Source: Sphingobacteriaceae bacterium (lineage in GTDB: Bacteria > Bacteroidota > Bacteroidia > Sphingobacteriales > Sphingobacteriaceae). Taken from it: 64,000 nt of DNA. The translations under genes were made by a program, and so were the position numbers. Below the pieces are notes generated by a model. It had not been told where the DNA came from. It did not search any database and saw nothing but the letters and a program-made list of their open reading frames with translations. Shown piece by piece: positions 1-64,000 of this stretch (the first letter of the stretch is position 1; each line of letters opens with the position of its first letter). The stretch spans positions 124,001 through 188,000 of the forward strand of contig CANHGR010000006.1 in the NCBI GenBank assembly GCA_947460875.1, given 5' to 3'.

Positions 1-569
1 CCTGCAACAATCATGGCAGGAATTGATATAATTATTCCATAAAATAGTGTCAAACCCATATTTGCGTTGAACTGCAATACCAACGCTGATGGCGATGGGT
101 GTGGAGGCAAAAATCCATGTGCTACAGACATCGGCGCAAGTAGCGGGATGGCGATGAACATTGGAGGAAGCTTACATTTATAAATAATAGAAAAAATAAG
201 CGGCACAAGAAGCACAAAACCTACGTTATAAAAAAGAGGAATCCCAATGATAAAACCAGTAATCATAAGCGCCCACGTGATATACTTTTCGCCAAATGTT
301 TTCATCATTACCGTTGCAATGCGCTGAGCAGCGCCACTTTCTGCAACTAGCTTTCCCATCATCGCACCAAGAACAATGATTATGACGATGGAGCCAAGTG
401 TATCACCTATCCCTTTGGAAACGGATTTACCAACCTCGGCAACTGGAATTCCAAGAGAGATTCCCGTTATTAATGATACAATCAAGAAGGCTAGAAAAGG
501 GTTAACCTTCCCTATTGTTATCAATCCTATAAGTAGCAGGATACATAACAAAACGATAATTAATGTCAT
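1..569 (-). CDS. gntP: GntP-family gluconate/sugar-acid:H+ symporter, N-terminal part (cut by window edge)
   Basis: The first 189 codons of an integral membrane permease run off the left edge of the window. The translation begins MTLIIVLLCILLLIGLITIG and continues with further hydrophobic helices; GAMMGKLVAESG, the polar stretch LPPMFIAIPLL and the HGFLPPHPSP segment are typical of the GntP/GntT family, which imports gluconate-type sugar acids with protons across the inner membrane. The ATG at 569 lies 44 bp after the dehydratase stop, so it is the last visible gene of the sugar-acid operon. Substrate is not readable from sequence; the kinase and aldolase upstream suggest galactonate or a related aldonate. 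The C-terminal half is outside the window. Confidence 0.88.
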   Translation of the reverse strand, partial: MTLIIVLLCILLLIGLITIGKVNPFLAFLIVSLITGISLGIPVAEVGKSVSKGIGDTLGSIVIIIVLGAMMGKLVAESGAAQRIATVMMKTFGEKYITWALMITGFIIGIPLFYNVGFVLLVPLIFSIIYKCKLPPMFIAIPLLAPMSVAHGFLPPHPSPSALVLQFNANMGLTLFYGIIISIPAMIVA

Positions 570-613
570 TGTATATTGGTTTAAATTGGTTAGTCTTTAA
601 TTTTGTGCCTTTT

Positions 614-2329
614 TCAATGTGAATCGCGTAAAACTTCTGAGCCCGAATTTCCAACCAGAAAGTCGAAATCGGCACCTTTATCGGCTTGCTGCACACGATT
701 TACATATAAATTTACGTATCCACGATCAAGGGCAGGCTCAGCTTTTACCCAATTTTTTCTTCGTCTTTCCAATTCCTCATCAGAAACCTCGAGGTGTAAG
801 CGCTTCTTCAGCACATCTAGCTCTATAAAATCGCCATCTTCAACAAGAGCGAGATTACCGCCAATTGCAGCTTCAGGCGAGACATGAAGCACAACTGTTC
901 CATAAGCGGTGCCACTCATTCTGCCATCTGATATTCTCACCATGTCTGTAATTCCTTTGTCAAGTATCTTCTTTGGTAATGGCATATTCCCAACTTCTGC
1001 CATACCTGGATAACCTACAGGACCAACATTCTGCAATACCATGATGCACGTCTCGTCGATGTCAAGATCCGGCAGATCAACTCGTTCATGATAATCTTCA
1101 ATGGTTTTGAACACTACTGCCCTACCCCTGTGCTTCAACAAAGAAGCAGTAGCGGCTGAAGGCTTGATAACTGCACCGTTTATGGCTAGGTTTCCTTTCA
1201 CTACGGCAATGCCAGCTTCTTTCAATATCGGACTTTCATAACTATAAATCACTTCAGAATTATAGCAATTGGTAGAGCCCGAAATATTTTCGGCATGCCC
1301 CTTTCCAGTCACGGTAACTGTGTTCATATGAAGGTGATCCTTCAGCTCATTAATAATTACCGGCAGGCCTCCCGCATAGTAGAAATCTTCCATCAAGTAT
1401 TTTCCTGAGGGCATCAAGTTTAATAATAGCGGTATACTGCTACCCAACCTATCAAAATCTTCTAGATTGAGTGGAACGCCTATCCTTCCGGCTATAGCCG
1501 TAAGATGAATAAGAAGATTTGTTGATCCACCAACTGCAGCATTTACCTTTATCGCATTTTCAAACGCTTCTCTTGTAAGGATTTTAGATATTTTAAGGTC
1601 TTCTTTTACCATTTCAACAATTCTTCTTCCTGAAAGGTGAGCTAAGACTTTCTTTCTTGAATCAACTGCGGGAATCGCAGCCGCTCCTGAAAGTGTCATT
1701 CCTAATGATTCAACCATACAAGCCATTGTAGAAGCAGTTCCCATTGTCATGCAATGACCCGCACTTCTAGACATGCAGCTTTCCGCGAAAGCGAAATCTT
1801 TCGGTGTCATCTTCCCGGTTTTCAGGTCGTCATTGAACTTCCAAATATGTGTGCCGGATCCTATATCTTCTCCTTGAAATTTTCCGTTGAGCATCGGTCC
1901 ACCCGGCACAACAATGGTTGGTAAATCTACGCTTGCAGCACCCATTAATGTAGATGGCGTCGTTTTATCACATCCTGTTAAAAGAACCACACCATCTATA
2001 GGATTCCCTCGGATCGACTCTTCAGTATCCATACTTGCCAGATTCCTGAATAGCATTGCAGTAGGCTTAATTAAAGTCTCGCCTAAAGACATGATTGGAA
2101 ACTCAACCGGGAAACCTCCTGCTTCATAGACGCCACGCTTCACTACCTCAGCAATATCTCTTAAATGTGCATTACAGGGTGTTAATTCTGACCAGGTATT
2201 GCAGATGCCTATTACCGGTCTGCCGTCAAAAAGATCTTCCGGGAAGCCTTGATTTTTCATCCAGCTTCTGTATAGAAAACCCATTTTTCCCGACTTACCA
2301 AACCATTCGGTACTTCTCAATTTAGACAT
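614..2329 (-). CDS. IlvD/Edd-family sugar-acid dehydratase (Fe-S), probably an aldonate dehydratase
   Basis: A 571-residue protein of the dihydroxy-acid/phosphogluconate dehydratase family. Cluster cysteines are visible at C52 (TPCNAHL), C120 (TGCDKTTP) and C193 (SAGHCMTMGTAST), and the C-terminal DGRMSGT motif holds the family's catalytic serine. Length and cysteine spacing resemble the [2Fe-2S] aldonic-acid dehydratases (arabinonate/xylonate type) more than IlvD of branched-chain amino acid synthesis. It should remove water from an aldonate to give a 2-keto-3-deoxy acid. Its start overlaps the aldolase stop by 8 bp, so the two are probably translationally coupled. In this operon it takes the place of the enolase-fold DgoD. 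A true IlvD role is possible but unlikely given the neighbours. Confidence 0.85.
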   Translation of the reverse strand: MSKLRSTEWFGKSGKMGFLYRSWMKNQGFPEDLFDGRPVIGICNTWSELTPCNAHLRDIAEVVKRGVYEAGGFPVEFPIMSLGETLIKPTAMLFRNLASMDTEESIRGNPIDGVVLLTGCDKTTPSTLMGAASVDLPTIVVPGGPMLNGKFQGEDIGSGTHIWKFNDDLKTGKMTPKDFAFAESCMSRSAGHCMTMGTASTMACMVESLGMTLSGAAAIPAVDSRKKVLAHLSGRRIVEMVKEDLKISKILTREAFENAIKVNAAVGGSTNLLIHLTAIAGRIGVPLNLEDFDRLGSSIPLLLNLMPSGKYLMEDFYYAGGLPVIINELKDHLHMNTVTVTGKGHAENISGSTNCYNSEVIYSYESPILKEAGIAVVKGNLAINGAVIKPSAATASLLKHRGRAVVFKTIEDYHERVDLPDLDIDETCIMVLQNVGPVGYPGMAEVGNMPLPKKILDKGITDMVRISDGRMSGTAYGTVVLHVSPEAAIGGNLALVEDGDFIELDVLKKRLHLEVSDEELERRRKNWVKAEPALDRGYVNLYVNRVQQADKGADFDFLVGNSGSEVLRDSH

Positions 2330-2981
2330 GATACTTATTGTTAAGTTGATAATTGTTATAACTATTTATAAAGGCATTAAGCAAATCGCTTACTTCAGCC
2401 CATTTATTACTTTTGATGAGTTGCTGGGGGAACAACATACTCCCGACACCTATACCGCTGGCGCCAGCTTTTAAAAAGTTTGTGAAATTTTCGAATGTGA
2501 TACCGCCAGTAGGCAACAGCTTAATGTGACTAAGTGGCGCCAAAACTTCTTTAATATACTCAGGCCCTAAGCGTCCAGCAGGAAATACTTTGACCATCGC
2601 TGCCCCTAAAGACCATGCATGATAAATTTCAGATGGAGTGTAGGCGCCTGCAAAAACGGGGATCTTTATTTCGACACAGGTGCTGATTACCTCAGCATTT
2701 ACGATAGGCGTCACAATAAAATTAGCTCCTGCCGAGATTGCCCTCTCAAGATCCTGCATTGTGCAGACAGTGCCTGCACCAATATTGAGATTGTCACCAA
2801 AACTATCGATGAGGGCTCTAATGGTGGATTCAGCCTCCAGTGAGTTCATGGTAACTTCAAGCGTGGTAAAGCCAGCTTGGAGATAATAGTTTGCCAGAAT
2901 TTCTACATTCTTTTGGGGGAGCCCTCGTAAAATCCCAACAACGGGGACTTTATTAAACTCATCCCAGGAAAAATCTTCCAT
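2322..2981 (-). CDS. 2-keto-3-deoxy-6-phospho(galacto/glucon)ate aldolase (KDPG/KDPGal aldolase)
   Basis: A 219-residue class I aldolase cleaving a 6-phospho-2-keto-3-deoxy sugar acid to pyruvate and glyceraldehyde 3-phosphate. Visible family features are VVGILRG (residues 14-20), the general base Glu42 in TTLEVT, GAGTV (68-72) and the Schiff-base lysine K131 in MVKVFPAG; the C-terminal GVGS loop binds phosphate. Length matches the Eda/DgoA family. The N-terminus overlaps the kinase gene by 23 bp and the C-terminus overlaps the dehydratase by 8 bp, indicating a tightly coupled operon. Next to a DgoK-type kinase the galacto form (DgoA, KDPGal) is the better guess, but the fold alone does not separate Eda from DgoA. 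Confidence 0.9.
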   Translation of the reverse strand: MEDFSWDEFNKVPVVGILRGLPQKNVEILANYYLQAGFTTLEVTMNSLEAESTIRALIDSFGDNLNIGAGTVCTMQDLERAISAGANFIVTPIVNAEVISTCVEIKIPVFAGAYTPSEIYHAWSLGAAMVKVFPAGRLGPEYIKEVLAPLSHIKLLPTGGITFENFTNFLKAGASGIGVGSMLFPQQLIKSNKWAEVSDLLNAFINSYNNYQLNNKYHV

Positions 2982-3972
2982 GACTTGACTGAGTATTGTT
3001 TAAAATTTTTAAATGCCCACCCAGCACGGCTCCCTCTGCAGAATGTGCTGGAAATATATGAACTTTTTTAGCAATTTGCGATACTTCAACAGCTATTTTA
3101 TAATAGACAAGCAAACTAGCAGTACAACAGAGATAAATTCGATCAAATTCAGCGGAATTTATGCCTTTAAGCTCCGCCCCTATTAATAGACCACTTAAAT
3201 AATAATAGTTTTCTCCTACGGTCATTGCGTCAAAAAGAACGTTTGTTCTCACTTTAAACACGCTATGAAGTACGTTCGACTTCGCCGAGTCTAGGAGACC
3301 CTTCTTAAAACTATTTTCCGCCTCGACGTTGAACGGCATATCCTTCTTTACCGCTTCCTTCAAAATGCTATGCGTAGATAAAAGCTCAAAAAACTCACCT
3401 GTCATATAGGTTTTAAAATCAATCACTTCGCCATTCTCTACGACAACATGCTTAGAATGAGTTCCGGGGAAAATAAAAAGATTCCGTCCATTCATTTCAG
3501 AATTCATACAGCCTAATAGCTGTGTCTCTTCTCCTCGCATTACATCATCAAAGCTTCGCAGTCCGGAAACGAGGAGGACCGAATATGGAAAGGCCCTGCT
3601 TGCCTCTAAGCGATGAACACGGACACCGGTTCCATCAGATTTAATAGGCAGCACAGCGTATGGAATCTCTTCCATACCAATAGATGAAGAAGCCATCCCG
3701 GAAATAACCAAAGATATGCCCGAAAGCGAGCTGCCAAAGCGCTCCTCGATTAAATTTATATGATTCTGTATAATTGCTAAATAAAAATCTCTTCTATCTA
3801 CAGAGCCGATAGACTGTTGTTTGCACCACAACACCCAGGTATTTTTTATTCCCTCTTCTGAGCATTGTTCTTCGATAACAGAACCGCTATCACGATTTGC
3901 CAGCCTGAGTCTAAAAGAGGATGTACCCCAGTCGCAACTAAAAAAAAGGTCTTTATTTGGATTTTCTAACAC
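2959..3972 (-). CDS. dgoK: 2-keto-3-deoxygalactonate kinase (DgoK family)
   Basis: A 337-residue sugar-acid kinase. The N-terminal DWGTSSFRLRL (from residue 14) is the phosphate-binding start of the family; FPGTHSKHV, a TGEFFELLSTHSIL segment and GLLIGAELKG near the end match the DgoK domain. It phosphorylates 2-keto-3-deoxygalactonate at C6, giving the aldolase substrate. It is somewhat longer than the E. coli enzyme (about 290 residues). It is the first gene of the minus-strand operon; a possible -7 box (TATCTTTT, 3997-4004) lies just upstream. The gene order kinase-aldolase-dehydratase-permease is that of E. coli dgoKADT. Confidence 0.87.
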   Translation of the reverse strand: MLENPNKDLFFSCDWGTSSFRLRLANRDSGSVIEEQCSEEGIKNTWVLWCKQQSIGSVDRRDFYLAIIQNHINLIEERFGSSLSGISLVISGMASSSIGMEEIPYAVLPIKSDGTGVRVHRLEASRAFPYSVLLVSGLRSFDDVMRGEETQLLGCMNSEMNGRNLFIFPGTHSKHVVVENGEVIDFKTYMTGEFFELLSTHSILKEAVKKDMPFNVEAENSFKKGLLDSAKSNVLHSVFKVRTNVLFDAMTVGENYYYLSGLLIGAELKGINSAEFDRIYLCCTASLLVYYKIAVEVSQIAKKVHIFPAHSAEGAVLGGHLKILNNTQSSHGRFFLG

Positions 3973-4129
3973 TAGCTATTTTTCACCTAAATTAGCAAAA
4001 GATACAAAAGCTCGTTTAGATTCTTTAAACTTTCCTTGTGCCCTGATACTTCAGCATAGATGTCTTTTTCGCTTGTTTTCTTGCTGTCTAACACATATTT
4101 TATACCTTAGATAACCAAATAAACCTAAC
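3973..4129. promoter_or_regulatory. Divergent control region between dgoK-like operon and GH2 gene
   Basis: A 157-bp AT-rich gap separates the divergent sugar-acid operon and GH2 gene. On the minus strand TATCTTTTG (4004 down to 3996) resembles the Bacteroidota -7 box TAnnTTTG; on the plus strand TACCTTAG near 4102 is a weaker match. The arrangement suggests shared control, but no operator or regulator gene is visible in the window. Confidence 0.4.
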
Positions 4130-6550
4130 ATGAACACAAGACCACTATTTTTCTTCTTACTTATATGTGTTTTCACAGCTGCTCATTTAAACGCACAGAC
4201 GGCGAGGCAAAAACTACTTTTTAACGCTGATTGGAAATTCTATAAGGGAGAGGTACGTAACGGTCAAGATGTTCAGCTAAATGACCAAAATTGGCGCAAA
4301 CTAGAGCTTCCGCACGACTGGAGTATAGAGGGCCCGTTCGATCAACAATGGGCAAGTGCAACTGGTTATCTTCCCGGTGGCATCGGCTGGTATCGGAAAA
4401 CGTTTACGGTAGATAAAGCATTGCAGTCCAAAAATCTATTCATTTATTTTGACGGAGTTTATAACCATAGCGAGGTTTGGATCAATGGACACTATCTGGG
4501 CAAACGCCCTAATGGTTATATTTCATTTCAATATGAACTAACAAAATACCTGAATCTAAATAGCTCAAATACTATTGCTGTTAAAGTAGATCACAGCAAA
4601 TTTGCAGACAACCGGTGGTATCCCGGATCAGGTATTTATCGGAATGTCTATCTCGTGGCAGTCGAGCCTGTCCATGTAAGCTTGTGGGGAGTAGCGTTTA
4701 CCACACCACAAATTTCAAAAGAGAAGGCCTCCGCTAAGGTTTCAGTTTCTATTGATAATAGCTCTTCTTCTGCGGCCAGCGTATTGGTAAGAGCTCAACT
4801 TCTTGATCCCAAAGGCAAGGTTGTAGCAAAAGATGAAAAACAAGTTAGCTCAAGTATCGGCACAAAAGCATCGCAAGATTTAGCATTCGATATTAAGAAT
4901 CCACTTTTATGGGGCGTTGAGCAACCGCATCTTTATCGTCTTAATGTAACACTACTTGTTAATGGCAAAAAAGTAGATGACTATACCGAAAAGGTTGGCA
5001 TAAGGGAAATAAAATTTACAGCAAACGAGGGATTCTTTCTCAATGGAGAGAACATGAAATTAAAGGGAGTCTGTATTCATCATGATGCAGGCGCTCTCGG
5101 TGCAGCTGTACCGAAAGAAGTTTGGGAACGCCGCTTAAAAATCCTAAAAGAATCAGGCTGTAATTCCATCAGAATGAGCCATTATCCGCATCAAGACTAT
5201 CTCTATGACTTATGCGATCAGATGGGATTTTTGGTGATGGACGAAGCTTTTGATGAGTGGGAGCTTCCAAAAAATAAATGGATAGAAGGCTGGAATGTTG
5301 GCACTCCAGGCAAGCAAGGCACATATGACTACTTCAGCGAATGGAGCGAGCGCGATCTTGGCGATATGATAAAGAGAAACCGCAATCATCCATCCATCAT
5401 TATGTGGAGCATCGGAAATGAAATTGACTATCCTAATGATCCGTATACGCACGAAATCCTTAATGGCAATGCCCGAAATCCACAAATCTTTGGTAAAGGG
5501 TATCTTCCTGATCATCCTAATGCTATCAGACTTGGCGAAATTTCCAAACGACTCGTTGGAGTTGCCAAAGCTATTGACAGATCAAGACCAATTACAGCCG
5601 CGCTTGCTGGGGTTGTCATGTCAAATTTAACGGAGTACCCAGGCTCACTCGACCTGGTTGGATACAATTACCAAGAGTTCCGCTATAAAGATGACCACAA
5701 AGAATTTCCTAATAGGATTATTTACGGAAGTGAAAACAGTAAGGGATTGAATACCTGGCTAGCCGTTGACAGCAATGCATTTATTTCAGCGCAATATGTA
5801 TGGACAGGGTTTGACTTTATGGGAGAAGCTGGAAGGTGGCCTTCTCGCAGCAGTGGTGCAGGTATATTAGACTTGGCTGGTTTTCCTAAAACAAACTTTT
5901 TCCTTACACAAAGTCTTTGGTCGCAAAAACCAATGATTTATATGACAGCTACTAGAATTCAGCAAGGTGGCCGTGGGGGCGGCGGCGGTAATCCTGTTTG
6001 GAACTGGACAGCAGGAGAAAAAATAAGAGTTAGTGCAATTACAAATAACTCTGAAGCTGAACTATTTATAAATGGAAAATCGTTGGGCAGAAAAACTGTA
6101 GGCACAAAAGGCACCGCAATAACATGGGATGTAGATTATGAACCGGGATTATTGCTAGCTAAGGGATACAATTCAGGCAAAGAAGCTAGTAGTCATACTT
6201 TAACAACCACAGGAGACATCACGGCAATACAAGCGTCGACCGACAAAAATAAGTTTAATAGTAAAATCAAAGGTTTGGCGCACATTGACATCAGTTTAAC
6301 AGATGCAAACGGCAAAACTGTTTACACCGCCGAAAACGAAATAACTGTAGATCTCCAAGGACCCGCTGTATTACTCGGTTTGGAAAGTGCGAGTCTGACC
6401 AGTCATGAAGACTATAAGTCAAATAAAAGAAAGGCATTAAGAGGCAAACTGTTAGCCTATGTTCAGTCAACCCAAGAAGCCGGCACTATAAAAGTTATCA
6501 TAAGCTCGCCCGGCCTGTCGTCAAAGACGATAGAAATCCAATCTAAATAG
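4130..6550 (+). CDS. Secreted glycoside hydrolase family 2 enzyme, probably beta-galactosidase
   Basis: An 806-residue protein beginning with a signal peptide (FFFLLICVFTAAHLNA then Q), so exported to periplasm or outer surface. Domain order reads as GH2 sugar-binding jelly roll (about 25-185, with PHDWSIEGPF and GIGWYRKTF), immunoglobulin-like domain (190-290), TIM barrel (300-605), then DUF4982-like and C-terminal Ig-like domains (625-806). The acid/base is Glu431 in WSIGNE and the nucleophile Glu535 in YGSEN. A Gly-rich linker (GGRGGGGG) precedes the DUF4982-like domain. GH2 specificity is ambiguous (galactosidase, glucuronidase, others); the adjacent galactonate-type operon favours a galactoside substrate. 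Confidence 0.88.
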   Translation: MNTRPLFFFLLICVFTAAHLNAQTARQKLLFNADWKFYKGEVRNGQDVQLNDQNWRKLELPHDWSIEGPFDQQWASATGYLPGGIGWYRKTFTVDKALQSKNLFIYFDGVYNHSEVWINGHYLGKRPNGYISFQYELTKYLNLNSSNTIAVKVDHSKFADNRWYPGSGIYRNVYLVAVEPVHVSLWGVAFTTPQISKEKASAKVSVSIDNSSSSAASVLVRAQLLDPKGKVVAKDEKQVSSSIGTKASQDLAFDIKNPLLWGVEQPHLYRLNVTLLVNGKKVDDYTEKVGIREIKFTANEGFFLNGENMKLKGVCIHHDAGALGAAVPKEVWERRLKILKESGCNSIRMSHYPHQDYLYDLCDQMGFLVMDEAFDEWELPKNKWIEGWNVGTPGKQGTYDYFSEWSERDLGDMIKRNRNHPSIIMWSIGNEIDYPNDPYTHEILNGNARNPQIFGKGYLPDHPNAIRLGEISKRLVGVAKAIDRSRPITAALAGVVMSNLTEYPGSLDLVGYNYQEFRYKDDHKEFPNRIIYGSENSKGLNTWLAVDSNAFISAQYVWTGFDFMGEAGRWPSRSSGAGILDLAGFPKTNFFLTQSLWSQKPMIYMTATRIQQGGRGGGGGNPVWNWTAGEKIRVSAITNNSEAELFINGKSLGRKTVGTKGTAITWDVDYEPGLLLAKGYNSGKEASSHTLTTTGDITAIQASTDKNKFNSKIKGLAHIDISLTDANGKTVYTAENEITVDLQGPAVLLGLESASLTSHEDYKSNKRKALRGKLLAYVQSTQEAGTIKVIISSPGLSSKTIEIQSK

Positions 6551-6564
6551 AAGGAAACTATCTG

Positions 6565-7545
6565 CTAAGCGTGTATCCAAGTAAATTTATATTCCAGGCT
6601 CGGATTCTTCATTCGTTCGGCTATTCTGGTTAAACGATCAGGAAGCTTCATGATATAGTCACGCGCTTTTTCTCCCGTCTCATCCAAATCTTTCAGACCA
6701 TCAAGTTTCCATTCAATGATTAGTTCTTTAAGTATATCAACGTAATCTACCGCAGTATAAACCCCTAACCTTTGTGCTGCATCAGTGAAGTGAGAAAAAA
6801 CCTGACCGATCGATTGTCCCATTTCTCTAAGAAAGTGAGCTGGCATTACAATCTTTTTTCTCATCATATCTTCAAAAGCAATTAGTGCCTCATTAGGATC
6901 TACTTCAATGACTTTTGATATGAAAGCCTTGTACGCTTTTGCATGACGAGCCTCGTCAGCTGCAATCACACCGCACATTTTTGAGAGTAATGTATCGCCA
7001 TCTCTCTTCGCCAAACTTGCTACCCTTCTATGCGAAACATTAGTAGCCATTTCCTGGAAGCTGGTGTAAATGAAGTTCCTGTAAGGATCATGGTCAGTGC
7101 CAATATCGAATCCATCTGCAATAAGATATTGAGTAGAAATTTCCATCTGCCTCATGTTTACCCTTCCCGAAAGATATAAATATTTATTTAGCAGATCACC
7201 GTGACGTTTTTCTTCGGCAGTCCACTGTCTCACCCATCTCATCCATCCGCCTTCCTCGTCTTTGGAAACACCGTCAACCATCGCTAGCCATGATTCGTAC
7301 GTCGGCAACGCCTCTTCTGTAATAGTATCACCAATTAACACGGCAACGAGATCGTACGACAATTCTTTTGCACTACCTTGCAATTCCTTTATTTCCTCAA
7401 AAAAATTGTTATTTCTTGCATCTGGAAGAAAATCTGAAGGCTGCCAATTGGTATCAATAGGCTTCAAATATTCATTCATCTTCTCAAGCATAAAACTTTC
7501 GATGTGCTTCATTACTTCTCTTCGTGCTCCGTAGCTAATCTGCAT
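6565..7545 (-). CDS. Acyl-[acyl-carrier-protein] desaturase (diiron, stearoyl-ACP type)
   Basis: A soluble diiron desaturase that puts a cis double bond into acyl-ACP. From the chosen ATG it has 326 residues. Likely iron ligands are Glu78 (ITEEALPTY), Glu112 and His115 (EEKRH), Glu165 (FQEMAT), and Glu198 and His201 (DEARH), the paired ExxH pattern of plant-type stearoyl-ACP desaturases. The frame is open to 7626, but a -7-like box (TATCTTTG) lies at 7563-7570 inside that extension, so the ATG at 7545 (or 7512, MKHIES) is the likely start. It stands alone, convergent with the GH2 gene, and presumably tunes membrane unsaturation. Confidence 0.88.
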   Translation of the reverse strand: MQISYGARREVMKHIESFMLEKMNEYLKPIDTNWQPSDFLPDARNNNFFEEIKELQGSAKELSYDLVAVLIGDTITEEALPTYESWLAMVDGVSKDEEGGWMRWVRQWTAEEKRHGDLLNKYLYLSGRVNMRQMEISTQYLIADGFDIGTDHDPYRNFIYTSFQEMATNVSHRRVASLAKRDGDTLLSKMCGVIAADEARHAKAYKAFISKVIEVDPNEALIAFEDMMRKKIVMPAHFLREMGQSIGQVFSHFTDAAQRLGVYTAVDYVDILKELIIEWKLDGLKDLDETGEKARDYIMKLPDRLTRIAERMKNPSLEYKFTWIHA

Positions 7546-7562
7546 GCGATGATTATTTTTTG

Positions 7563-7570
7563 CAAAGATA
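7563..7570 (-). promoter_or_regulatory. Putative -7 box for the acyl-ACP desaturase
   Basis: The minus strand reads TATCTTTG, matching the Bacteroidota primary-sigma -7 consensus TAnnTTTG, 17 bp upstream of the ATG at 7545. No good TTTG -33 element at 19-21 bp was found, so strength is uncertain. Confidence 0.45.
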
Positions 7571-7680
7571 TAGATAATGACCAACTTATGGTCTTTTTGA
7601 AAATATTTAAACGTTATGCTAACCAATTAACCCCTTAAATTTTAAATATATTTATTTTTACCGCCTATTAGAAAAATATA

Positions 7681-7710
7681 AAAAAAACCCCACTAGAATA
7701 TAGCGGGGCT
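7681..7710 (-). terminator. Rho-independent terminator ending the ribosomal operon
   Basis: On the minus strand an 8-bp stem (left arm 7708-7701 containing CCCCGC, right arm 7695-7688 containing GTGGGG, one G-U pair, 5-nt loop) is followed by seven T (7687-7681). It lies 27 bp past the rplQ stop, so it closes the S10-spc-alpha transcript. Confidence 0.85.
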
Positions 7711-7736
7711 TCATATAAATAGACTTAAACTAATTC

Positions 7737-8375
7737 TTACTTAGTGTCTGACGGTGCTTCAGGATCTTCTTTTACTTCATTTTCAGTACTTGGCTCAGGC
7801 GCTTCTTCAGCAACCGGACTTTCTACTACTACTTCCGCAACCATTTCTTCTGCGACTTCAGTATTCGCAATTTCAGCCTCAACAACTTCTGCGTCAACGG
7901 CTTCAACTTCAGAAGTGCTTGACTCGGATACTCCTACGTCCGCAGATTTCTTGGACTTGCCTCCGCGACGGCGAGTCGATTTCTTTTCCGCCGCTCCAGA
8001 ATCTGCAGTAAATAGATCATTATAATCTACAAGTTCAACAAGCGCCATTTCTGCATTATCGCCGAAACGGTTGGTCAACTTAAGAATTCTGGTATATCCA
8101 CCCGGACGTGTAGCAACTTTCTCGGCAACTTCACGAAACAAAATTGAAACTGTTTCCTTGTCTTTTAAATAGCTAAATACAGTACGGCGAGAATGAGTCG
8201 TATCATTCTTTGATTTCGTAATTAACGGCTCAACATAAGAACGCAAAGCTTTTGCTTTGGCCAACGTCGTGGTAATTCGTTTATGTTTAATTAGCGATGA
8301 AGCCATATTCGCAAGCATCGCCTTACGGTGGGTGTCTGTGCGACCTAAATGATTAATCTTCTTTCCGTGTCTCAT
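7737..8375 (-). CDS. rplQ: 50S ribosomal protein L17 with long acidic C-terminal tail
   Basis: Residues 1 to about 120 are a normal bL17 ([13 protein letters not shown]..., [15 protein letters not shown]). The protein continues to 212 residues with a basic patch (RRRGGKSKK) and then about 65 residues rich in Glu, Ala, Val and Ser of low complexity. L17 of E. coli has 127 residues; extended acidic tails are common in Sphingobacteriales-type L17. The tail is probably disordered and its job is unknown. It is the last gene of the alpha operon, followed by a strong terminator. Confidence 0.95.
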
Positions 8376-8445
8376 TTTTCTTTTATAAAGTGTATACCGT
8401 TCCCACTTACGGGGGAGGAATTATACACAGTGAATAATTATTTGC

Positions 8446-8515
8446 AAGTTATAGCTTGTAAGTTATAAGTTCAACACGCAAGCCTTACTTACAACGTATA
8501 ACTTATTAATTATAA
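8446..8515. repeat. Heptamer-period element, rpoA-rplQ gap
   Basis: Ten successive 7-mers keep phase across this gap, starting with AAGTTAT (8446, again exactly at 8460) and moving to complementary words such as CTTACAA and ATTATAA. A 9-bp perfect inverted repeat (TAAGTTATA at 8459, TATAACTTA at 8497) joins the two halves. The element fills most of the 143-bp rpoA-rplQ gap. Confidence 0.7.
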
Positions 8516-8518
8516 CAT

Positions 8519-9511
8519 TTAATCTTCGTCCAGTTTAAATTTAGACAGGTTCATTCCAAATGATAAACCTTTTGATTTTACTAAATCTTGTATCTCTGTT
8601 AGGGACTTCTTTCCAAAATTCCTGAACTTTAACATATCGGCCACATCATAAGAAACCAGTTCTGCTAATGAGCGGATATCTGCTGCTTTCAAACAATTCA
8701 AAGCACGAACAGACAGGTCCAGATCAACTAACTCTGTTTTAAGGATTTTACGCATGTGTAAGATTTCCTCGTCAACTTCCTTTGTTTCTTCTTTCGCTTG
8801 AGCTTCAAGCATAATGTTCTCATCAGAAAACAACATGAAATGGTGAATAAGGATTTTAGCCGCCTCTTTCAATGCATCTTCAGGATGAATAGACCCATCT
8901 GTAGAGATATCAAGAACCAATTTCTCATAGTCAGTTTTCTGTTCTACGCGATAGTTTTCAATAGTATACTTTACATTCTTAATCGGAGTATAAATCGAAT
9001 CAATCGCTATCACTCCTAGTGCAACGTCTGCATTCTTGTTTTCTTCTGCCTGGATGTATCCGCGTCCCTTATTGATGGTCAGCTCGACTTCAAGAGTAAC
9101 CGAACTTTCCATATTGCAAATCACCAACTCGGGATTTAAAACAGTGAAATTACTTGAAAATTTGGTTATATCGCCTGCTGAAAACTTATCCTGACCAGCA
9201 ATTGTTATAAATACTTTTTCTGAATCACCTGTATCACCGGTCTTTGTAAAACGAACTTGCTTTAAATTAAGAACGATCTCAGTAACATCTTCAACAACAC
9301 CTTTTATAGTAGAGAATTCGTGTGAAACTCCTGAAAAACGTACTGACGTAATTGCAAAACCTTCCAATGAAGATAGCAAAATACGACGCAAAGCATTACC
9401 GATAGTTACACCAAACCCAGGTTCCAACGGACGAAATTCAAATGTTCCGTCGAAGTCCGTGGACTTCTGCATAATTACCTTGTCAGGTTTCTGAAATACT
9501 AAAATTGCCAT
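8519..9511 (-). CDS. rpoA: DNA-directed RNA polymerase subunit alpha
   Basis: A 330-residue alpha subunit of RNA polymerase. The N-terminal domain (1 to about 235) shows [20 protein letters not shown], the dimerisation core; the C-terminal domain (about 265-325) has the helix-hairpin-helix text LRNFGKKSL-like ([14 protein letters not shown]). It scaffolds beta and beta-prime assembly and contacts UP elements and activators. It sits between rpsD and rplQ as in most bacteria. Length is normal for the phylum. Confidence 0.98.
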
Positions 9512-9562
9512 TTATTTCGTGTTAAATATTTTAAAAATTATCCCGTGTCTGCGGGACCAGTA

Positions 9563-10171
9563 TTACTTAGAGTATAACTCGACGATCAAGTTTTCCTTTA
9601 TATTTTCAGGAATCTCATCACGGGAAGGGTAGTTCAAGAACTTTCCAGTCAGGTTTCTAGCATCCCACTCTAACCAGTGATACTTATTAATAGTACGACC
9701 GGCAACCGAGTGAGTAATGGCTTCTAATGATTGTGACCGCTCACGCACAGCAATAACATCTCCGGCACGTAATGAATATGAAGGAATGTTAACAACTTCA
9801 CCATTAACGGTGATATGCTTATGACTTACCAACTGGCGCGCACCTGAACGGGTGGGGGCAATTCCAAGACGATATACCGTATTATCTAGACGAGCCTCTA
9901 GGAATTTCAGCAGCAGTTCTCCCGTGATTCCTTCTTTAGCAGATGCTTTATGAAAAAGATTCTCAAACTGACGTTCTAATACACCATAAGTATATTTTAC
10001 TTTTTGCTTCTCCATCAACTGAATCTTGTATTCAGATTCCTTTCCACGACGCTTTGAAGCGCCATGCATGCCTGGAGGATAATTTTTTCTTTCTAATGCC
10101 TTGTCAGGTCCGAAGATCGGCTCTCTGAACCTACGAGCGATTCTGGATTTTGGTCCGGTGTATCTTGCCAT
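9563..10171 (-). CDS. rpsD: 30S ribosomal protein S4 (zinc-free form)
   Basis: A 202-residue uS4 with the S4 RNA-binding domain around residues 92-155 ([25 protein letters not shown], split here for length). It is a primary 16S rRNA binder and 30S assembly initiator. The N-terminal region [14 protein letters not shown] lacks the paired CxxC cysteines of the zinc-binding S4 form, so this is the C-minus type. It lies 51 bp upstream of rpoA. Confidence 0.98.
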
Positions 10172-10248
10172 TTTTTGTTTTTTAAAGTATCAATCCCGCT
10201 ATACGAGACGACTCTTAGCTTTAAAACTTTTGTTAATAATATATTAAT

Positions 10249-10638
10249 TTAAACTCTTCTTCTTTTCGGTGGGCGGCAACCATTATGTGGCATCGGCGTG
10301 ATATCTTTAATAGTTGTCACTTCTATCCCTGCGGTTTGTAACGTACGAATAGCCGATTCGCGACCCGATCCAGGACCTTTTACAAACACTTCCACTTTTC
10401 TCAAACCCAGATCATAAGCTACTTTACCACAATCTGCTGCTGCCTGTCCGGCTGCATATGGAGTATTTTTCTTAGACCCTTTAAATCCCATCTTACCGGC
10501 AGATGACCAAGATATTGCTTGCCCTTGGTTGTTGGTTAGAGTTAGAATAATATTGTTAAAAGTAGCGTTGATGTGTGCCTGACCTATCGGTTCAACTATC
10601 ACAACACGCTTTTTAGTTACTTTTTTAGTTTTAGCCAT
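10249..10638 (-). CDS. rpsK: 30S ribosomal protein S11
   Basis: A 129-residue uS11 recognised by [23 protein letters not shown] and the basic end [13 protein letters not shown]. It lies in the 30S platform near the Shine-Dalgarno helix. The N-terminus is Lys-rich (KKVTKKRVV). It is separated from rpsM by 145 bp, the longest intercistronic gap in this array; a short CTCC/GGAG hairpin is visible near 10670 in that gap, of unknown role. Confidence 0.98.
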
Positions 10639-10783
10639 TTCCCTTTTTGAGTATTTTCCTTTAGACTCCTTATGGAGAGTAGTGTGTATTGAGACTTAAG
10701 CCAAAAAACCTACTCGATCTCCTTCTTTATTTTATTTATACTGAGATGATTTGCACTAACAGGCCTATCATTAAACTAAGCTT

Positions 10784-11161
10784 TTATTTAGTCGCCTTCT
10801 TCTTGTTAGCAACAGTCTTACGCTTGCCTTTCCTCGTCCGAGAATTATTCTTAGTACGTTGACCACGAACCGGCAATCCTTTACGGTGTCGTAAGCCACG
10901 ATAACAGCCGATATCCATCAAGCGCTTAATGTTTAACTGAACTTCCGAACGTAGTGCACCTTCTACTCTGATCTGATCATTAATGATCCCGCGAATCGCA
11001 GTGAGCTGCTCGTCATTCCAGTCTTGTACTTTAACGTTAAAGTCTATCTCAGCTTCTGTCAGAATACGCTGCGCAGTAGAGCGTCCAATACCGTAGATAT
11101 AAGTAAGTCCAATCTCTCCCCTCTTGTTTTTTGGTAAGTCAATACCTGAAATTCTTGCCAT
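10784..11161 (-). CDS. rpsM: 30S ribosomal protein S13
   Basis: A 125-residue uS13 with [20 protein letters not shown]-like start, the [11 protein letters not shown] helix-two-turn-helix, and the basic tail [16 protein letters not shown]. It sits in the 30S head and contacts the 50S subunit and P-site tRNA. It heads the alpha cluster after rpmJ, with a heptamer-period element filling the gap. Confidence 0.98.
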
Positions 11162-11162
11162 A

Positions 11163-11246
11163 TTTTAATTTACAATTTTCGATTTACGATTTACGATTCC
11201 TGAACTACTCCAAAATCGTAATCCTAAAATCCTATTCTAAAATTCT
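11163..11246. repeat. Heptamer-period element, rpmJ-rpsM gap
   Basis: Twelve consecutive 7-mers fit in exact phase from 11163. The first five end in AT (for example TTTCGAT, TTACGAT, TTACGAT); later ones are complementary in character (AAAATCG, AAAATCC, AAATTCT). An 8-bp perfect inverted repeat (TTACGATT at 11191, AATCGTAA at 11214) links the halves. It fills the whole gap and touches the rpmJ stop codon. Confidence 0.75.
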
Positions 11247-11362
11247 TAACCCTGACGCTGTTTATACTTAGGATTCTTCTTGTTTATAACATAAAGTTTC
11301 CCCTTACGGCGAATAATCTTGCAATCAACGCTGCGCTTTTTAATAGATGCTCTAACTTTCAT
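11246..11362 (-). CDS. rpmJ: 50S ribosomal protein L36 (zinc ligands mostly lost)
   Basis: A 38-residue bL36 starting [11 protein letters not shown] and ending YKQRQG. The classical zinc-binding L36 uses three cysteines and one histidine; here only Cys14 ([10 protein letters not shown]) remains, with the other positions occupied by non-ligands (Val/Ser, Asn and Tyr). It is therefore a C-minus type that should fold without zinc. It starts 1 bp after the infA stop, so the two are coupled. Confidence 0.95.
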
Positions 11363-11363
11363 T

Positions 11364-11582
11364 CTACTTGTATCTATATGTTATTCTTCCTTTTGTTAAA
11401 TCATAGGGTGACATTTCAAGTTTCACTTTGTCGCCGGGTAGTATTTTGATATAATGCATCCGCATTTTCCCCGAAATATGCGCTATAATTTCGTGTCCGT
11501 TTTCTAATTCTACACGAAACATTGCGTTTGACAAAGCTTCTTTTATTATACCATCCTGCTCAATCGAGGCTTGTTTAGCCAT
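11364..11582 (-). CDS. infA: Translation initiation factor IF-1
   Basis: A 72-residue single OB-fold protein ([46 protein letters not shown]). It binds the 30S A site and stimulates IF-2 and IF-3. Full normal length. It is followed by rpmJ after 1 bp and preceded by a possible internal promoter. Confidence 0.98.
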
Positions 11583-11627
11583 ATTGTTGATTTTTTATTC
11601 AATTAAACCTGCTTTTGACAGGGGATG

Positions 11628-11635
11628 CAAAATTA
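11628..11635 (-). promoter_or_regulatory. Possible internal promoter -7 box upstream of infA
   Basis: In the 68-bp map-infA gap the minus strand reads TAATTTTG, a full match to TAnnTTTG, 46 bp upstream of the infA ATG. No TTTG element was found 19 bp further upstream. It could give infA and the alpha cluster extra transcription. Confidence 0.35.
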
Positions 11636-11650
11636 AATAAAAAATTTTAT

Positions 11651-12439
11651 TTATTCTGATTTTTGTTTCAATGCTTTTTCTATGCCTTCAAACGTCGACA
11701 GAACATCTGCTTTTTCCGCTTTCACGGCCACTGTATGCTCATAATGAGCAGAAGGCCTTCCGTCTACCGTACTCACTGTCCAACCATCTTTCCAAAACTT
11801 AACCCCTGCACGGCCTTGATTAATCATCGGCTCGATAGCAAGAACCATCCCAACTTCCAATTTAGCGCCAGTGCCCGGCTTCCCATAGTTAGGAACTTCG
11901 GGTTTTTCATGTAGTTTAACTCCAACACCGTGACCTACCAATTCCTTTACAACGCCATATCCATGGTTTTCGGCATGGCTTTGAATCGCATATCCAATGT
12001 CTCCAACGTATAAACCAGCTACTGCCTTTTCAATTCCCTTTTCAAGGCATTCCTTTGTCACTTTCAATAACTCAGTTGTCGCAGGATCCACCGTGCCAAT
12101 CGAGAAAGTATATGCAGAGTCACCGAAAAATTTGTCAAGTACAACGCCACAATCCACGGACACGATATCACCATCTTTTAATTCATATTTCCCAGGGAAG
12201 CCATGAACAACCTGATCATTAACCGAGATGCATAGCGATGACGGAAAACCGTTATAATTTAAGAAAGCCGGAACTCCACCGTTATCTCGTATAACCGTTT
12301 CAGCCAGTGAATCCAAATCAATCGTTTTCACGCCTACATCAATTACATTTGCAATTTCTGCCAGGGCTTTTGAAACAAGCAAAGAACTCTTTCTTATTAG
12401 TTCTATCTCTTCGACAGACTTATAATAAATTTTTGGCAT
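11651..12439 (-). CDS. map: Type I methionine aminopeptidase
   Basis: A 262-residue enzyme that removes N-terminal methionine from nascent proteins. The five metal ligands are visible: Asp96 and Asp107 (VDCGVVLDKFFGDSAY), His170 (LVGHGVGVKLHE), Glu203 (AIEPM) and Glu234 (YEHTV); His79 lies in VVHGFPG. Type I without an N-terminal zinc finger. It follows secY with a 4-bp gap; adk, which sits between these two genes in many bacteria, is absent here. Confidence 0.97.
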   Translation of the reverse strand: MPKIYYKSVEEIELIRKSSLLVSKALAEIANVIDVGVKTIDLDSLAETVIRDNGGVPAFLNYNGFPSSLCISVNDQVVHGFPGKYELKDGDIVSVDCGVVLDKFFGDSAYTFSIGTVDPATTELLKVTKECLEKGIEKAVAGLYVGDIGYAIQSHAENHGYGVVKELVGHGVGVKLHEKPEVPNYGKPGTGAKLEVGMVLAIEPMINQGRAGVKFWKDGWTVSTVDGRPSAHYEHTVAVKAEKADVLSTFEGIEKALKQKSE

Positions 12440-12443
12440 ACTC

Positions 12444-13775
12444 CTAAATTACAGATCCGCCTGTATTTGCCGCAACCGGAGTTCGACCTTTGATTCTGCC
12501 GGTTTTCATTAAACCATCATAATGACGCATTAGTAAATGACTCTCAACTTGTTGAAGTGTGTCGAGCACAACTCCAACCAAAATCAATAATGAGGTACCG
12601 CCATAAAAATGAGCAAATTGACTGCTAACCCCTAACAATGTAACGATAGAAGGCAAAATTGCAATTATGGCAAGGAATACAGAACCCGGTAACGTAATTT
12701 TCGAAATAATTGAATCGATATAATCTCCCGTAACTTTACCGGGCTTAATGCCTGGTATAAAACCACCATTCTTCTTCATATCATCAGACATCTGTGTAGG
12801 ATTGACTGTGATCGCAGTATAGAAAAATGTAAAAGCAACAATAAGTAACGCAAATGTGATGTTATATCCAAAGGACGTATAATCACTTAGTGATGTCAAA
12901 AATGCTCCTTGCGCATCCGGGAAAAATTGTCCAACCGTAGTGGGAATAAACATAATTGCCTGTGCAAAAATTATTGGCATTACACCGGCAGAGTTCACCT
13001 TTAAGGGAATATATTGACGCACGCCGCCGTATTGCTTACTTCCAATAATTTTCTTAGCATATTGAACAGGGATCTTCCGTACACCCTGTACAATTAGTAT
13101 AGTAAATATGATCACGAAGAACCAACCAACAAGTTCAAGAACTAATGGTATTAGTCCGCCACCACCATCCATTCGAGACACTGATTCCTGCAATAGGGCA
13201 CCTGGAAGCTGAGCAATGATACCAACCATTATAATCAATGAAATACCGTTACCAATGCCCTTATCCGTTATCTTCTCTCCCAACCACATCACAAACAAAG
13301 TACCTGCAGTTAAGGTCAGCATGCACGATATCGTAAACAATGGCTCAGCTAGTAATCTTGCTTCGGGCAATATTTGAGTGGTTCCATAGGCTACCGCTTG
13401 TAAAAGTGTAATTACAACCGTTAGGTATCGGGTAATTTGATTTATTTTCTTTCGCCCGCTTTCTCCCTCTTTTTGCATCTTTTGGAATTGCGGAACAATA
13501 ATACCCATCAATTGCACCACGATAGATGCAGAAATGTACGGCATAACCCCCAAAGCAAAAATAGAGCCTCTCGAAAATGACCCGCCCGCGAACATATTAA
13601 GCAAGCCCATCAAGCCACCTTTATCTTCTGTGCTCAAAGAAGTAGCATCTACACCTGGTAGTGCGACGAACGAACCTATCCGATATATCAAAAGACAAAG
13701 GACTGTAAATTGTATCCTAGCTCTTAGATCATCAATTTTCCAAATGTTCCCTAAAGTTGTGAACAGTTTTTTCAT
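12444..13775 (-). CDS. secY: Preprotein translocase subunit SecY
   Basis: A 443-residue channel subunit of the Sec translocon with about ten membrane helices. Clear family text includes RIGSFVALPGVD (TM1/plug region), ALGVMPYISASIVVQL (TM2), ITDKGIGNGISLIIMVGI (TM4) and RTPVAANTGGSVI at the C-terminus. It forms the inner-membrane pore with SecE and SecG. It follows rplO at the end of the spc cluster. Confidence 0.98.
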   Translation of the reverse strand: MKKLFTTLGNIWKIDDLRARIQFTVLCLLIYRIGSFVALPGVDATSLSTEDKGGLMGLLNMFAGGSFSRGSIFALGVMPYISASIVVQLMGIIVPQFQKMQKEGESGRKKINQITRYLTVVITLLQAVAYGTTQILPEARLLAEPLFTISCMLTLTAGTLFVMWLGEKITDKGIGNGISLIIMVGIIAQLPGALLQESVSRMDGGGGLIPLVLELVGWFFVIIFTILIVQGVRKIPVQYAKKIIGSKQYGGVRQYIPLKVNSAGVMPIIFAQAIMFIPTTVGQFFPDAQGAFLTSLSDYTSFGYNITFALLIVAFTFFYTAITVNPTQMSDDMKKNGGFIPGIKPGKVTGDYIDSIISKITLPGSVFLAIIAILPSIVTLLGVSSQFAHFYGGTSLLILVGVVLDTLQQVESHLLMRHYDGLMKTGRIKGRTPVAANTGGSVI

Positions 13776-13864
13776 TAGAATAAATTCGTTTTTAAGGGAA
13801 ATGAAAAATCATTGTGCCCTATTTATTTAATTTCTAAGCGGCAGCTTATTAATAGTTTATTTAT

Positions 13865-14311
13865 TTACAATTTAACAATTGCACCACCCGCAGACTCTAT
13901 TGCCTTCTGTGCTGTTGCAGAAAACGCATGCGCTTGAACTTCTAATTTTGCTTTTAACTCACCACGACCCAATACTTTAACTAGGTCATTTTTAGACGCC
14001 AAACCATGATCTCTAAACGTATCAAAATTAATTGCTGTCAAACTAAACTTTTCAGCTAAACTTTGAAGCGCATCTAAATTTATGCTTACATATTCAACAC
14101 GGTTGATATTCTTAAAGCCAACTTTAGGTACACGACGTTGCAAAGGCATTTGTCCACCTTCAAAACCTACCTTGCTTTTGTAGCCTGAGCGTGACCCAGC
14201 TCCCTTATGACCGCGTGTGGAAGTGCCACCGCGACCAGAACCGGTACCACGACCAATTCTCTTTCTATTTTTTGTAGAACCTTCTGCAGGTTTTAAATTA
14301 CTTAAATTCAT
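13865..14311 (-). CDS. rplO: 50S ribosomal protein L15
   Basis: A 148-residue uL15 with the Gly/Arg-rich N-terminal extension ([20 protein letters not shown]) that threads into 23S rRNA, and the GGAIVKL end. It starts 2 bp after the rpmD stop and precedes secY by 89 bp. Length is normal. Confidence 0.98.
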
Positions 14312-14313
14312 GA

Positions 14314-14493
14314 TTAGATGCTTTCTACTGCTACCAAATGATTTACTTTTCTTACCATACCAACAATTGCCGGGGTAGCTTCAACTTCTACAGATTGGCT
14401 GATTTTACCCAACCCTAATGCCTGCATTGTTTTTTTCTGACGCTCGCTTCTGTCGATAACGCTTTTAATCTGTGTTAATCTGATCTTCGCCAT
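14314..14493 (-). CDS. rpmD: 50S ribosomal protein L30
   Basis: A 59-residue uL30 read directly from the minus strand: [20 protein letters not shown], then a middle LGLGKI and the end [13 protein letters not shown]. It is a small 50S protein near the tRNA exit side. It lies between rpsE (5-bp gap) and rplO (2-bp gap), the usual spc order. Confidence 0.97.
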
Positions 14494-14498
14494 GATAA

Positions 14499-15017
14499 TT
14501 ATCCGTTAAAAACTTTATTCAAGTCCACACCACGGTGTTGAGCTACTGTATAAGCATCGCGCATTTGCGATAAGGCAGATACCGTTGCTTTAACTACGTT
14601 GTGAGGATTAGATGATCCCTTTGATTTTGCAAGCACGTTGTGAACACCAGCACTTTCAAGCACTGCGCGCATTGCACCACCGGCAATTACTCCGGTACCG
14701 TTTGCAGCAGGTTTAATGAAGACAAAACCTCCAGAAAACTTACCATATTGCTCATGAGGAACTGTTCCATTGATGATCGGAACCTTTACAAGGTTTTTCT
14801 TTGCATCGTCTATTCCTTTAGCAATAGCTTCAGTTACTTCTTTAGCCTTACCCAGTCCATAGCCTACTACACCGTTCTCATCACCTACCACTACAATAGC
14901 AGAAAAACTGAATGTACGTCCACCTTTAGTCACCTTTGCAACGCGTTGGATACTAACTAAGCGGTCTTTCAATTCGATCTCGCTTGATTTTACTCTTTTT
15001 ATATTGATTGTAGACAT
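14499..15017 (-). CDS. rpsE: 30S ribosomal protein S5
   Basis: A 172-residue uS5. The double-stranded-RNA-binding-like N-terminal domain ([32 protein letters not shown]) and the C-terminal domain ([18 protein letters not shown]) are both intact. It lies at the mRNA entry channel and contributes to decoding fidelity. It follows rplR with an 11-bp gap. Confidence 0.98.
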
Positions 15018-15028
15018 TTCTTCTGTAA

Positions 15029-15382
15029 TTAAAAGGTAAGACCGGCTTCACGTGCGCCTTCTGCAAGCGACTTAACACGACCATGATACAAATACCCATT
15101 TCTATCAAAAACAACCTGGTTAATTCCGGCAGCAAGCGCCTTTTCAGCAACTAGTTTACCTACCTCTTTTGATTGATCTATCTTAGTACCCGTTGCAGAA
15201 AAGTCCTTCGCTAAAGACGATGCTGACACTAAGGTTTTACCGTCTGTATCATCAATGATTTGGGCATATATACCCTTATTACTTCTATAAACTGACAAAC
15301 GTGGACGTTCAGCAGAACCGGTTAATCTTTTTCTGATACCTTTTTTAATCCGCTCTCTGCGAGATAATTTAATTCCTGCCAT
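15029..15382 (-). CDS. rplR: 50S ribosomal protein L18
   Basis: A 117-residue uL18 with [33 protein letters not shown] and the end [19 protein letters not shown]. It binds 5S rRNA together with L5. It follows rplF after 5 bp. Confidence 0.98.
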
Positions 15383-15387
15383 GATTA

Positions 15388-15945
15388 TTATTTTTTAGCA
15401 GCTGATTTACCAGCTTTTCTTCTTAACACTTCACCAACAAACTTAATACCCTTGCCTTTATAAGGTTCTGGTGCGCGCAATGAACGAATCTTCGCTGCTA
15501 CCTGTCCGAGTAACTGTTTATCAATACTTTCCAAAATAATGGTTGGGTTCTTACCTTTTTCTGCAGTTGTAACTACACTAATTTCTTTAGGTAACTCAAA
15601 AACATAATGGTGAGAGTAACCTAAAACAAGATCAAGTGTATTGCCGTTATTCGTAGCACGATAACCTACACCTACTAATTCTTGCTCAAGCTTATAGCCT
15701 GTTGTTACGCCTGTAACCATATTATTAACCAATGATCTATAAAGACCATGAAGTGCTTTATGACGTTTTTGTTCAGAAGGACGTTTAACTGTAAGTGTTC
15801 CGTCTTCTTGTTCAATAATTATATCTGAATCTACCTTTAGGGACAATTCTCCCTTTGGTCCTTTTACTACAACCTGATTATCATCAGATATTGTAATAGT
15901 AACTCCTGAAGGGATACTGATCGGTGCTTTTCCTATTCTTGACAT
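15388..15945 (-). CDS. rplF: 50S ribosomal protein L6
   Basis: A 185-residue uL6 of two similar domains. [15 protein letters not shown] opens domain 1; the signature [21 protein letters not shown] lies near the C-terminus (quoted here in one 20-residue-long piece or less: [19 protein letters not shown]). It sits at the base of the L7/L12 stalk and the sarcin-ricin loop. It follows rpsH with a 16-bp gap. Confidence 0.98.
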
Positions 15946-15961
15946 CGCTATTCCTCCTTAA

Positions 15962-16360
15962 TTAATAAACGTAACACAATACTTCACCGCCAATATTTAG
16001 ATTTCTTGCCTCTTTATCAGTCATTACTCCCTTAGAAGTAGACACGATTGCAATCCCTAATCCGTTTAATACACGGGGCATTGTATCAACACCTGCATAT
16101 TTCCTCAATCCCGGTCTGCTGATACGGTTTATTGTACGAATTGCCGGAATTCTTGTTATCGGATGATATTTTAAAGCAATTTTAATAATACCCTGTGCGG
16201 TACTATCTTCAAATTTATAGTTTGTAATATATCCTTTATCAAAAAGCACTTTAGTGATTTCTTTTTTAAGGTTTGATGCGGGAATTTCAACCACCCGGTG
16301 GTTGGCTTTAATGGCATTTCTTACTCTCGTAAGATAATCTGCTATTGGATCTGTATTCAT
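15962..16360 (-). CDS. rpsH: 30S ribosomal protein S8
   Basis: A 132-residue uS8 (DPIADYLTRVRNA, the C-terminal TSKGVMTDKEARNLNIGGE). It binds the central domain of 16S rRNA; in E. coli it is the translational repressor of the spc operon. Its 112-bp upstream gap to rpsN holds a heptamer-period element with an 11-bp inverted repeat, which could affect mRNA folding here. Confidence 0.98.
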   Translation of the reverse strand: MNTDPIADYLTRVRNAIKANHRVVEIPASNLKKEITKVLFDKGYITNYKFEDSTAQGIIKIALKYHPITRIPAIRTINRISRPGLRKYAGVDTMPRVLNGLGIAIVSTSKGVMTDKEARNLNIGGEVLCYVY

Positions 16361-16413
16361 TTTATTTAATTATAATGATGGTTTCCAACAAAGGACCTTT
16401 CATCGGTTAATAC

Positions 16414-16469
16414 TTTTTGATTTAAGATTTTAGATTTTCCGGAGAAACGTAGATCTAAAATCTCGGTTT
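16414..16469. repeat. Heptamer-period element with 11-bp inverted repeat, rpsN-rpsH gap
   Basis: Phase-locked 7-mers run from 16414 (TTTTTGA, TTTAAGA, TTTTAGA) and later in complementary form (GTAGATC, TAAAATC). An 11-bp perfect inverted repeat, AGATTTTAGAT at 16425-16435 and ATCTAAAATCT at 16453-16463, would form a hairpin with a 17-nt loop in the operon mRNA. Confidence 0.75.
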
Positions 16470-16472
16470 CTT

Positions 16473-16742
16473 TTACCAGCTCGCTTTCTTTACGCCAGGA
16501 ATTTTACCTGCAAGCGCCATATCGCGAAACAATACTCGAGAAATTCCGAATTGTCTCATGTAGCCTCTTGGACGTCCGCTTAGCTTACAACGATTATGTT
16601 GTCTAACCGGAGAAGCATTTTTAGGTAATTTATCTAATCCTTCATAATCGCCTGCGGCCTTTAGGGCAGCTCTTTTCACAGCGTACTGGGCAACTAATCT
16701 AGCACGTTTTACATCACGCGCTTTTACACCTTCTTTAGCCAT
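16473..16742 (-). CDS. rpsN: 30S ribosomal protein S14 (zinc-free, long form)
   Basis: An 89-residue uS14 with the signature [20 protein letters not shown]. It is the long C-minus form; the short zinc form has about 61 residues and CxxC pairs. It lies in the 30S head. Its start overlaps the rplE stop by 8 bp, suggesting coupled translation. Confidence 0.97.
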
Positions 16743-17304
16743 TATTAACTATGTTATGATTTTTAAATGGTAAGCCAAACTGCTTTAATAATTCCAATGC
16801 CTCTACATCTGTCTTCGCTGAAGTTACAAATGTGATATCCATTCCCATGATCTTGTTGATCTTGTCTATGTTAATTTCAGGGAAAATAATCTGCTCAGTT
16901 ATACCGAGTGTATAGTTTCCGCGTCCATCAAAACTCTTATCGTTAATTCCTTTGAAATCTCGGATACGTGGAAGCGCAATAGCGATCAATCGATCCAAAA
17001 ACTCATACATATTATTGTCACGTAAAGTAACTCGCACACCAATCGGCATCCCTTTACGTAATTTGAAGTTTGAAATATCTTTCTTTGATTTTGCAGAAAT
17101 CGCTTGTTGTCCGGTAATAGTCGACAAATCGGCAATTGCGGTCTCAATAAGTTTCTTATCAGTAGTTGCAGCACCGATACCTTGATTGATTGCAATTTTC
17201 TGCAGCTTCGGAACCTGCATTACACTTTTATACTGAAATTTTTCTTTCAGCGCAGTACGAATTTCGTCCTGATATTTTGTCTTTAATCTTGGTATGTAAG
17301 CCAT
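16735..17304 (-). CDS. rplE: 50S ribosomal protein L5
   Basis: A 189-residue uL5 ([41 protein letters not shown]). It binds 5S rRNA and contacts P-site tRNA and S13. Its ATG shares one base with the rplX stop and its end overlaps rpsN by 8 bp, giving a tightly packed rplX-rplE-rpsN segment. Confidence 0.98.
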
Positions 17305-17645
17305 TACTTAATTTCCTCCCCTGATCTTTTTGAAATGCGAACTAATTTACCGTTAGCATTCTTTTTCTTGCCTATACGTGTTGGTTTACCTGATTTGGCA
17401 TCAACCACCATTATATTAGAAATATGCAACGCTGCTTCTTTCTTTACAATACCGCCGTTAGGGTTAGTCGCATTAGGCTTAGTATGTTTTGAAACCATAT
17501 TTGCACCTTCTACTATTGCCCTGTTTGCTTTTAAAAGCACTTCTAAAACCTTTCCTTGTGTCCCTTTTGAATCTCCGGCAATTACTTGTACCAGATCTCC
17601 TTTACGGATCTTAAGCTTAGGCTGTGAGTTATTTTTTCTTTCCAT
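17304..17645 (-). CDS. rplX: 50S ribosomal protein L24
   Basis: A 113-residue uL24 with a KOW motif near the N-terminus ([20 protein letters not shown]) and the [19 protein letters not shown] loop. It initiates 50S assembly by binding 23S rRNA domain I. It follows rplN with a 2-bp gap. Confidence 0.98.
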
Positions 17646-17647
17646 TG

Positions 17648-18016
17648 TTATAAAACCTCCGGTGCTAATGATACAATTTTCATAAATTGTTTTTCACGCA
17701 ACTCTCTTGCTACTGGGCCGAAGATACGTGTACCACGTGGCTCGTCCTGAGCATTTAATAATACTGCGGCATTGTCGTCGAAACGAATGTAAGAACCGTC
17801 TTTGCGTCTAACTTCTTTACTTGTTCTAACAACAACTGCTTTTGAAACAGTTCCTTTCTTGATATTTCCGGAAGGGATTGCGCTTTTTACAGTTACGACA
17901 ATTTTGTCGCCTAAAGAAGCATAACGCTTACCGGTACCCCCTAAGACGCGGATAACTAATACTTGTTTAGCTCCGCTGTTGTCAGCAACATTCAGTCTTG
18001 ATTCTTGTTGTACCAT
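17648..18016 (-). CDS. rplN: 50S ribosomal protein L14
   Basis: A 122-residue uL14 ([47 protein letters not shown]). It sits at the subunit interface, binding 23S rRNA next to L19. It follows rpsQ after a single base. Confidence 0.98.
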
Positions 18017-18017
18017 G

Positions 18018-18272
18018 TTACTTAGCCTTTTCTAAAATTTCAACTAATCTCCAGTTCTTGGACTTACTCAGCGGACGAGTCTCCATTATCATGACAGTAT
18101 CTCCGATACCACATGTGTTAGTTTCGTCATGAGCCATAAATTTGGTAGTCTTTTTAACGAACTTACCATATATCGGGTGCTTCACTTTCCTCTCTACAGC
18201 AACAACAATAGATTTATCCATCTTGTTACTAACAACCAACCCGATTCTTGTTTTTCTTAATTTTCTTTCCAT
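18018..18272 (-). CDS. rpsQ: 30S ribosomal protein S17
   Basis: An 84-residue uS17 OB-fold protein ([40 protein letters not shown]). It binds the 5' domain of 16S rRNA early in 30S assembly. It follows rpmC with an 11-bp gap. Confidence 0.98.
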
Positions 18273-18283
18273 TCTACTGTAAA

Positions 18284-18511
18284 TTATTCAGTTTCTGAAG
18301 CAACTAGTTTTTGAGCTGCCGCTTCTGCTTTACGTTTAGTCAATTCAGTATTTAAACGCGCGATATCCTTTCTAACTTTATTAATCCTTAAAGGATTTTC
18401 AATAGCAGAAACTGTATGGGCAAACCTAAGTTTAGTAAGGTTAACTCTTTCTTCCTTAATTCGGGAAGCGATTTCTTCTGTTGTTAGCTCTAGTATTTCT
18501 GAATTCTTCAT
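18284..18511 (-). CDS. rpmC: 50S ribosomal protein L29
   Basis: A 75-residue uL29, two long helices: [20 protein letters not shown] and [20 protein letters not shown]. The frame is open a further 12 codons upstream (to 18547), but the family start is MKNSEI, so the ATG at 18511 is chosen. It lies by the peptide exit tunnel. A short Ala/Lys/Glu tail extends beyond the usual end. Confidence 0.96.
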
Positions 18512-18595
18512 TTCTATTTTATGATTACACCGATCAATTAATTGCACCGATGTTTATTGACTACGATGCGATGATAATATCGATCTTACTTCTTT

Positions 18596-19018
18596 CTATG
18601 CTTCTGAATAATCTCTGCGGATGACAAATTTAGTTTGTACCGGCAATTTCTGTGCTGCCAAACGCAATGCTTCTTTAGCTACATCCATTGGAACACCTTC
18701 CGCCTCGAAAATAATTCTTCCTGGTCTTACTACTGCTACCCAATACTCAGGGGCTCCCTTTCCCTTACCCATACGTACTTCAGCGGGCTTCTTAGTTACC
18801 GGCTTATCCGGAAAAATACGAATCCAAACCTGACCCTCACGCTTCATAAAACGCGTCACCGCAATACGGGCTGCTTCGATCTGGCGACTGGTAATCCAGG
18901 CTGGCTCTAATGATTTTATTCCGAAAGAACCAAATGCAAGTTCAGCACCACGGGTGGCTAAACCTTTCATTCTGCCCTTTTGCATTTTTCTGAACTTCGT
19001 TCTCTTTGGCTGTAACAT
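18596..19018 (-). CDS. rplP: 50S ribosomal protein L16
   Basis: A 140-residue uL16 ([45 protein letters not shown]). It helps organise the A-site tRNA region of the peptidyl transferase centre. It lies 38 bp after rpsC and 84 bp before the rpmC start. Confidence 0.98.
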
Positions 19019-19056
19019 GTTCGTATTTTTTTATCTTAACGATGTCTGAACTTCTA

Positions 19057-19935
19057 TTATTTTTTTCCTCTAAAACCACCGCCTGCGTTTCCACCACGAT
19101 TAGCTCCAGGACCTCCCGCGCGATTCTGACCACCGCCTCGGCTATCTCCTCCACGATTGTCACCGCCACGTCTGTCATTTCCACCACGTCTGTCATTTCC
19201 ACCAGCACGACGATCTCCGCCGCCACGGTTTTCACCGCCTGCAAATGCTGGTGCACCGTCTCTTCCCTTCACACCTGTAGTCTGACCAATATTTGGAGAC
19301 AAATCACGTTTTCCGTAAACCTCGCCCTTACAGATCCAAACTTTAACACCGATCTTACCATAAGTAGTAAGAGCTTCTGCTAAAGCATAGTCAATATCTG
19401 CACGGAAAGTATGTAATGGAATTCTTCCTTCTTTATATTGTTCTGTACGAGCCATTTCTGCACCGCCTAAACGACCTGAACACATGATTTTTATTCCCTC
19501 TGCACCCATACGCATTGTAGATGCGATAGTGGTTTTCATAGCTCTACGGAATGAAATACGTGCTTCAAGTTGCTTCGCAATACCTTCACCCACTAATTGC
19601 GCATCTAATTCCGGACGTTTGATCTCAAAAATATTGATCTGAACATCCTTTTTCGTCAATTTCTTCAATTCCTCCTTGATCTTATCAACTTCTTGACCGC
19701 CTTTCCCAATAACGATACCCGGACGTGCCGTATGTATGGTTACAGTGATGCGTTTCATGGTACGCTCTATTACAATCTTAGCTACGCCACCTTTATTGAT
19801 ACGTGCAGAAAGATATTTTCTTATCTTTTCGTCTTCAACTAATTTGTCAGCATAGTTATTACCACCATACCAGTTAGAATCCCAACCTTTGATGATCCCT
19901 AATCTGTTACCTATTGGATGTGCTTTTTGTCCCAT
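19057..19935 (-). CDS. rpsC: 30S ribosomal protein S3 with Gly/Arg-rich C-terminal tail
   Basis: A 292-residue uS3. The KH domain shows IVIGKGG at residues 74-80; the C-terminal S3 domain carries [18 protein letters not shown]. Beyond about residue 225 a roughly 60-residue tail is made of RGG/DRRGG-type repeats; the DNA contains an 18-bp direct repeat (19171-19188 and 19189-19206) encoding part of it. E. coli S3 has 233 residues. The tail is probably disordered and RNA-binding; Gly/Arg-rich S3 ends occur in this group. It lies at the mRNA entry channel. Confidence 0.97.
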
Positions 19936-19943
19936 TCTGCTAA

Positions 19944-20303
19944 TTAGTTTTTCGGTTCAATATTTTTGCTGTCAACAACAAGAGTAACGTGGTTTGAACG
20001 CTTGCGAATCTTATGTCCACGACCTTGAGGAGCTGGCCTTAGTCTTTTCAATTGGCGACCACCATCGACAAAAACAGTTTTTACAAACAATTGATTGTCT
20101 TCCGGGCGTTGACCATCATTTTTAGCTTCCCAATTCTTGATCGCAGACAATAAAAGTTTTTCAACTCTTTGTGCAGCTTCTTTTCTGGTAAACTTTAAAA
20201 TATAGAGCGCCTTTTCTACCTGTGCGCCTCTAATGAGGTCGACTACTAAGCGCATCTTACGAGGCGACGTAGGGCAGTTATTTAATTTTGCAATTGCTTC
20301 CAT
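19944..20303 (-). CDS. rplV: 50S ribosomal protein L22
   Basis: A 119-residue uL22 ([19 protein letters not shown], the hairpin region ending [20 protein letters not shown]). Its beta-hairpin lines the exit tunnel next to L4 and is a macrolide resistance site. It follows rpsS after 3 bp. Confidence 0.98.
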
Positions 20304-20306
20304 TAC

Positions 20307-20573
20307 TTATCTTTTCTTGTCAGCGTGACCTCTGAAGGTACGTGTAGGAGAAAATTCCCCTAACTTATGTCCAACCATATTTTCTGTTACGTAAACCGGA
20401 ATAAACTTATTCCCGTTATGAACTGCAAATGTATGTCCAACGAAATCCGGAGAGATCATTGATCTGCGCGACCATGTTTTGATGACAGTCTTTTTGTTGC
20501 CAACATTCATGGCATCCACCTTTTTCAACACGTTGTGGTCGATGTAAGGTCCTTTTTTAATTGAACGAGCCAT
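20307..20573 (-). CDS. rpsS: 30S ribosomal protein S19
   Basis: An 88-residue uS19 ([55 protein letters not shown]). It lies in the 30S head beside S13. Its ATG shares one base with the rplB stop. Confidence 0.98.
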
Positions 20574-21397
20574 TATTTTTTCCTTCTCTCAATGATATAA
20601 CGATCCGATATTTTCTTTTTATTACGGGTTTTGTAGCCTTTAGCCAACATTCCGTTTCTTGAGCGCGGATGTCCTCCGGATGCTCTTCCTTCACCACCGC
20701 CCATCGGGTGATCTACTGGATTCATGGCAACACCACGAACTCTTGGACGACGACCTAACCAACGCTTTCTACCTGCTTTACCCAATACCTCATTAGCTTT
20801 TTCAGCATTTGAAACAGCGCCAATAGTAGCCATACAAGTCACAAGGATCATTCGAACCTCTCCTGAAGGCAATTTAATGCTAGCATATTTGCCATCTCGT
20901 GCAGCAAGTTGAGCGTACGCTCCCGCGCTGCGGGCCATTGATCCACCTTGGCCAGGATTCAATTCAATATTATGAATGATCGATCCAAGTGGAATACTTT
21001 TTAAAGGCAAGGCATTTCCTACTTCAGGAGCAACAGCTTCACCGGATAAAACAATCTGGCCAACTTGCAACCCCTCAGGAGCAATGATATAACGTTTCTC
21101 GCCATCTGCGTAATGCAACAAAGCAATACGAGCTGTACGATTAGGATCATACTCAATTGTAGCAACAGTTGCGGGGATATCTTTTTTGTCGCGTTTAAAA
21201 TCAATCAATCGGTACGACTTTTTATGTCCCCCACCGAGATAACGCATAGTCATTTTACCGGTATTATTTCTACCGCCCGACTTCTTGATAGAACGAACAA
21301 GTGACTTTTCAGGCACATTTGTCGTCACATCCGAATAGTCGCCACCCACTCTGAAACGAGTGCCTGGGGTAACCGGTTTAAATCTTTTAACTGCCAT
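20573..21397 (-). CDS. rplB: 50S ribosomal protein L2
   Basis: A 274-residue uL2 with the OB/SH3 RNA-binding core and the C-terminal signature [20 protein letters not shown], whose histidine is near the peptidyl transferase centre. Required for subunit association. It follows rplW with a 6-bp gap. Normal length. Confidence 0.98.
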
Positions 21398-21403
21398 GTC
21401 TAA

Positions 21404-21706
21404 TTATATATTGCTATAAAAGTCAATAACTTCTCCATCGTTCAGTGTCACAATAGCCTTTTTATATTTGGCCGCATGACCGGATACCTGTCCGGCTTTT
21501 GTAGAACGATTTTTTGTTTTCCCAAAAACAACCATCGTATTGATCGCACGAACTTTAACGCCGTACATTTCTTCGATGGCCTGTTTGATTTGCAATTTAT
21601 TTGCTTTAGGATCTGCTTTGAAAGCATATCTACCTAACTTCTCAGTTTGTATAGATGCTTTCTCTGTTAAAATAGGTTTCTTTAAAATTTCCATCTTATT
21701 TGGCAA
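21404..21706 (-). CDS. rplW: 50S ribosomal protein L23
   Basis: A 100-residue uL23 ([35 protein letters not shown]). It surrounds the exit tunnel and docks trigger factor and SRP. Its start overlaps the rplD 3' end by 11 bp. Confidence 0.97.
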
Positions 21707-22325
21707 ATGCCTCCTCCAATGTTTTAACAGTTTCTGTAGTTAGTATAAGTGTTCCTGCGTTTAATACATCATATGTATTTAGTTGAGCTGCAGTTACAAC
21801 TTTTGCCGACTTAATATTTCTGCTAGATAAATAGATTGTACTATTGTCAGATGGTAAAACAAGTAATGTCTTTTGATCCGCGAGATTCAAGTCATTCACG
21901 AGTTTTAAATAACTCTTAGTCTTTACAGAATCAAAAGTGAAATCTTCAAGAACCATGATGTTATTATCCTTTGCTTTGTATGATAAGGCAGACTTACGTG
22001 CTAAAGCCTTAAGCTTTTTGTTCAGTTTAAAACTATAATCGCGTGGCTGCGGACCGAATATTCGACCGCCACCATTAAATAATGGAGATTTAATTGAACC
22101 TGCACGAGCACCGCCAGTACCTTTTTGTTTGTATAGTTTACGAGTTGACCCTGCTATTTCATTACGTTGCTTAGACTTATGAGTACCTTGACGCTGATTG
22201 GCCAAATACTGCTTAACGTCTAAATAAATTGCATGATCGTTAGGCTCAACAGCGAAGATCGCATCAGGAAGCTGCACCTTGGCACCTGTTTCTTTACCTG
22301 AAATATTAACAACTTTAACTTCCAT
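21696..22325 (-). CDS. rplD: 50S ribosomal protein L4
   Basis: A 209-residue uL4 from [17 protein letters not shown]; the frame is open five codons further (22340), but that would overlap rplC and the family starts at MEVxV, so 22325 is chosen. The tunnel loop [20 protein letters not shown] and [13 protein letters not shown] are visible. In E. coli L4 represses its own S10 operon; the structured leader upstream of rplC makes a similar control worth testing here. Confidence 0.96.
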
Positions 22326-22329
22326 CTTC

Positions 22330-22947
22330 TTATTTATCAACGATTACGTAAGAACCTTTAGCTCCCGGGATTGAACCGCTAACTACTAATAAGTTTTGCT
22401 CAGCGTAAACTTTCATTACCTGAAGGTTCTGAACTTTAACACGATCGCCTCCCATACGGCCCGCCATGCGTATTCCTTTGAATACTTTTGAAGGCCAAGA
22501 AGAAGCACCAAGTGAACCTGGAGCTCTTAGCCTATTGTGCTGACCGTGGGTCTGCCCGCCAACACCTGCAAAACCGTGACGCTTTACAACACCCTGGAAA
22601 CCCTTACCTTTAGATGTACCTACAACATCAACAAAATCACCTTCGGCGAAGATTTCTACAGTAACGGTGTCCCCCAAACTCTTCACATCTACAAAAGTCT
22701 TAAACTCAACAAGCTTACGCTTTGGAGTAGTTTTCGCTTTTTCAAAGTGACCTTTAAGAGGACCGCTTGTGTTTTTTTCTTTCTTGTCGTCGAAAGCTAG
22801 TTGAATTGCTGTGTAGCCATCTATTTCAGAGGTGCGTAGTTGGGTTACTACACATGGTCCAGCTTCGATAACAGTACAAGGGATATTTTTCCCTTCAGCA
22901 TCGAAAATGCTGGTCATTCCTACCTTTTTTCCAATAATTCCTGACAT
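22330..22947 (-). CDS. rplC: 50S ribosomal protein L3
   Basis: A 205-residue uL3 ([54 protein letters not shown]). It organises the entrance of the A-site tRNA and assembles early. It is the first gene of this ribosomal array: rpsJ, which normally precedes rplC, is absent, and a promoter and leader lie directly upstream instead. Confidence 0.97.
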
Positions 22948-23021
22948 ATTCTAAATTCAATTTGTGTCCATCGAAGCAGTAGGGCTTCGTTCAAGACATA
23001 ATAAGTCCCTCAAAGGGACGG
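22948..23021 (-). promoter_or_regulatory. Structured 5' leader of the S10-spc-alpha operon
   Basis: Between the promoter and the rplC ATG lies a leader of about 70 nt with two perfect stem-loops: GTCCCT/AGGGAC with a 3-nt loop (23005-23019), almost at the expected transcript start, and CGAAGC/GCTTCG with a 6-nt loop (22972-22989). Two such hairpins in a ribosomal-protein leader suggest autoregulation or transcript stabilisation. No known L4-leader family could be assigned by eye. Confidence 0.55.
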
Positions 23022-23052
23022 CAAAGATAGAAAAGTTAGATTAATTATCAAA
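23022..23052 (-). promoter_or_regulatory. Promoter of the S10-spc-alpha operon
   Basis: Minus strand: TTTG at 23052-23049, exactly 19 bp, then TATCTTTG at 23029-23022. This is a full match to the Bacteroidota primary-sigma promoter (TTTG, 19 bp, TAnnTTTG). It directs transcription into rplC. Confidence 0.85.
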
Positions 23053-23114
23053 TAGGGATTGAGTTATTTTTTTTTAAAAATCGTAATATGTAGTTAATAG
23101 CGATAAACAACCTT

Positions 23115-24107
23115 TCAGGCGGGTTTTATCCAAATCCCCTCTGCTGCACTTTTAATTAGAGCATCAATAACCTTCATATTATTAATGGCATCTAGCAAAC
23201 TGTTGGGCAACTCAGCGTCATCGATAATTGATTTTGAGAACAGGTCGCCCTGAATTGTGTATTGATCTACTGGTTTAAATGTTATTTCTTCTTTTCCTTC
23301 GCTGGTGTAATGCCAAATTCGCGTTATCTTATCGAAAGGAGCATTAAATGGAATCTCGATTTCTACACGGCCTGCGTCCCCTAATATATTCACTCGTTGA
23401 TAGGGCATTAGTTGCGTGGAGCATGTGAAAGTCGACGATCCTATATTAAAGTCGAGAATCCCTGAAGCGATGCGATCAATTTTCATGATTGGATCAAACT
23501 GCAAATGTGCTTGAACCCGTTCAGGTTCGGCATCAAAAAGGAATCTGGCAAGCGAGACACAATAACAACCGATATCCATTAATCCACCTCCTCCGTATTC
23601 CGGCTTATTGCGAATATTAGATGAATCTATATTATGATAGGAAAAAAAAGAATGTATGTTCTGAAGATTACCGATCCGACCGTCATGTACGAGTTTCTTA
23701 CTATACTGCCATTGAGGATGAACACGATACATGAATGCCTCCATAATTTTAAGTCCGGGTTTCGTTCTTGCAACTTCAAACAATTTCAATGCTTCTACAC
23801 CTGAAAGACCTATAGGTTTTTCACAAAGAACGTGTTTGCCTACCTCGAGTGCCTTAATAGCCCATGGCACATGTAAGTGGTTAGGCAGCGGTATGTAGAT
23901 GGCATCAATGTCTGGATCATCCAACAATTCTTGATATGAGCCGTAAGCTTTCAGAATAGTTAATTCCAACGCGATTTTTTGTGCCCGACTGAGATTGCGG
24001 GAAGCGATTGCGATGATTTCGCAATACATTCCCTTCTGCATCGCAGGAATTACTTGTTTCACTGCGATTTTCGCAGTACCGAGAACACCCCAGCGCACTT
24101 TATTCAT
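23115..24107 (-). CDS. Gfo/Idh/MocA-family NAD(P)-dependent oxidoreductase
   Basis: A 330-residue sugar-type dehydrogenase. The Rossmann start is VRWGVLGTAKIAVKQVIPAM, and the family motif EKPIGLSG (about residues 95-102) carries the catalytic-region lysine. C-terminal half is the GFO/IDH/MocA alpha/beta domain, with GGGLMDIGCYCVSLARFLF as its start. The tolerance of the family for substrates (glucose-fructose, inositol, dihydrodiols, trans-1,2-dihydrobenzenediols) leaves the substrate open. It lies alone, 167 bp upstream of the ribosomal operon on the same strand. Confidence 0.85.
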   Translation of the reverse strand: MNKVRWGVLGTAKIAVKQVIPAMQKGMYCEIIAIASRNLSRAQKIALELTILKAYGSYQELLDDPDIDAIYIPLPNHLHVPWAIKALEVGKHVLCEKPIGLSGVEALKLFEVARTKPGLKIMEAFMYRVHPQWQYSKKLVHDGRIGNLQNIHSFFSYHNIDSSNIRNKPEYGGGGLMDIGCYCVSLARFLFDAEPERVQAHLQFDPIMKIDRIASGILDFNIGSSTFTCSTQLMPYQRVNILGDAGRVEIEIPFNAPFDKITRIWHYTSEGKEEITFKPVDQYTIQGDLFSKSIIDDAELPNSLLDAINNMKVIDALIKSAAEGIWIKPA

Positions 24108-24656
24108 AAAATGTTTTTGATGGCTAAATAAAACGATAAAGTGAAATTATTGTTAATAGTTTAAATAAACATAAAAAATCAATATGAAAATTGCGTTTAA
24201 TCTAATGTGCGTTGCCGTGCTATTCGCATTTGCATTAGGCAATACAAGATATAACTCAACGCTGTACCAAAAAAAACAACCAGTGTTACTTTAAGAACAT
24301 TTTGCTTATTCCGTTCGTCGGCTATTGCAGCCGGCTGTGCAACGCGTACGATCAGCAATCTACCTAACACAACGCTGCAGGTGGAACAACGACCATTAGG
24401 AGCACATTGAGCGATGATGGGAGAACAGCAAATAGCGGAAACAATATGATTATTACATGAACATTTATCGCGCCCTAAATTCAGCGATTGTTCAAGATTA
24501 GATTTTAGGGGTTGTAGGTTTCAGGTTGTGCGACAGAAGCCGGCAAGCAGCATTTGCAGTATCTTGACTTTGTAAATTTTTAACTGGATATTACTTGAGT
24601 ACACAAAAGAAGAGTTTCCCTTCTGCTTATTATTTAATTCTTCGTCCTTCACTCAT
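24108..24656. other. 549-bp gap with decayed coding remnants and a heptamer element
   Basis: No intact gene was recognised. On the plus strand an ATG at 24184 opens 36 codons with a hydrophobic signal-like stretch, and later a frame reads GGTTTIRSTLSDDGRTANSG before a stop near 24459. On the minus strand a frame without a usable start, open from about 24512 to 24197, ends in a membrane-helix-like segment followed by RMRIARQRTLD. These overlap and cannot all be genes, so the stretch looks like relic sequence. A heptamer-period element lies at 24495-24529. Confidence 0.4.
24495..24529. repeat. Heptamer-period element
   Basis: Five consecutive 7-mers in phase: AGATTAG, ATTTTAG, GGGTTGT, AGGTTTC, AGGTTGT. 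All are G/T-rich on this strand; no complementary half is evident. It lies in the gene-free gap upstream of the oxidoreductase. Confidence 0.55.
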
Positions 24657-26750
24657 TTAAATTTCCCCGTTTCTCTTTCTGCTAAACCATTCAACAGACA
24701 GTAGACCTAACAAGGTTAAGAATATCAATTTTAGGTTAATCAAATCCTCGTACCGCCTGTCTTCAAAAGAAACGGTTTTGATTTGCTCATTTGCTTTAAT
24801 TAAAACAGGCAGGTCGTTAACTTGAGCGGGGTACACCAATTTGCCTCCACTTTGATTTGCTAGTGCATAAAGCAGCTGATGATTCGCAGTAGTTTGCTGA
24901 AATTCAGATTGTTGCTGATTGATCACAAATTGCCCGGTTGAAACTGGCTTTTCTTTTCCTAATTGTGTACTTGCGGCAAATGAATACTCTCCTGCGGGAA
25001 GTGTACCGCCATCCAGAATATATGAATTAGTAGTCTTAGACATTTGGAAAGTGTAGTTCTTACTGTTACTACCCTTTAATACAACCTGAACTTCTTGAGT
25101 ATTGACTAATTCATAGGAGTCATTGTAAAGCTCGCCGTTAAGGATCACGTGCTCATTTTCATCAAATGATGTTCTTGCAGGATAAACCCTAAACTTACGC
25201 TTATCATCTTTAGAAGATAGATATTGAACTACTTTGCTAACCAGCTCATCAACAATAACGTGATTACCATTTTCCTGAAAATCTTCTAAACGCCAACGCC
25301 ATAGCCCTTCACCTGCCAGCACGCCTATCTTGCGTTCAGCCTCATCGGCAAATAATAGCATCGGACGGCCTGATGCTACACGGCCTATCTGCTGGGTTAA
25401 CAGCACCGAAGCCGGACCTTTCAAACCATAATTTCCGTACATTGTCACTAAAGGGGCAAATCCCGGAAGTCCGGCAATTGCAGCAGCACTTAATGTGAAT
25501 TGATAAAAATCATCCGCAACTTTTGCGGTGGCATCTTGCGGGGTAGATCCCGCGGCAACGATATTTAGTCCCATCTGTGCCTTAGAGAAATCTCCGGCGC
25601 TTGATTGAGCCCCTAAAATAAACCAAATGGGTTTACCTTTGGCGAGTTCTAAAATATTTTCGCCTTTATTAGTTAAAGAAGGTATTTGGTGCAAAACCAC
25701 AAGTCCGGCTGCGGCCAAATCCTCATTTTTAAAGGCATCGGCCAATACAACTTTTACTTCATAGTTTTTATTGGACTCTATCGATTGCTTTAAAGTTGTG
25801 AGGTCTGGATGCGGCGAATTAGCGATAACTAATATTTTCTGCCTCCCGTCGATTACCTCTATAAAAATTGTCTGGCTGTTATTTGCTTTGGAAAGCTCCG
25901 AGGAAATAGGCGCAACGTTGATTACATACTTCTGCACACCTTTCTGAGAAGCGAGAAGTGTTAAAGGAACAGTTAGGTGATATTCGGCGGAGCCGACATT
26001 AACAGGTTTAGAGAGAAGCGTTTTCCCGCTACGATCCGAAACGGTGAGCACACTTACTGCGCCGCTAGCCTGGTATGCATCAACCGTAATTTCTAGCTGG
26101 AATTCATTATCCAGATAGACGATGTTGTTAAAGTTTACATTAGCAATTAGCAGATCGCGTTTGGGAATGGTATCGCCTAACGCAACTGTATATAAAGGAG
26201 CTTTTAAGCTTCTAGCTTCGTATTCTGGGTTACCGCCCCGATTATAGATCCCATCTGTTGCAATGACTACCGCGCCAATATTTCTCGAAGCATATTGCTC
26301 ATTCACCATTTGAAATAACCCGGAAATATCACTCAGCTTTTGTTTATAGCCGAAATCAAGCCCAGCCTTTATCTGATCTCCAAATTGGAATGTTTTGACT
26401 TCATAGTCTTCTCCGAGCGTTTCTTGAAGTGCTTTAAAATTAGCAGCGTACGCGGAAGGATCAAAATTGCTTGGCTCCGAAATGCCGATGGACGCTGAAT
26501 TATCCTGTGCAAGAATGATCAGCGGCTTTTCAAGTTGGGTGTCGGTAATTTTAATTTCTGGAGCAAACAGCAAAAAAGCTATGAAAGCCACAGTTGCGGC
26601 CCGAAGTCCAAAAAGCAATTTTCTTAAAGAAGGCTCAAGTCGGGATGAAGTAGGATAAAGTAAAAAAGCATATCCAACACCTAATGCTATGCACGCTATG
26701 AGCCAAAAAAAACTACTTAAACCAAATTGGACCTCAAATAGTAATAACAT
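24657..26750 (-). CDS. Membrane-anchored VWA-like protein of unknown role
   Basis: A 697-residue protein. Two N-terminal membrane helices (about 8-30 and 47-65) are followed by a von Willebrand A-like domain whose metal-site text is AQDNSASIG (about residue 81) with VVIATDGIYNRGG later. The middle is probably extracytoplasmic with Ig-like and GATase-like stretches, and a last helix near the C-terminus (LKLIFLTLLGLLSVEW) precedes basic RKRNGEI. This layout resembles conserved Bacteroidota membrane proteins near Bat-type VWA systems, but neither BatA/BatB nor a MoxR ATPase is nearby. Function unknown. Confidence 0.7.
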   Translation of the reverse strand: MLLLFEVQFGLSSFFWLIACIALGVGYAFLLYPTSSRLEPSLRKLLFGLRAATVAFIAFLLFAPEIKITDTQLEKPLIILAQDNSASIGISEPSNFDPSAYAANFKALQETLGEDYEVKTFQFGDQIKAGLDFGYKQKLSDISGLFQMVNEQYASRNIGAVVIATDGIYNRGGNPEYEARSLKAPLYTVALGDTIPKRDLLIANVNFNNIVYLDNEFQLEITVDAYQASGAVSVLTVSDRSGKTLLSKPVNVGSAEYHLTVPLTLLASQKGVQKYVINVAPISSELSKANNSQTIFIEVIDGRQKILVIANSPHPDLTTLKQSIESNKNYEVKVVLADAFKNEDLAAAGLVVLHQIPSLTNKGENILELAKGKPIWFILGAQSSAGDFSKAQMGLNIVAAGSTPQDATAKVADDFYQFTLSAAAIAGLPGFAPLVTMYGNYGLKGPASVLLTQQIGRVASGRPMLLFADEAERKIGVLAGEGLWRWRLEDFQENGNHVIVDELVSKVVQYLSSKDDKRKFRVYPARTSFDENEHVILNGELYNDSYELVNTQEVQVVLKGSNSKNYTFQMSKTTNSYILDGGTLPAGEYSFAASTQLGKEKPVSTGQFVINQQQSEFQQTTANHQLLYALANQSGGKLVYPAQVNDLPVLIKANEQIKTVSFEDRRYEDLINLKLIFLTLLGLLSVEWFSRKRNGEI

Positions 26751-26811
26751 ATTTTTCTGAAAGTAAATATGCCAATTTTATTTTAGAACGAAGTGAACAT
26801 CTCTATTTCAA

Positions 26812-27555
26812 TTAAAGCATGCCGCCGCAAACGGAAATCACCTGGCCAGTTATGTAAGCGCTCATGTCTGAAGCTAAAAAAACGCATGCATTTGCTACAT
26901 CATCTGTCTCGCCGGCGCGTTTAAGCGGAACTCCCTGCTCCCAGCCTTCAACGACTTTAGGATCAAGTACATCTGTCATTTCTGTACGAATAAAACCGGG
27001 AGCAATTACATTGGTACGGATATTTCTTGATCCCAACTCCTTAGCAACGGATTTTGAAAATCCGATAATACCTGCCTTCGACGCCGCGTAATTTGCTTGC
27101 CCGGCATTTCCCTGGACCCCTACGACAGAACTCATATTGATAAATGATCCCTTGCGGTTCTTCATCATAATCTTTGATGCCGCTTTGGTGATATTAAAAA
27201 CGGATTTTAAATTTATTTCAAGGACATCGTCCCAATTCTCTTCGCTCATCCGCATTAATAAACCATCTTTAGTGATCCCTGCATTGTTTACCACAATATC
27301 CAGCGTGCCAAAATCTGCAACGATATCGTTAATGAGCTTTTCGGCCTCGTCGAATTTAGATGCATCTGATTGATAACCTTTCACTTTTGTGCCCGCGCCT
27401 TGCAATTCCTGCTCCAAGGCAAGGCCCTTTTCTATAGAGGATAAATATGTAAATGCAACATTAGCACCATGCTCTGCAAATTTCTCCGCTATCTTACGAC
27501 CAATGCCTTTTGACGCTCCTGTAACAAGAGCCGTTTTTCCTTCGAGTAATTTCAT
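26812..27555 (-). CDS. fabG: 3-oxoacyl-[acyl-carrier-protein] reductase
   Basis: A 247-residue short-chain dehydrogenase. The NADPH-binding TGASKGIG (residues 13-20), NNAG, the catalytic Ser with SSVVGVQGNAGQ, and YAASKAG with Tyr and Lys are present; PGFIRTEMT and the C-terminal VCGGML fit FabG. It performs the first reduction of each fatty-acid elongation round. No fab neighbours; it precedes the VWA-like gene by 61 bp on the same strand, which may be chance. Confidence 0.9.
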   Translation of the reverse strand: MKLLEGKTALVTGASKGIGRKIAEKFAEHGANVAFTYLSSIEKGLALEQELQGAGTKVKGYQSDASKFDEAEKLINDIVADFGTLDIVVNNAGITKDGLLMRMSEENWDDVLEINLKSVFNITKAASKIMMKNRKGSFINMSSVVGVQGNAGQANYAASKAGIIGFSKSVAKELGSRNIRTNVIAPGFIRTEMTDVLDPKVVEGWEQGVPLKRAGETDDVANACVFLASDMSAYITGQVISVCGGML

Positions 27556-27558
27556 ATA

Positions 27559-27651
27559 GGTTTATGGTTGGGGGTTGTCGGTGCAAATATTGATTTTTTT
27601 TTGGAGAATGGAAAGAGGAAATGGGGCAAAGAGTAAATAGCATGGAGTTTG
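27559..27651. repeat. Heptamer-period elements upstream of fabG
   Basis: Two phase-locked runs: 27559-27586 in four 7-mers beginning GG (GGTTTAT, GGTTGGG, GGTTGTC, GGTGCAA), and 27603-27651 in seven purine-rich 7-mers (GGAGAAT, GGAAAGA, GGAAATG and others). A T-rich stretch separates them. Both lie in the intergenic region between fabG and the M48 pseudogene. Confidence 0.65.
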
Positions 27652-27792
27652 AATGGATACAGCAAAGCGCCGGGCGCTTGGCGCAGAGCGGACGTCACTT
27701 AAGTTAGAAAGCAAAGATTGGGACTTTGTCCGTAATACGGCTTTACGTGGCGCTTCGAACGACTTTCAGAGTTTCGAGCTCAGTCCCCGCTG

Positions 27793-28445
27793 CTACTGCT
27801 CAATCACCTTACTCAAAGACCCCGCTAAAACCCGATCGTTTAACTTCATCCCGTTAAGGATCGCGGTCTCTGGAAAACGTTTATCGATCACTTTATAATG
27901 TCGAAGTGCCTGCTCTAAAGTTCCGGTTGTCCGCACGGTCTAAACTCTCATACGTTCACATTTTTTTGCTAAATTTTGAAGCGTCTTTTAACTCGCGGAA
28001 ACTTTGTATCGACGTAGTAAATAGGGGTGCAAACGCATTAAAATCTTCGGTAGATGTACCACCAAGCATCAAATAAATATGTCCTCTGTATTAGATGACA
28101 TACGATAAAGTTCACACGGCAGCAGCCTAGTTTGTTGCCTTTGACTATGTACTTGCCTTTGGTCGGCCACCATCGAAAGGGCACTTAAACCGTTCACATT
28201 TACTTGTCTAGACTCACAATGAGGATTAAGTTATTGTTGTATCACTGCAGTGGCGGCCGCTTGCACCGTCTTTTTCCAGCTTCCATGGTAAGCATCAACA
28301 TAGCCTTTCCGTTTTTAGGAGCCATTTGAGAGATTTGCTGGCTGTCCTGATGAATCCAATCTGCGGCATTCTGAGACTGAAGCTTTAATTCACGATGATA
28401 AAAAACGCTGCTTTCAATAAAGCCCTGCTAGGATCTACCCCGTAG
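27793..28445 (-). pseudogene. Decayed M48-family metalloprotease (C-terminal part)
   Basis: Minus-strand frames spell pieces of the C-terminal region of a secreted M48 peptidase: VNGLSALSMVADQ, then YLMLGGTSTEDFNAFAPLF, then FRELKDASKFSKK, then ERMRV-stop-TVRTTGTLEQALRHY, and finally AILNGMKLNDRVLAG ending SKVIEQ and TAG at 27793. Breaks are visible: a run of seven A (minus strand; T run at 27961-27967) shifts the frame and a TAG at 27940-27942 replaces what reads as a sense codon. The N-terminal peptidase domain with HExxH was not found. The 5' remnant with QSQNAADWIHQDSQQ is unassigned, so the upstream boundary is approximate. Confidence 0.6.
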
Positions 28446-28540
28446 ATCAGCCCATCAATCATTTTAGATAGTAATTGCTAACATTGTTAGTATTTACTAT
28501 ATTTACGATTCTTCCAATATTTATTAGTTTTAATAGATTC

Positions 28541-29926
28541 ATGTATGCAATCGTAGATATAGAAACAACCGGTGGTCATGCGAATGCAAACGGCATCACC
28601 GAAGTCGCCATTGTTATTTACGACGGCAAAGAAGTAGTGCAACGTTTTGAAACGCTGATCAACCCGCAGGTCCCTATCCCTATTTATATCGAAGCGCTTA
28701 CAGGCATAAGTAACGAAATGGTACAAAATGCGCCTCTGTTTTCTGATGTAGCTGCAGAAATATTCGAGATGCTCAAGGGCCGCATTTTTATAGCACACAA
28801 TGTAAATTTCGATTACTCATTCTTGCGGCATCATTTAGCGGCTTCCGGCTTCGAACTTAGTTGTAAAAAGCTCTGCACTGTACGCCTCAGCCGAAAAATT
28901 TTCAAAGGCCTGCCGTCATATAGCCTTGGCAAATTATGCAGATCGTTACAAATAGAAAATCAGGCGAGACACCGGGCGGCTGGGGATGCGGAATCTACCG
29001 CAATTTTGTTCTCAATGCTATTGAAAAACGATACCGAAAATCACATTAAAGGTTCCTTAACACAAAAATCGAAGGAACAATCATTACCACCTCACTTACC
29101 GCGCGAGCAGGTAGACCAACTTCCTTACCTTCCGGGAGTTTATTATTTTCATAATCATAAAGGCAAGGTGATTTACGTAGGGAAGGCTAAAAGCCTTCGT
29201 AAACGCGTGAGTAGTCATTTTTCAAATAATAGTCCCGGGAAACAAAAACAAGAATTTCTAAAGAATATTAACAGTATCAGCCATCAGGTTTGCGGCACAG
29301 AATTGATGGCATTTATTTTAGAAGCGATCGAGATCAAGCGTCTATGGCCAGCATTCAATCGATCGTTAAAGCGTTTTGAACATGCCTATGGCTTGTTTAG
29401 TTACGAAGATCAAAAAGGTTACTTACGCTTGGTGGTTGATAAAAAGAGAAAATATACGCAACCACTCTACAGCTTCGGATTACTCAGGGAGGGCTATAAT
29501 TTCTTAAATCGATTAATTGGAGAATTTCAGCTTTGCCCTAAATTATGTTTTGTTCAGCAGAACGATCAAATTTGTGCTAGAATTAATGATCAGGAATGTC
29601 TTTGTGCATACCGGGGAGAAGAAACACCTGCAGCCTACAACCTGCGTGTCAACGAGGCAATGAACTATCTAGATGAAGTGCTACCTACGTATGCTATTGT
29701 TGGCGAAGGCCGAATACAAGAAGAAAAAAGCTGCATTTTAATGGAAAAGGGACAATTTTACGGAATGGGATACATTTCCGGGAGTAACCATGAAGACATC
29801 AATTCGATCAAAACGTTCCTCACACCCTACCCTGCTAATGATTATATCAGAACTATGATGCATCAATATTCAGAGCGACATCCGGCAAGGAAGATTGTAT
29901 TTTCTGAAAGCAACGAATTCGTGTAG
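28541..29926 (+). CDS. DEDDh exonuclease fused to a GIY-YIG nuclease domain (DnaQ-UvrC-like)
   Basis: A 461-residue fusion. Residues 1-165 are a DnaQ-type 3'-5' exonuclease: Asp6 and Glu8 (VDIETTG), Asp91 (NVNFDYS), His144 and Asp149 (HRAAGDAES). Residues 194-275 are a UvrC-like GIY-YIG domain: LPGVYYF, IYVGKAKSLRKRV (Arg220 region) and the metal-binding Glu261 in FILEAIEIKRLWPAFN. The C-terminal 185 residues carry a Cys-containing region (CLCAYRG) of unclear fold. The frame opens 22 codons earlier (28475), but MYAIVDIETT is the family start. Likely DNA repair/processing, related to the alternative Cho/UvrC-like nucleases; a repair partner is not nearby. Confidence 0.88.
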   Translation: MYAIVDIETTGGHANANGITEVAIVIYDGKEVVQRFETLINPQVPIPIYIEALTGISNEMVQNAPLFSDVAAEIFEMLKGRIFIAHNVNFDYSFLRHHLAASGFELSCKKLCTVRLSRKIFKGLPSYSLGKLCRSLQIENQARHRAAGDAESTAILFSMLLKNDTENHIKGSLTQKSKEQSLPPHLPREQVDQLPYLPGVYYFHNHKGKVIYVGKAKSLRKRVSSHFSNNSPGKQKQEFLKNINSISHQVCGTELMAFILEAIEIKRLWPAFNRSLKRFEHAYGLFSYEDQKGYLRLVVDKKRKYTQPLYSFGLLREGYNFLNRLIGEFQLCPKLCFVQQNDQICARINDQECLCAYRGEETPAAYNLRVNEAMNYLDEVLPTYAIVGEGRIQEEKSCILMEKGQFYGMGYISGSNHEDINSIKTFLTPYPANDYIRTMMHQYSERHPARKIVFSESNEFV

Positions 29927-30069
29927 GATTTCCGAAGCTCCGCGATCTATGTACGTTACTGGCTTGATCCTTAGCTAATTAAAAGTGACTGCAATAACAT
30001 TATGTGCAAATATTATTAGATATCTTTATAATAGCATGTTAACTGTCAACATCTACTAGATATTTTGCC

Positions 30070-30450
30070 GTGAAACGCTTTTCAAAAATTTTCTTTCCAG
30101 TTTTCCTCGCAATTATGTTTTTGGGTGTCCTTTTTTTTGCCCTATTTAAAGTAGATGTAAATCGAGAAAACTCGAAAGACATTCACGGAATTGTTAGAAG
30201 TGTGAAACTTGGAGGCATGAAAGATATTGTGGTCAGCCTTAAAGACGAAAGAGGAGTTTTCTATATTACCAATGCATCAGCAGCTGCAGCTGCATTAACA
30301 GTTGAAGATCTTTCCGAAAAACTGGTCAATAAGTCGGTAACTTTAACCTATGCTAAACCACAAATATTTAGTTTGTTAAGTCCGGTAACCAGCACCATTC
30401 ATATCACAGAATTGAAGTTAGGCGAGGAGATTATTTTCTCAGAACTCTAA
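30070..30450 (+). CDS. Small membrane-anchored protein, unknown function
   Basis: A 126-residue protein beginning at a GTG; the next ATG would remove half of the hydrophobic segment. Basic residues (KRFSK) then a single membrane helix or signal anchor (about 8-26) are followed by a soluble domain predicted to be mostly beta strands (GIVRSVKLGGMKDIVVSLKD). No family was recognised. Its stop codon ends one base before the convergent lipocalin stop, so the two genes abut tail to tail. Confidence 0.6.
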   Translation: MKRFSKIFFPVFLAIMFLGVLFFALFKVDVNRENSKDIHGIVRSVKLGGMKDIVVSLKDERGVFYITNASAAAAALTVEDLSEKLVNKSVTLTYAKPQIFSLLSPVTSTIHITELKLGEEIIFSEL

Positions 30451-30948
30451 TCAGAATCTTTGCGAGGTCAATTTACTCACATCATATCCCTTAGCCTTGC
30501 ATCGTGCAAGAATCTCTTGATATTGCTTTGCGGACATTTTCTTTTCGCGGCTCATGATAAATAAAAACCTATGATCCGGGTGCCCAACAACCACGTATGA
30601 ATAATCTGAAGCTAACTCAATAATCCAGTAATCCACCTTAATTGGCCAGATGAACTGGGCTTTCAACTCGCCGTCATTTAGTTTTTCACCCTGATACAGC
30701 CTTGAATTGTAGCGCACAACTGCATTTTCGTTCTTTTTCGCAATAGTCAATACATCCAGATACCCTGATGGATTAACGGTATAAGTTGTGGTTGTTTCTC
30801 TGACGCCCTTATCGAACATTGTAGGAATTGAATATAACGAGTACCAAACTCCACTATATTTTTTTAGGTCGACTTTCTGAACAGGGGCATGCTTTTCTGC
30901 ATAATTATTAAAAAACAGCAAGGATACCAGCACAATAAGAATCTTCAT
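30451..30948 (-). CDS. Lipocalin family protein (Blc-like)
   Basis: A 165-residue lipocalin. The N-terminal hydrophobic stretch ILIVLVSLLFF is an export signal without an obvious lipobox cysteine. The family GxW motif is YSGVWYSLYSIP, and the later VVVGHPDHRFLFIMSR segment matches the Blc/apolipoprotein D group (bacterial form GxxxDYLWILSR). It should bind a lipid or other small hydrophobic ligand in the periplasm. It ends back-to-back with the plus-strand small membrane protein. Confidence 0.85.
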   Translation of the reverse strand: MKILIVLVSLLFFNNYAEKHAPVQKVDLKKYSGVWYSLYSIPTMFDKGVRETTTTYTVNPSGYLDVLTIAKKNENAVVRYNSRLYQGEKLNDGELKAQFIWPIKVDYWIIELASDYSYVVVGHPDHRFLFIMSREKKMSAKQYQEILARCKAKGYDVSKLTSQRF

Positions 30949-31097
30949 GTTATCTAATTTTTACTATTTACGCATTAAGGTACTTTTTAGATTTGAAAAA
31001 ATCTATGTTCTGAGTTCAAGCAGGTATAAAAAGCAAATTCTTATAAAGAACACTAAAAAGCAGGAAGCAAATCACGACTGCTTTTTAATCGATTTTT

Positions 31098-31586
31098 TTA
31101 AACGCCTGTTTTCTTTGCAGGCGCAAAAGTCATTGAAACAGAGTTTACGCAATGCCTGGTATTCTTTGCTGTAAACCCTTCGCCTAAAAAGACATGTCCC
31201 AAGTGTCCATTACATTTCATGCAAACTATTTCTGTACGCATACCGTCCGAATCCGGAACACGTTTTACTGCACCTTTAATCTCAGCATCAAAGCTTGGCC
31301 ACCCGCAATCTGATTCAAACTTATCTTGCGAATAATATAAAGGATTATTGCATCTCCTACACAAGTAAACACCTTTTTCTTTGGTGTTTAAGTACTTACC
31401 GGTGAACGGCATCTCGGTTCCTTTGTGAACAATCACGCGTTCTTCTTCTGCTGTTAATTTGTTAAACTCCATTAAAGTGGGTGTTTTTGAGGGTGCTGCT
31501 TTAACTGTTTCTTTTGATTTAAATTGAGCACATGCCGTAGTAGTTACAGCGGTAATTATGAATAGCACCCAGATAAAATTTTTCAT
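31098..31586 (-). CDS. msrB: Exported peptide-methionine (R)-S-oxide reductase
   Basis: A 162-residue MsrB from the ATG at 31586 (the frame extends to 31607). An N-terminal signal ([16 protein letters not shown]) exports it; Cys19 could be a lipobox cysteine, but the box is weak. Zinc cysteines are C76, C79, C122 and C125; the catalytic cysteine is C146 in RHCVNSVSM, with C94 (DCGWPSF) a possible resolving residue. It repairs oxidised methionine in envelope proteins. It stands alone with no MsrA nearby. Confidence 0.93.
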
Positions 31587-31691
31587 TTCTTCGAATTTTG
31601 TTAACATACGGAATGCAAGTCGGTTTCGTTTTATAGAAATGAAAATATTTTAGAACCTGCAGGCCAACCAAACAACCTGTATCTAAGTTAC

Positions 31692-31719
31692 AAAAAAATC
31701 TCACCGGAAACCGCTGAGA
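31692..31719 (-). terminator. Rho-independent terminator of sucD
   Basis: On the minus strand TCTCAGCGG and CCGGTGAGA pair over a 3-nt loop (one internal mismatch), followed by seven T (31698-31692). It lies just 3' of the sucD stop. Confidence 0.8.
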
Positions 31720-31745
31720 CTCTATTTACTAGATAAGAATATTAG

Positions 31746-32624
31746 CTATTTCCGTTTACTCAACTCATCTGCCATTGCTTCGCCAATATCAGCAGGAGAT
31801 TCAACCACACGGATTCCACATTCGCGCATAATTTTCATCTTTGCGGCTGCTGTATCATCTGCACCACCTACAATTGCGCCGGCATGACCCATTCTGCGTC
31901 CGGCAGGCGCTGTTTGTCCAGCAATAAACCCAACAACGGGCTTTGTGCCATGTTCTTTGACCCAATACGCCGCTTCAGCTTCCATTCCACCACCAATCTC
32001 GCCAATCATAATAATTCCTTCTGTTTCCGGATCATTCATTAGCAATTCAACAGCTTCTTTTGTCGGAGTACCTATAATTGGATCGCCACCAATACCGATC
32101 GCGGTAGTAATACCCAGGCCTGCCTTGACTACTTGATCTACCGCTTCGTACGTTAGAGTTCCTGATTTTGATACCACACCCACTGTACCTTTTCTGAAAA
32201 TAAAACCGGGCATAATACCAATTTTAGCTTCATCTGCTGTAATAATTCCCGGACAATTTGGTCCGATAAGACGACAATCCCGATCACTAATATATTCCTT
32301 CACCTGAATCATATCCTTTGTTGGAATTCCTTCGGTGATACAAACGATAACTTTAATTCCTGCTTCAGCAGCTTCCATAATTGCGTCTGCAGCAAATGGA
32401 GGTGGAACGAAAATAATAGACACGTCCGCACCCGTTTTTTGAACTGCCTCGTATACTGTATTAAACACCGGACGGTCAAGATGTGTTTGACCTCCCTTAC
32501 CTGGCGTTACGCCACCTACCACATTTGTTCCGTACTCAAGCATTTGTGATGCATGATATGTGCCCTCATTGCCTGTGAAGCCCTGAACAATAACCTTTGA
32601 ATTTTTATTTACTAATACACTCAT
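31746..32624 (-). CDS. sucD: Succinyl-CoA synthetase subunit alpha
   Basis: A 292-residue TCA-cycle enzyme subunit. The CoA-binding Rossmann domain starts [29 protein letters not shown] and the phosphohistidine His247 in [13 protein letters not shown] are present. With SucC it makes ATP or GTP from succinyl-CoA. sucC is not adjacent, so the two subunits are encoded apart. A strong promoter lies upstream and a terminator downstream, so it is monocistronic. Confidence 0.97.
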
Positions 32625-32642
32625 GATCAGATTTTAATATCG

Positions 32643-32673
32643 CAAAACTAACAGAATAAGCAGGATTCTCAAA
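32643..32673 (-). promoter_or_regulatory. Promoter of sucD
   Basis: Minus strand: TTTG at 32673-32670, 19-bp spacer, TAGTTTTG at 32650-32643. This is a full match to the Bacteroidota consensus, 19 bp upstream of the sucD ATG. Confidence 0.8.
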
Positions 32674-32704
32674 CGGTTTGTGTAAAAAGAATGAAAATGT
32701 TATC

Positions 32705-32725
32705 GAGCATGGAGCGGGGAGCATG
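32705..32725. repeat. Heptamer repeat (3 units)
   Basis: Three tandem 7-mers: GAGCATG, GAGCGGG, GAGCATG. A further GAGCTGA follows after one intervening 7-mer. It lies between sucD and the ABC exporter gene. Confidence 0.55.
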
Positions 32726-32778
32726 CTATTCTGAGCTGACGTGTTGTTCAAATGCACGGTATAGTTTATGCAACAAAT

Positions 32779-34605
32779 CTATTTAGCAATCCCGGCCGAA
32801 TTAAACTGCAAATTATACAACTTCTTATAAAAGCCGTTCAATTTCAGTAATTCTTGATGCGAACCAGATTCTTTAATTTCACCGTGGTCCAACATGATAA
32901 TCCGGTCGGCGTTTTGAATAGTAGAAAGTCGATGAGCGATAACGATAGAAGTCCGTCCTTTCATCAGTTTTTGGATAGCTTGTTGAATTAAGCCCTCCGT
33001 CTCTGTATCAACAGACGATGTAGCTTCATCGAGCACCAATATTTTCGGATTATACACCATTGCTCGAATAAAGGAAATCAACTGCGCCTGCCCGGCAGAT
33101 AAAGTTGCTCCCCGTTCCATCACTTCATAATCATATCCTCCCGGTAGGCGCTCAATAAACTCATGTGCCCCAACTTCCTTTGCTGCAATAATAATCTGCT
33201 CCCGGCTAATATTATGATTATCAAGCCTAATATTATTTGAGATTGAATCTGAGAACAAAAACACATCCTGCATGACAGTTGCAATTTGAGATCGTAGAAA
33301 ATTAAGCTCATATTCTCTAATATCCTTGCCATCTAGCAATACACAGCCTTTGCCAATTTCGTAAAATCTATTCAGAACATTAATGGTCGATGATTTACCG
33401 GCGCCGGTAGCACCCACAAGAGCTAGTGTTTCGCCCGGCTTGACATGAAAAGAAATATCTTTTAGCACCCAGTTTCGCTCGTCGTCGGGATGATTCTGAG
33501 CTACTTCCTCTGAAGTATATGTAAACCATACATTTTTAAACTCCACTTCACCTTCTATCTTCTTAGGCATAAAAGTGCCCCGGTTCTCAGTTTGTTCTTT
33601 CGTATCGAGCACATTAAAAATGCGTTCTGCTCCAACCATTCCCATTTGTAAGGTGTTAAATTTATCTGCAAGTTCTCTGATAGGTCGAAAAAGCATGTAA
33701 ATAAACATGATAAACGCCACCACGAGACCGGGTCCGGCCTGCTCTTCTTCTAAAAAAGAAGTAACCGTCTCTTCGTTTAAAATCATTTTAGAGCCATACC
33801 AAACCAACAGCCCTAAAGAAAATGCAGAAATAACTTCCACAACCGGAAAGAAAATGGAGTAATACCAGTTTGACCGAATGTGAGCATCCCGATGTTTTCC
33901 GTTTATTTCTATAAACTTCTTCATCTCCTGCTCTTCCCTACTGAAATATTGAATGACACTTATTCCGGTTATATGCTCCTGTAAAAATGTATTTAACTGT
34001 GCTACCTGCGTCCGAACTTGTTGAAATGCAGCTTTAATTGCCTCTTTAAAAAAATAACTGGCGAGCATCAAAAGCGGCATCGGTAGAAGCACAATCAAAG
34101 TCAACTTCCAGCTATAGAGCAACATAAATGCAATAATCGTTATAATCTGAAGCAGGTCTCCTACTATCGCGATGAGCCCTTCCGAAAAGATATCTGCAAT
34201 GGTTTCCAGATCAGAAACAGTCCGGGTGATTAATTGTCCGATTGGTGTACGATCGAAATATTTAAGGCGGAGACTAGTGGTATGATTAAAGACTTCGATG
34301 CGCAAATCGCGGATAACCGACTGACCCAACTTATTAGTCGATACTGTTTGAAAATATTGTGTCAAAGTTTGAATCAAAAGCAGAATAATCATGATCATCA
34401 TCATCCAGAACAACCCTGAACTATCGTTCTCCAGCACATATTTATCGATTGTGTGTTCAACAAGTAGTGGACGAAGAGGGGCAATACCCGCAACGGAAAT
34501 GGTTAAGACCATTGCCCATATAAACAAAGATCTGTAGGGTTTTAAATATTGAAATATGCGTTTGAGCAGATTTAGATCATATACTTTTCCACTGACCTTT
34601 GCCAT
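32779..34605 (-). CDS. ABC transporter, fused permease/ATPase (MsbA/multidrug exporter type)
   Basis: A 608-residue half-transporter from MAKVSGKVYDLNLLKRIF. Six membrane helices occupy roughly residues 30-330; the ATPase domain from about 360 shows Walker A (GATGAGKSS), signature LSAGQ (in place of LSGGQ), Walker B (ILVLDEATSSVD) and the H-loop (IVIAHRLST). It should act as a homodimer exporting lipids or drugs. The frame is open to 34665, overlapping truA, but the ATG at 34605 lies directly after the truA stop and fits the family start. truA and this gene are probably co-transcribed. Confidence 0.92.
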   Translation of the reverse strand: MAKVSGKVYDLNLLKRIFQYLKPYRSLFIWAMVLTISVAGIAPLRPLLVEHTIDKYVLENDSSGLFWMMMIMIILLLIQTLTQYFQTVSTNKLGQSVIRDLRIEVFNHTTSLRLKYFDRTPIGQLITRTVSDLETIADIFSEGLIAIVGDLLQIITIIAFMLLYSWKLTLIVLLPMPLLMLASYFFKEAIKAAFQQVRTQVAQLNTFLQEHITGISVIQYFSREEQEMKKFIEINGKHRDAHIRSNWYYSIFFPVVEVISAFSLGLLVWYGSKMILNEETVTSFLEEEQAGPGLVVAFIMFIYMLFRPIRELADKFNTLQMGMVGAERIFNVLDTKEQTENRGTFMPKKIEGEVEFKNVWFTYTSEEVAQNHPDDERNWVLKDISFHVKPGETLALVGATGAGKSSTINVLNRFYEIGKGCVLLDGKDIREYELNFLRSQIATVMQDVFLFSDSISNNIRLDNHNISREQIIIAAKEVGAHEFIERLPGGYDYEVMERGATLSAGQAQLISFIRAMVYNPKILVLDEATSSVDTETEGLIQQAIQKLMKGRTSIVIAHRLSTIQNADRIIMLDHGEIKESGSHQELLKLNGFYKKLYNLQFNSAGIAK

Positions 34606-34606
34606 C

Positions 34607-35377
34607 CTAATTTTTCTCAGTGTTTCGGAGGTAAGGGTACTGAACCTCTGCCAGGAACAATCCATGCGCGGGAACAGAAAAGCCGGCGTTTGAACGGTCT
34701 CCGCTCTCTATAATACTTCTTATCACTTTTGGGTCAATTTCACCTCTTCCAATCTGCAAAAGAGTCCCAACAATAGCTCTCACCATGTTACGCAGAAAAC
34801 GGTCCGCAGAGATCCTAAATGTAATAGAATTTGCATTTTCAGTCCAATTAGCTTCAGACACGGAGCAATTATTTGTAAAAACCCGTGTATTTGATTTGCT
34901 AAAGCAACTAAAATCTTTGAATTCTTTAATTATCTCGGCGGCTTTGTTCATGAGTGCAATGTCTGGCTTTTCGCGAAGCAACCATGAAAACTGATCCCGA
35001 AATGGGTCTTTATTAAAGTGAATATGATATTCATAGGTACGTAGGTTAGCATCAAAACGAGCATGAGCATTTTCGAGGACTTTGATAAATCGCTTCGCAG
35101 CAATCTCATTTGGCAACATTCTATTCAAGCTTGCCAATAAGCGAGCATCAGGAGTTGGCGACGTAGAATTGAGATCAAAATGTGCGAAAAACTGCGAGGC
35201 ATGGACGCCGGTATCTGTTCTCCCACAACCAAGCGTTTCGATATTCTGTCGAAACAGCGTCGTTAAGGCTCCATTTAGAACTTCTTGCACCGTTAATGCA
35301 TTTGGCTGAGCCTGCCATCCATGGTAAGGTGTACCGTTGAAGCACAATTCTATGAAATAACGGGAACGGTCGGTCAC
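34607..35377 (-). CDS. truA: tRNA pseudouridine(38-40) synthase TruA
   Basis: A 256-residue pseudouridine synthase. The catalytic Asp55 lies in GCGRTDTGVHAS; YHGWQAQPNALTVQE near the start and FLRNMVRAIVGTLLQIGRG near the end are family text. It modifies positions 38-40 of tRNA anticodon arms. It is followed after one base by the ABC exporter ATG. Confidence 0.97.
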   Translation of the reverse strand: MTDRSRYFIELCFNGTPYHGWQAQPNALTVQEVLNGALTTLFRQNIETLGCGRTDTGVHASQFFAHFDLNSTSPTPDARLLASLNRMLPNEIAAKRFIKVLENAHARFDANLRTYEYHIHFNKDPFRDQFSWLLREKPDIALMNKAAEIIKEFKDFSCFSKSNTRVFTNNCSVSEANWTENANSITFRISADRFLRNMVRAIVGTLLQIGRGEIDPKVIRSIIESGDRSNAGFSVPAHGLFLAEVQYPYLRNTEKN

Positions 35378-35383
35378 GAATCA

Positions 35384-35418
35384 AAGGTAAGGTGTAGAGG
35401 GCAAAGGGACAAGAAGAT
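35384..35418. repeat. Heptamer-period element, left half (inverted partner at 35479-35499)
   Basis: Five in-phase 7-mers (AAGGTAA, GGTGTAG, AGGGCAA, AGGGACA, AGAAGAT) just upstream of truA. Sixty bases further a complementary heptamer run follows, giving an inverted layout. Confidence 0.55.
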
Positions 35419-35478
35419 TAGACGTGCTAATTTCGCTCAGCTTTTACCAAGGGCAATGATTAAATCCTTCTTGTTTAT

Positions 35479-35499
35479 GCACTTTGCTCCTTGCTCCGT
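35479..35499. repeat. Heptamer repeat, right half
   Basis: Three tandem 7-mers GCACTTT, GCTCCTT, GCTCCGT. Their complement (GGAGCAA-like) resembles the heptamers at 35384-35418. The run lies 22 bp upstream of the DUF4293 start. Confidence 0.6.
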
Positions 35500-35520
35500 A
35501 TATTTGAAAAAAATCGTTTC

Positions 35521-35988
35521 ATGATCCAACGTGTCCAATCCATTTGGTTGTTTTTCTCAACAGCGGCAATAATTAGTCTTTTCTTATTTCCTTACCTGCA
35601 AATTCTGAACATCAACGGAACTGCACAAATAATTAAAGTGACAGGGGTATACGAAAATATTGGCGGACAGTCGATGCAGACAAAGCCTTTTCTCTTACTT
35701 ACTATAGCCACCGTTTTACTTGCGTTGATACCGTTCTCCATTATTTTTTTTTACAAGGATCGCAAAAAGCAGATGGCCCTTTGCTACGTAGCTATTGTTG
35801 CGATAATTTGCTTCAGTTTTTGGTTGGTACAAAATGCAAAAGCAGAAATGGGCAACTCGCAATTGAATCTAGAAAACTATAGTGTTGGTGTAATACTTCC
35901 TTCGGCGGCGATACTTTTTATATTTCTAGCAATTCGGGGGATAAAGTATGATGAGAAGCTACTAAAGTCTGCCGACCGGCTGCGCTAA
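35521..35988 (+). CDS. DUF4293 membrane protein
   Basis: A 155-residue protein with four predicted membrane helices (about 8-25, 53-73, 81-100, 118-137), starting MIQRVQSIWLFFSTAA, typical of the Bacteroidota-only DUF4293 family of unknown function. The frame opens ten codons earlier; the ATG at 35521 is the family start. It lies divergent from truA and upstream of the helicase. Confidence 0.85.
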   Translation: MIQRVQSIWLFFSTAAIISLFLFPYLQILNINGTAQIIKVTGVYENIGGQSMQTKPFLLLTIATVLLALIPFSIIFFYKDRKKQMALCYVAIVAIICFSFWLVQNAKAEMGNSQLNLENYSVGVILPSAAILFIFLAIRGIKYDEKLLKSADRLR

Positions 35989-36016
35989 CTCTCTGAAAAT
36001 TATCAAATAAAATCCG

Positions 36017-36024
36017 TACCTTCG
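36017..36024 (+). promoter_or_regulatory. Possible -7 box for the DEAD-box helicase
   Basis: TACCTTCG matches TAnnTTTG with one change, 42 bp upstream of the helicase ATG. No TTTG element at 19 bp was seen. Confidence 0.35.
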
Positions 36025-36065
36025 CGGCGCTTTAGGCAATGATGCCAAAAGCTTTATAGATTATC

Positions 36066-37946
36066 ATGAACCCATTTATTACGTTGGGTATCCGTCATGA
36101 TATTGTTAATGCCATTACTGAGCTGGGATTCGAGAATCCCACACCGATCCAGGAACAATCCATCCCGGTATTACTTACAGGCAGCAACGATTTTGTCGGA
36201 TTAGCTCAAACCGGAACCGGAAAAACAGCAGCGTTTGGCCTGCCTTTGTTGGAATTACTGGACTTCGAAGAAAATTACCCACAGGCATTAATTTTATGCC
36301 CAACCCGTGAACTGTGTTTACAGATCACCAACGACCTGAAAAACTACTCTAAAAACATGAAGCCACACGTTAACGTAGTGGCGGTATATGGTGGAGCCAA
36401 TATTTCAGATCAACTACGCCAAATTAAACGCGGCGTACAAATTGTTGTTGCTACTCCAGGCAGAATGCTGGATATTATCAACCGTAAGGCGATTGACTTT
36501 TCTCAAGTAGGCTTTGTTGTGTTAGACGAAGCAGATGAAATGCTTAATATGGGCTTCCAAGAAGACATCGATAGCATACTTTCTACGACTCCAGAGGACA
36601 AAAAGACTTGGCTATTCTCTGCAACCATGCCAGGTGAAGTTCGCAGAATTGCGAAAAAATACATGACCGATCCATTTGAATTGACCATGGGTACGAAAAA
36701 TACCGGTAATGTCAATATTGATCATGAATACTACATTGTGCGTGCCCGCGATAAATACGCTGCATTTAAGCGCATCGTGGATTTCAATCCTGAAATCTTC
36801 GGAATCGTTTTCTGCCGCACCAAAATAGAAACGCAAGAAATTGCTGAATCGCTTATAAAAGACGGCTATAATGCTGACTCGTTACATGGCGATCTTTCTC
36901 AGCAGCAACGCGACAAGGTAATGAAACGCTACCGCGAACGTAACTTACAATTGCTGATAGCAACAGATGTAGCCGCACGGGGTATTGACGTAAATGATGT
37001 AACTCACGTTATAAATTATTCATTGCCAGACGAAATAGAAAATTATACCCACCGAAGTGGCCGTACAGCCCGTGCCGGTAAAACGGGCGTTTCTATTGCA
37101 ATTATCAATTCGAAAGAACTTGGCAAGATCCGTCAGATCGAGCGTACTATCGGAAAACAATTCACAAAAGTTGACATTCCTAATGGATTTGACGTTTGCG
37201 AAAAACAATTGTTTGCCCTAGTGCACAAAGTACATAATGTAGAGGTAAACCAAGAGCAGATCGAACAATACATCCCTAGAATCATGGATGAATTTAAAGA
37301 TTTGGATAAGGAAGAAATCATAAAACGTTTTGCTTCCCTTGAATTTAATCGTTTTCTTGAATATTATAGCAATGCTCCCGACCTTAATGCCCCTGCTTTT
37401 GAAGACAGGGATGGAGGCAGAGAACGAGGCGAACGTAGTGAAAGAGGTTCAGAACGTGGTGCATCTCGCGGAAGCTCAAGAGGTGAGTATACCCGCTATT
37501 TTGTAAACCTTGGATCAGTCGATGATTTTACCAGAGGCGACATGCTAGGATTTATTTGTAACAATGCGAAGATCAGTGGAAAAGCTATTGGAAAAATCGA
37601 CCTAAAAGGTGTGTTTACGTTTTTTGAAGTAGAAAATTCTGTTTCCGATCAGGTTATGAAAAACTTCAAAGACGTTGATTATCAAGGTCGCGCTGTTCGA
37701 ATTGAATTAGCAGGCGATCGTGGCGAAAGCAGACCAAGTCGTGAGCGTAGCTCGGGCGGAAGCTTCAGTGAACGCAGGTCAAGCGGTGGCGGTGGGCGCC
37801 GTGACGGCGGTTCAGATCGCCATAGCGGCGGAAATTCGGGTGGCGGATTCCGTGATTTTTCAGGAAGACGTCGTGAAGAACGTAGCGATGGAAACGCTGG
37901 TGGTAGCGGGCGCCGTGAGGGTGGAGAAAGACGAAGAAGATCTTAA
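36066..37946 (+). CDS. DEAD-box RNA helicase with DbpA-type RNA-binding domain and Gly/Arg tail
   Basis: A 626-residue CsdA/DeaD-type helicase. Q motif (FENPTPIQEQSIP), motif I AQTGTGKTAA, motif II VLDEADEM, motif III SATMPG and motif VI HRSGRTARAG cover residues 1-370. A linker rich in RGERSERG precedes a DbpA-like RNA-binding domain (about 475-555), then a C-terminal tail dominated by Arg, Gly and Ser. It probably unwinds rRNA or mRNA structure during ribosome assembly or cold stress. It carries its own candidate promoter and a downstream hairpin. Confidence 0.94.
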   Translation: MNPFITLGIRHDIVNAITELGFENPTPIQEQSIPVLLTGSNDFVGLAQTGTGKTAAFGLPLLELLDFEENYPQALILCPTRELCLQITNDLKNYSKNMKPHVNVVAVYGGANISDQLRQIKRGVQIVVATPGRMLDIINRKAIDFSQVGFVVLDEADEMLNMGFQEDIDSILSTTPEDKKTWLFSATMPGEVRRIAKKYMTDPFELTMGTKNTGNVNIDHEYYIVRARDKYAAFKRIVDFNPEIFGIVFCRTKIETQEIAESLIKDGYNADSLHGDLSQQQRDKVMKRYRERNLQLLIATDVAARGIDVNDVTHVINYSLPDEIENYTHRSGRTARAGKTGVSIAIINSKELGKIRQIERTIGKQFTKVDIPNGFDVCEKQLFALVHKVHNVEVNQEQIEQYIPRIMDEFKDLDKEEIIKRFASLEFNRFLEYYSNAPDLNAPAFEDRDGGRERGERSERGSERGASRGSSRGEYTRYFVNLGSVDDFTRGDMLGFICNNAKISGKAIGKIDLKGVFTFFEVENSVSDQVMKNFKDVDYQGRAVRIELAGDRGESRPSRERSSGGSFSERRSSGGGGRRDGGSDRHSGGNSGGGFRDFSGRRREERSDGNAGGSGRREGGERRRRS

Positions 37947-37951
37947 TACAT

Positions 37952-37984
37952 AGTCATCCGGCGACTTTAATTCGTCGGATGACT
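37952..37984 (+). terminator. Hairpin downstream of the helicase, possible terminator
   Basis: AGTCATCCG and the partner CGGATGACT form a stem of about 9 bp plus inner GAC/GTC pairs with a small bulge. There is no immediate T-run, only TTTTT about 14 bp later, so termination is uncertain. Confidence 0.5.
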
Positions 37985-38369
37985 AATATAACATCAGATG
38001 ATTTTTAATTAAATCCCTACTTCATTTTCATCTTAGTAAAAACGTTTGTCAATTCCAGCTTGATAGAATTGTCGATCATACAGATCAGTACAAGCTGCTT
38101 CTCCGTTCGGACACTGAAAATCGTTCATTAACCTATCTTTTCGTCTGCTAAACCTAACAACTTTGTTGCCCCAGTCTCTCGCTTTATCCAATATAGTAGT
38201 GCGAACTGAGGTAGAATCTATTCTTTTGGGTAATAAAACTGCGCCTAGTGCGACCACTCCGCTGCAACTGCCAATATCCCAACTGTCTTTTTCGTAGCTT
38301 ATCTTTCAGAGCAAACAAGTTGAAAGGGCGTGGATTTTATTAACAGTCCTGCTGCATATGTAATGACTG
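37985..38369. other. Gap with a doubtful minus-strand ORF
   Basis: Between the helicase hairpin and the gpsA stop the minus strand is open from about 38290 to 38033 (GTG at 38257, 74 codons), reading KDSWDIGSCSGVVALGAV and ending QAGIDKRFY. No ATG at the expected place, no family recognised. It could be a short exported or degraded gene. No other structure was seen. Confidence 0.3.
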
Positions 38370-39377
38370 TTACGAAAGCTGTTCTGCCAACAGACCCATC
38401 TCCGTAAGAGGAGAACACTTATCATAAAGCACGGCGTACACGGCACGGCATATAGGCATATCGACCTTGTACTTTTTATTAATCTCATGAAGGCTTTTTA
38501 CAGCATAATATCCTTCAGCAATCATATTCATTTCCAATTGTGCAGATTTGACGGTATATCCTTTTCCCACCATATTTCCAAAGGTTCGATTACGACTAAA
38601 CTGTGAATAGGCCGTAACCAATAGATCACCCAAATAGGCAGATTCCTTTATATCCCTGTCAATGGGGTGTACCGTATCGACAAACCTACTGATCTCCTGT
38701 ATGGCATTGGAGATCAATACCGCCTGAAAATTATCGCCGTAGCCAATCCCATGACAAATTCCGCTCGCGACAGCATAGATGTTTTTCAATACCGCTGCAT
38801 ATTCCGTCCCATAAATATCATCAGAGACATTGGTCTTAATATACCGCGTGGTCATCATTCCAGCAAACCATTTTGCTATCTCAAAATCTGCAGAAGCAAT
38901 AGTCAGATAGGATAGCTTTTCAAGGGCAACTTCCTCGGCATGGCAGGGGCCGCTAATTACCATAATATCGTTTATCAGAACTCCATAGTGCCGGTTCATA
39001 AACTCACCTATAATCAAATTCTCATCAGGAACAATTCCCTTAATTGCCGAAATGATCTTCTTTCCTTTCAAGTCTGCTGCGCTTAAACCACTGAGTGCGT
39101 CCTTTAAAAACGCCGCAGGGACACTTAACAAGATTATGTCTGCTTTCGCGACGATCCGTTTTAGATCATTATTTAGATGCCCTTCAGGCAGCTTGACTTC
39201 TACCGAACTTAGATAATTGGGATTATGCTTATACTGCTTGATATGATCGATCGTGGCTTGATTTCGCATCCACCAAAAGACTTCCTTCTTTATAGAATTA
39301 TCACAAAGTATCTTTACGATAGCCGTTGCCCAGCTACCACCACCAATAACGGCGATCTTATTCTCAGGTTGGTTCAT
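38370..39377 (-). CDS. gpsA: Glycerol-3-phosphate dehydrogenase (NAD(P)+)
   Basis: A 335-residue enzyme making sn-glycerol 3-phosphate for phospholipids. The Rossmann start IAVIGGGSWATA, the ISAIKGI segment, SGPCHAEEV and the catalytic-lysine region EYAAVLKNIYAVASG (GTEYAAVLKN) are intact. The frame opens seven codons earlier, but that extension runs into a terminator hairpin, so the ATG at 39377 is chosen. It is separated from the HlyD gene by that terminator. Confidence 0.95.
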   Translation of the reverse strand: MNQPENKIAVIGGGSWATAIVKILCDNSIKKEVFWWMRNQATIDHIKQYKHNPNYLSSVEVKLPEGHLNNDLKRIVAKADIILLSVPAAFLKDALSGLSAADLKGKKIISAIKGIVPDENLIIGEFMNRHYGVLINDIMVISGPCHAEEVALEKLSYLTIASADFEIAKWFAGMMTTRYIKTNVSDDIYGTEYAAVLKNIYAVASGICHGIGYGDNFQAVLISNAIQEISRFVDTVHPIDRDIKESAYLGDLLVTAYSQFSRNRTFGNMVGKGYTVKSAQLEMNMIAEGYYAVKSLHEINKKYKVDMPICRAVYAVLYDKCSPLTEMGLLAEQLS

Positions 39378-39378
39378 A

Positions 39379-39419
39379 ATAAAAAATCCCGGGAACAAAG
39401 GCTGTTCACCGGGACAAGT
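39379..39419 (-). terminator. Rho-independent terminator of the TolC-HlyD operon
   Basis: On the minus strand TCCCGG and GAACA pair with TGTTC and CCGGGA (one bulged T, small loop), followed by TTTTTT. It lies between the HlyD stop and the gpsA ATG. Confidence 0.8.
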
Positions 39420-39438
39420 TACTAATTTATTGCAAATA

Positions 39439-40797
39439 TCATTTTACCGCCTCGGCCTGAAATAGCTTTTCCTTATCGACCTTTTCAACAGCCATACTGT
39501 CTTTTAACGTCTTAGAGATTGCGGTGAAGGGCCGTGAAACTACTTCTTCGCCGCCCTTTAGACCAGAGAGCACCTGTATATACGTATCATCTTGAATACC
39601 TGTCTTAATCTGCACCTGCTTTACTTTGCCATCAGCATAAACAAAAACATACTCCTTAATGGGTTCATCTGACTTTTTCTCTTCGTTGGCAGCACCATTT
39701 GCATTAGCAGGAGCACCTTCAACTGCTGTCGCCACTTTTTCATCGCGCGTAGTTACTGATTGGATAGGGACAGCTAGACTCTTAATCCTATCGGTGTGAA
39801 TATCTATTGTCGCAGACAAGCCCGGACGAAACGGTGAAGAATTTGCTGAATTTTCCTTTAACAGGGATGCGTATGAATCAGGATTGATCCTCACTTTCAC
39901 TGTAAAGTTGGTAACCTGATCTGCACTTGAACCCGTCACATTTGCCGAACTTGCAATTTCCGTTACGATACCCTGAAATTTTCGACCCTGAAAAGCATCA
40001 ATTTCTATGTCGGCCTCATCATTTAACGAAACTCTATTTATATCGCTTTCATTTACATCTACACTAACCTCCATTGAGTTAAAATTAGAAATCCTCATAA
40101 TTTCTGTTCCGGCGTTTTGTGCTGTTCCAACCACACGTTCGCCAGACTCGACCGAAAGTTTTGAAATTACCCCATCGACCGGTGCATAAATCGTTGTCCG
40201 AGCCAAATTATCCGCTGCTTCTTTTACAACAGCCTCAGACTGGTTAACGCCAAATCTAGAGCCGATAACATTTTGTCGGATTCCTTCAAGATTTGCCACC
40301 GCTCCTTGGTATTCTGCCTGCGCTGCATCAAACTCAGCAGCTGAAATCACTTTTTGCTTAAACAACTCGGAACTCCTTTTGAATTTAGCTTCGGTATTTT
40401 TGAAATTCGCTTCCCCTTGCTTCAATTGTTGTTCGGTGCTCTTCAACGAAGAACGTTGTGCATTTAACGAAGCAACAACACGATTATAGCCAGACTGCAA
40501 AATATCCGGTCGAATTCTAATCAACAGTTGGCCTTTCTTTACAACGTCTCCTTCCTTGACCGGTAATTCTATGATCTCACCCGACACCTCAGAGCTAAGT
40601 TTCACTTCCACCTCAGGCTGAACTTTACCGCTTGCAGAAACCGTTTCAATGATGGTACGCTCCTCGACCTTTTCTGTTGCTACCTGCGCGATTTTACCTT
40701 TGCCGTACCATCCGAGTTTATTGCCGGTGACAGCCAGTACAAGTAGTACCCCCGCAGCGATCAGCACGTACTTTAGTGTGTTTTTGTTCTTTGCCAT
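39439..40797 (-). CDS. Periplasmic adaptor (membrane fusion) protein, MacA/HlyD type
   Basis: A 452-residue adaptor with one N-terminal membrane helix (about 8-25), the lipoyl-like text ELPVKEGDVVKKGQLLIRI, a long alpha-hairpin coiled coil (about 105-185) and beta-barrel plus membrane-proximal domains (VDGVISKLSVESGERVVG and after). It links an inner-membrane pump to TolC. It follows the TolC gene after 17 bp. The pump subunits (ABC or RND) are not downstream: a terminator ends the operon, so the partner is encoded elsewhere. Confidence 0.9.
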   Translation of the reverse strand: MAKNKNTLKYVLIAAGVLLVLAVTGNKLGWYGKGKIAQVATEKVEERTIIETVSASGKVQPEVEVKLSSEVSGEIIELPVKEGDVVKKGQLLIRIRPDILQSGYNRVVASLNAQRSSLKSTEQQLKQGEANFKNTEAKFKRSSELFKQKVISAAEFDAAQAEYQGAVANLEGIRQNVIGSRFGVNQSEAVVKEAADNLARTTIYAPVDGVISKLSVESGERVVGTAQNAGTEIMRISNFNSMEVSVDVNESDINRVSLNDEADIEIDAFQGRKFQGIVTEIASSANVTGSSADQVTNFTVKVRINPDSYASLLKENSANSSPFRPGLSATIDIHTDRIKSLAVPIQSVTTRDEKVATAVEGAPANANGAANEEKKSDEPIKEYVFVYADGKVKQVQIKTGIQDDTYIQVLSGLKGGEEVVSRPFTAISKTLKDSMAVEKVDKEKLFQAEAVK

Positions 40798-40814
40798 TTC
40801 TATGTTAAATTCTA

Positions 40815-42182
40815 TTAAAAAGTTAAAGGTTTGCCCATGTAAAAGTCGATCAGTTTGTTTCTAAAAATCAGATCATATTTAGCCTGAATTAAGTTGAACT
40901 GTGCCTGATTTAGATTAATTTGCGACTGATTGTAATCAAGAGAGTTGACTAGACCTACATCGTATCGCTGCTTTATCACGTTGAATGCTGCATCAGAAGA
41001 CTCAAACGCAGATTGAGTTGAAACATATCTTTTCTCAGCCGCACGCAGGTCGAAGATCGCCTGGTTAATAACCTTATTTAAATTATTTTTTGCCAGATCT
41101 TCTGTAAGACTTGCACTGACAAAATTGATCTTTGCACGGTTAACGGTACTTCTTGCTTGATAACCATTAAAAATCGGAATATTAAGACTAAATCCTAAAG
41201 CTCTGTTGTAGTTGTCCCGCACCTGATCTCTAAGTGATATCGTTTCAAAAACCGGTGGGGTTGTTCCGGCAATGACTTGCTTTCTCGCGGAAGAATAACC
41301 ACTTCCGAGGTTGCCACTTAAATTAAGACGAGGCATTAATCCGCCTTTAGCGATTTCGATTGCCTTTTCTGCAGACAATCTTCTAAACTCAGCTAGTTTA
41401 ATATCCGGATAATTCTCTAAAGCTTGAGCATAAATTTGATCTGCCGTAAATTGATTGTTGATTTGCCCGATCGAATTAACTACTGGACTTTCAACATCAA
41501 AACGACTGCCTGGCGCCATTTCCATTAATTGAGAGAGGTTCAAAAAGGCCAAATCTACTTGGTTTTGCGCATTTGTTAAATTCAATTCTGCAGTAGACAA
41601 TTGTGCTTTCGACTGTGCCAGATCGGCTAGAGTTCGGTCACCGACGTCGAAAAATCGTTGCTCCCTAGCTAATTGCTCTCTAGCAAATTCAAGCTGCTGT
41701 GTTGTCGCGGTAACTAAATCCTGCCCACTTAAAACTTGCAGATAGGTAGTTACAACTGTAAGTGACAAATCATTCTGCGCCTTTCTAGTGTTACTCTTAT
41801 CTGCTTCTAAGTTCAATTTGTTTTGAAGAATCTGATTTCTTCTCTGAAATCCCTGAAAAACAACTAAAGAAGAATTTAAGCTTCCATTCGCTGAGGTAAC
41901 CGCCTGATTAATAGGCTGACCCGATAATTGATCGAACACCCGACCAATACTATAATTTTCAGAGTTACTAGCATTTAAGGTCGGCAATAGTGCAAACCGT
42001 GATTGCTTAATAGTTTCGTCAGACAAAGCCTCACTTAACTGTGCCTGCTTAATTTGAAGATTGTTCTGAAGCGCAAGCTCTATAGCTCGCTGTAGGCTTA
42101 TTTTCTCTTGGGCTTTCAGGCTAAAAGACAGCATTAGCAAAGCGAGAAATAATGACGATATCCGTTTCAACAAAATGGGCAT
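40815..42182 (-). CDS. TolC-family outer membrane efflux protein
   Basis: A 455-residue outer-membrane factor from MPILLKRISSLFLALLML with a signal peptide ending at SLKA-Q (the frame opens nine codons earlier). Two outer-membrane-efflux repeats read as ISLQRAIELALQNN and LDYNQSQINLNQAQFNL, each with long helices. As a trimer it spans the outer membrane and periplasm. First gene of the TolC-HlyD pair. Confidence 0.92.
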   Translation of the reverse strand: MPILLKRISSLFLALLMLSFSLKAQEKISLQRAIELALQNNLQIKQAQLSEALSDETIKQSRFALLPTLNASNSENYSIGRVFDQLSGQPINQAVTSANGSLNSSLVVFQGFQRRNQILQNKLNLEADKSNTRKAQNDLSLTVVTTYLQVLSGQDLVTATTQQLEFAREQLAREQRFFDVGDRTLADLAQSKAQLSTAELNLTNAQNQVDLAFLNLSQLMEMAPGSRFDVESPVVNSIGQINNQFTADQIYAQALENYPDIKLAEFRRLSAEKAIEIAKGGLMPRLNLSGNLGSGYSSARKQVIAGTTPPVFETISLRDQVRDNYNRALGFSLNIPIFNGYQARSTVNRAKINFVSASLTEDLAKNNLNKVINQAIFDLRAAEKRYVSTQSAFESSDAAFNVIKQRYDVGLVNSLDYNQSQINLNQAQFNLIQAKYDLIFRNKLIDFYMGKPLTF

Positions 42183-42317
42183 TGAAAAAATTGAATAATT
42201 ACAAATCATATGAAGAATTAGTGCAAAACTACTAAAAAGTGAGCTATTTCCAGTTTCGAATTATGTTTGAAGTATGTATAAAATTTATATTCATCTATCT
42301 TCGTAGAAAATTTCAAA

Positions 42318-42926
42318 ATGTACCTGGTAAAATCCCCTTTCTGGCTAAGATGGTTAAATCCGAACCTAATCTGGCACAAAAGCCGGGAAGAAAAACGGAT
42401 TTTTCTCACCTTTGACGACGGCCCTATTCCTGTTGTTACACCATTCGTATTAGAAACTTTAAAAAGCTTTAATGCCAGGGCTACGTTTTTCTGTATTGGA
42501 GATAATGTTCGGAAATATCCAGATCTGTTTAAACGTGTAGTAAATGAAGGACATCGAATTGGAAATCATACTTTTAACCATTTGAATGGCTGGAAAACAG
42601 CTGATACTATCTACTTAGAAAATGTAAAAAAATGTGCCAATTTAGTAAACTCGAATCTATTTCGTCCACCTTACGGCCGTGGCAAAAGATCTCAATACTC
42701 AATACTCAATACTCAATACTCGATTATCATGTGGGATGTACTGAGCGGCGATTTTGACGAGGACTTAAAACCGGAGAGATGTCTCGAAAACGTGCTTAAA
42801 CATACAGAAAATGGCTCTATAGTGGTTTTTCATGACAGCTTGAAAGCGTTTCCTCGGGTAGAATATGCATTGCCGAGAGCGTTGGAGGTCTGGAAAGCCA
42901 AAGGGTATTCTTTTGAAACGCTTTAG
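42318..42926 (+). CDS. Polysaccharide deacetylase (NodB homology domain)
   Basis: A 202-residue de-N-acetylase. Motif 1 LTFDDGP (Asp33, Asp34), motif 2 HRIGNHTFNH (His84, His88 metal ligands), motif 3 FRPPYGR (116-121), motif 4 MWDVLSGDFD and the late FHDS (His172) are all present. There is no signal peptide, but the N-terminal FWLRWLNPNLIW is hydrophobic. Codons 125-135 are written by four tandem copies of the heptamer CTCAATA plus three bases, in place of ordinary family sequence of about the same length. Likely acts on a cell-surface or intracellular amino-sugar polymer. Confidence 0.88.
   Translation: MYLVKSPFWLRWLNPNLIWHKSREEKRIFLTFDDGPIPVVTPFVLETLKSFNARATFFCIGDNVRKYPDLFKRVVNEGHRIGNHTFNHLNGWKTADTIYLENVKKCANLVNSNLFRPPYGRGKRSQYSILNTQYSIIMWDVLSGDFDEDLKPERCLENVLKHTENGSIVVFHDSLKAFPRVEYALPRALEVWKAKGYSFETL
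42691..42721. repeat. Heptamer tandem repeat (4 x CTCAATA + 3 nt) inside the deacetylase gene
   Basis: Four perfect copies of CTCAATA at 42691-42718 then CTC. Because 7 is not a multiple of 3, gain or loss of one copy would shift the frame before motif 4. The same word starts the heptamer run at 45545. Confidence 0.9.
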
Positions 42927-42990
42927 AAATGACTGAGGTGCTCATCAGTTTGGGCAAATTGAATAATTTATAAAAATAGCTTAACATGCT

Positions 42991-43090
42991 GCGTTAAGGA
43001 CAGAAACGGAATCCTTTTCAGCATCGCGTGCAGCGCAGGGGAAAAGATACAGTGGATCACCCCTACCTTTTCGGGCACCGCCCAATCAAA
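42991..43090 (+). ncRNA. Candidate structured RNA-like intergenic element (Bacteroidota type)
   Basis: A GC-richer island inside an AT-rich gap. CTTTTC (43014-43019) pairs with GAAAAG (43041-43046) around a GC-rich interior (CATCGCGTGCAGCGC), followed by AGTGGATCACCCC. From memory, Bacteroidota intergenic regions carry a similar widespread element with xATCCTTTT...AAAAGAT...AGTGGAT text; the Flavo-1 RNA of Rfam is one candidate. Neither identity nor strand is certain. Confidence 0.4.
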
Positions 43091-43132
43091 CAGAAAACTG
43101 AAGACTTAAAACTTAAAACCCTAGAGTCCCAT
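43091..43132. repeat. Heptamer-period element
   Basis: Six 7-mers in exact phase: CAGAAAA, CTGAAGA, CTTAAAA, CTTAAAA, CCCTAGA, GTCCCAT. It directly follows the structured element upstream of aconitase. Confidence 0.6.
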
Positions 43133-43177
43133 CCCCCTGTTTAGATTTTTTCCAAATAAAAATTGGGCTTCAACAAA

Positions 43178-43208
43178 TTTAATCGCTACCCCTTTTTTCG
43201 TAACTTCG
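43178..43208 (+). promoter_or_regulatory. Putative promoter of aconitase
   Basis: TTTA (43178-43181), a 19-bp spacer, and TAACTTCG (43201-43208) match TTTG-19-TAnnTTTG with one change in each box. It lies 47 bp upstream of the aconitase ATG. Confidence 0.55.
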
Positions 43209-43255
43209 CAAAAATTAGTTTACTGCGTTAACACCATAAAAATCAATATTAAGCT

Positions 43256-45523
43256 ATGGCATTCGACTTAGAAATGATCCGGAAAGTATACAGCAATTTA
43301 GGTAGCCGCATTGATGCCGCCCGTAAAGTAGTTGGAAAACCCCTCACACTGACTGAAAAAATATTATACGGACATTTATGCGAAGGCGAGGCTAAGGAAG
43401 CTTACGGACGTGGTGTTTCGTACGTCGATTTTGCACCGGACCGAGTAGCGATGCAGGATGCAACAGCGCAAATGGCATTACTACAGTTTATGCAAGCCGG
43501 AAGGCCTATTGTAGCCGTTCCATCAACAGTGCATTGCGACCACTTGATACAGGCTAAAATTGGCGCAGATGCAGATCTTGCAACTGCAAACAATCAGAAT
43601 AAAGAAGTTTATGATTTCCTCGCATCAGTTTCAAATAAATATGGTATAGGGTTCTGGAAACCGGGTGCAGGAATTATCCACCAAGTTGTTTTAGAGAACT
43701 ATGCTTTTCCTGGGGGCATGATGATCGGAACCGACTCGCATACTCCGAATGCGGGCGGATTAGGAATGATCGCGATTGGAGTTGGCGGTGCCGATGCTTG
43801 CGATGTCATGGCAGGACTCGCTTGGGAGCTTAAATTCCCCAAGCTGATTGGTGTGAAATTAACCGGAAAGTTATCAGGATGGTCCTCAGCAAAAGACGTC
43901 ATTCTTAAGGTTGCAGGTATCCTCACTGTAAAGGGTGGAACAGGAGCTATCGTCGAATATTTCGGCGAAGGTGCCCGATCTCTCTCTGCTACCGGAAAAG
44001 GGACAATCTGTAACATGGGCGCTGAAATTGGTGCTACGACTTCTATCTTCGGATACGATGAAAAATCAGAAATATATCTTAGGGGAACTAAACGAAGCGA
44101 TATAGCAGATCTTGCTAACTCGATAAAAGGACATCTTACCGGTGATGATGAAGTATATGCAAATCCCGAAAAATATTTTGATCAGGTTATAGAAATCAAC
44201 CTTTCTGAACTTGAACCTCATGTAAACGGTCCGTTTACACCGGATTTGGCCTGGCCGATATCTAAATTTGCTGCGGCTGTGAAAGAACATAACTGGCCGG
44301 CAAAACTAGATGTAGGCCTTATAGGATCATGCACCAATTCTTCTTATGAGGATATTACCCGTGCCGCGTCACTTGCTCAACAAGCAATTGATAAAAAGCT
44401 TGTTGCGAAGTCAGAATACACCGTAACTCCTGGTTCTGAGCAGGTTAGATATACCGTTCAACGGGATGGCTACTTGGACACCTTTGAAAAAATCGGCGGT
44501 GTAGTACTGGCCAATGCATGCGGACCATGTATTGGTCAGTGGGCGCGCCATGGCGCTGAAATGCAGGAAAAAAACTCAATCATTACTTCTTTTAACAGAA
44601 ATTTTGCAAAAAGGGCAGATGGAAACCCAAACACCCATGCGTTTGTAGCTTCACCTGAAATTGTTACTGCTTTGGCTATTGCCGGAACCTTGTTGTTCAA
44701 TCCATTAACAGACACTTTAACAAACGAAGATGGGGAACAGGTAAAATTCGACGCACCGGATGGATTAGAAATGCCAATCAAAGGCTATGCGGTAGAAGAT
44801 GCCGGCTATCAGGGTCCTGCAGAAGACGGCAGTGCAGTTAGCGTTCTCGTCAACCCTTCGTCAAGCCGACTTCAATTGCTGGATCCATTCCCTATTTGGG
44901 ATGGCAAAAACCTTATCGGTTTAAAACTTTTAATTAAGGCAAAAGGGAAATGCACAACCGATCATATTTCAATGGCCGGACCTTGGTTGAAGTTCCGCGG
45001 ACACTTAGATAATATATCTAATAATATGCTCATCGGCGCGATTAATTTTGCAAATGAGACTGCAGATCATGTTAAAAACCAAATAACAGGTGAATATGGC
45101 CCCGTTCCGGCAACGCAACGAGCCTATAAAGCTGCAGGAATTGGCACAATAGTAGTAGGGGATGAAAATTATGGAGAAGGATCATCACGAGAACACGCAG
45201 CGATGGAGCCTCGTCACCTTGGCGTTCGCGTAATCTTAGTAAAATCATTTGCTAGAATTCACGAAACAAACCTAAAGAAACAAGGAATGTTGGGCATAAC
45301 GTTTGCAGATCCAAACGACTACACTAAAATTCAGGAAGATGACACAATTGACATCATCGGACTCACTGAATTTACTCCGGGCAAACCGCTAACCGTTGTA
45401 CTAAATCATGCGGATGGCACGACCGAATCATTCCCAGTAAATCATACTTACAATGAACAGCAAATTGAGTGGTTTAAGGCTGGTGCAGCGTTGAATATTA
45501 TTAGGTTGAAGGGGGGAATGTAA
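43256..45523 (+). CDS. Aconitate hydratase (mitochondrial-type)
   Basis: A 755-residue aconitase converting citrate to isocitrate. The [4Fe-4S] cysteines are C359 ([10 protein letters not shown]), C422 and C425 ([11 protein letters not shown]). The swivel domain shows [19 protein letters not shown]. Length and sequence style match the mitochondrial-type enzymes used by Bacteroidota rather than AcnA or AcnB of E. coli. A heptamer-period element follows the stop. Confidence 0.96.
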
Positions 45524-45564
45524 GATGTGAGATGAGTGCCCAGTCTCAATACTCATACCTCACT
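45523..45564. repeat. Heptamer-period element with inverted halves
   Basis: AGATGTG and AGATGAG lead into TGCCCAG, then complementary-type words TCTCAAT, ACTCATA, CCTCACT; CTCA recurs every 7 nt at 45545, 45552 and 45559. It begins at the aconitase stop codon and overlaps the 3' end of the pruA remnant. Confidence 0.65.
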
Positions 45565-45818
45565 TCCGACGCTCTATTTTTCATAAATGGATACCTATAA
45601 TCCTTAGAGGAATCAAAATTTTCTTTGATTGCCCTCTCCGAAAGCCATATCAATAGGTTAGCAACTGAACGTGCTTTGTCGTTCGCAACCGATCCTATGG
45701 CACCGCCAAATGGTTGCTGGCCAACAACTGCACCGGTGCATTTATCGTTGGCGTAGAAATTTCCCGCGCTATTCCTTAAAGCATGATTGGATTGTATAAT
45801 ACTAAGATATCCAAGCAA
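45546..45818 (-). pseudogene. C-terminal fragment of 1-pyrroline-5-carboxylate dehydrogenase (PruA)
   Basis: About 80 codons match the end of the proline-catabolic aldehyde dehydrogenase: ALRNSAGNFYANDKCTGAVV, then GQQPFGGAIGSVANDKA, and KDYRYPFM near the end. The whole enzyme has roughly 540 residues; everything upstream of HALRNSAGN is missing and the frame starts only with a TTG. It is a gene relic, left after deletion of the rest. Confidence 0.8.
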
Positions 45819-45898
45819 TTATGACAATCAGATTTTGAATTGTTTCACGGTTAAGCCCGGACAACGTACATAAAAAGTTAATTAATTACTTTTACAGC

Positions 45899-46960
45899 AT
45901 GAATTTGTTTCGGCTATTGTTGTTTCCATTCTCGATACTTTATGGCTTCGCAATTTTGTTGCGCAATTACGCCTACGATAAAGGAATATTTCATAGCACA
46001 AAATTCAAGATCCCTTTAATCAGTATCGGCAATCTTGCCGTAGGAGGTGCGGGCAAAAGTCCGATGACTGAATATATTATCAGACTTCTAAAAGATCGCT
46101 ATCAAGTTGCAACCCTTAATAGAGGATACGGTCGGCAAACCAGTGGATTTATTGAGCTCGACCTTAGCTCAACATCCGAGCAGGCGGGCGATGAACCCCT
46201 ACAGTTTAAACGTAAATTTCCAGATGTTTCAGTCGCTGTATGCGAAGATCGAGCAGCCGGAATTAGGCAGTTAGAGGGCTCTAGCGACCTGATTTTAATG
46301 GACGACGCCTATCAGCACCGCGCAGTTACTCCGGGCCTCAGTCTGCTTCTGTTTGATTTTGAGAACATGTTTAAGCCTCCGATGCTCCTTCCGACGGGGA
46401 ATCTCCGTGAACCTCTTTCGGAAAGAAAGAGAGCAGACATTATCGTGATAACAAAAACACCGCTCAATTTAACAGAGTCAGACGCAGCTGCAGCACGATC
46501 TAGGATAAAGCCATTACCTCATCAGAAGATGTTTTTCTCATATCTCGAATATGGCGACCTAACATCATTGGGAAGTGAACGCCCGCTACCGCTGTCTACT
46601 ATAAATAAATCGATCGATATCATACTCTTAACCGGAATAGCGAATCCAATGCCTTTGCTGAATGAATTGAGCAAGTATACTTCGTCAATAGACCATCACA
46701 AATACCCTGACCATCATCGCTTCAGCAGCAGAAATATTGCTAAACTTGCAGCGTCTTATTCTGCACTAAAAAGTTTGTCAAAATTTATAATTACAACAGA
46801 AAAAGATGCACAACGTTTACGTTTACCTATACTGTTAGAACGTTTAGATGGGTTGCCAGTTTACTACTTGCCTATTAAAGCAAGATTTCATAAACCGGGC
46901 GATGAAGAATTGAAACAGATAATTGAGAATTATGTCGCAAAACATTTACAGCACAACTGA
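45899..46960 (+). CDS. lpxK: Tetraacyldisaccharide 4'-kinase
   Basis: A 353-residue inner-membrane kinase adding the 4'-phosphate in lipid A synthesis. N-terminal hydrophobic anchor (about 3-22), P-loop SIGNLAVGGAGKSP (about 42-55), NRGYGRQTSGF, and DDAYQHR (DDGxQH-like region) are visible. Its 3' end overlaps the purine nucleoside phosphorylase by 29 bp. No other lpx genes nearby. Confidence 0.95.
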   Translation: MNLFRLLLFPFSILYGFAILLRNYAYDKGIFHSTKFKIPLISIGNLAVGGAGKSPMTEYIIRLLKDRYQVATLNRGYGRQTSGFIELDLSSTSEQAGDEPLQFKRKFPDVSVAVCEDRAAGIRQLEGSSDLILMDDAYQHRAVTPGLSLLLFDFENMFKPPMLLPTGNLREPLSERKRADIIVITKTPLNLTESDAAAARSRIKPLPHQKMFFSYLEYGDLTSLGSERPLPLSTINKSIDIILLTGIANPMPLLNELSKYTSSIDHHKYPDHHRFSSRNIAKLAASYSALKSLSKFIITTEKDAQRLRLPILLERLDGLPVYYLPIKARFHKPGDEELKQIIENYVAKHLQHN

Positions 46961-47747
46961 ATATATTAAGTCGCGCATAGGCGATTTTAAACCGCAAGTG
47001 GGAATTATTCTTGGTACCGGCCTTGGTGGCTTAGTGCAAGATATTGAAGTGGAACACCGCCTTATGTACTCTAACATCCCGGGTTTCCCCATTTCAACAT
47101 TAGAGTTCCATTCAGGAAAATTAATTTTTGGGATATTAAACGGCAAACGTGTAGTAGCTATGCAGGGTAGACTTCATTATTACGAAGGTTATGATATGAA
47201 GCAAATAACTTTCCCTGTAAAAGTGATGAAAATGCTTGGAATCGATCATCTATTCGTTTCAAATGCAAGTGGCTCTTTGAATCCTGCGTTTAAGAAAGGT
47301 GATTTAATGATCATTGAAGATCATATAAATCTACTTCCGGACAATCCACTTCGCGGTAGCAATAATGATGATCTTGGACCACGTTTTCCTGATATGAGTG
47401 CGGCCTATAGTAAAAAAATGGTCAAACATGGGATGCTAATCGCACAAGCAAATAACATCAGCTGTCACACAGGCGTCTATGTTTCTGTTAGCGGACCGAA
47501 TTTAGAAACGCCCGCAGAATATAAATATCTTCGCATCATTGGTGGCGATGCTGTAGGGATGAGCACTGTTCCGGAGGTGATTGTTGCTAATCATATGGGC
47601 TTACCTGTATTTGCAATTTCTGTACTAACAGATGAGGGATTCCCAGAAGTTCTTGAGCCAGTTTCAATTGAAGAAATTATAAAAGTTGCCGCGACTGCCG
47701 AACCTAAGCTGACGTTAATACTTAAGGAATTATTGTCGTTTGTGTAA
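46932..47747 (+). CDS. punA: Purine nucleoside phosphorylase (trimeric, PNP I)
   Basis: A 271-residue phosphorylase splitting purine nucleosides. GIILGTGLGGL opens the phosphate site; AMQGRLHYYEGY, ASGSLNPAFKKGDLM and SGPNLETPAEYK are family text, with VGMSTVPEV towards the end. The frame begins with a TTG three codons upstream; ATG at 46932 is chosen. Its stop and the next ATG share a base (TAATG), so it is coupled to the putative porin. Confidence 0.95.
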   Translation: MSQNIYSTTEYIKSRIGDFKPQVGIILGTGLGGLVQDIEVEHRLMYSNIPGFPISTLEFHSGKLIFGILNGKRVVAMQGRLHYYEGYDMKQITFPVKVMKMLGIDHLFVSNASGSLNPAFKKGDLMIIEDHINLLPDNPLRGSNNDDLGPRFPDMSAAYSKKMVKHGMLIAQANNISCHTGVYVSVSGPNLETPAEYKYLRIIGGDAVGMSTVPEVIVANHMGLPVFAISVLTDEGFPEVLEPVSIEEIIKVAATAEPKLTLILKELLSFV

Positions 47748-49720
47748 TGAGAAGAGCTCGCCTTTTTCTACTGCTAAGCACATTTTTAGCATTATACAGT
47801 TTAGTCGGATCCGCTCAAATTACCGATCCAAAGATCAATCGCGGGGCTGAACTAGATTCTTTACGCAAGCAGGAAGAAGAAGGACAAGACACACTTATCA
47901 TCACTGCAAAATATATAAGGTACACGACGTTGGGCCTCCTCGAAGACAGCACTCAAACGGTTCCGCTAGACACGACACTAACAAATTTTAACAATTATAG
48001 TCTGATCAGACAGCCCAAAAAGCCGACCATGGATCTTGGCAATAATGGTCTCGCCTACCGAGAACTACTTTTTGAGCCGACTAAAACGATAGGTTTTGAT
48101 GCCGGATTCCATGCGCTGGATCTATATCTGCTTAGACAAGATTCTATACGCTACTACCGGGCAAAATCGCCATATACCGAGTTGTATTATGTTAACGGCG
48201 GAACAGTTGAGCAGGTTTTTAAAGTCACACATTCACAGAACATAAATCCAAACTGGAATTTTGGGGCAAATTATTTTCGAAATGGCTCTCCAGGCTTTTA
48301 CAAAAATCAGAAAGCTGACCATACAAACATTGCTTTATTTACTTGGTATGAGGCGCCAAATAATAGATATAATCTTTTGGCGAGCGCTCTGTTTAACACC
48401 CTGCGGGCGGGTGAAAATGGGTCGGTTATTAAAGATTCAATTTTTACTTCAGCCGAGGCTTTACGAAGAGATGCCGAAATTGTACGCTTTAGTGCCAATG
48501 GCGATAACATGCCTCAACAAATTTGGCGAGAAAGAAGCTTTCTTATAAAGCAGTTTTATAACATCGGCAAAATTGATAGTAGTTCGAACGCACCAACATC
48601 GGCGCAGCGGATTTCTCACACAATAACCTATACATCAAGTCGCTTTAAATTCTTTAGAAAGGAGCCAGACACTTACTCAGCACTTCCCCGACCTGTTGCA
48701 GACACACTGACGTCGACGAACGATTCTACGATGGTAAACGACCTGCAAAATGAGTTTATGTATAGTTTTTATTTGAGGGGCAAATCGTTGAGCTTTATTA
48801 AGAATGAACTCAAACTTGATGTGGGTATCAGAAACAATTTATACAAGTATGCACAGATGGGGTATAAAACCGGCTTTCAAAACACCAGCATACTAGCAAA
48901 TATATCCTATAGATTCAGTGACAAGGTAACAATAAAGGGGAATTTGCAACAAATCTTGGCCGGACGAAACTTCGGTGATTACCTGTACGTCGCGAGAACA
49001 AACTTTTTATTGAGTAGATCTGTTGGACGAATAACTCTCGGAGCCTATATTCAGAATAAATCGCCCGAACAATTGTACGAACGCATCAACTACCAACACC
49101 ATACTTGGAACTTAAATTTCGATAACACTAAAGTAAGTAACCTTTCTTTTGCTTATGAGAATACAAAATTTGCCCTTTTGGCAAATGCTGAGTATTTCTT
49201 GCTTTCAAACTATTTATTTTTTGCAGAAACGGCGCTGCCAAAACAAATTGCTCCACAACAAGCGGGAAGCATCAACCTATTAAAACTCACTGTTCAAAAG
49301 GAACTTAAGTTTGGTAAATTTAATCTGCAGAACTTTGTTGTCTATCAAAAAACTGATTCGCGCGGCACTTTAAGAATACCTGAATTATATGTTTGGAACA
49401 GCTTTTATTTTACTAATGATTTTTTTAAAGTACTACACGCCAGCATAGGAATTGATATTCGATACCACAGCCCCTTTGCCAATCCTTCCTACTCCTTAAA
49501 TGTTAGCCAATTCTATAATGGATCAAATAAAGAATATAGAAGTATTCCAATCTCTGACGTCTGGATTCAAGCAACGTTAAAGAGAACCAATTTATTCTTG
49601 AAGTATGACTATGCTAACCAAGGTCTTTTCCCTGGAGATAAAGGGTATTATACGGTAAACCGCTACCCAATGCCCGATGCTCAGATTAAATTTGGGATCA
49701 GTTGGAAGTTTTACAATTAG
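47747..49720 (+). CDS. Putative porin (Bacteroidota beta-barrel outer membrane protein)
   Basis: A 657-residue protein with a signal peptide (LFLLLSTFLALYSLVGSA-Q). The mature part is rich in alternating amphipathic strands with many aromatic residues and ends ISWKFYN, a terminal aromatic residue close to the end as in outer-membrane barrels. It resembles the 'putative porin' family of Bacteroidota. Its start shares one base with the phosphorylase stop, perhaps linking nucleoside uptake or use, but this is not shown. Confidence 0.75.
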   Translation: MRRARLFLLLSTFLALYSLVGSAQITDPKINRGAELDSLRKQEEEGQDTLIITAKYIRYTTLGLLEDSTQTVPLDTTLTNFNNYSLIRQPKKPTMDLGNNGLAYRELLFEPTKTIGFDAGFHALDLYLLRQDSIRYYRAKSPYTELYYVNGGTVEQVFKVTHSQNINPNWNFGANYFRNGSPGFYKNQKADHTNIALFTWYEAPNNRYNLLASALFNTLRAGENGSVIKDSIFTSAEALRRDAEIVRFSANGDNMPQQIWRERSFLIKQFYNIGKIDSSSNAPTSAQRISHTITYTSSRFKFFRKEPDTYSALPRPVADTLTSTNDSTMVNDLQNEFMYSFYLRGKSLSFIKNELKLDVGIRNNLYKYAQMGYKTGFQNTSILANISYRFSDKVTIKGNLQQILAGRNFGDYLYVARTNFLLSRSVGRITLGAYIQNKSPEQLYERINYQHHTWNLNFDNTKVSNLSFAYENTKFALLANAEYFLLSNYLFFAETALPKQIAPQQAGSINLLKLTVQKELKFGKFNLQNFVVYQKTDSRGTLRIPELYVWNSFYFTNDFFKVLHASIGIDIRYHSPFANPSYSLNVSQFYNGSNKEYRSIPISDVWIQATLKRTNLFLKYDYANQGLFPGDKGYYTVNRYPMPDAQIKFGISWKFYN

Positions 49721-49787
49721 GTGTAGAACAAAATTAAGCTAGCTTTCGAAACTTCTTAATTAGTATCAATTCAAACCGAATATTTTA

Positions 49788-51071
49788 TTAGGTCTTTTGC
49801 TTCTTTTTCTTGGCAGCAGGAAACAAAACGTTATTGAGAATCAGCCTGTAACCGGGAGAATTTGGATGTAGATTAAGGTCAGTCGGGTCCTCGCCGACTT
49901 GATGCTGATAATCTTCGGGATCGTGGCCACCGTAAAACGTCCATTGACCCTTTCCAAACTCACCATGAATATAGCGTGCTGAATTTGTCGCTTTCGTTTC
50001 ACCCATCACCAGAACATTTGGCTTTAACAGATCTTTACGAAACTCTGTCGTTAGGCCCATAAATCCCTTTATAACCTTATCGTGACTTTGAGTAAGCATT
50101 GAAGGCACTGCATCCCACTTCGCGGAAAAATCAAAAAGTGCAAAGAAGTCGTTTGATTCATCAAGACCCCTGTCTAAAGCATCAGACACATCAATATTAG
50201 AAAAATCAACGCTGCTCATGCTGAAACGACTTACCGGAAAAATATCGAAATTTTGAAAAGCAAACGTCTGACTAAAATCGAGCTTGCTTTGTGCGTTTGG
50301 GTCAGAACCATCCCCATCAAAAATTGCTTCACAAATATCAGTACCCTCTGCAGCAAGTGCAATATCATAAGTATCTGTTCCCGTGCACATTGCGAACATA
50401 AATCCTCCTCCAGAGACGAAATTTCTTATTCCTTTTGCTACGTCCAATTTCATTTTCGAAACCTTGGCGTAGCCTAGTTTATTAGCAGTATTTTCTTGAG
50501 ATTTTACATCCTCAATATACCACGGTTCTCGTTGATACCTCTGCCAAAAACGTCCGTACTGTCCAGTAAAATCTTCGTGGTGCAGATGGAGCCAGTCATA
50601 TTTCGGAAGAATATCCCCTTTGATAATTTCTTCATCATAAATAATATCGTAAGGGATCTCAGCATAATTTAAAACTAATGTAACAGCATCATCCCATGGT
50701 AGTTTATTTTTTGGCGAATACACAGCAATTTTGGGTGCCTTCTCTAATTTAACTATATCCATATTAAGCTGTGGATCAGATATTTGAGTAAGTATTCTAT
50801 TCACTTCACCGTCTGCAATGGTTTGATAGGTAACTCCTCGAACCTTGCATTCTAGTTCTAATTTCGGATAATAATTCATTAGAAAACTACCTCCACGATA
50901 GTTTAAAAGCCAATCTGTTTCTATTCCTTCTTTGAGAGATAAAAATGCAACTCCATACGCCTTAAGATGATTTTTTTGAACTTCATCCATCGGGATAAGG
51001 ATAGATGCTGCGCGACTATGGAAAGAAATAAATACAATTAATAAAGCAAAGCGCCATTTCCACATACACAT
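49788..51071 (-). CDS. Exported GATase1-like protein, often labelled asparagine synthetase B
   Basis: A 427-residue protein with a short N-terminal export signal (WRFALLIVFISFHSRA). After ILIPMDEVQKNHLKAYG it reads as an alpha/beta protein with class I glutamine-amidotransferase-like pieces (KYDWLHLHHEDFTGQYGRFW, GGGFMFAMCTGTDTYDIALA, GQWTFYGGHDPEDYQHQ). The database label asparagine synthetase B is, as far as I recall, inherited and not supported by ATP-pyrophosphatase motifs. Function unknown; conserved in Bacteroidota. Confidence 0.6.
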   Translation of the reverse strand: MCMWKWRFALLIVFISFHSRAASILIPMDEVQKNHLKAYGVAFLSLKEGIETDWLLNYRGGSFLMNYYPKLELECKVRGVTYQTIADGEVNRILTQISDPQLNMDIVKLEKAPKIAVYSPKNKLPWDDAVTLVLNYAEIPYDIIYDEEIIKGDILPKYDWLHLHHEDFTGQYGRFWQRYQREPWYIEDVKSQENTANKLGYAKVSKMKLDVAKGIRNFVSGGGFMFAMCTGTDTYDIALAAEGTDICEAIFDGDGSDPNAQSKLDFSQTFAFQNFDIFPVSRFSMSSVDFSNIDVSDALDRGLDESNDFFALFDFSAKWDAVPSMLTQSHDKVIKGFMGLTTEFRKDLLKPNVLVMGETKATNSARYIHGEFGKGQWTFYGGHDPEDYQHQVGEDPTDLNLHPNSPGYRLILNNVLFPAAKKKKQKT

Positions 51072-51206
51072 GTTTTTAGTCCTTCCTTAAAGGTAAGAAA
51101 CTTATATATAATCCGAACAGAATAATTCTTTGTTTATTGCGCTCTACTTATTTTGATACTAGTTTTAGCAATTTTTAAAAATCTATCCCCAATACAGCAA
51201 AATAAT

Positions 51207-51214
51207 TAACTTTG
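51207..51214 (+). promoter_or_regulatory. Putative -7 box for the cyclophilin gene
   Basis: TAACTTTG, an exact TAnnTTTG match, 17 bp upstream of the ATG at 51232. No TTTG element 19 bp further upstream was found. Confidence 0.5.
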
Positions 51215-51231
51215 TAGTCTATTCTAAAAAA

Positions 51232-51669
51232 ATGAGCAAAGCAATATTAAAGACAGAAAAAGGCGACATGACTATTGAGTTTTATGATAGTGACGCTCCT
51301 AACACTGTCGCCAACTTTCTAAAACTTGCAGAAGACGGTTTTTATAATGGCGTTATTTTTCACCGTGTAATTCCTGATTTCGTAATCCAAGGTGGCGACC
51401 CAACAGGCACAGGCGCCGGCGGATCGGGTAAACAAATCAAATGTGAACTCACCGGAGGTAACCAATACCACGACCGTGGTGTATTGTCAATGGCTCATGC
51501 AGGGCGCGACACGGGTAGCTCTCAATTCTTTGTCTGTCACAGTAGAAATAACACAGCCCACCTCGATCGTAACCATACGTGTTTCGGGAAAGTAGTAGAA
51601 AATGTTGACGTTATCGATAATATCAGAGCTGGAGACAAAATCTTAGGGATAGACATAATTGACGAATAA
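51232..51669 (+). CDS. Cyclophilin-type peptidyl-prolyl cis-trans isomerase
   Basis: A 145-residue cytoplasmic PPIase. FHRVIPDFVIQGGDPTGTG holds the catalytic Arg-Phe region, with GSQFFVCHS and a short C-terminal end. No signal peptide, so a PpiB-like soluble folding enzyme. It is 54 bp upstream of the DUF5606 gene. Confidence 0.95.
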   Translation: MSKAILKTEKGDMTIEFYDSDAPNTVANFLKLAEDGFYNGVIFHRVIPDFVIQGGDPTGTGAGGSGKQIKCELTGGNQYHDRGVLSMAHAGRDTGSSQFFVCHSRNNTAHLDRNHTCFGKVVENVDVIDNIRAGDKILGIDIIDE

Positions 51670-51723
51670 ATCTTTGTGCAATTGTCAAATAGATTTAGTT
51701 TTACACGATATTAAAAGCAAAGG

Positions 51724-52242
51724 ATGAATTTAAGAGGTCTTGTTTCAGTTTCGGGAAAGCCCGGATTATTTAAATTACTTGGGCAGAATAAATCAGGATT
51801 TATTCTGGAGAGTCTGGACGAGCAAAAATTGAAAGTAGTTGTAAATATGTCTACTTCAAAACTCGCTTCTTTAGAAGATATTACAATTTTTGGCGAGACT
51901 GATGATTTAAAACTTACCGACATCTTCCTAAAAATGAAAGACAGCAAATCTATTCCTGATGCTAAAACAGCTGATGGAAATGCTTTACGTAAGTATTTTC
52001 TGGAAGTTGCCCCTGATCACGATACAGAACGTGTATATAGCTCGGATATCAAGAAAATTCTTGTTTGGTTTAGCATTATTAAAGAGCTTCCACTATTTAC
52101 TGAAGATCCTGACGAGGGCTCTTCTCAACCTTCTCTGATTGAAGATACAAAAAAACCTGCGCCTATTTTAGAAGAAAAGATTAGAACGGTAAAAAAAGCT
52201 CCTAATAAAGGTGCTACAAGGCTGTCTCAAAAATCGAAGTAG
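51724..52242 (+). CDS. DUF5606 family protein
   Basis: A 172-residue Bacteroidota-specific protein. MNLRGLVSVSGKPGLFKLLG starts an SH3/OB-like N-terminal domain (1-70), then ALRKYFLEVAPDHDTERVYS-type helical domain and a low-complexity basic end (KKPAP, KKAPNKG). Function unknown; the small size and lack of signal point to a cytoplasmic, possibly nucleic-acid-linked, role. Follows the cyclophilin in the same direction. Confidence 0.85.
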   Translation: MNLRGLVSVSGKPGLFKLLGQNKSGFILESLDEQKLKVVVNMSTSKLASLEDITIFGETDDLKLTDIFLKMKDSKSIPDAKTADGNALRKYFLEVAPDHDTERVYSSDIKKILVWFSIIKELPLFTEDPDEGSSQPSLIEDTKKPAPILEEKIRTVKKAPNKGATRLSQKSK

Positions 52243-52271
52243 CCGCCGTCCATTCAGTGTAATTACATATT

Positions 52272-52394
52272 TCAAAAGAAATACAGAATTGCGGCACCAA
52301 GGGCCAGGCCAATCGCAGCGAATAACCAAAATTGCTTCATTTCATTCCCGGTGTTTGCACCTTTAAACCGGTATTTTCGTGTTTTAAAATCCAT
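52272..52394 (-). CDS. Small single-span membrane protein (40 aa)
   Basis: A 40-residue ORF from the minus strand: MDFKTRKYRFKGANTGNEMK followed by one hydrophobic helix (FWLFAAIGLALGAAILYFF). The positive N-terminus and single helix make it a plausible inner-membrane microprotein, 20 bp downstream of the rlmH stop on the same strand. No family recognised. Too short for most gene callers. Confidence 0.5.
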   Translation of the reverse strand: MDFKTRKYRFKGANTGNEMKQFWLFAAIGLALGAAILYFF

Positions 52395-52414
52395 AATACG
52401 TAATTTTGCTTTTA

Positions 52415-52888
52415 CTATTTATGATGATATGGTTCGCCTTTTATAATTGTTAACGCCCTATAAAGCTGCTCAACAAAAAAAAGTCGCACCATTTGGTGTG
52501 AGAACGTCATCTTAGAAAGTGCTATTTTACCGTTTGCTCTATTATAAACGCTGGCATCAAAGCCATAGGGGCCACCTATTACAAACACTACATGCTGAAC
52601 GCTCCTCAGTGCTCTTTTATTGATAAATTCAGAAAATTCCACCGAACTAAGTGTATCTCCGTGTTCGTCAAGTAAAACTAAATGATCCGTAGCTGAAATC
52701 TGCTTAAACACCATCTCAGCTTCTTTACTCTTCTGTTGTTCTTCAGACAAACTTTTGGTATTTTTCAACTCAGGCAGTTCTACCACACTAAACGAGATAT
52801 AATGCTTTAAACGCTTCAAGTACTTATCAATCCCTTCCTTCATGAATTTCTCATCGGTTTTACCGATGGTTAAAAGTGTGATTCTCAT
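52415..52888 (-). CDS. rlmH: 23S rRNA (pseudouridine-1915-N3) methyltransferase RlmH
   Basis: A 157-residue SPOUT methyltransferase. MRITLLTIGKTDEKFMKEGI starts the family; VIGGPYGF and the C-terminal EQLYRALTIIKGEPYHHK form the knot and SAM site. It methylates pseudouridine 1915 of 70S ribosomes. Its ATG overlaps the PKD protein stop by one base, an odd coupling of a surface protein with an rRNA enzyme. Confidence 0.96.
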   Translation of the reverse strand: MRITLLTIGKTDEKFMKEGIDKYLKRLKHYISFSVVELPELKNTKSLSEEQQKSKEAEMVFKQISATDHLVLLDEHGDTLSSVEFSEFINKRALRSVQHVVFVIGGPYGFDASVYNRANGKIALSKMTFSHQMVRLFFVEQLYRALTIIKGEPYHHK

Positions 52889-54927
52889 TATCTTAAAATA
52901 GTGACAGATCCGGAACGTTTAATAGCATCTTCATTCAATCCGATCGCATCGATAACGTAATAATAAGTTCCGACCGGCAAAGGCTCGCCATTATAAAGTC
53001 CCTTCCAATTTTCGAAAATATCAACTCCTTCAAATAAAGGCTCCCCCCATCGACTGAAAATACGAATATGATAGCTTTTAAGATTAGCTGCAGTGACCAC
53101 GAATTCATCATTGACCGTATCGCCGTTTGGCGTAAAAGTATTTGGGATAAAGACGGTATTATCGGCCGTTACAATGAAGGTTCCCTTTGTAATAATTGCA
53201 CTGCAAACATTTCGGTTGAACGCTATAAGGGTAACTTCGTATTGACCAACCACGGTATATTCATGCTTAGGATTTTCTTCGCTTGAAGTGCTTCCATCTC
53301 CAAAATCCCATAAATAAGTATCGGCGTTACGGGATTCATTTATAAATTCGACTTTTACCGGCAAAGCAAGCTTTGCAGGCAATGCAGGAAGCGCTCGAAA
53401 GGCCGCAATAGCATTGTTTAGAATTGGCGGTATCGTTATGGTTGTTGCAATACTCGTGCAATTCCCTTGTATTGCTATCAAGCTATAAAGCCCTGCCTGT
53501 GAACTGCTTGTTACAGGAATCCTGACAATTGGCTGATCGGACGTGAAATTATTTGGGCCGGCCCACAAATAAGTGGTATTTGCTACAAGTGTTGTGCTTA
53601 AGACAATCGTGTCCAGTATGCAAAACTGACTTTCATTTATTGAAATCGGAGGAGCTGACGGGGTAACTCCTACCGAAAACGTTTGCGATGCAACAATAAA
53701 ACAACCTTGCGCGCTATACGCTTCAAGCACAACTGTTTTTACTCCCGGTGTTGAGTAACGGATTATAAACGGACCGTCTGTTGTTGCGCTTAACGTACTG
53801 GCGCCTTCACCAAATGTCCATTTCAAATTTGAATAGTTTGTAGACTGATTCGTAAATACAAAATTCTCATCTACACTACAGGGCTGGTTTTGCTGAATTC
53901 TAAAAGCAGCCTGCGGACCAAGAAATTCGCCGGCTCCTCCAAACTCAACAGAAAATCCGTTTTGAGCGCTAGTAAAATTATTTACAAGTAGTGCGTAAAC
54001 ATGCCCTTGAACCATGTCTATATACCTAACAAAACCATTCTGGCCTAGACCACATCCGGCTGCTTCACTAAAATCTGTTGACGTCAAATTCAATCCGGTT
54101 TTAAAGTAAATTGGTTCAGAAGGGCAATCGGAATTATCAACTCCATGTCCCGCTGCGCAACGAATTGCATTTGATGCATTCGGCGTTGATGGGTTACTAG
54201 CTGTACCTAAGTCATATAAAATCCAGTCTACGTCATTATCCGTAACCGTTGGGGTAATCACGAATGTCAATGTACCACTTGTAGCAGCAGTCCATTTATA
54301 CCAGGCTGTATTACTTTCTAACCCTAAGCATGTGCCCGCAGATTCTCGATTATTAAGACCAGCACCGGTAACATCTGTTTGAGTAAATGCATCCTTCCCA
54401 CACAAAATTGAAGCGGTAGAGTAGTCTTGTCCGGATTTTAAAATCGGATTATAATTATTGACACACAGTTTAAAGGTTCCTGTATTGCTATTCGCGGCAC
54501 TTACGCGGACATAATATATCTGTCCAATAGTTAGGCCACCTTTATAATAGGTTGCCACATTATTTAGAAAGCTGCTTGAACCAATAATAGTCTGAAAATT
54601 AGCACAATCCGGAGTGGCATAAAGTGCTACCAAAGGTGATTGTAAAGTACCTCCGGCAATCCCCGGACTGTTTCCGGTTACAGAGATATTAACGTCATAA
54701 GCAACTGCCGTAAATCTAAACCAAACGTCTCTACCCTGTGAAGGCCAGTTTGAAGGCGCTGACAGAGTACTTTCTGTAGCACTTTGATTATTAAACTCTC
54801 TGCTATCAGAACAGTAATTTGAGACGTTACTCAGTACCCTCGCTGAGCTGCAATTATCATTTGCAGGTTGAGCAAAAACCAACGAAGGAACTAAAAAAAG
54901 TAATATAATAGCTATTGCCCGTAACAT
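52888..54927 (-). CDS. Secreted PKD-domain protein with gliding-motility-associated (T9SS) C-terminal domain
   Basis: A 679-residue exported protein from MLRAIAIILLFLVPSLVFA (the frame opens ten codons earlier). Two NDNCSSARVL-like PPC/jelly-roll regions (about 20-320, with several Cys pairs), then PKD-type repeats (about 350-420 and 520-590; YLWDFGDGSTSSEENPKHEY), and a C-terminal domain beginning VFIPNTFTPNGDTVNDEF and ending RSGSVTILR. That end is the type B secretion signal for the type IX system. Likely an adhesin or surface structural protein. No T9SS genes are in the window. Confidence 0.88.
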   Translation of the reverse strand: MLRAIAIILLFLVPSLVFAQPANDNCSSARVLSNVSNYCSDSREFNNQSATESTLSAPSNWPSQGRDVWFRFTAVAYDVNISVTGNSPGIAGGTLQSPLVALYATPDCANFQTIIGSSSFLNNVATYYKGGLTIGQIYYVRVSAANSNTGTFKLCVNNYNPILKSGQDYSTASILCGKDAFTQTDVTGAGLNNRESAGTCLGLESNTAWYKWTAATSGTLTFVITPTVTDNDVDWILYDLGTASNPSTPNASNAIRCAAGHGVDNSDCPSEPIYFKTGLNLTSTDFSEAAGCGLGQNGFVRYIDMVQGHVYALLVNNFTSAQNGFSVEFGGAGEFLGPQAAFRIQQNQPCSVDENFVFTNQSTNYSNLKWTFGEGASTLSATTDGPFIIRYSTPGVKTVVLEAYSAQGCFIVASQTFSVGVTPSAPPISINESQFCILDTIVLSTTLVANTTYLWAGPNNFTSDQPIVRIPVTSSSQAGLYSLIAIQGNCTSIATTITIPPILNNAIAAFRALPALPAKLALPVKVEFINESRNADTYLWDFGDGSTSSEENPKHEYTVVGQYEVTLIAFNRNVCSAIITKGTFIVTADNTVFIPNTFTPNGDTVNDEFVVTAANLKSYHIRIFSRWGEPLFEGVDIFENWKGLYNGEPLPVGTYYYVIDAIGLNEDAIKRSGSVTILR

Positions 54928-55142
54928 CCTCTGCTCTAAATTAATTTTCCCTTGCACGACGCAAGTGCATACTGCCCATTTGAGACTGTAGGAATAAATG
55001 TTAAACCCCTAAATATACTTACAGAACCTTGATGAAAAAAATCCCAGTCGCAATTGCGAAAAGGATTACAAACACTAGAACGCAAAAAAAACTGTTTGAT
55101 TGTGGCAATGCTAGATTTTAATAAATTGAATATTTCTCAAAC

Positions 55143-55808
55143 TCAATCCAATGCGAAAACCTTCCCTAAATTATCCGGATTTTTGCAGCTGACATTCATA
55201 TCTTTAACATAACCGGTCGACAGGTCGATCACCCAGCCATGAACTTCTAAATCATCTCTTTCCCTCCAGGCATTTTGCACAATGGTGGTTTTGCAAAGAT
55301 TAAATACTTGTTCAATCACATTCAATTCAACTAGTCTATTCAACCGAGTTTCTTGATCCGATATAAGGTCGAGCTCATGCGCATGGAGGCGGTATACATC
55401 CTTGATCTGGCGAAGCCAGTTATCGATGATGCCATGTTGCTTATTGCCAAGAGCTGCAGTAACGCCACCGCAACCATAATGGCCTGCTACGATCACATGC
55501 TTCACCTTAAGAACATTAACAGCATAATCAAGAACACTAAGCATGTTCATGTCTGTATGTGCACATACGTTTGCAATATTTCTGTGGACAAAAACCTCGC
55601 CTGGCTTGGTGTTGGTAATTTGGTTGGCAGGCACCCTGCTGTCGGAACATCCTATCCATAACACTTCCGGACTTTGCTTTTTCGCCAGTTTGGTAAAAAA
55701 ATCAGGATCTTCATTAAGTGATGCATCAACAAAATCTCTGTTTCCTTTTAAAAGCTGTGCATAAGTTGTACAAGACCCTTTAGCTTCAGACTTCGAATTC
55801 TTTTCCAT
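55143..55808 (-). CDS. Beta-class carbonic anhydrase
   Basis: A 221-residue enzyme interconverting CO2 and bicarbonate. Zinc ligands C54, H110 and C113 (WIGCSDSRVP, AGHYGCGGV), with Asp56 and Arg58 forming the active dyad. No signal peptide: cytoplasmic. It follows the SulP transporter after 26 bp, so the pair forms a bicarbonate-supply operon. Confidence 0.95.
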   Translation of the reverse strand: MEKNSKSEAKGSCTTYAQLLKGNRDFVDASLNEDPDFFTKLAKKQSPEVLWIGCSDSRVPANQITNTKPGEVFVHRNIANVCAHTDMNMLSVLDYAVNVLKVKHVIVAGHYGCGGVTAALGNKQHGIIDNWLRQIKDVYRLHAHELDLISDQETRLNRLVELNVIEQVFNLCKTTIVQNAWRERDDLEVHGWVIDLSTGYVKDMNVSCKNPDNLGKVFALD

Positions 55809-55834
55809 ATCAATTTCTCTAAAATTTTTAGCGA

Positions 55835-57424
55835 CTAAGACTTATATATCAGTTCGCTCAACTTAGGTACATCGTACCTGTCTTTAATATTTACTAATTC
55901 TACAATTACTGCTTTGGTGTAGGCACTATGTTTAAAATTTCTAATTACCTCTAAAACATCAGGATCGATATAGCGACAATTGCTGCCATCTATTACGACA
56001 TTCGATTCTTTTGGAAGATGTGCTAACGTGTATTGTATAGCAGCTTTATTTAAGAACGACACTTCTTCGGCAAGCTTGATTTCGATCACCTTCTTATCAG
56101 ACTGAGTGCTAATTTGGTAAAAATAGGGGTTTCGTAAGTTATTTCTAAGGATATAAAATACTGAAACCAACATTCCTACCGCAACACCTTTTAGTAAGTC
56201 TGTAAAAACTACTGCTAGTACAGTTACCACAAAAGGAATAAACTGACTGTATCCACCTCTCCACATTTTTGCGAAAAGATCAAATTTAGCAAGTTTATAT
56301 CCAGTAACAAGTAGGATAGCCGCCAAGCAAGACAATGGGATCAAATTTATAAATGTCGGTATGGCAAGCAAGGCAACCAGTAGCCAAAGTCCATGAATGA
56401 TCGCGCTCATTTTAGTTCTTCCGCCCGCATTTACATTGGCGGAGGATCTTACTATTACCGCGGTCATTGGCAAACCACCTAAGAGTCCGCTGGTCATATT
56501 CCCCACCCCTTGCGCTAAAAGTTCTTTATTGGTAGGTGAAACTCGTTTAATTGGATCTAATTTATCCACCGCCTCAAGACTAAGTAAGGTTTCTATACTT
56601 GCAACAATTGCAATTGTGACAGCTACAACCCATACATCTTTATTTACAATCTGCGAAAAATCTGGAAAAACAAATAGGCTTGAAAACTCGGCGAATGAAC
56701 TCACCACGGGGATTTGAACGAGATGCTCATCTTTAATTGCAAGTTGTGATCCTGCAAACAATCGGTTTAGTAGTATGCCCGTCAGCACTACAATCAGAGC
56801 GGCGGGAACACCACTTACTTTCTTGATTTTTGGCCAATAAATTAGGATAATCAAAGATATCAGACTTATTATAACTGCGCCATAACTAACAGCCCCTAAG
56901 GCAGTATCGATAAGTGAAAACGTATTTTCATTACCTTCTATAAAACTCTCACTACCTTCATATTCAGCATCGTAACCTACCGCATGCGGTATCTGCTTTA
57001 GTATAAGGATAACACCGATTGCAGCAAGCATACCCTCAATAACAGACGAGGGGAAATAATTAGCAATAGTGCCTGCTTTTGCAAGTCCCAAAATAATTTG
57101 AAATAACCCTGCGATAAATACAGCAAGCAGAAAAGTCGGATAGGCTCCTAATTGAGTAATTGATGTAAAAACAATCACCGTCAATCCGGCGGCCGGGCCG
57201 CTTACACTTAACTGAGACCCGCTCAGAGATGAGACAACAATACCCCCAATGATTCCGGTTAGAACACCGGCAAACAATGGCGCGCCGGAGGCCAATGCAA
57301 TACCTAAGCATAGTGGCAGGGCTACTAGAAACACTACTATACTAGCAGGAAGATCTTTCTTTAAATTCTTTTTGAGAAAATGCTTACTAAAATCAGATGA
57401 GGCAGAACTAAGATTCGATGCCAT
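55835..57424 (-). CDS. SulP-family anion (probably bicarbonate) transporter with STAS domain
   Basis: A 529-residue transporter with about 10-14 membrane helices (residues 25-410; LPLCLGIALASGAPLFAGVL, SVSGPAAGLTVIVF) and a C-terminal STAS domain (about 430-525). SulP proteins move sulfate or bicarbonate; the carbonic anhydrase directly downstream makes bicarbonate the better guess, as in BicA-type and SulP-CA pairs. The upstream small gene on the same strand may belong to the unit. Confidence 0.9.
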   Translation of the reverse strand: MASNLSSASSDFSKHFLKKNLKKDLPASIVVFLVALPLCLGIALASGAPLFAGVLTGIIGGIVVSSLSGSQLSVSGPAAGLTVIVFTSITQLGAYPTFLLAVFIAGLFQIILGLAKAGTIANYFPSSVIEGMLAAIGVILILKQIPHAVGYDAEYEGSESFIEGNENTFSLIDTALGAVSYGAVIISLISLIILIYWPKIKKVSGVPAALIVVLTGILLNRLFAGSQLAIKDEHLVQIPVVSSFAEFSSLFVFPDFSQIVNKDVWVVAVTIAIVASIETLLSLEAVDKLDPIKRVSPTNKELLAQGVGNMTSGLLGGLPMTAVIVRSSANVNAGGRTKMSAIIHGLWLLVALLAIPTFINLIPLSCLAAILLVTGYKLAKFDLFAKMWRGGYSQFIPFVVTVLAVVFTDLLKGVAVGMLVSVFYILRNNLRNPYFYQISTQSDKKVIEIKLAEEVSFLNKAAIQYTLAHLPKESNVVIDGSNCRYIDPDVLEVIRNFKHSAYTKAVIVELVNIKDRYDVPKLSELIYKS

Positions 57425-57503
57425 AAATACAAACGTTTATTAAAAATTAATGAATACAAAATTGCTCCCTAACGGGAAAAGAAAAACAAACTAATAAGGT
57501 ATT

Positions 57504-57833
57504 CTAAACGTTTGGAGGAGGTGTTGGTACTGAAGGAAAAAATGTGCAGCGATGATTAGCATCACTGGCTGCTGTCGGATTTTTAATTAAATTTTGAAGT
57601 AAGGACGTAAAATTACTGCTTGAAATGGTATAGATATAGTCTTTCAATAACTCTTTGGAGGTATCTGAACCCTTTGCATTATTCTCGATTTCCAATTGCA
57701 TAATTACAGCGTTCATTGTATCGCGGTCAAATTGATTCACGATTAACGGCGCTAACGTAATTACCATCTTTGCAAAAAAGATGAGAAGAAAAAGGATGCT
57801 AAAGAGCTTTTTTAATAATTTGCGTTTAGGCAT
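57504..57833 (-). CDS. Small membrane-anchored protein with Pro-rich C-terminus
   Basis: A 109-residue protein: Lys-rich start, one membrane helix (about 11-32, FSILFLLIFFAKMVITLAPL), a polar stretch and the ending CTFFPSVPTPPPNV. I recall similar PTPPPN-ending small proteins in Bacteroidota, but the function is unknown. It lies 79 bp upstream of the SulP gene on the same strand. Confidence 0.6.
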   Translation of the reverse strand: MPKRKLLKKLFSILFLLIFFAKMVITLAPLIVNQFDRDTMNAVIMQLEIENNAKGSDTSKELLKDYIYTISSSNFTSLLQNLIKNPTAASDANHRCTFFPSVPTPPPNV

Positions 57834-58057
57834 GCATTTCTTTTAAAAAACGAAGTTACATTAATTAGGATAATTAATACTTTTCAACGCCTTTACAAAT
57901 ACTCTTTTATCGCGAATATTATACAAATCGCAATATTCCATAATCTCTTAACCGTTATTTATTAATTTTTAAACAAACTCTAAACCTCGCTGCTTTTTCT
58001 CAAGAACAATGTCGGCAATTTAATATTTGGTATTTTCACTGTTTCAAAACTTCTGCC
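57834..58057. other. 224-bp AT-rich divergent region
   Basis: It separates the small anchored protein from the carboxyltransferase. AT-rich with no clear TTTG-19-TAnnTTTG pair; TATTTGG near 58023 is a poor candidate. Nothing else was seen. Confidence 0.3.
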
Positions 58058-59599
58058 GTGGATAAAAAAACAGAACAACTACATCGTAAGATAGAAGAGG
58101 CGCTTAAGGGCGGTGGCGAAAACCGTATACAGGATCAACATAAAAAAGGCAAATTAACGGCACGCGAGCGACTTCATTTCTTGTTAGACGAAGGATCTTT
58201 TGAAGAAATCGGAATGTTTGTCACCCATCGGTCGGTCGACTTCGGCATGGAAAAAGATAAATTTTTGGGTGATGGAGTCGTCACGGGTTACGGATTGATT
58301 AATAAGCGCTTGGTCTACGTATTTTCTCAAGATTTCACTGTTTTTGGCGGCTCACTCTCTGAAACCCATGCAGAAAAAATATGCAGAATCATGGATTTGG
58401 CCATGCAAAATGGTGCTCCATTAATCGGGCTAAATGACTCGGGCGGTGCGAGAATCCAAGAAGGAGTTGTTTCACTAGGTGGCTATGCCGATATATTCTA
58501 TAAGAACACGATGGCATCCGGGGTTATCCCTCAAATCTCTGCAGTAATGGGTCCTTGTGCAGGTGGAGCTGTTTATTCGCCTGCCATTACGGACTTCATC
58601 CTGATGGTTGAAAATACCTCCTACATGTTTGTGACAGGACCCAATGTGGTTAAAACGGTTACCCATGAGCAGGTAAGTTCTGAAGAGTTGGGCGGAGCAG
58701 TCGCTCATGCTACTAAATCGGGTGTTACTCATTTTGCGTGCGGCAATGAAATAGAAGCGATTGAAAATATAAGAAGGCTACTAACCTACATGCCTCAGAA
58801 CTGCGAGGAGAATGCTCCAAGTTTCATGTATGAAGGGATCGATGAATCAAGGTCGGCTCTAAACACTATCTTGCCTGAGAGCATCTCGCAACCCTATGAT
58901 ATAAGAGATGTCATCAATGAAGTAATTGATAAAGAGTCTTTTTTGGAGGTTCATAAGGACTTCGCTGAAAATATGGTTGTCGGTTTTTCAAGGCTAGCGG
59001 GTAGGAGCATTGGAATCGTTGCAAATCAGCCCGCGTTCCTTGCTGGGGTTTTGGATATCAAAGCTTCTGTAAAAGCCGCACGCTTCGTCCGATTTTGTGA
59101 TAGCTTTAACATTCCTCTGCTTGTTTTTGAAGATGTTCCCGGCTTTCTGCCGGGCACTGATCAAGAATGGAATGCCATCATTTCACATGGAGCAAAATTA
59201 TTGTATGCGTTTTGTGAAGCAACCGTACCACGAATAACAGTCATTACAAGAAAAGCGTATGGCGGCGCTTATGATGTAATGAATTCTAAACACATTGGAG
59301 CTGATATGAATTATGCCTGGCCTGGTGCAGAAATAGCTGTAATGGGCGCCAAGGGCGCTGCCGAGATTATCTTTAAACGTGAGATTGGCTCGGCAGAAGA
59401 TCCGGAAGCGAAATGGCTTGAAAAGGAAAAAGAATATTCTGATATTTTTGCAAATCCCTACCGTGCTGCAGAAAGGGGATTTATAGATGAAGTCATTGAA
59501 CCTGCCGAGACCAGAATCAAACTCATAAAAGCGTTTAAAATGCTCGAAAGTAAAGTGGTCAATAATCCACGAAAAAAGCATGGAAATATTCCCTTATAA
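58058..59599 (+). CDS. Acyl-CoA carboxylase carboxyltransferase (beta) subunit
   Basis: A 513-residue crotonase-fold carboxyltransferase of the propionyl/methylmalonyl-CoA group, starting at a GTG ([20 protein letters not shown]). [20 protein letters not shown] and [14 protein letters not shown] form the N-lobe site; [13 protein letters not shown] and [15 protein letters not shown] the C-lobe. It could serve propionyl-CoA carboxylase or the sodium-pumping methylmalonyl-CoA decarboxylase. Biotin carboxylase and carrier subunits are not adjacent. Confidence 0.9.
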
Positions 59600-59601
59600 A
59601 G

Positions 59602-59619
59602 AAAAAGCTTCGGCTTTTT
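59602..59619 (+). terminator. Rho-independent terminator after the carboxyltransferase
   Basis: AAAAAGC, TTCG tetraloop, GCTTTTT, a short stable hairpin whose right arm supplies the T-run. It lies 3 bp after the stop codon. Confidence 0.7.
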
Positions 59620-59653
59620 ATTCTAAATTTGACATTTGATTCTTAAAAAAGAA

Positions 59654-60757
59654 ATGGCTAAAAAAGAGCAAAAGCATATCTCGATAGTAACAAAAAAGTC
59701 TGTTAGCTTTTTTGAAAAATACATAAATAACGCTTCACCAACTGGCTTTGAGTGGGAAGGACAGCGCATGTGGCTTGATTACTTAAAGCCCTATATTGAC
59801 GATCATTTTGTTGACAACTATGGAACAGCCGTAGGAATCATTAACCCGAAATCAGAATACAAGGTGGTGATCGAAGCTCATGCTGATGAGATTTCCTGGT
59901 TTGTAAACTACATCACAAAAGATGGTTTAATCTACGTTATCCGAAATGGAGGTTCTGACCACCAAATTGCTCCATCTAAACGTGTAAATATTCACACTGA
60001 AAAGGGAATTGTAAAGGCAGTTTTTGGATGGCCTGCAATTCACACACGCAGTGGAGAAAAAGAGGAAGCGCCTACTTTAAAGAATATCTTCCTAGACTGT
60101 GGCTGTACAACGAAGGAAGAAGTCGAAGCCCTTGGAATCCATGTGGGTTGTGTGATCACCTATGAAGATGAATTCATCGTGCTGAATGACCGGTATTATG
60201 TTGGACGAGCTTTAGATAATCGTGCTGGTGGATTTATGATTGCAGAAGTTGCGCGTCTTCTCCATGAGAACAAGAAAAAACTACCATTCGGATTATATAT
60301 TGTCAATTCTGTTCAAGAAGAAATCGGACTCCGAGGGGCGGAGATGATTGCCCACCGTATCAAGCCAAATGTCGCAATCATTACCGATGTGACCCACGAT
60401 ACACAAACTCCTATGATCAATAAGATCACTCAAGGCGATCTTTCATGTGGCAAGGGTCCGGTAATTTCCTATGCCCCGGCCGTTCAGACAAATCTTAATA
60501 AATTACTCATAAAAGCAGCAGATGATAATAAGATTCCGTTTCAAAGGCAAGCTTCTTCCCGTTCTACCGGCACTGATACAGATGCCTTTGCATATTCAAA
60601 CGACGGAGTAGTTTCAGCTTTAATTTCACTTCCCTTGCGTTACATGCACACCACCGTTGAAATGATACACAAAGAAGACGTTGACAATGTCATTCGCTTA
60701 ATCTATGAAGTATTATTGGATATTAAACCCGGTCACGATTTCCGTAGTCTAAGCTAA
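59654..60757 (+). CDS. M42-family metallo-aminopeptidase
   Basis: A 367-residue dinuclear zinc or cobalt peptidase. Metal ligands and catalytic residues visible: His76 and Asp78 (EAHADEISW), Asp188 (RALDNRAGG), Glu222/Glu223 (VQEEIGLRG), Asp245 (ITDVTHDT) and His332 (YMHTTVEMIHK). It probably trims peptides in the cytoplasm as a tetrahedral complex. The open frame starts with a TTG six codons earlier; the ATG at 59654 is chosen. It follows the terminator of the carboxyltransferase. Confidence 0.92.
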   Translation: MAKKEQKHISIVTKKSVSFFEKYINNASPTGFEWEGQRMWLDYLKPYIDDHFVDNYGTAVGIINPKSEYKVVIEAHADEISWFVNYITKDGLIYVIRNGGSDHQIAPSKRVNIHTEKGIVKAVFGWPAIHTRSGEKEEAPTLKNIFLDCGCTTKEEVEALGIHVGCVITYEDEFIVLNDRYYVGRALDNRAGGFMIAEVARLLHENKKKLPFGLYIVNSVQEEIGLRGAEMIAHRIKPNVAIITDVTHDTQTPMINKITQGDLSCGKGPVISYAPAVQTNLNKLLIKAADDNKIPFQRQASSRSTGTDTDAFAYSNDGVVSALISLPLRYMHTTVEMIHKEDVDNVIRLIYEVLLDIKPGHDFRSLS

Positions 60758-60788
60758 TTATTTAACTACATTCCTAACTGGGCATTAA

Positions 60789-60844
60789 TTATAACTGATA
60801 ACCGACAGCTTATCCCCTATGATTTATTTCTTACAACTTATTGC
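60789..60844. repeat. Heptamer-period element
   Basis: Eight in-phase 7-mers, mostly TTA or TGA type: TTATAAC, TGATAAC, CGACAGC, TTATCCC, CTATGAT, TTATTTC, TTACAAC, TTATTGC. All face the same way, without a complementary half. It ends 12 bp before the nucleotidyltransferase ATG. Confidence 0.75.
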
Positions 60845-60856
60845 CTCCTCCTTCCT

Positions 60857-61756
60857 ATGAAACCCACTTTATTAATTCTCGCCGCCGGAATGGCAAGCCG
60901 CTATGGAAGCATGAAACAAGTTGATGGATTTGGCCCAAACGGAGAAACTATTATTGATTACTCAATACATGACGCTATAAAGGCTGGATTTGGAAAAGTA
61001 AGTTTTATCATACGGGAAGAATTCTTAGATAATTTCAAGGGAATTTTTGAGCCTAAGCTAAAAGGTAAAATCGAAACGGATTATGTCTTCCAAAGCTTTG
61101 ATTTAAAACCTTTCGGGATTAACAAAGAAATAGAAAGACAAAAGCCGTGGGGAACCGGACATGCAGTTTTAGCAGCAAAAAATCAAATAAATGAGCCTTT
61201 TTGTGTGATCAATGCCGATGATTTTTACGGGTATGATGCATTTGAAAAGATGGCTCACTTCCTTAATCATGAAGTTTCAGACTCATATTACTCTTTGATG
61301 GGATACGAAGTTGATAAAACACTTTCAAATTATGGCTCCGTATCGCGCGGTATTTGCAAAGTTGGCGACAATGGTAATCTTGAAGAGATCAACGAACGAA
61401 CCAAAGTTTATATGCACGAGGGAAAGATCGTTTTTGAAAACGAGCAAGGTATTCTTACACCATTAGAAACGGAGGCGCGTGCATCCATGAACTTCTGGGG
61501 CTTCACTCCTGCTGTATTTGATCAAAGCGAGTCGATGTTTAAGGAATTTGTTGAGGCCAATGAAAACAATCCCAAATCTGAATTTTTCATCCCACTCGTA
61601 GCCGAAAAACTTGTCAAATCTAAGACGGCTTATTTCAAGGTCATCCCAACTTCATCCCAATGGTTTGGAGTTACTTACAAAGAAGATAAACCCATCGTCC
61701 AACATAGTCTAGCACAACTAGTCGAAGCAGGCGCGTATCCTAATAAGTTATGGTAA
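60857..61756 (+). CDS. Sugar-phosphate nucleotidyltransferase-like protein
   Basis: A 299-residue GT-A-fold NTP transferase. The N-terminal LILAAGMASRYGSMKQVDGF is the nucleotide-binding loop with the catalytic Arg and Lys; VINADDFYG binds metal. Related to GlmU/RfbA/MurU-type enzymes that make NDP-sugars. Family members in Bacteroidota are often near sugar kinases; none is here, so the substrate is open. Confidence 0.88.
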   Translation: MKPTLLILAAGMASRYGSMKQVDGFGPNGETIIDYSIHDAIKAGFGKVSFIIREEFLDNFKGIFEPKLKGKIETDYVFQSFDLKPFGINKEIERQKPWGTGHAVLAAKNQINEPFCVINADDFYGYDAFEKMAHFLNHEVSDSYYSLMGYEVDKTLSNYGSVSRGICKVGDNGNLEEINERTKVYMHEGKIVFENEQGILTPLETEARASMNFWGFTPAVFDQSESMFKEFVEANENNPKSEFFIPLVAEKLVKSKTAYFKVIPTSSQWFGVTYKEDKPIVQHSLAQLVEAGAYPNKLW

Positions 61757-61936
61757 ACGGATACCACTTTTTTCTGTTGTAAGGCGAAAAGTATAATCGG
61801 GTTAACATTACTAAAAACACATTAAAGGAGAATGAATCATTCCCATCCGTTCAAAAAAAACCCTATTCATGAGACAACAATCATAGAATCCAGGCATCGG
61901 ATTTAAAAAATGGCGCCGATAAGCGCAATTCATCAA

Positions 61937-61974
61937 GGGGCAATTCAAAAAATTGCTTGTTGAAAAATTGCCCC
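61937..61974 (-). other. 9-bp inverted repeat, distal hairpin downstream of dnaK
   Basis: GGGGCAATT (61937-61945) and AATTGCCCC (61966-61974) are perfect complements across a 20-nt loop. It lies about 28 bp beyond the dnaK terminator on that strand; a second terminator or an mRNA-end element are both possible. Confidence 0.45.
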
Positions 61975-62001
61975 AGTAAGTTTCCAATACAATATGAAAC
62001 A

Positions 62002-62031
62002 ACAAAGCCGCTCCAATTGAAGCGGCTTTGT
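62002..62031 (-). terminator. Terminator hairpin of dnaK
   Basis: Perfect 11-bp stem ACAAAGCCGCT / AGCGGCTTTGT with an 8-nt loop, 19 bp past the dnaK stop. The following T-run is weak (TTGTTTCAT), but the stem is very stable and the hairpin could work in both directions. Confidence 0.75.
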
Positions 62032-62049
62032 GAACTTAAACTAACCCTA

Positions 62050-63966
62050 TTACTTAGTTTCGTCTTTTACTTCTTCAAAATCAACATCGGTTACTGAATC
62101 AGCATTTTCTGAAGATGGTCCATTAGCATTTTGCTCTCCTTGCGGATTAGCACCTGCTCCATCGCCACTCGCTTTATACATCTCTTCGGATGCAGCAGTC
62201 CAAGCAGTTTGAAGTTCATTTTGAGCTACCTCAATCGCTGCAAAGTCTTTTGCTGCATAAGCATCTTTAAGCTTCTTCAAGGACTCCTCAATAGGCGCTT
62301 TTTTATCAGCAGAAACCTTGTCGCCATATTCTTTCAACTGTTTTTCAGTCGAGAAGATAAGAGCATCGGCACCATTCAGCTTATCAACTTCTTCTTTCGC
62401 CTTTCTATCTGATTCAGCATTCGCTTCAGCTTCATCTTTCATCTTCTTGATCTCATCATCCGTTAAACCTGACGATGCTTCAATTCGAATTTTTTGCTCC
62501 TTTCCGGTGGCTTTATCTTTTGCTGATACATGTAGAATGCCATTTGCATCAATATCAAAAGTTACTTCAACTTGTGGGATGCCACGAGGAGCAGGCGGTA
62601 TTCCATCTAAATGAAAACGTCCAATTGTCCGGTTTTGAGGCGCCATAGGGCGCTCACCTTGAAGGATATGAATTTCTACAGAAGGCTGATTATCAGAAGC
62701 GGTAGAAAAAGTTTCTGACTTCTTTGTTGGGATAGTCGTATTAGATTCGATCAACTTAGTCATCACGCCCCCCATCGTTTCAATCCCTAAAGAAAGCGGG
62801 GTAACATCGAGAAGAAGTACATCTTTCACTTCACCGGTCAACACACCACCTTGTATCGCTGCTCCGATTGCGACCACCTCGTCAGGATTCACACCCTTAG
62901 ATGGTTCCTTACCGAAAAAGCTTTTTACCGCGTCCTGGATAGCAGGAATACGAGTCGAACCACCAACTAAGATAATTTCATCGATATCTGTCGTTTTTAA
63001 ACCCGCGTTTTTTAGTGCCGACTTACAAGGCTCAATAGTTCTTTTAATCAGGCTATCTGCAAGTTGCTCAAATTTAGCGCGTGATAATGTTCTAACAAGG
63101 TGCTTTGGCCCATTCTGATCAGCAGTAATATATGGTAAGTTGATTTCCGTCTGAGTAGAACTAGAAAGCTCAATTTTAGCTTTTTCAGCAGCTTCTTTTA
63201 AACGTTGAAGCGCCATCGGATCTTTCACTAAATCCATCCCATTTTCACTTTTAAATTCATCAGCAAGCCAGTCAATTATCACTTGATCAAAATCATCGCC
63301 ACCAAGATGAGTATCTCCATCAGTTGATTTTACTTCAAAAATTCCATCGCCGAGCTCTAAAACTGATACGTCATGCGTGCCACCACCACAGTCGAAAACT
63401 ACAATCTTCATATCTCTATGAGCCTTGTCAAGTCCATATGCCAATGCAGCAGCGGTTGGCTCATTGATGATTCGCTTTACGGTCAAACCCGCAATTTCCC
63501 CCGCTTCTTTGGTTGCTTGACGCTGTGCATCATTAAAATAAGCTGGCACTGTAATGACTGCTTCGGTTACCTCGTGACCAAGGAAATCTTCAGCCGTTTT
63601 CTTCATCTTCTGAAGGATCATTGCAGAAATTTCTTGCGGAGTATATTTACGGTCGTCAATTTGAACTCTAGGAGTATTATTGTCGCCTTTCACCACAGTG
63701 TAAGGCACTCGTTTCATTTCTTTTTCAACCTCATTGAAAGCATTACCCATAAATCTCTTTATAGAGTAAATGGTTTTCGTTGGATTTGTTATCGCTTGAC
63801 GCTTGGCCGGGTCGCCTACCTTCCGCTCCCCATTTTCAACAAATGCAACGATAGAGGGGGTTGTACGCTTACCCTCGGCGTTTGCTATCACAACAGGCTC
63901 ATTGCCTTCCATTACAGCCACGCATGAGTTTGTTGTTCCTAAGTCAATACCAATAATTTTTGACAT
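62050..63966 (-). CDS. dnaK: Molecular chaperone DnaK (Hsp70)
   Basis: A 638-residue Hsp70. [20 protein letters not shown] starts the ATPase domain (1-380) with [18 protein letters not shown] (the usual DLGGGT reads DCGGGT) and [11 protein letters not shown]; the substrate-binding domain (about 390-510) and helical lid follow, ending in a Gly/Asn-rich linker and the EEVKDE-like acidic tail ([10 protein letters not shown]). Works with DnaJ and GrpE, which are not in the window. The promoter lies beyond the 34 bases visible upstream. Confidence 0.98.
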
Positions 63967-64000
63967 GTTATATTATTCTAAGTTTCAAGAAAATGTTTAT

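Follow-up and report, generated by a model that had tools for sequence, protein, structure and literature searches.

We found that positions 42991-43083 (+) of the window, by which we mean the whole 64 kb stretch of Sphingobacteriaceae DNA analysed here, are best read as a full-length but diverged or decayed copy of a dispersed repeat of the Flavo-1 type, and that Flavo-1 itself is best read as a BIME-like repeat at the level of DNA. We give this reading a probability of about two in three. As judged from sequence, such repeats would fold through five covarying helices and spread in the manner of the BIME/REP repeats of other bacteria, with their pairing probably kept in DNA, for example in a hairpin or cruciform that a DNA-binding or mobilising protein recognises.

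An earlier note, made from the letters alone, had described a GC-rich island in AT-rich surroundings at 42991-43090, with a CTTTTC/GAAAAG stem and an AGTGGAT tail, and had likened it to Flavo-1. Our analysis places the element at 42991-43083, so that these bounds were nearly exact. Its G+C content is 0.559, compared with 0.312 and 0.320 in the flanking intergenic sequences and 0.405 across the window. CTTTTC (43014-43019) and GAAAAG (43041-43046) form a stem and AGTGGAT lies at 43051-43057, as the note had said. Searched as text, AATCCTTTT..AAAAGATnnAGnGGA had a single match in the window, and 100 shuffles gave no match at all. The search with Rfam models that the note had proposed gave a divided answer. 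At gathering scores the window had no match, which is one of the refuting signs that the note had named, but with relaxed thresholds the best match in 42900-43260 was Flavo-1 (43002-43057, model positions 14-63 of 76, 22.8 bits, E 0.014). The window copy is therefore not a formal member of RF01705 (Flavo-1), whose gathering cut-off of 42 bits is too strict for so diverged a copy. Two other matches near the element, snoZ157 (E 8.2) and UCA1 (E 7.2), were rejected as chance. From 17 copies of relatives, with the window copy left out, we built a longer model, R1, of what we call type A. Using cmsearch, R1 matched the window at 42991-43083 (+) over model positions 1-92 with 40.1 bits and E 5e-7, a full-length match and the sole one in the 64 kb. 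The likeness to Flavo-1 was thus upheld by both models.

Type A and type B are labels coined in this analysis, and copies were sorted between them by eye. Type A reads GCGTKARGGAT..AAGCGG..ATCC-TTTT[loop]AAAAGAT..AGCGGA.AGCCYGACC[hairpin]GG.MACGCCC and type B begins with a TTTAAACC head. The fold consists of five short covarying helices, with 20 pairs, around a variable loop. On the forward strand of the window, the R1 alignment pairs the 5' arm of the outer stem P1, GCGTT (42991-42995), with the 3' arm ACCGC (43077-43081); four of its five pairs are kept and one is a U-C mismatch, and P1 covaries in relatives. In the inner stem P3a, AC (43006-43007) faces GT (43052-43053), and the family's commonest G-C pair has become A-U by changes on both sides. 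The core stem joins ATC-C-TTTT (43011-43018, with a bulged C at 43014) to AAAAGAT (43042-43048), and a small 3' hairpin, CCT..GGG (43066-43075), keeps two C-G pairs and one U-G. In total, the window copy keeps 18 of the 20 pairs of the R1 structure as standard pairs, 17 of them Watson-Crick and one G-U, and has two broken. The folding energy of the element is ordinary (z -0.16, with 83 of 200 shuffles folding at least as well); single-sequence folding being uninformative here, the structure of the window element is shown by comparison with relatives alone.

In the relatives the core helices of Flavo-1 do covary. Across 17 hand-chosen type-A copies, window excluded, from which the structure itself was drawn (alignment A2), 97.3% of pairs are standard over the 20 pairs, and both sides have changed at 11 of the 20, which none of 500 shuffles equalled. 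Two model-aligned sets, which were fitted to the structure and hence lean towards it, gave double changes at 18 of 20 pairs (A3, 72 copies, window included) and at 17 of 20 (A6, 56 copies), each with 0 of 500 shuffles; the two sets have a few copies in common. In the number of further pair types the alignments did not exceed their shuffles, of which 456 of 500 (A1) and 494 of 500 (A2) reached the same number.

The earlier note had offered a repeat as one option, proposed a BLAST search of the same genome for copies and named a lack of further copies in this or related genomes as what would speak against its element. Copies were found in both. The own genome holds two good copies, that of the window and a better one on contig C5 (53.0 bits with R1), and one weak match on contig C1 (16.5 bits, E 4.2 with R1), part of which is also a BLAST match to the window copy (E 2e-4). 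In this small genome with few copies, the window copy would be fading, with two of 20 pairs broken and one G-U wobble. At E <= 0.01 the Flavo-1 model found matches in 22 of 41 genomes (the own genome and 40 relatives), and in ten of the 22 at least one match exceeded the cut-off; the 14 control genomes had no match at E <= 0.01. Weak matches mean little, because with E <= 10 allowed, 10 of the 14 controls match the model too. The highest copy counts at E <= 0.01 were 55 in genome G013, 48 in G001 and 29 in G033. Nine genomes of the genus of G033 carry 26, 21, 11, 3, 0, 21, 2, 5 and 4 copies at E <= 1e-5. In the genus of G013, four genomes that each form a single contig carry 67, 96, 68 and 68 matches (299 in all).

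The repeats of relatives are mostly about 80-170 nt long and occur singly, as inverted pairs and in tandem arrays, so that the many intergenic copies and inverted pairs by which REP/BIME repeats are recognised are present there. Among the matches listed (150 of the 299), 22 neighbouring pairs lie less than 3 kb apart, 21 of them on the same strand with a spacing of 208-646 nt. Tandem arrays were found with units of 333 nt (locus L233, 1517-2426), 372 nt (L232, 1314-2708) and, in a third case, 384 nt. By eye, the 333- and 372-nt units each hold one reversed and one forward Flavo-1 element, and the 333-nt units, from genome G057, have inverted outer ends resembling TTTTTGGAAAGCA. At one site in the genus of G013, before a gene that we take to be clpB, the element is common to G013, G051 and G073 and a remnant is left in G053, while it is not recognisable in the aligned sequences of G096, G101, G070, G076 and G056. 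Neither this site nor any other gave a precise single-insertion empty site, which speaks against the repeat reading. As a separate observation, the orthologous copies L190 (G073) and L135 (G013) have core stems of wholly different paired sequence.

In the window, the element lies between a polysaccharide deacetylase gene (PF01522, 42318-42926, +) and the aconitase gene acn (PF00330 and PF00694, 43256-45523, +), in a gap of 329 nt. Elsewhere the gap between these genes measures 67-188 nt in six cases without the element, 419 nt in G021, also without it, and 470 nt in G014, which has it. When R1 was run over 30 acn loci from the 41 genomes, an element upstream of acn was found in two, the own locus and that of G014, where it is co-oriented with the gene; weak matches occurred downstream of acn in L093, where there is a type-B copy, and within acn in L085. 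We also surveyed deacetylase loci in named genomes of Pedobacter, Mucilaginibacter, Hufsiella and their kin, 80 in all. In 47 of them acn follows on the same strand within the locus, across gaps of 133-2014 nt in which another ORF may lie, and R1, a type-A model that may miss type B, found the element in the gap of three (L293, L297 and L317), each time co-oriented with acn. With 2 of 30 and 3 of 47 loci, the element is not conserved with acn as a leader RNA would be, and its link to acn is positional.

Between the element and acn there is a motif pair shared with other acn upstreams. An operator-like box, TTTAGATTTTTTCCAAA, stands at 43140-43156 (+), and a -7-like promoter element, TAACTTCGC, stands at 43201-43209 (+), starting 118 nt past the end of the element; the -7 consensus of Bacteroidota is TAnnTTTG. 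We compared 75 acn upstreams, among which species may overlap: 47 from the deacetylase loci followed by acn, and 28 from the set of 30 acn loci, with that of the window among them. A TTTAGA..CCAAA-like box was present in 30 and a TAnnTTCG motif in 59, and the two followed each other in this order in 26 of 75, compared with 1 of 1500 mononucleotide shuffles, by patterns that were written after viewing the sequences. The box in the window is an imperfect palindrome, TTTAGAnnnnTTCCAAA, and perhaps the true regulatory site of acn. Because this conserved promoter module lies downstream of the element, transcription of acn likely starts beyond it, and the element would be upstream of the acn promoter, probably outside the transcribed part of the gene and not in its leader.

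Another explanation does not exclude the repeat and adds a function to it. The folded DNA could serve as a binding site through which the promoter downstream of it, here that of acn, is tuned, with type A selected in the 5' regions of genes. We consider this unlikely, yet it keeps a real chance on the evidence of gene context. In G001, G013 and G033, 67 of 71 copies lie between two called genes (two are inside an ORF and two at an edge): 18 in divergent gaps, 16 in convergent gaps and the rest in co-directional gaps, where 17 sense and 16 antisense copies show no clear orientation preference. Type A gave 21 sense and 14 antisense copies in co-directional gaps, which is not significant (67 of 81 copies placed, with nine inside an ORF and five at an edge). 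In the genus of G033, where 53 of 66 type-A copies could be placed, the gap was divergent for 23, convergent for 3 and co-directional for 27, compared with 9.2, 9.2 and 34.5 expected from background intergenic length (p 2e-6; because the background is small, with some 13 kb of intergenic gaps, and the gene calls came from a simple script, we take from this and the following comparisons the direction of the bias and not the p-value). Thinning related loci to one per pair left 19, 2 and 18 of 39 (p 1e-6), and G033 alone had 12, 1 and 10 of 23 type-A copies. This preference of type A for divergent gaps fits a promoter role.

Orthologous sites were compared as well. Twenty-five locus pairs from different species of one genus have the coding neighbourhood in common on at least one side, and in six orthologous locus sets that were compared the element was kept to a varying degree. 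L139 and L332 share a site that lies upstream of a gene, and there both sides of pairs in the outer and second stems have changed with pairing kept, which supports a promoter-side role and would also fit selection for function. In addition, the copies upstream of acn in L080, L293, L297 and L317 are all co-oriented with it. Against a promoter-side role, the copies of G013, mostly type B, lie the other way, with 2 divergent, 9 convergent and 13 co-directional compared with 8.1, 4.3 and 11.6 expected (p 0.007), G001 has no gene-context bias (p 0.61), and just the three syntenic acn loci of the 47 carry a copy in the gap.

Rfam files Flavo-1 as 'Gene; sRNA', and a small non-coding RNA that is transcribed and acts in trans is a further alternative, which we regard as improbable. 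Strong covariation in Flavo-1-type copies, accompanied by conserved unpaired residues, speaks for it. An RNA stem tolerates G-U pairs and does not tolerate A-C, whereas a DNA stem has less reason to distinguish them. Among 123 distinct copies (A3 and A6 pooled) with 2278 cells, we counted 2162 Watson-Crick pairs, 29 G-U, 41 A-C and 46 others, so that G-U was no commoner than A-C. The TPP riboswitch of relatives, taken as a control (23 loci, the best of a longer match list, with pairs set by hand), gave 15 G-U and 4 A-C of 321. The two families differ in G-U versus A-C (p 0.0045) and in the share of G-U among standard pairs (1.3% for Flavo-1 and 4.8% for TPP, p 0.0002), as measured with one control family that offers 19 informative cells and has one helix also poor in G-U. 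Three tRNAs gave 3 G-U and 0 A-C of 61 pairs, too few to serve as a control. Any bias of the alignment method should be towards G-U and thus opposed to what we found. Since there is no preference for G-U, we infer that pairing is kept at the DNA rather than the RNA level, and the Flavo-1 relatives appear to evolve more like folded DNA than like RNA.

The tens of divergent copies per genome, some of them tandem or inverted, also argue against a small RNA. In the literature the picture is mixed. Weinberg et al. (2010), who discovered Flavo-1, rate it in their Table 1 as 'probably' RNA, probably not cis-regulatory and probably no switch (PMC2864571). A review table places it among the most abundant sRNA families with no function stated there (PMC9029176). 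The transcript map of Flavobacterium psychrophilum shows no consistent strand: as described in that study, Flavo-1 matches are indistinctly sense or antisense to transcribed regions, many lie outside them, and they gave no real functional clue (PMC9723704). None of the open-licence papers searched was seen to describe Flavo-1 as a DNA repeat.

If the family is a repeat, its copies could be REPs of the classical kind that a RAYT (TnpA_REP) transposase mobilises, and this we hold to be very unlikely. Such a mover is suggested by the distribution of copies within the family, since at least three Flavo-1 copies are present in seven of nine genomes with a class-2-like Y1 gene and in one of 16 without; this co-occurrence may only mark repeat-rich genomes. 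We scanned 50 Y1 loci, comprising 30 (L039-L068) and 20 of class 2 (L159-L178) and representing 46 distinct genes as L059-L062 repeat four, with the Rfam model, R1, a pattern or by eye. At E <= 0.1 to 1, 48 of the 50 had no element. The two exceptions, L051 (33.7 bits) and L172 (34.5 bits), offer the RAYT explanation limited help: in L172 about 550 nt, including another ORF, separate the element from the Y1 ORF, and in L051 the element lies beside an enzyme of a different subclass, with the Y-Q-HH signature that is given for subclass 1.2 (PMC6006769). In these relatives, then, the element does not flank RAYT genes as a REP would, and many class-2 Y1 genes in L159-L178 are instead flanked by other hairpin repeats, such as CGGATTTGCAATCCG, as seen by eye. 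Furthermore, no Y1 transposase gene (PF01797) was found at E <= 1e-5 in the own genome, nor in G033 and G039 with their 29 and 9 copies.

Single-strand transposition might leave a replication-strand bias. We found none (84 of the 150 matches listed, of 299), the origin being taken from dnaA and genome lengths rounded. A Pfam scan of 88 of the 131 nearest ORFs gave 134 families; none of the 25 commonest occurred in more than three members, and no transposase was among them. Thus, the Y1 search of the own genome, the 50 Y1 loci of relatives and the 25 commonest neighbour families revealed no mobilising enzyme, and a RAYT as the mover is not supported.

The least probable explanation is a riboswitch-like element in the acn leader, a cis-regulatory RNA of acn having been among the options of the earlier note: the element does share its strand with acn and ends 172 nt short of the start codon, but the operator-like box and the -7-like motif between them point to a transcript that starts downstream, and only one of 29 related acn loci has an element upstream of acn, the other 28 having none at R1 E <= 1 (a model that may miss type B, with a few loci cut short).

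The heptamer run that the same note had seen directly after the element is real. It is made of 3.7 copies of AAAACTT with 84% matches at 43094-43119 (+). A perfect heptamer array, 4.4 copies of CTCAATA at 42691-42721, lies within the deacetylase gene, where the protein reads SQYSILNTQYSI. Among the tandem repeats of the window, six rows out of 23 have a period of 7 (8446-8471, 11168-11198, 16414-16438, 42691-42721, 43094-43119 and 62431-62445). Heptamer repeats have been reported from some Bacteroidetes (PMC4679880).

Returning to the element as a dispersed Flavo-1-type repeat, we compared it with known systems. It has in common with RF01705 the core of AGCGG, (A)ATCC-TTTT / AAAAGAT and AGCGGA, the covarying helices and the occurrence in Bacteroidota. 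Type-A copies differ in being extended by the outer stem GCGTK/MACGC and the tail GG..MACGCCC, before which the Rfam match stops in many loci, and the behaviour of a dispersed repeat without G-U preference sets the family apart from RF01705 as an RNA. MITE-like composite units are another general kind of repeat used for comparison. The likeness to them lies in the inverted ends near TTTTTGGAAAGCA on the 333-nt units of G057, by eye; such ends were not seen at the type-A copy of the window, and no autonomous partner was found. With BIME/REP repeats and their RAYT enzymes, as these are described in PMC6006769 and PMC3733652, the family shares intergenic folding repeats in many copies, inverted pairs and tandem arrays; it differs in that no Y1 gene was found in the own genome (E <= 1e-5) and in that the RAYT-like genes of relatives mostly go with other hairpins. 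STAXI is an RNA-motif candidate for which the authors raised structured single-stranded DNA, although they judged RNA likelier because of its UUCG loops (PMC2864571); its sequence is unrelated to Flavo-1 as far as seen.

We tentatively suggest, at clearly less than even odds, that Flavo-1 is, instead of an RNA family, a phylum-wide class of folded-DNA repeats of Bacteroidota with a mover or keeper other than a RAYT, whose subtypes occupy opposite contexts, type A on the promoter side and type B at gene ends, and of which the window copy is a relic in a small genome. The folded-DNA look of the Flavo-1 family looks like the part worth following. If its pairing is a property of DNA, sRNA annotations of Flavo-1 matches mislead, and one would then ask by which enzyme or DNA-binding protein the fold is read. 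Counting G-U against A-C is a cheap test, with which other 'orphan' Rfam motifs could be told apart as RNA or DNA elements.
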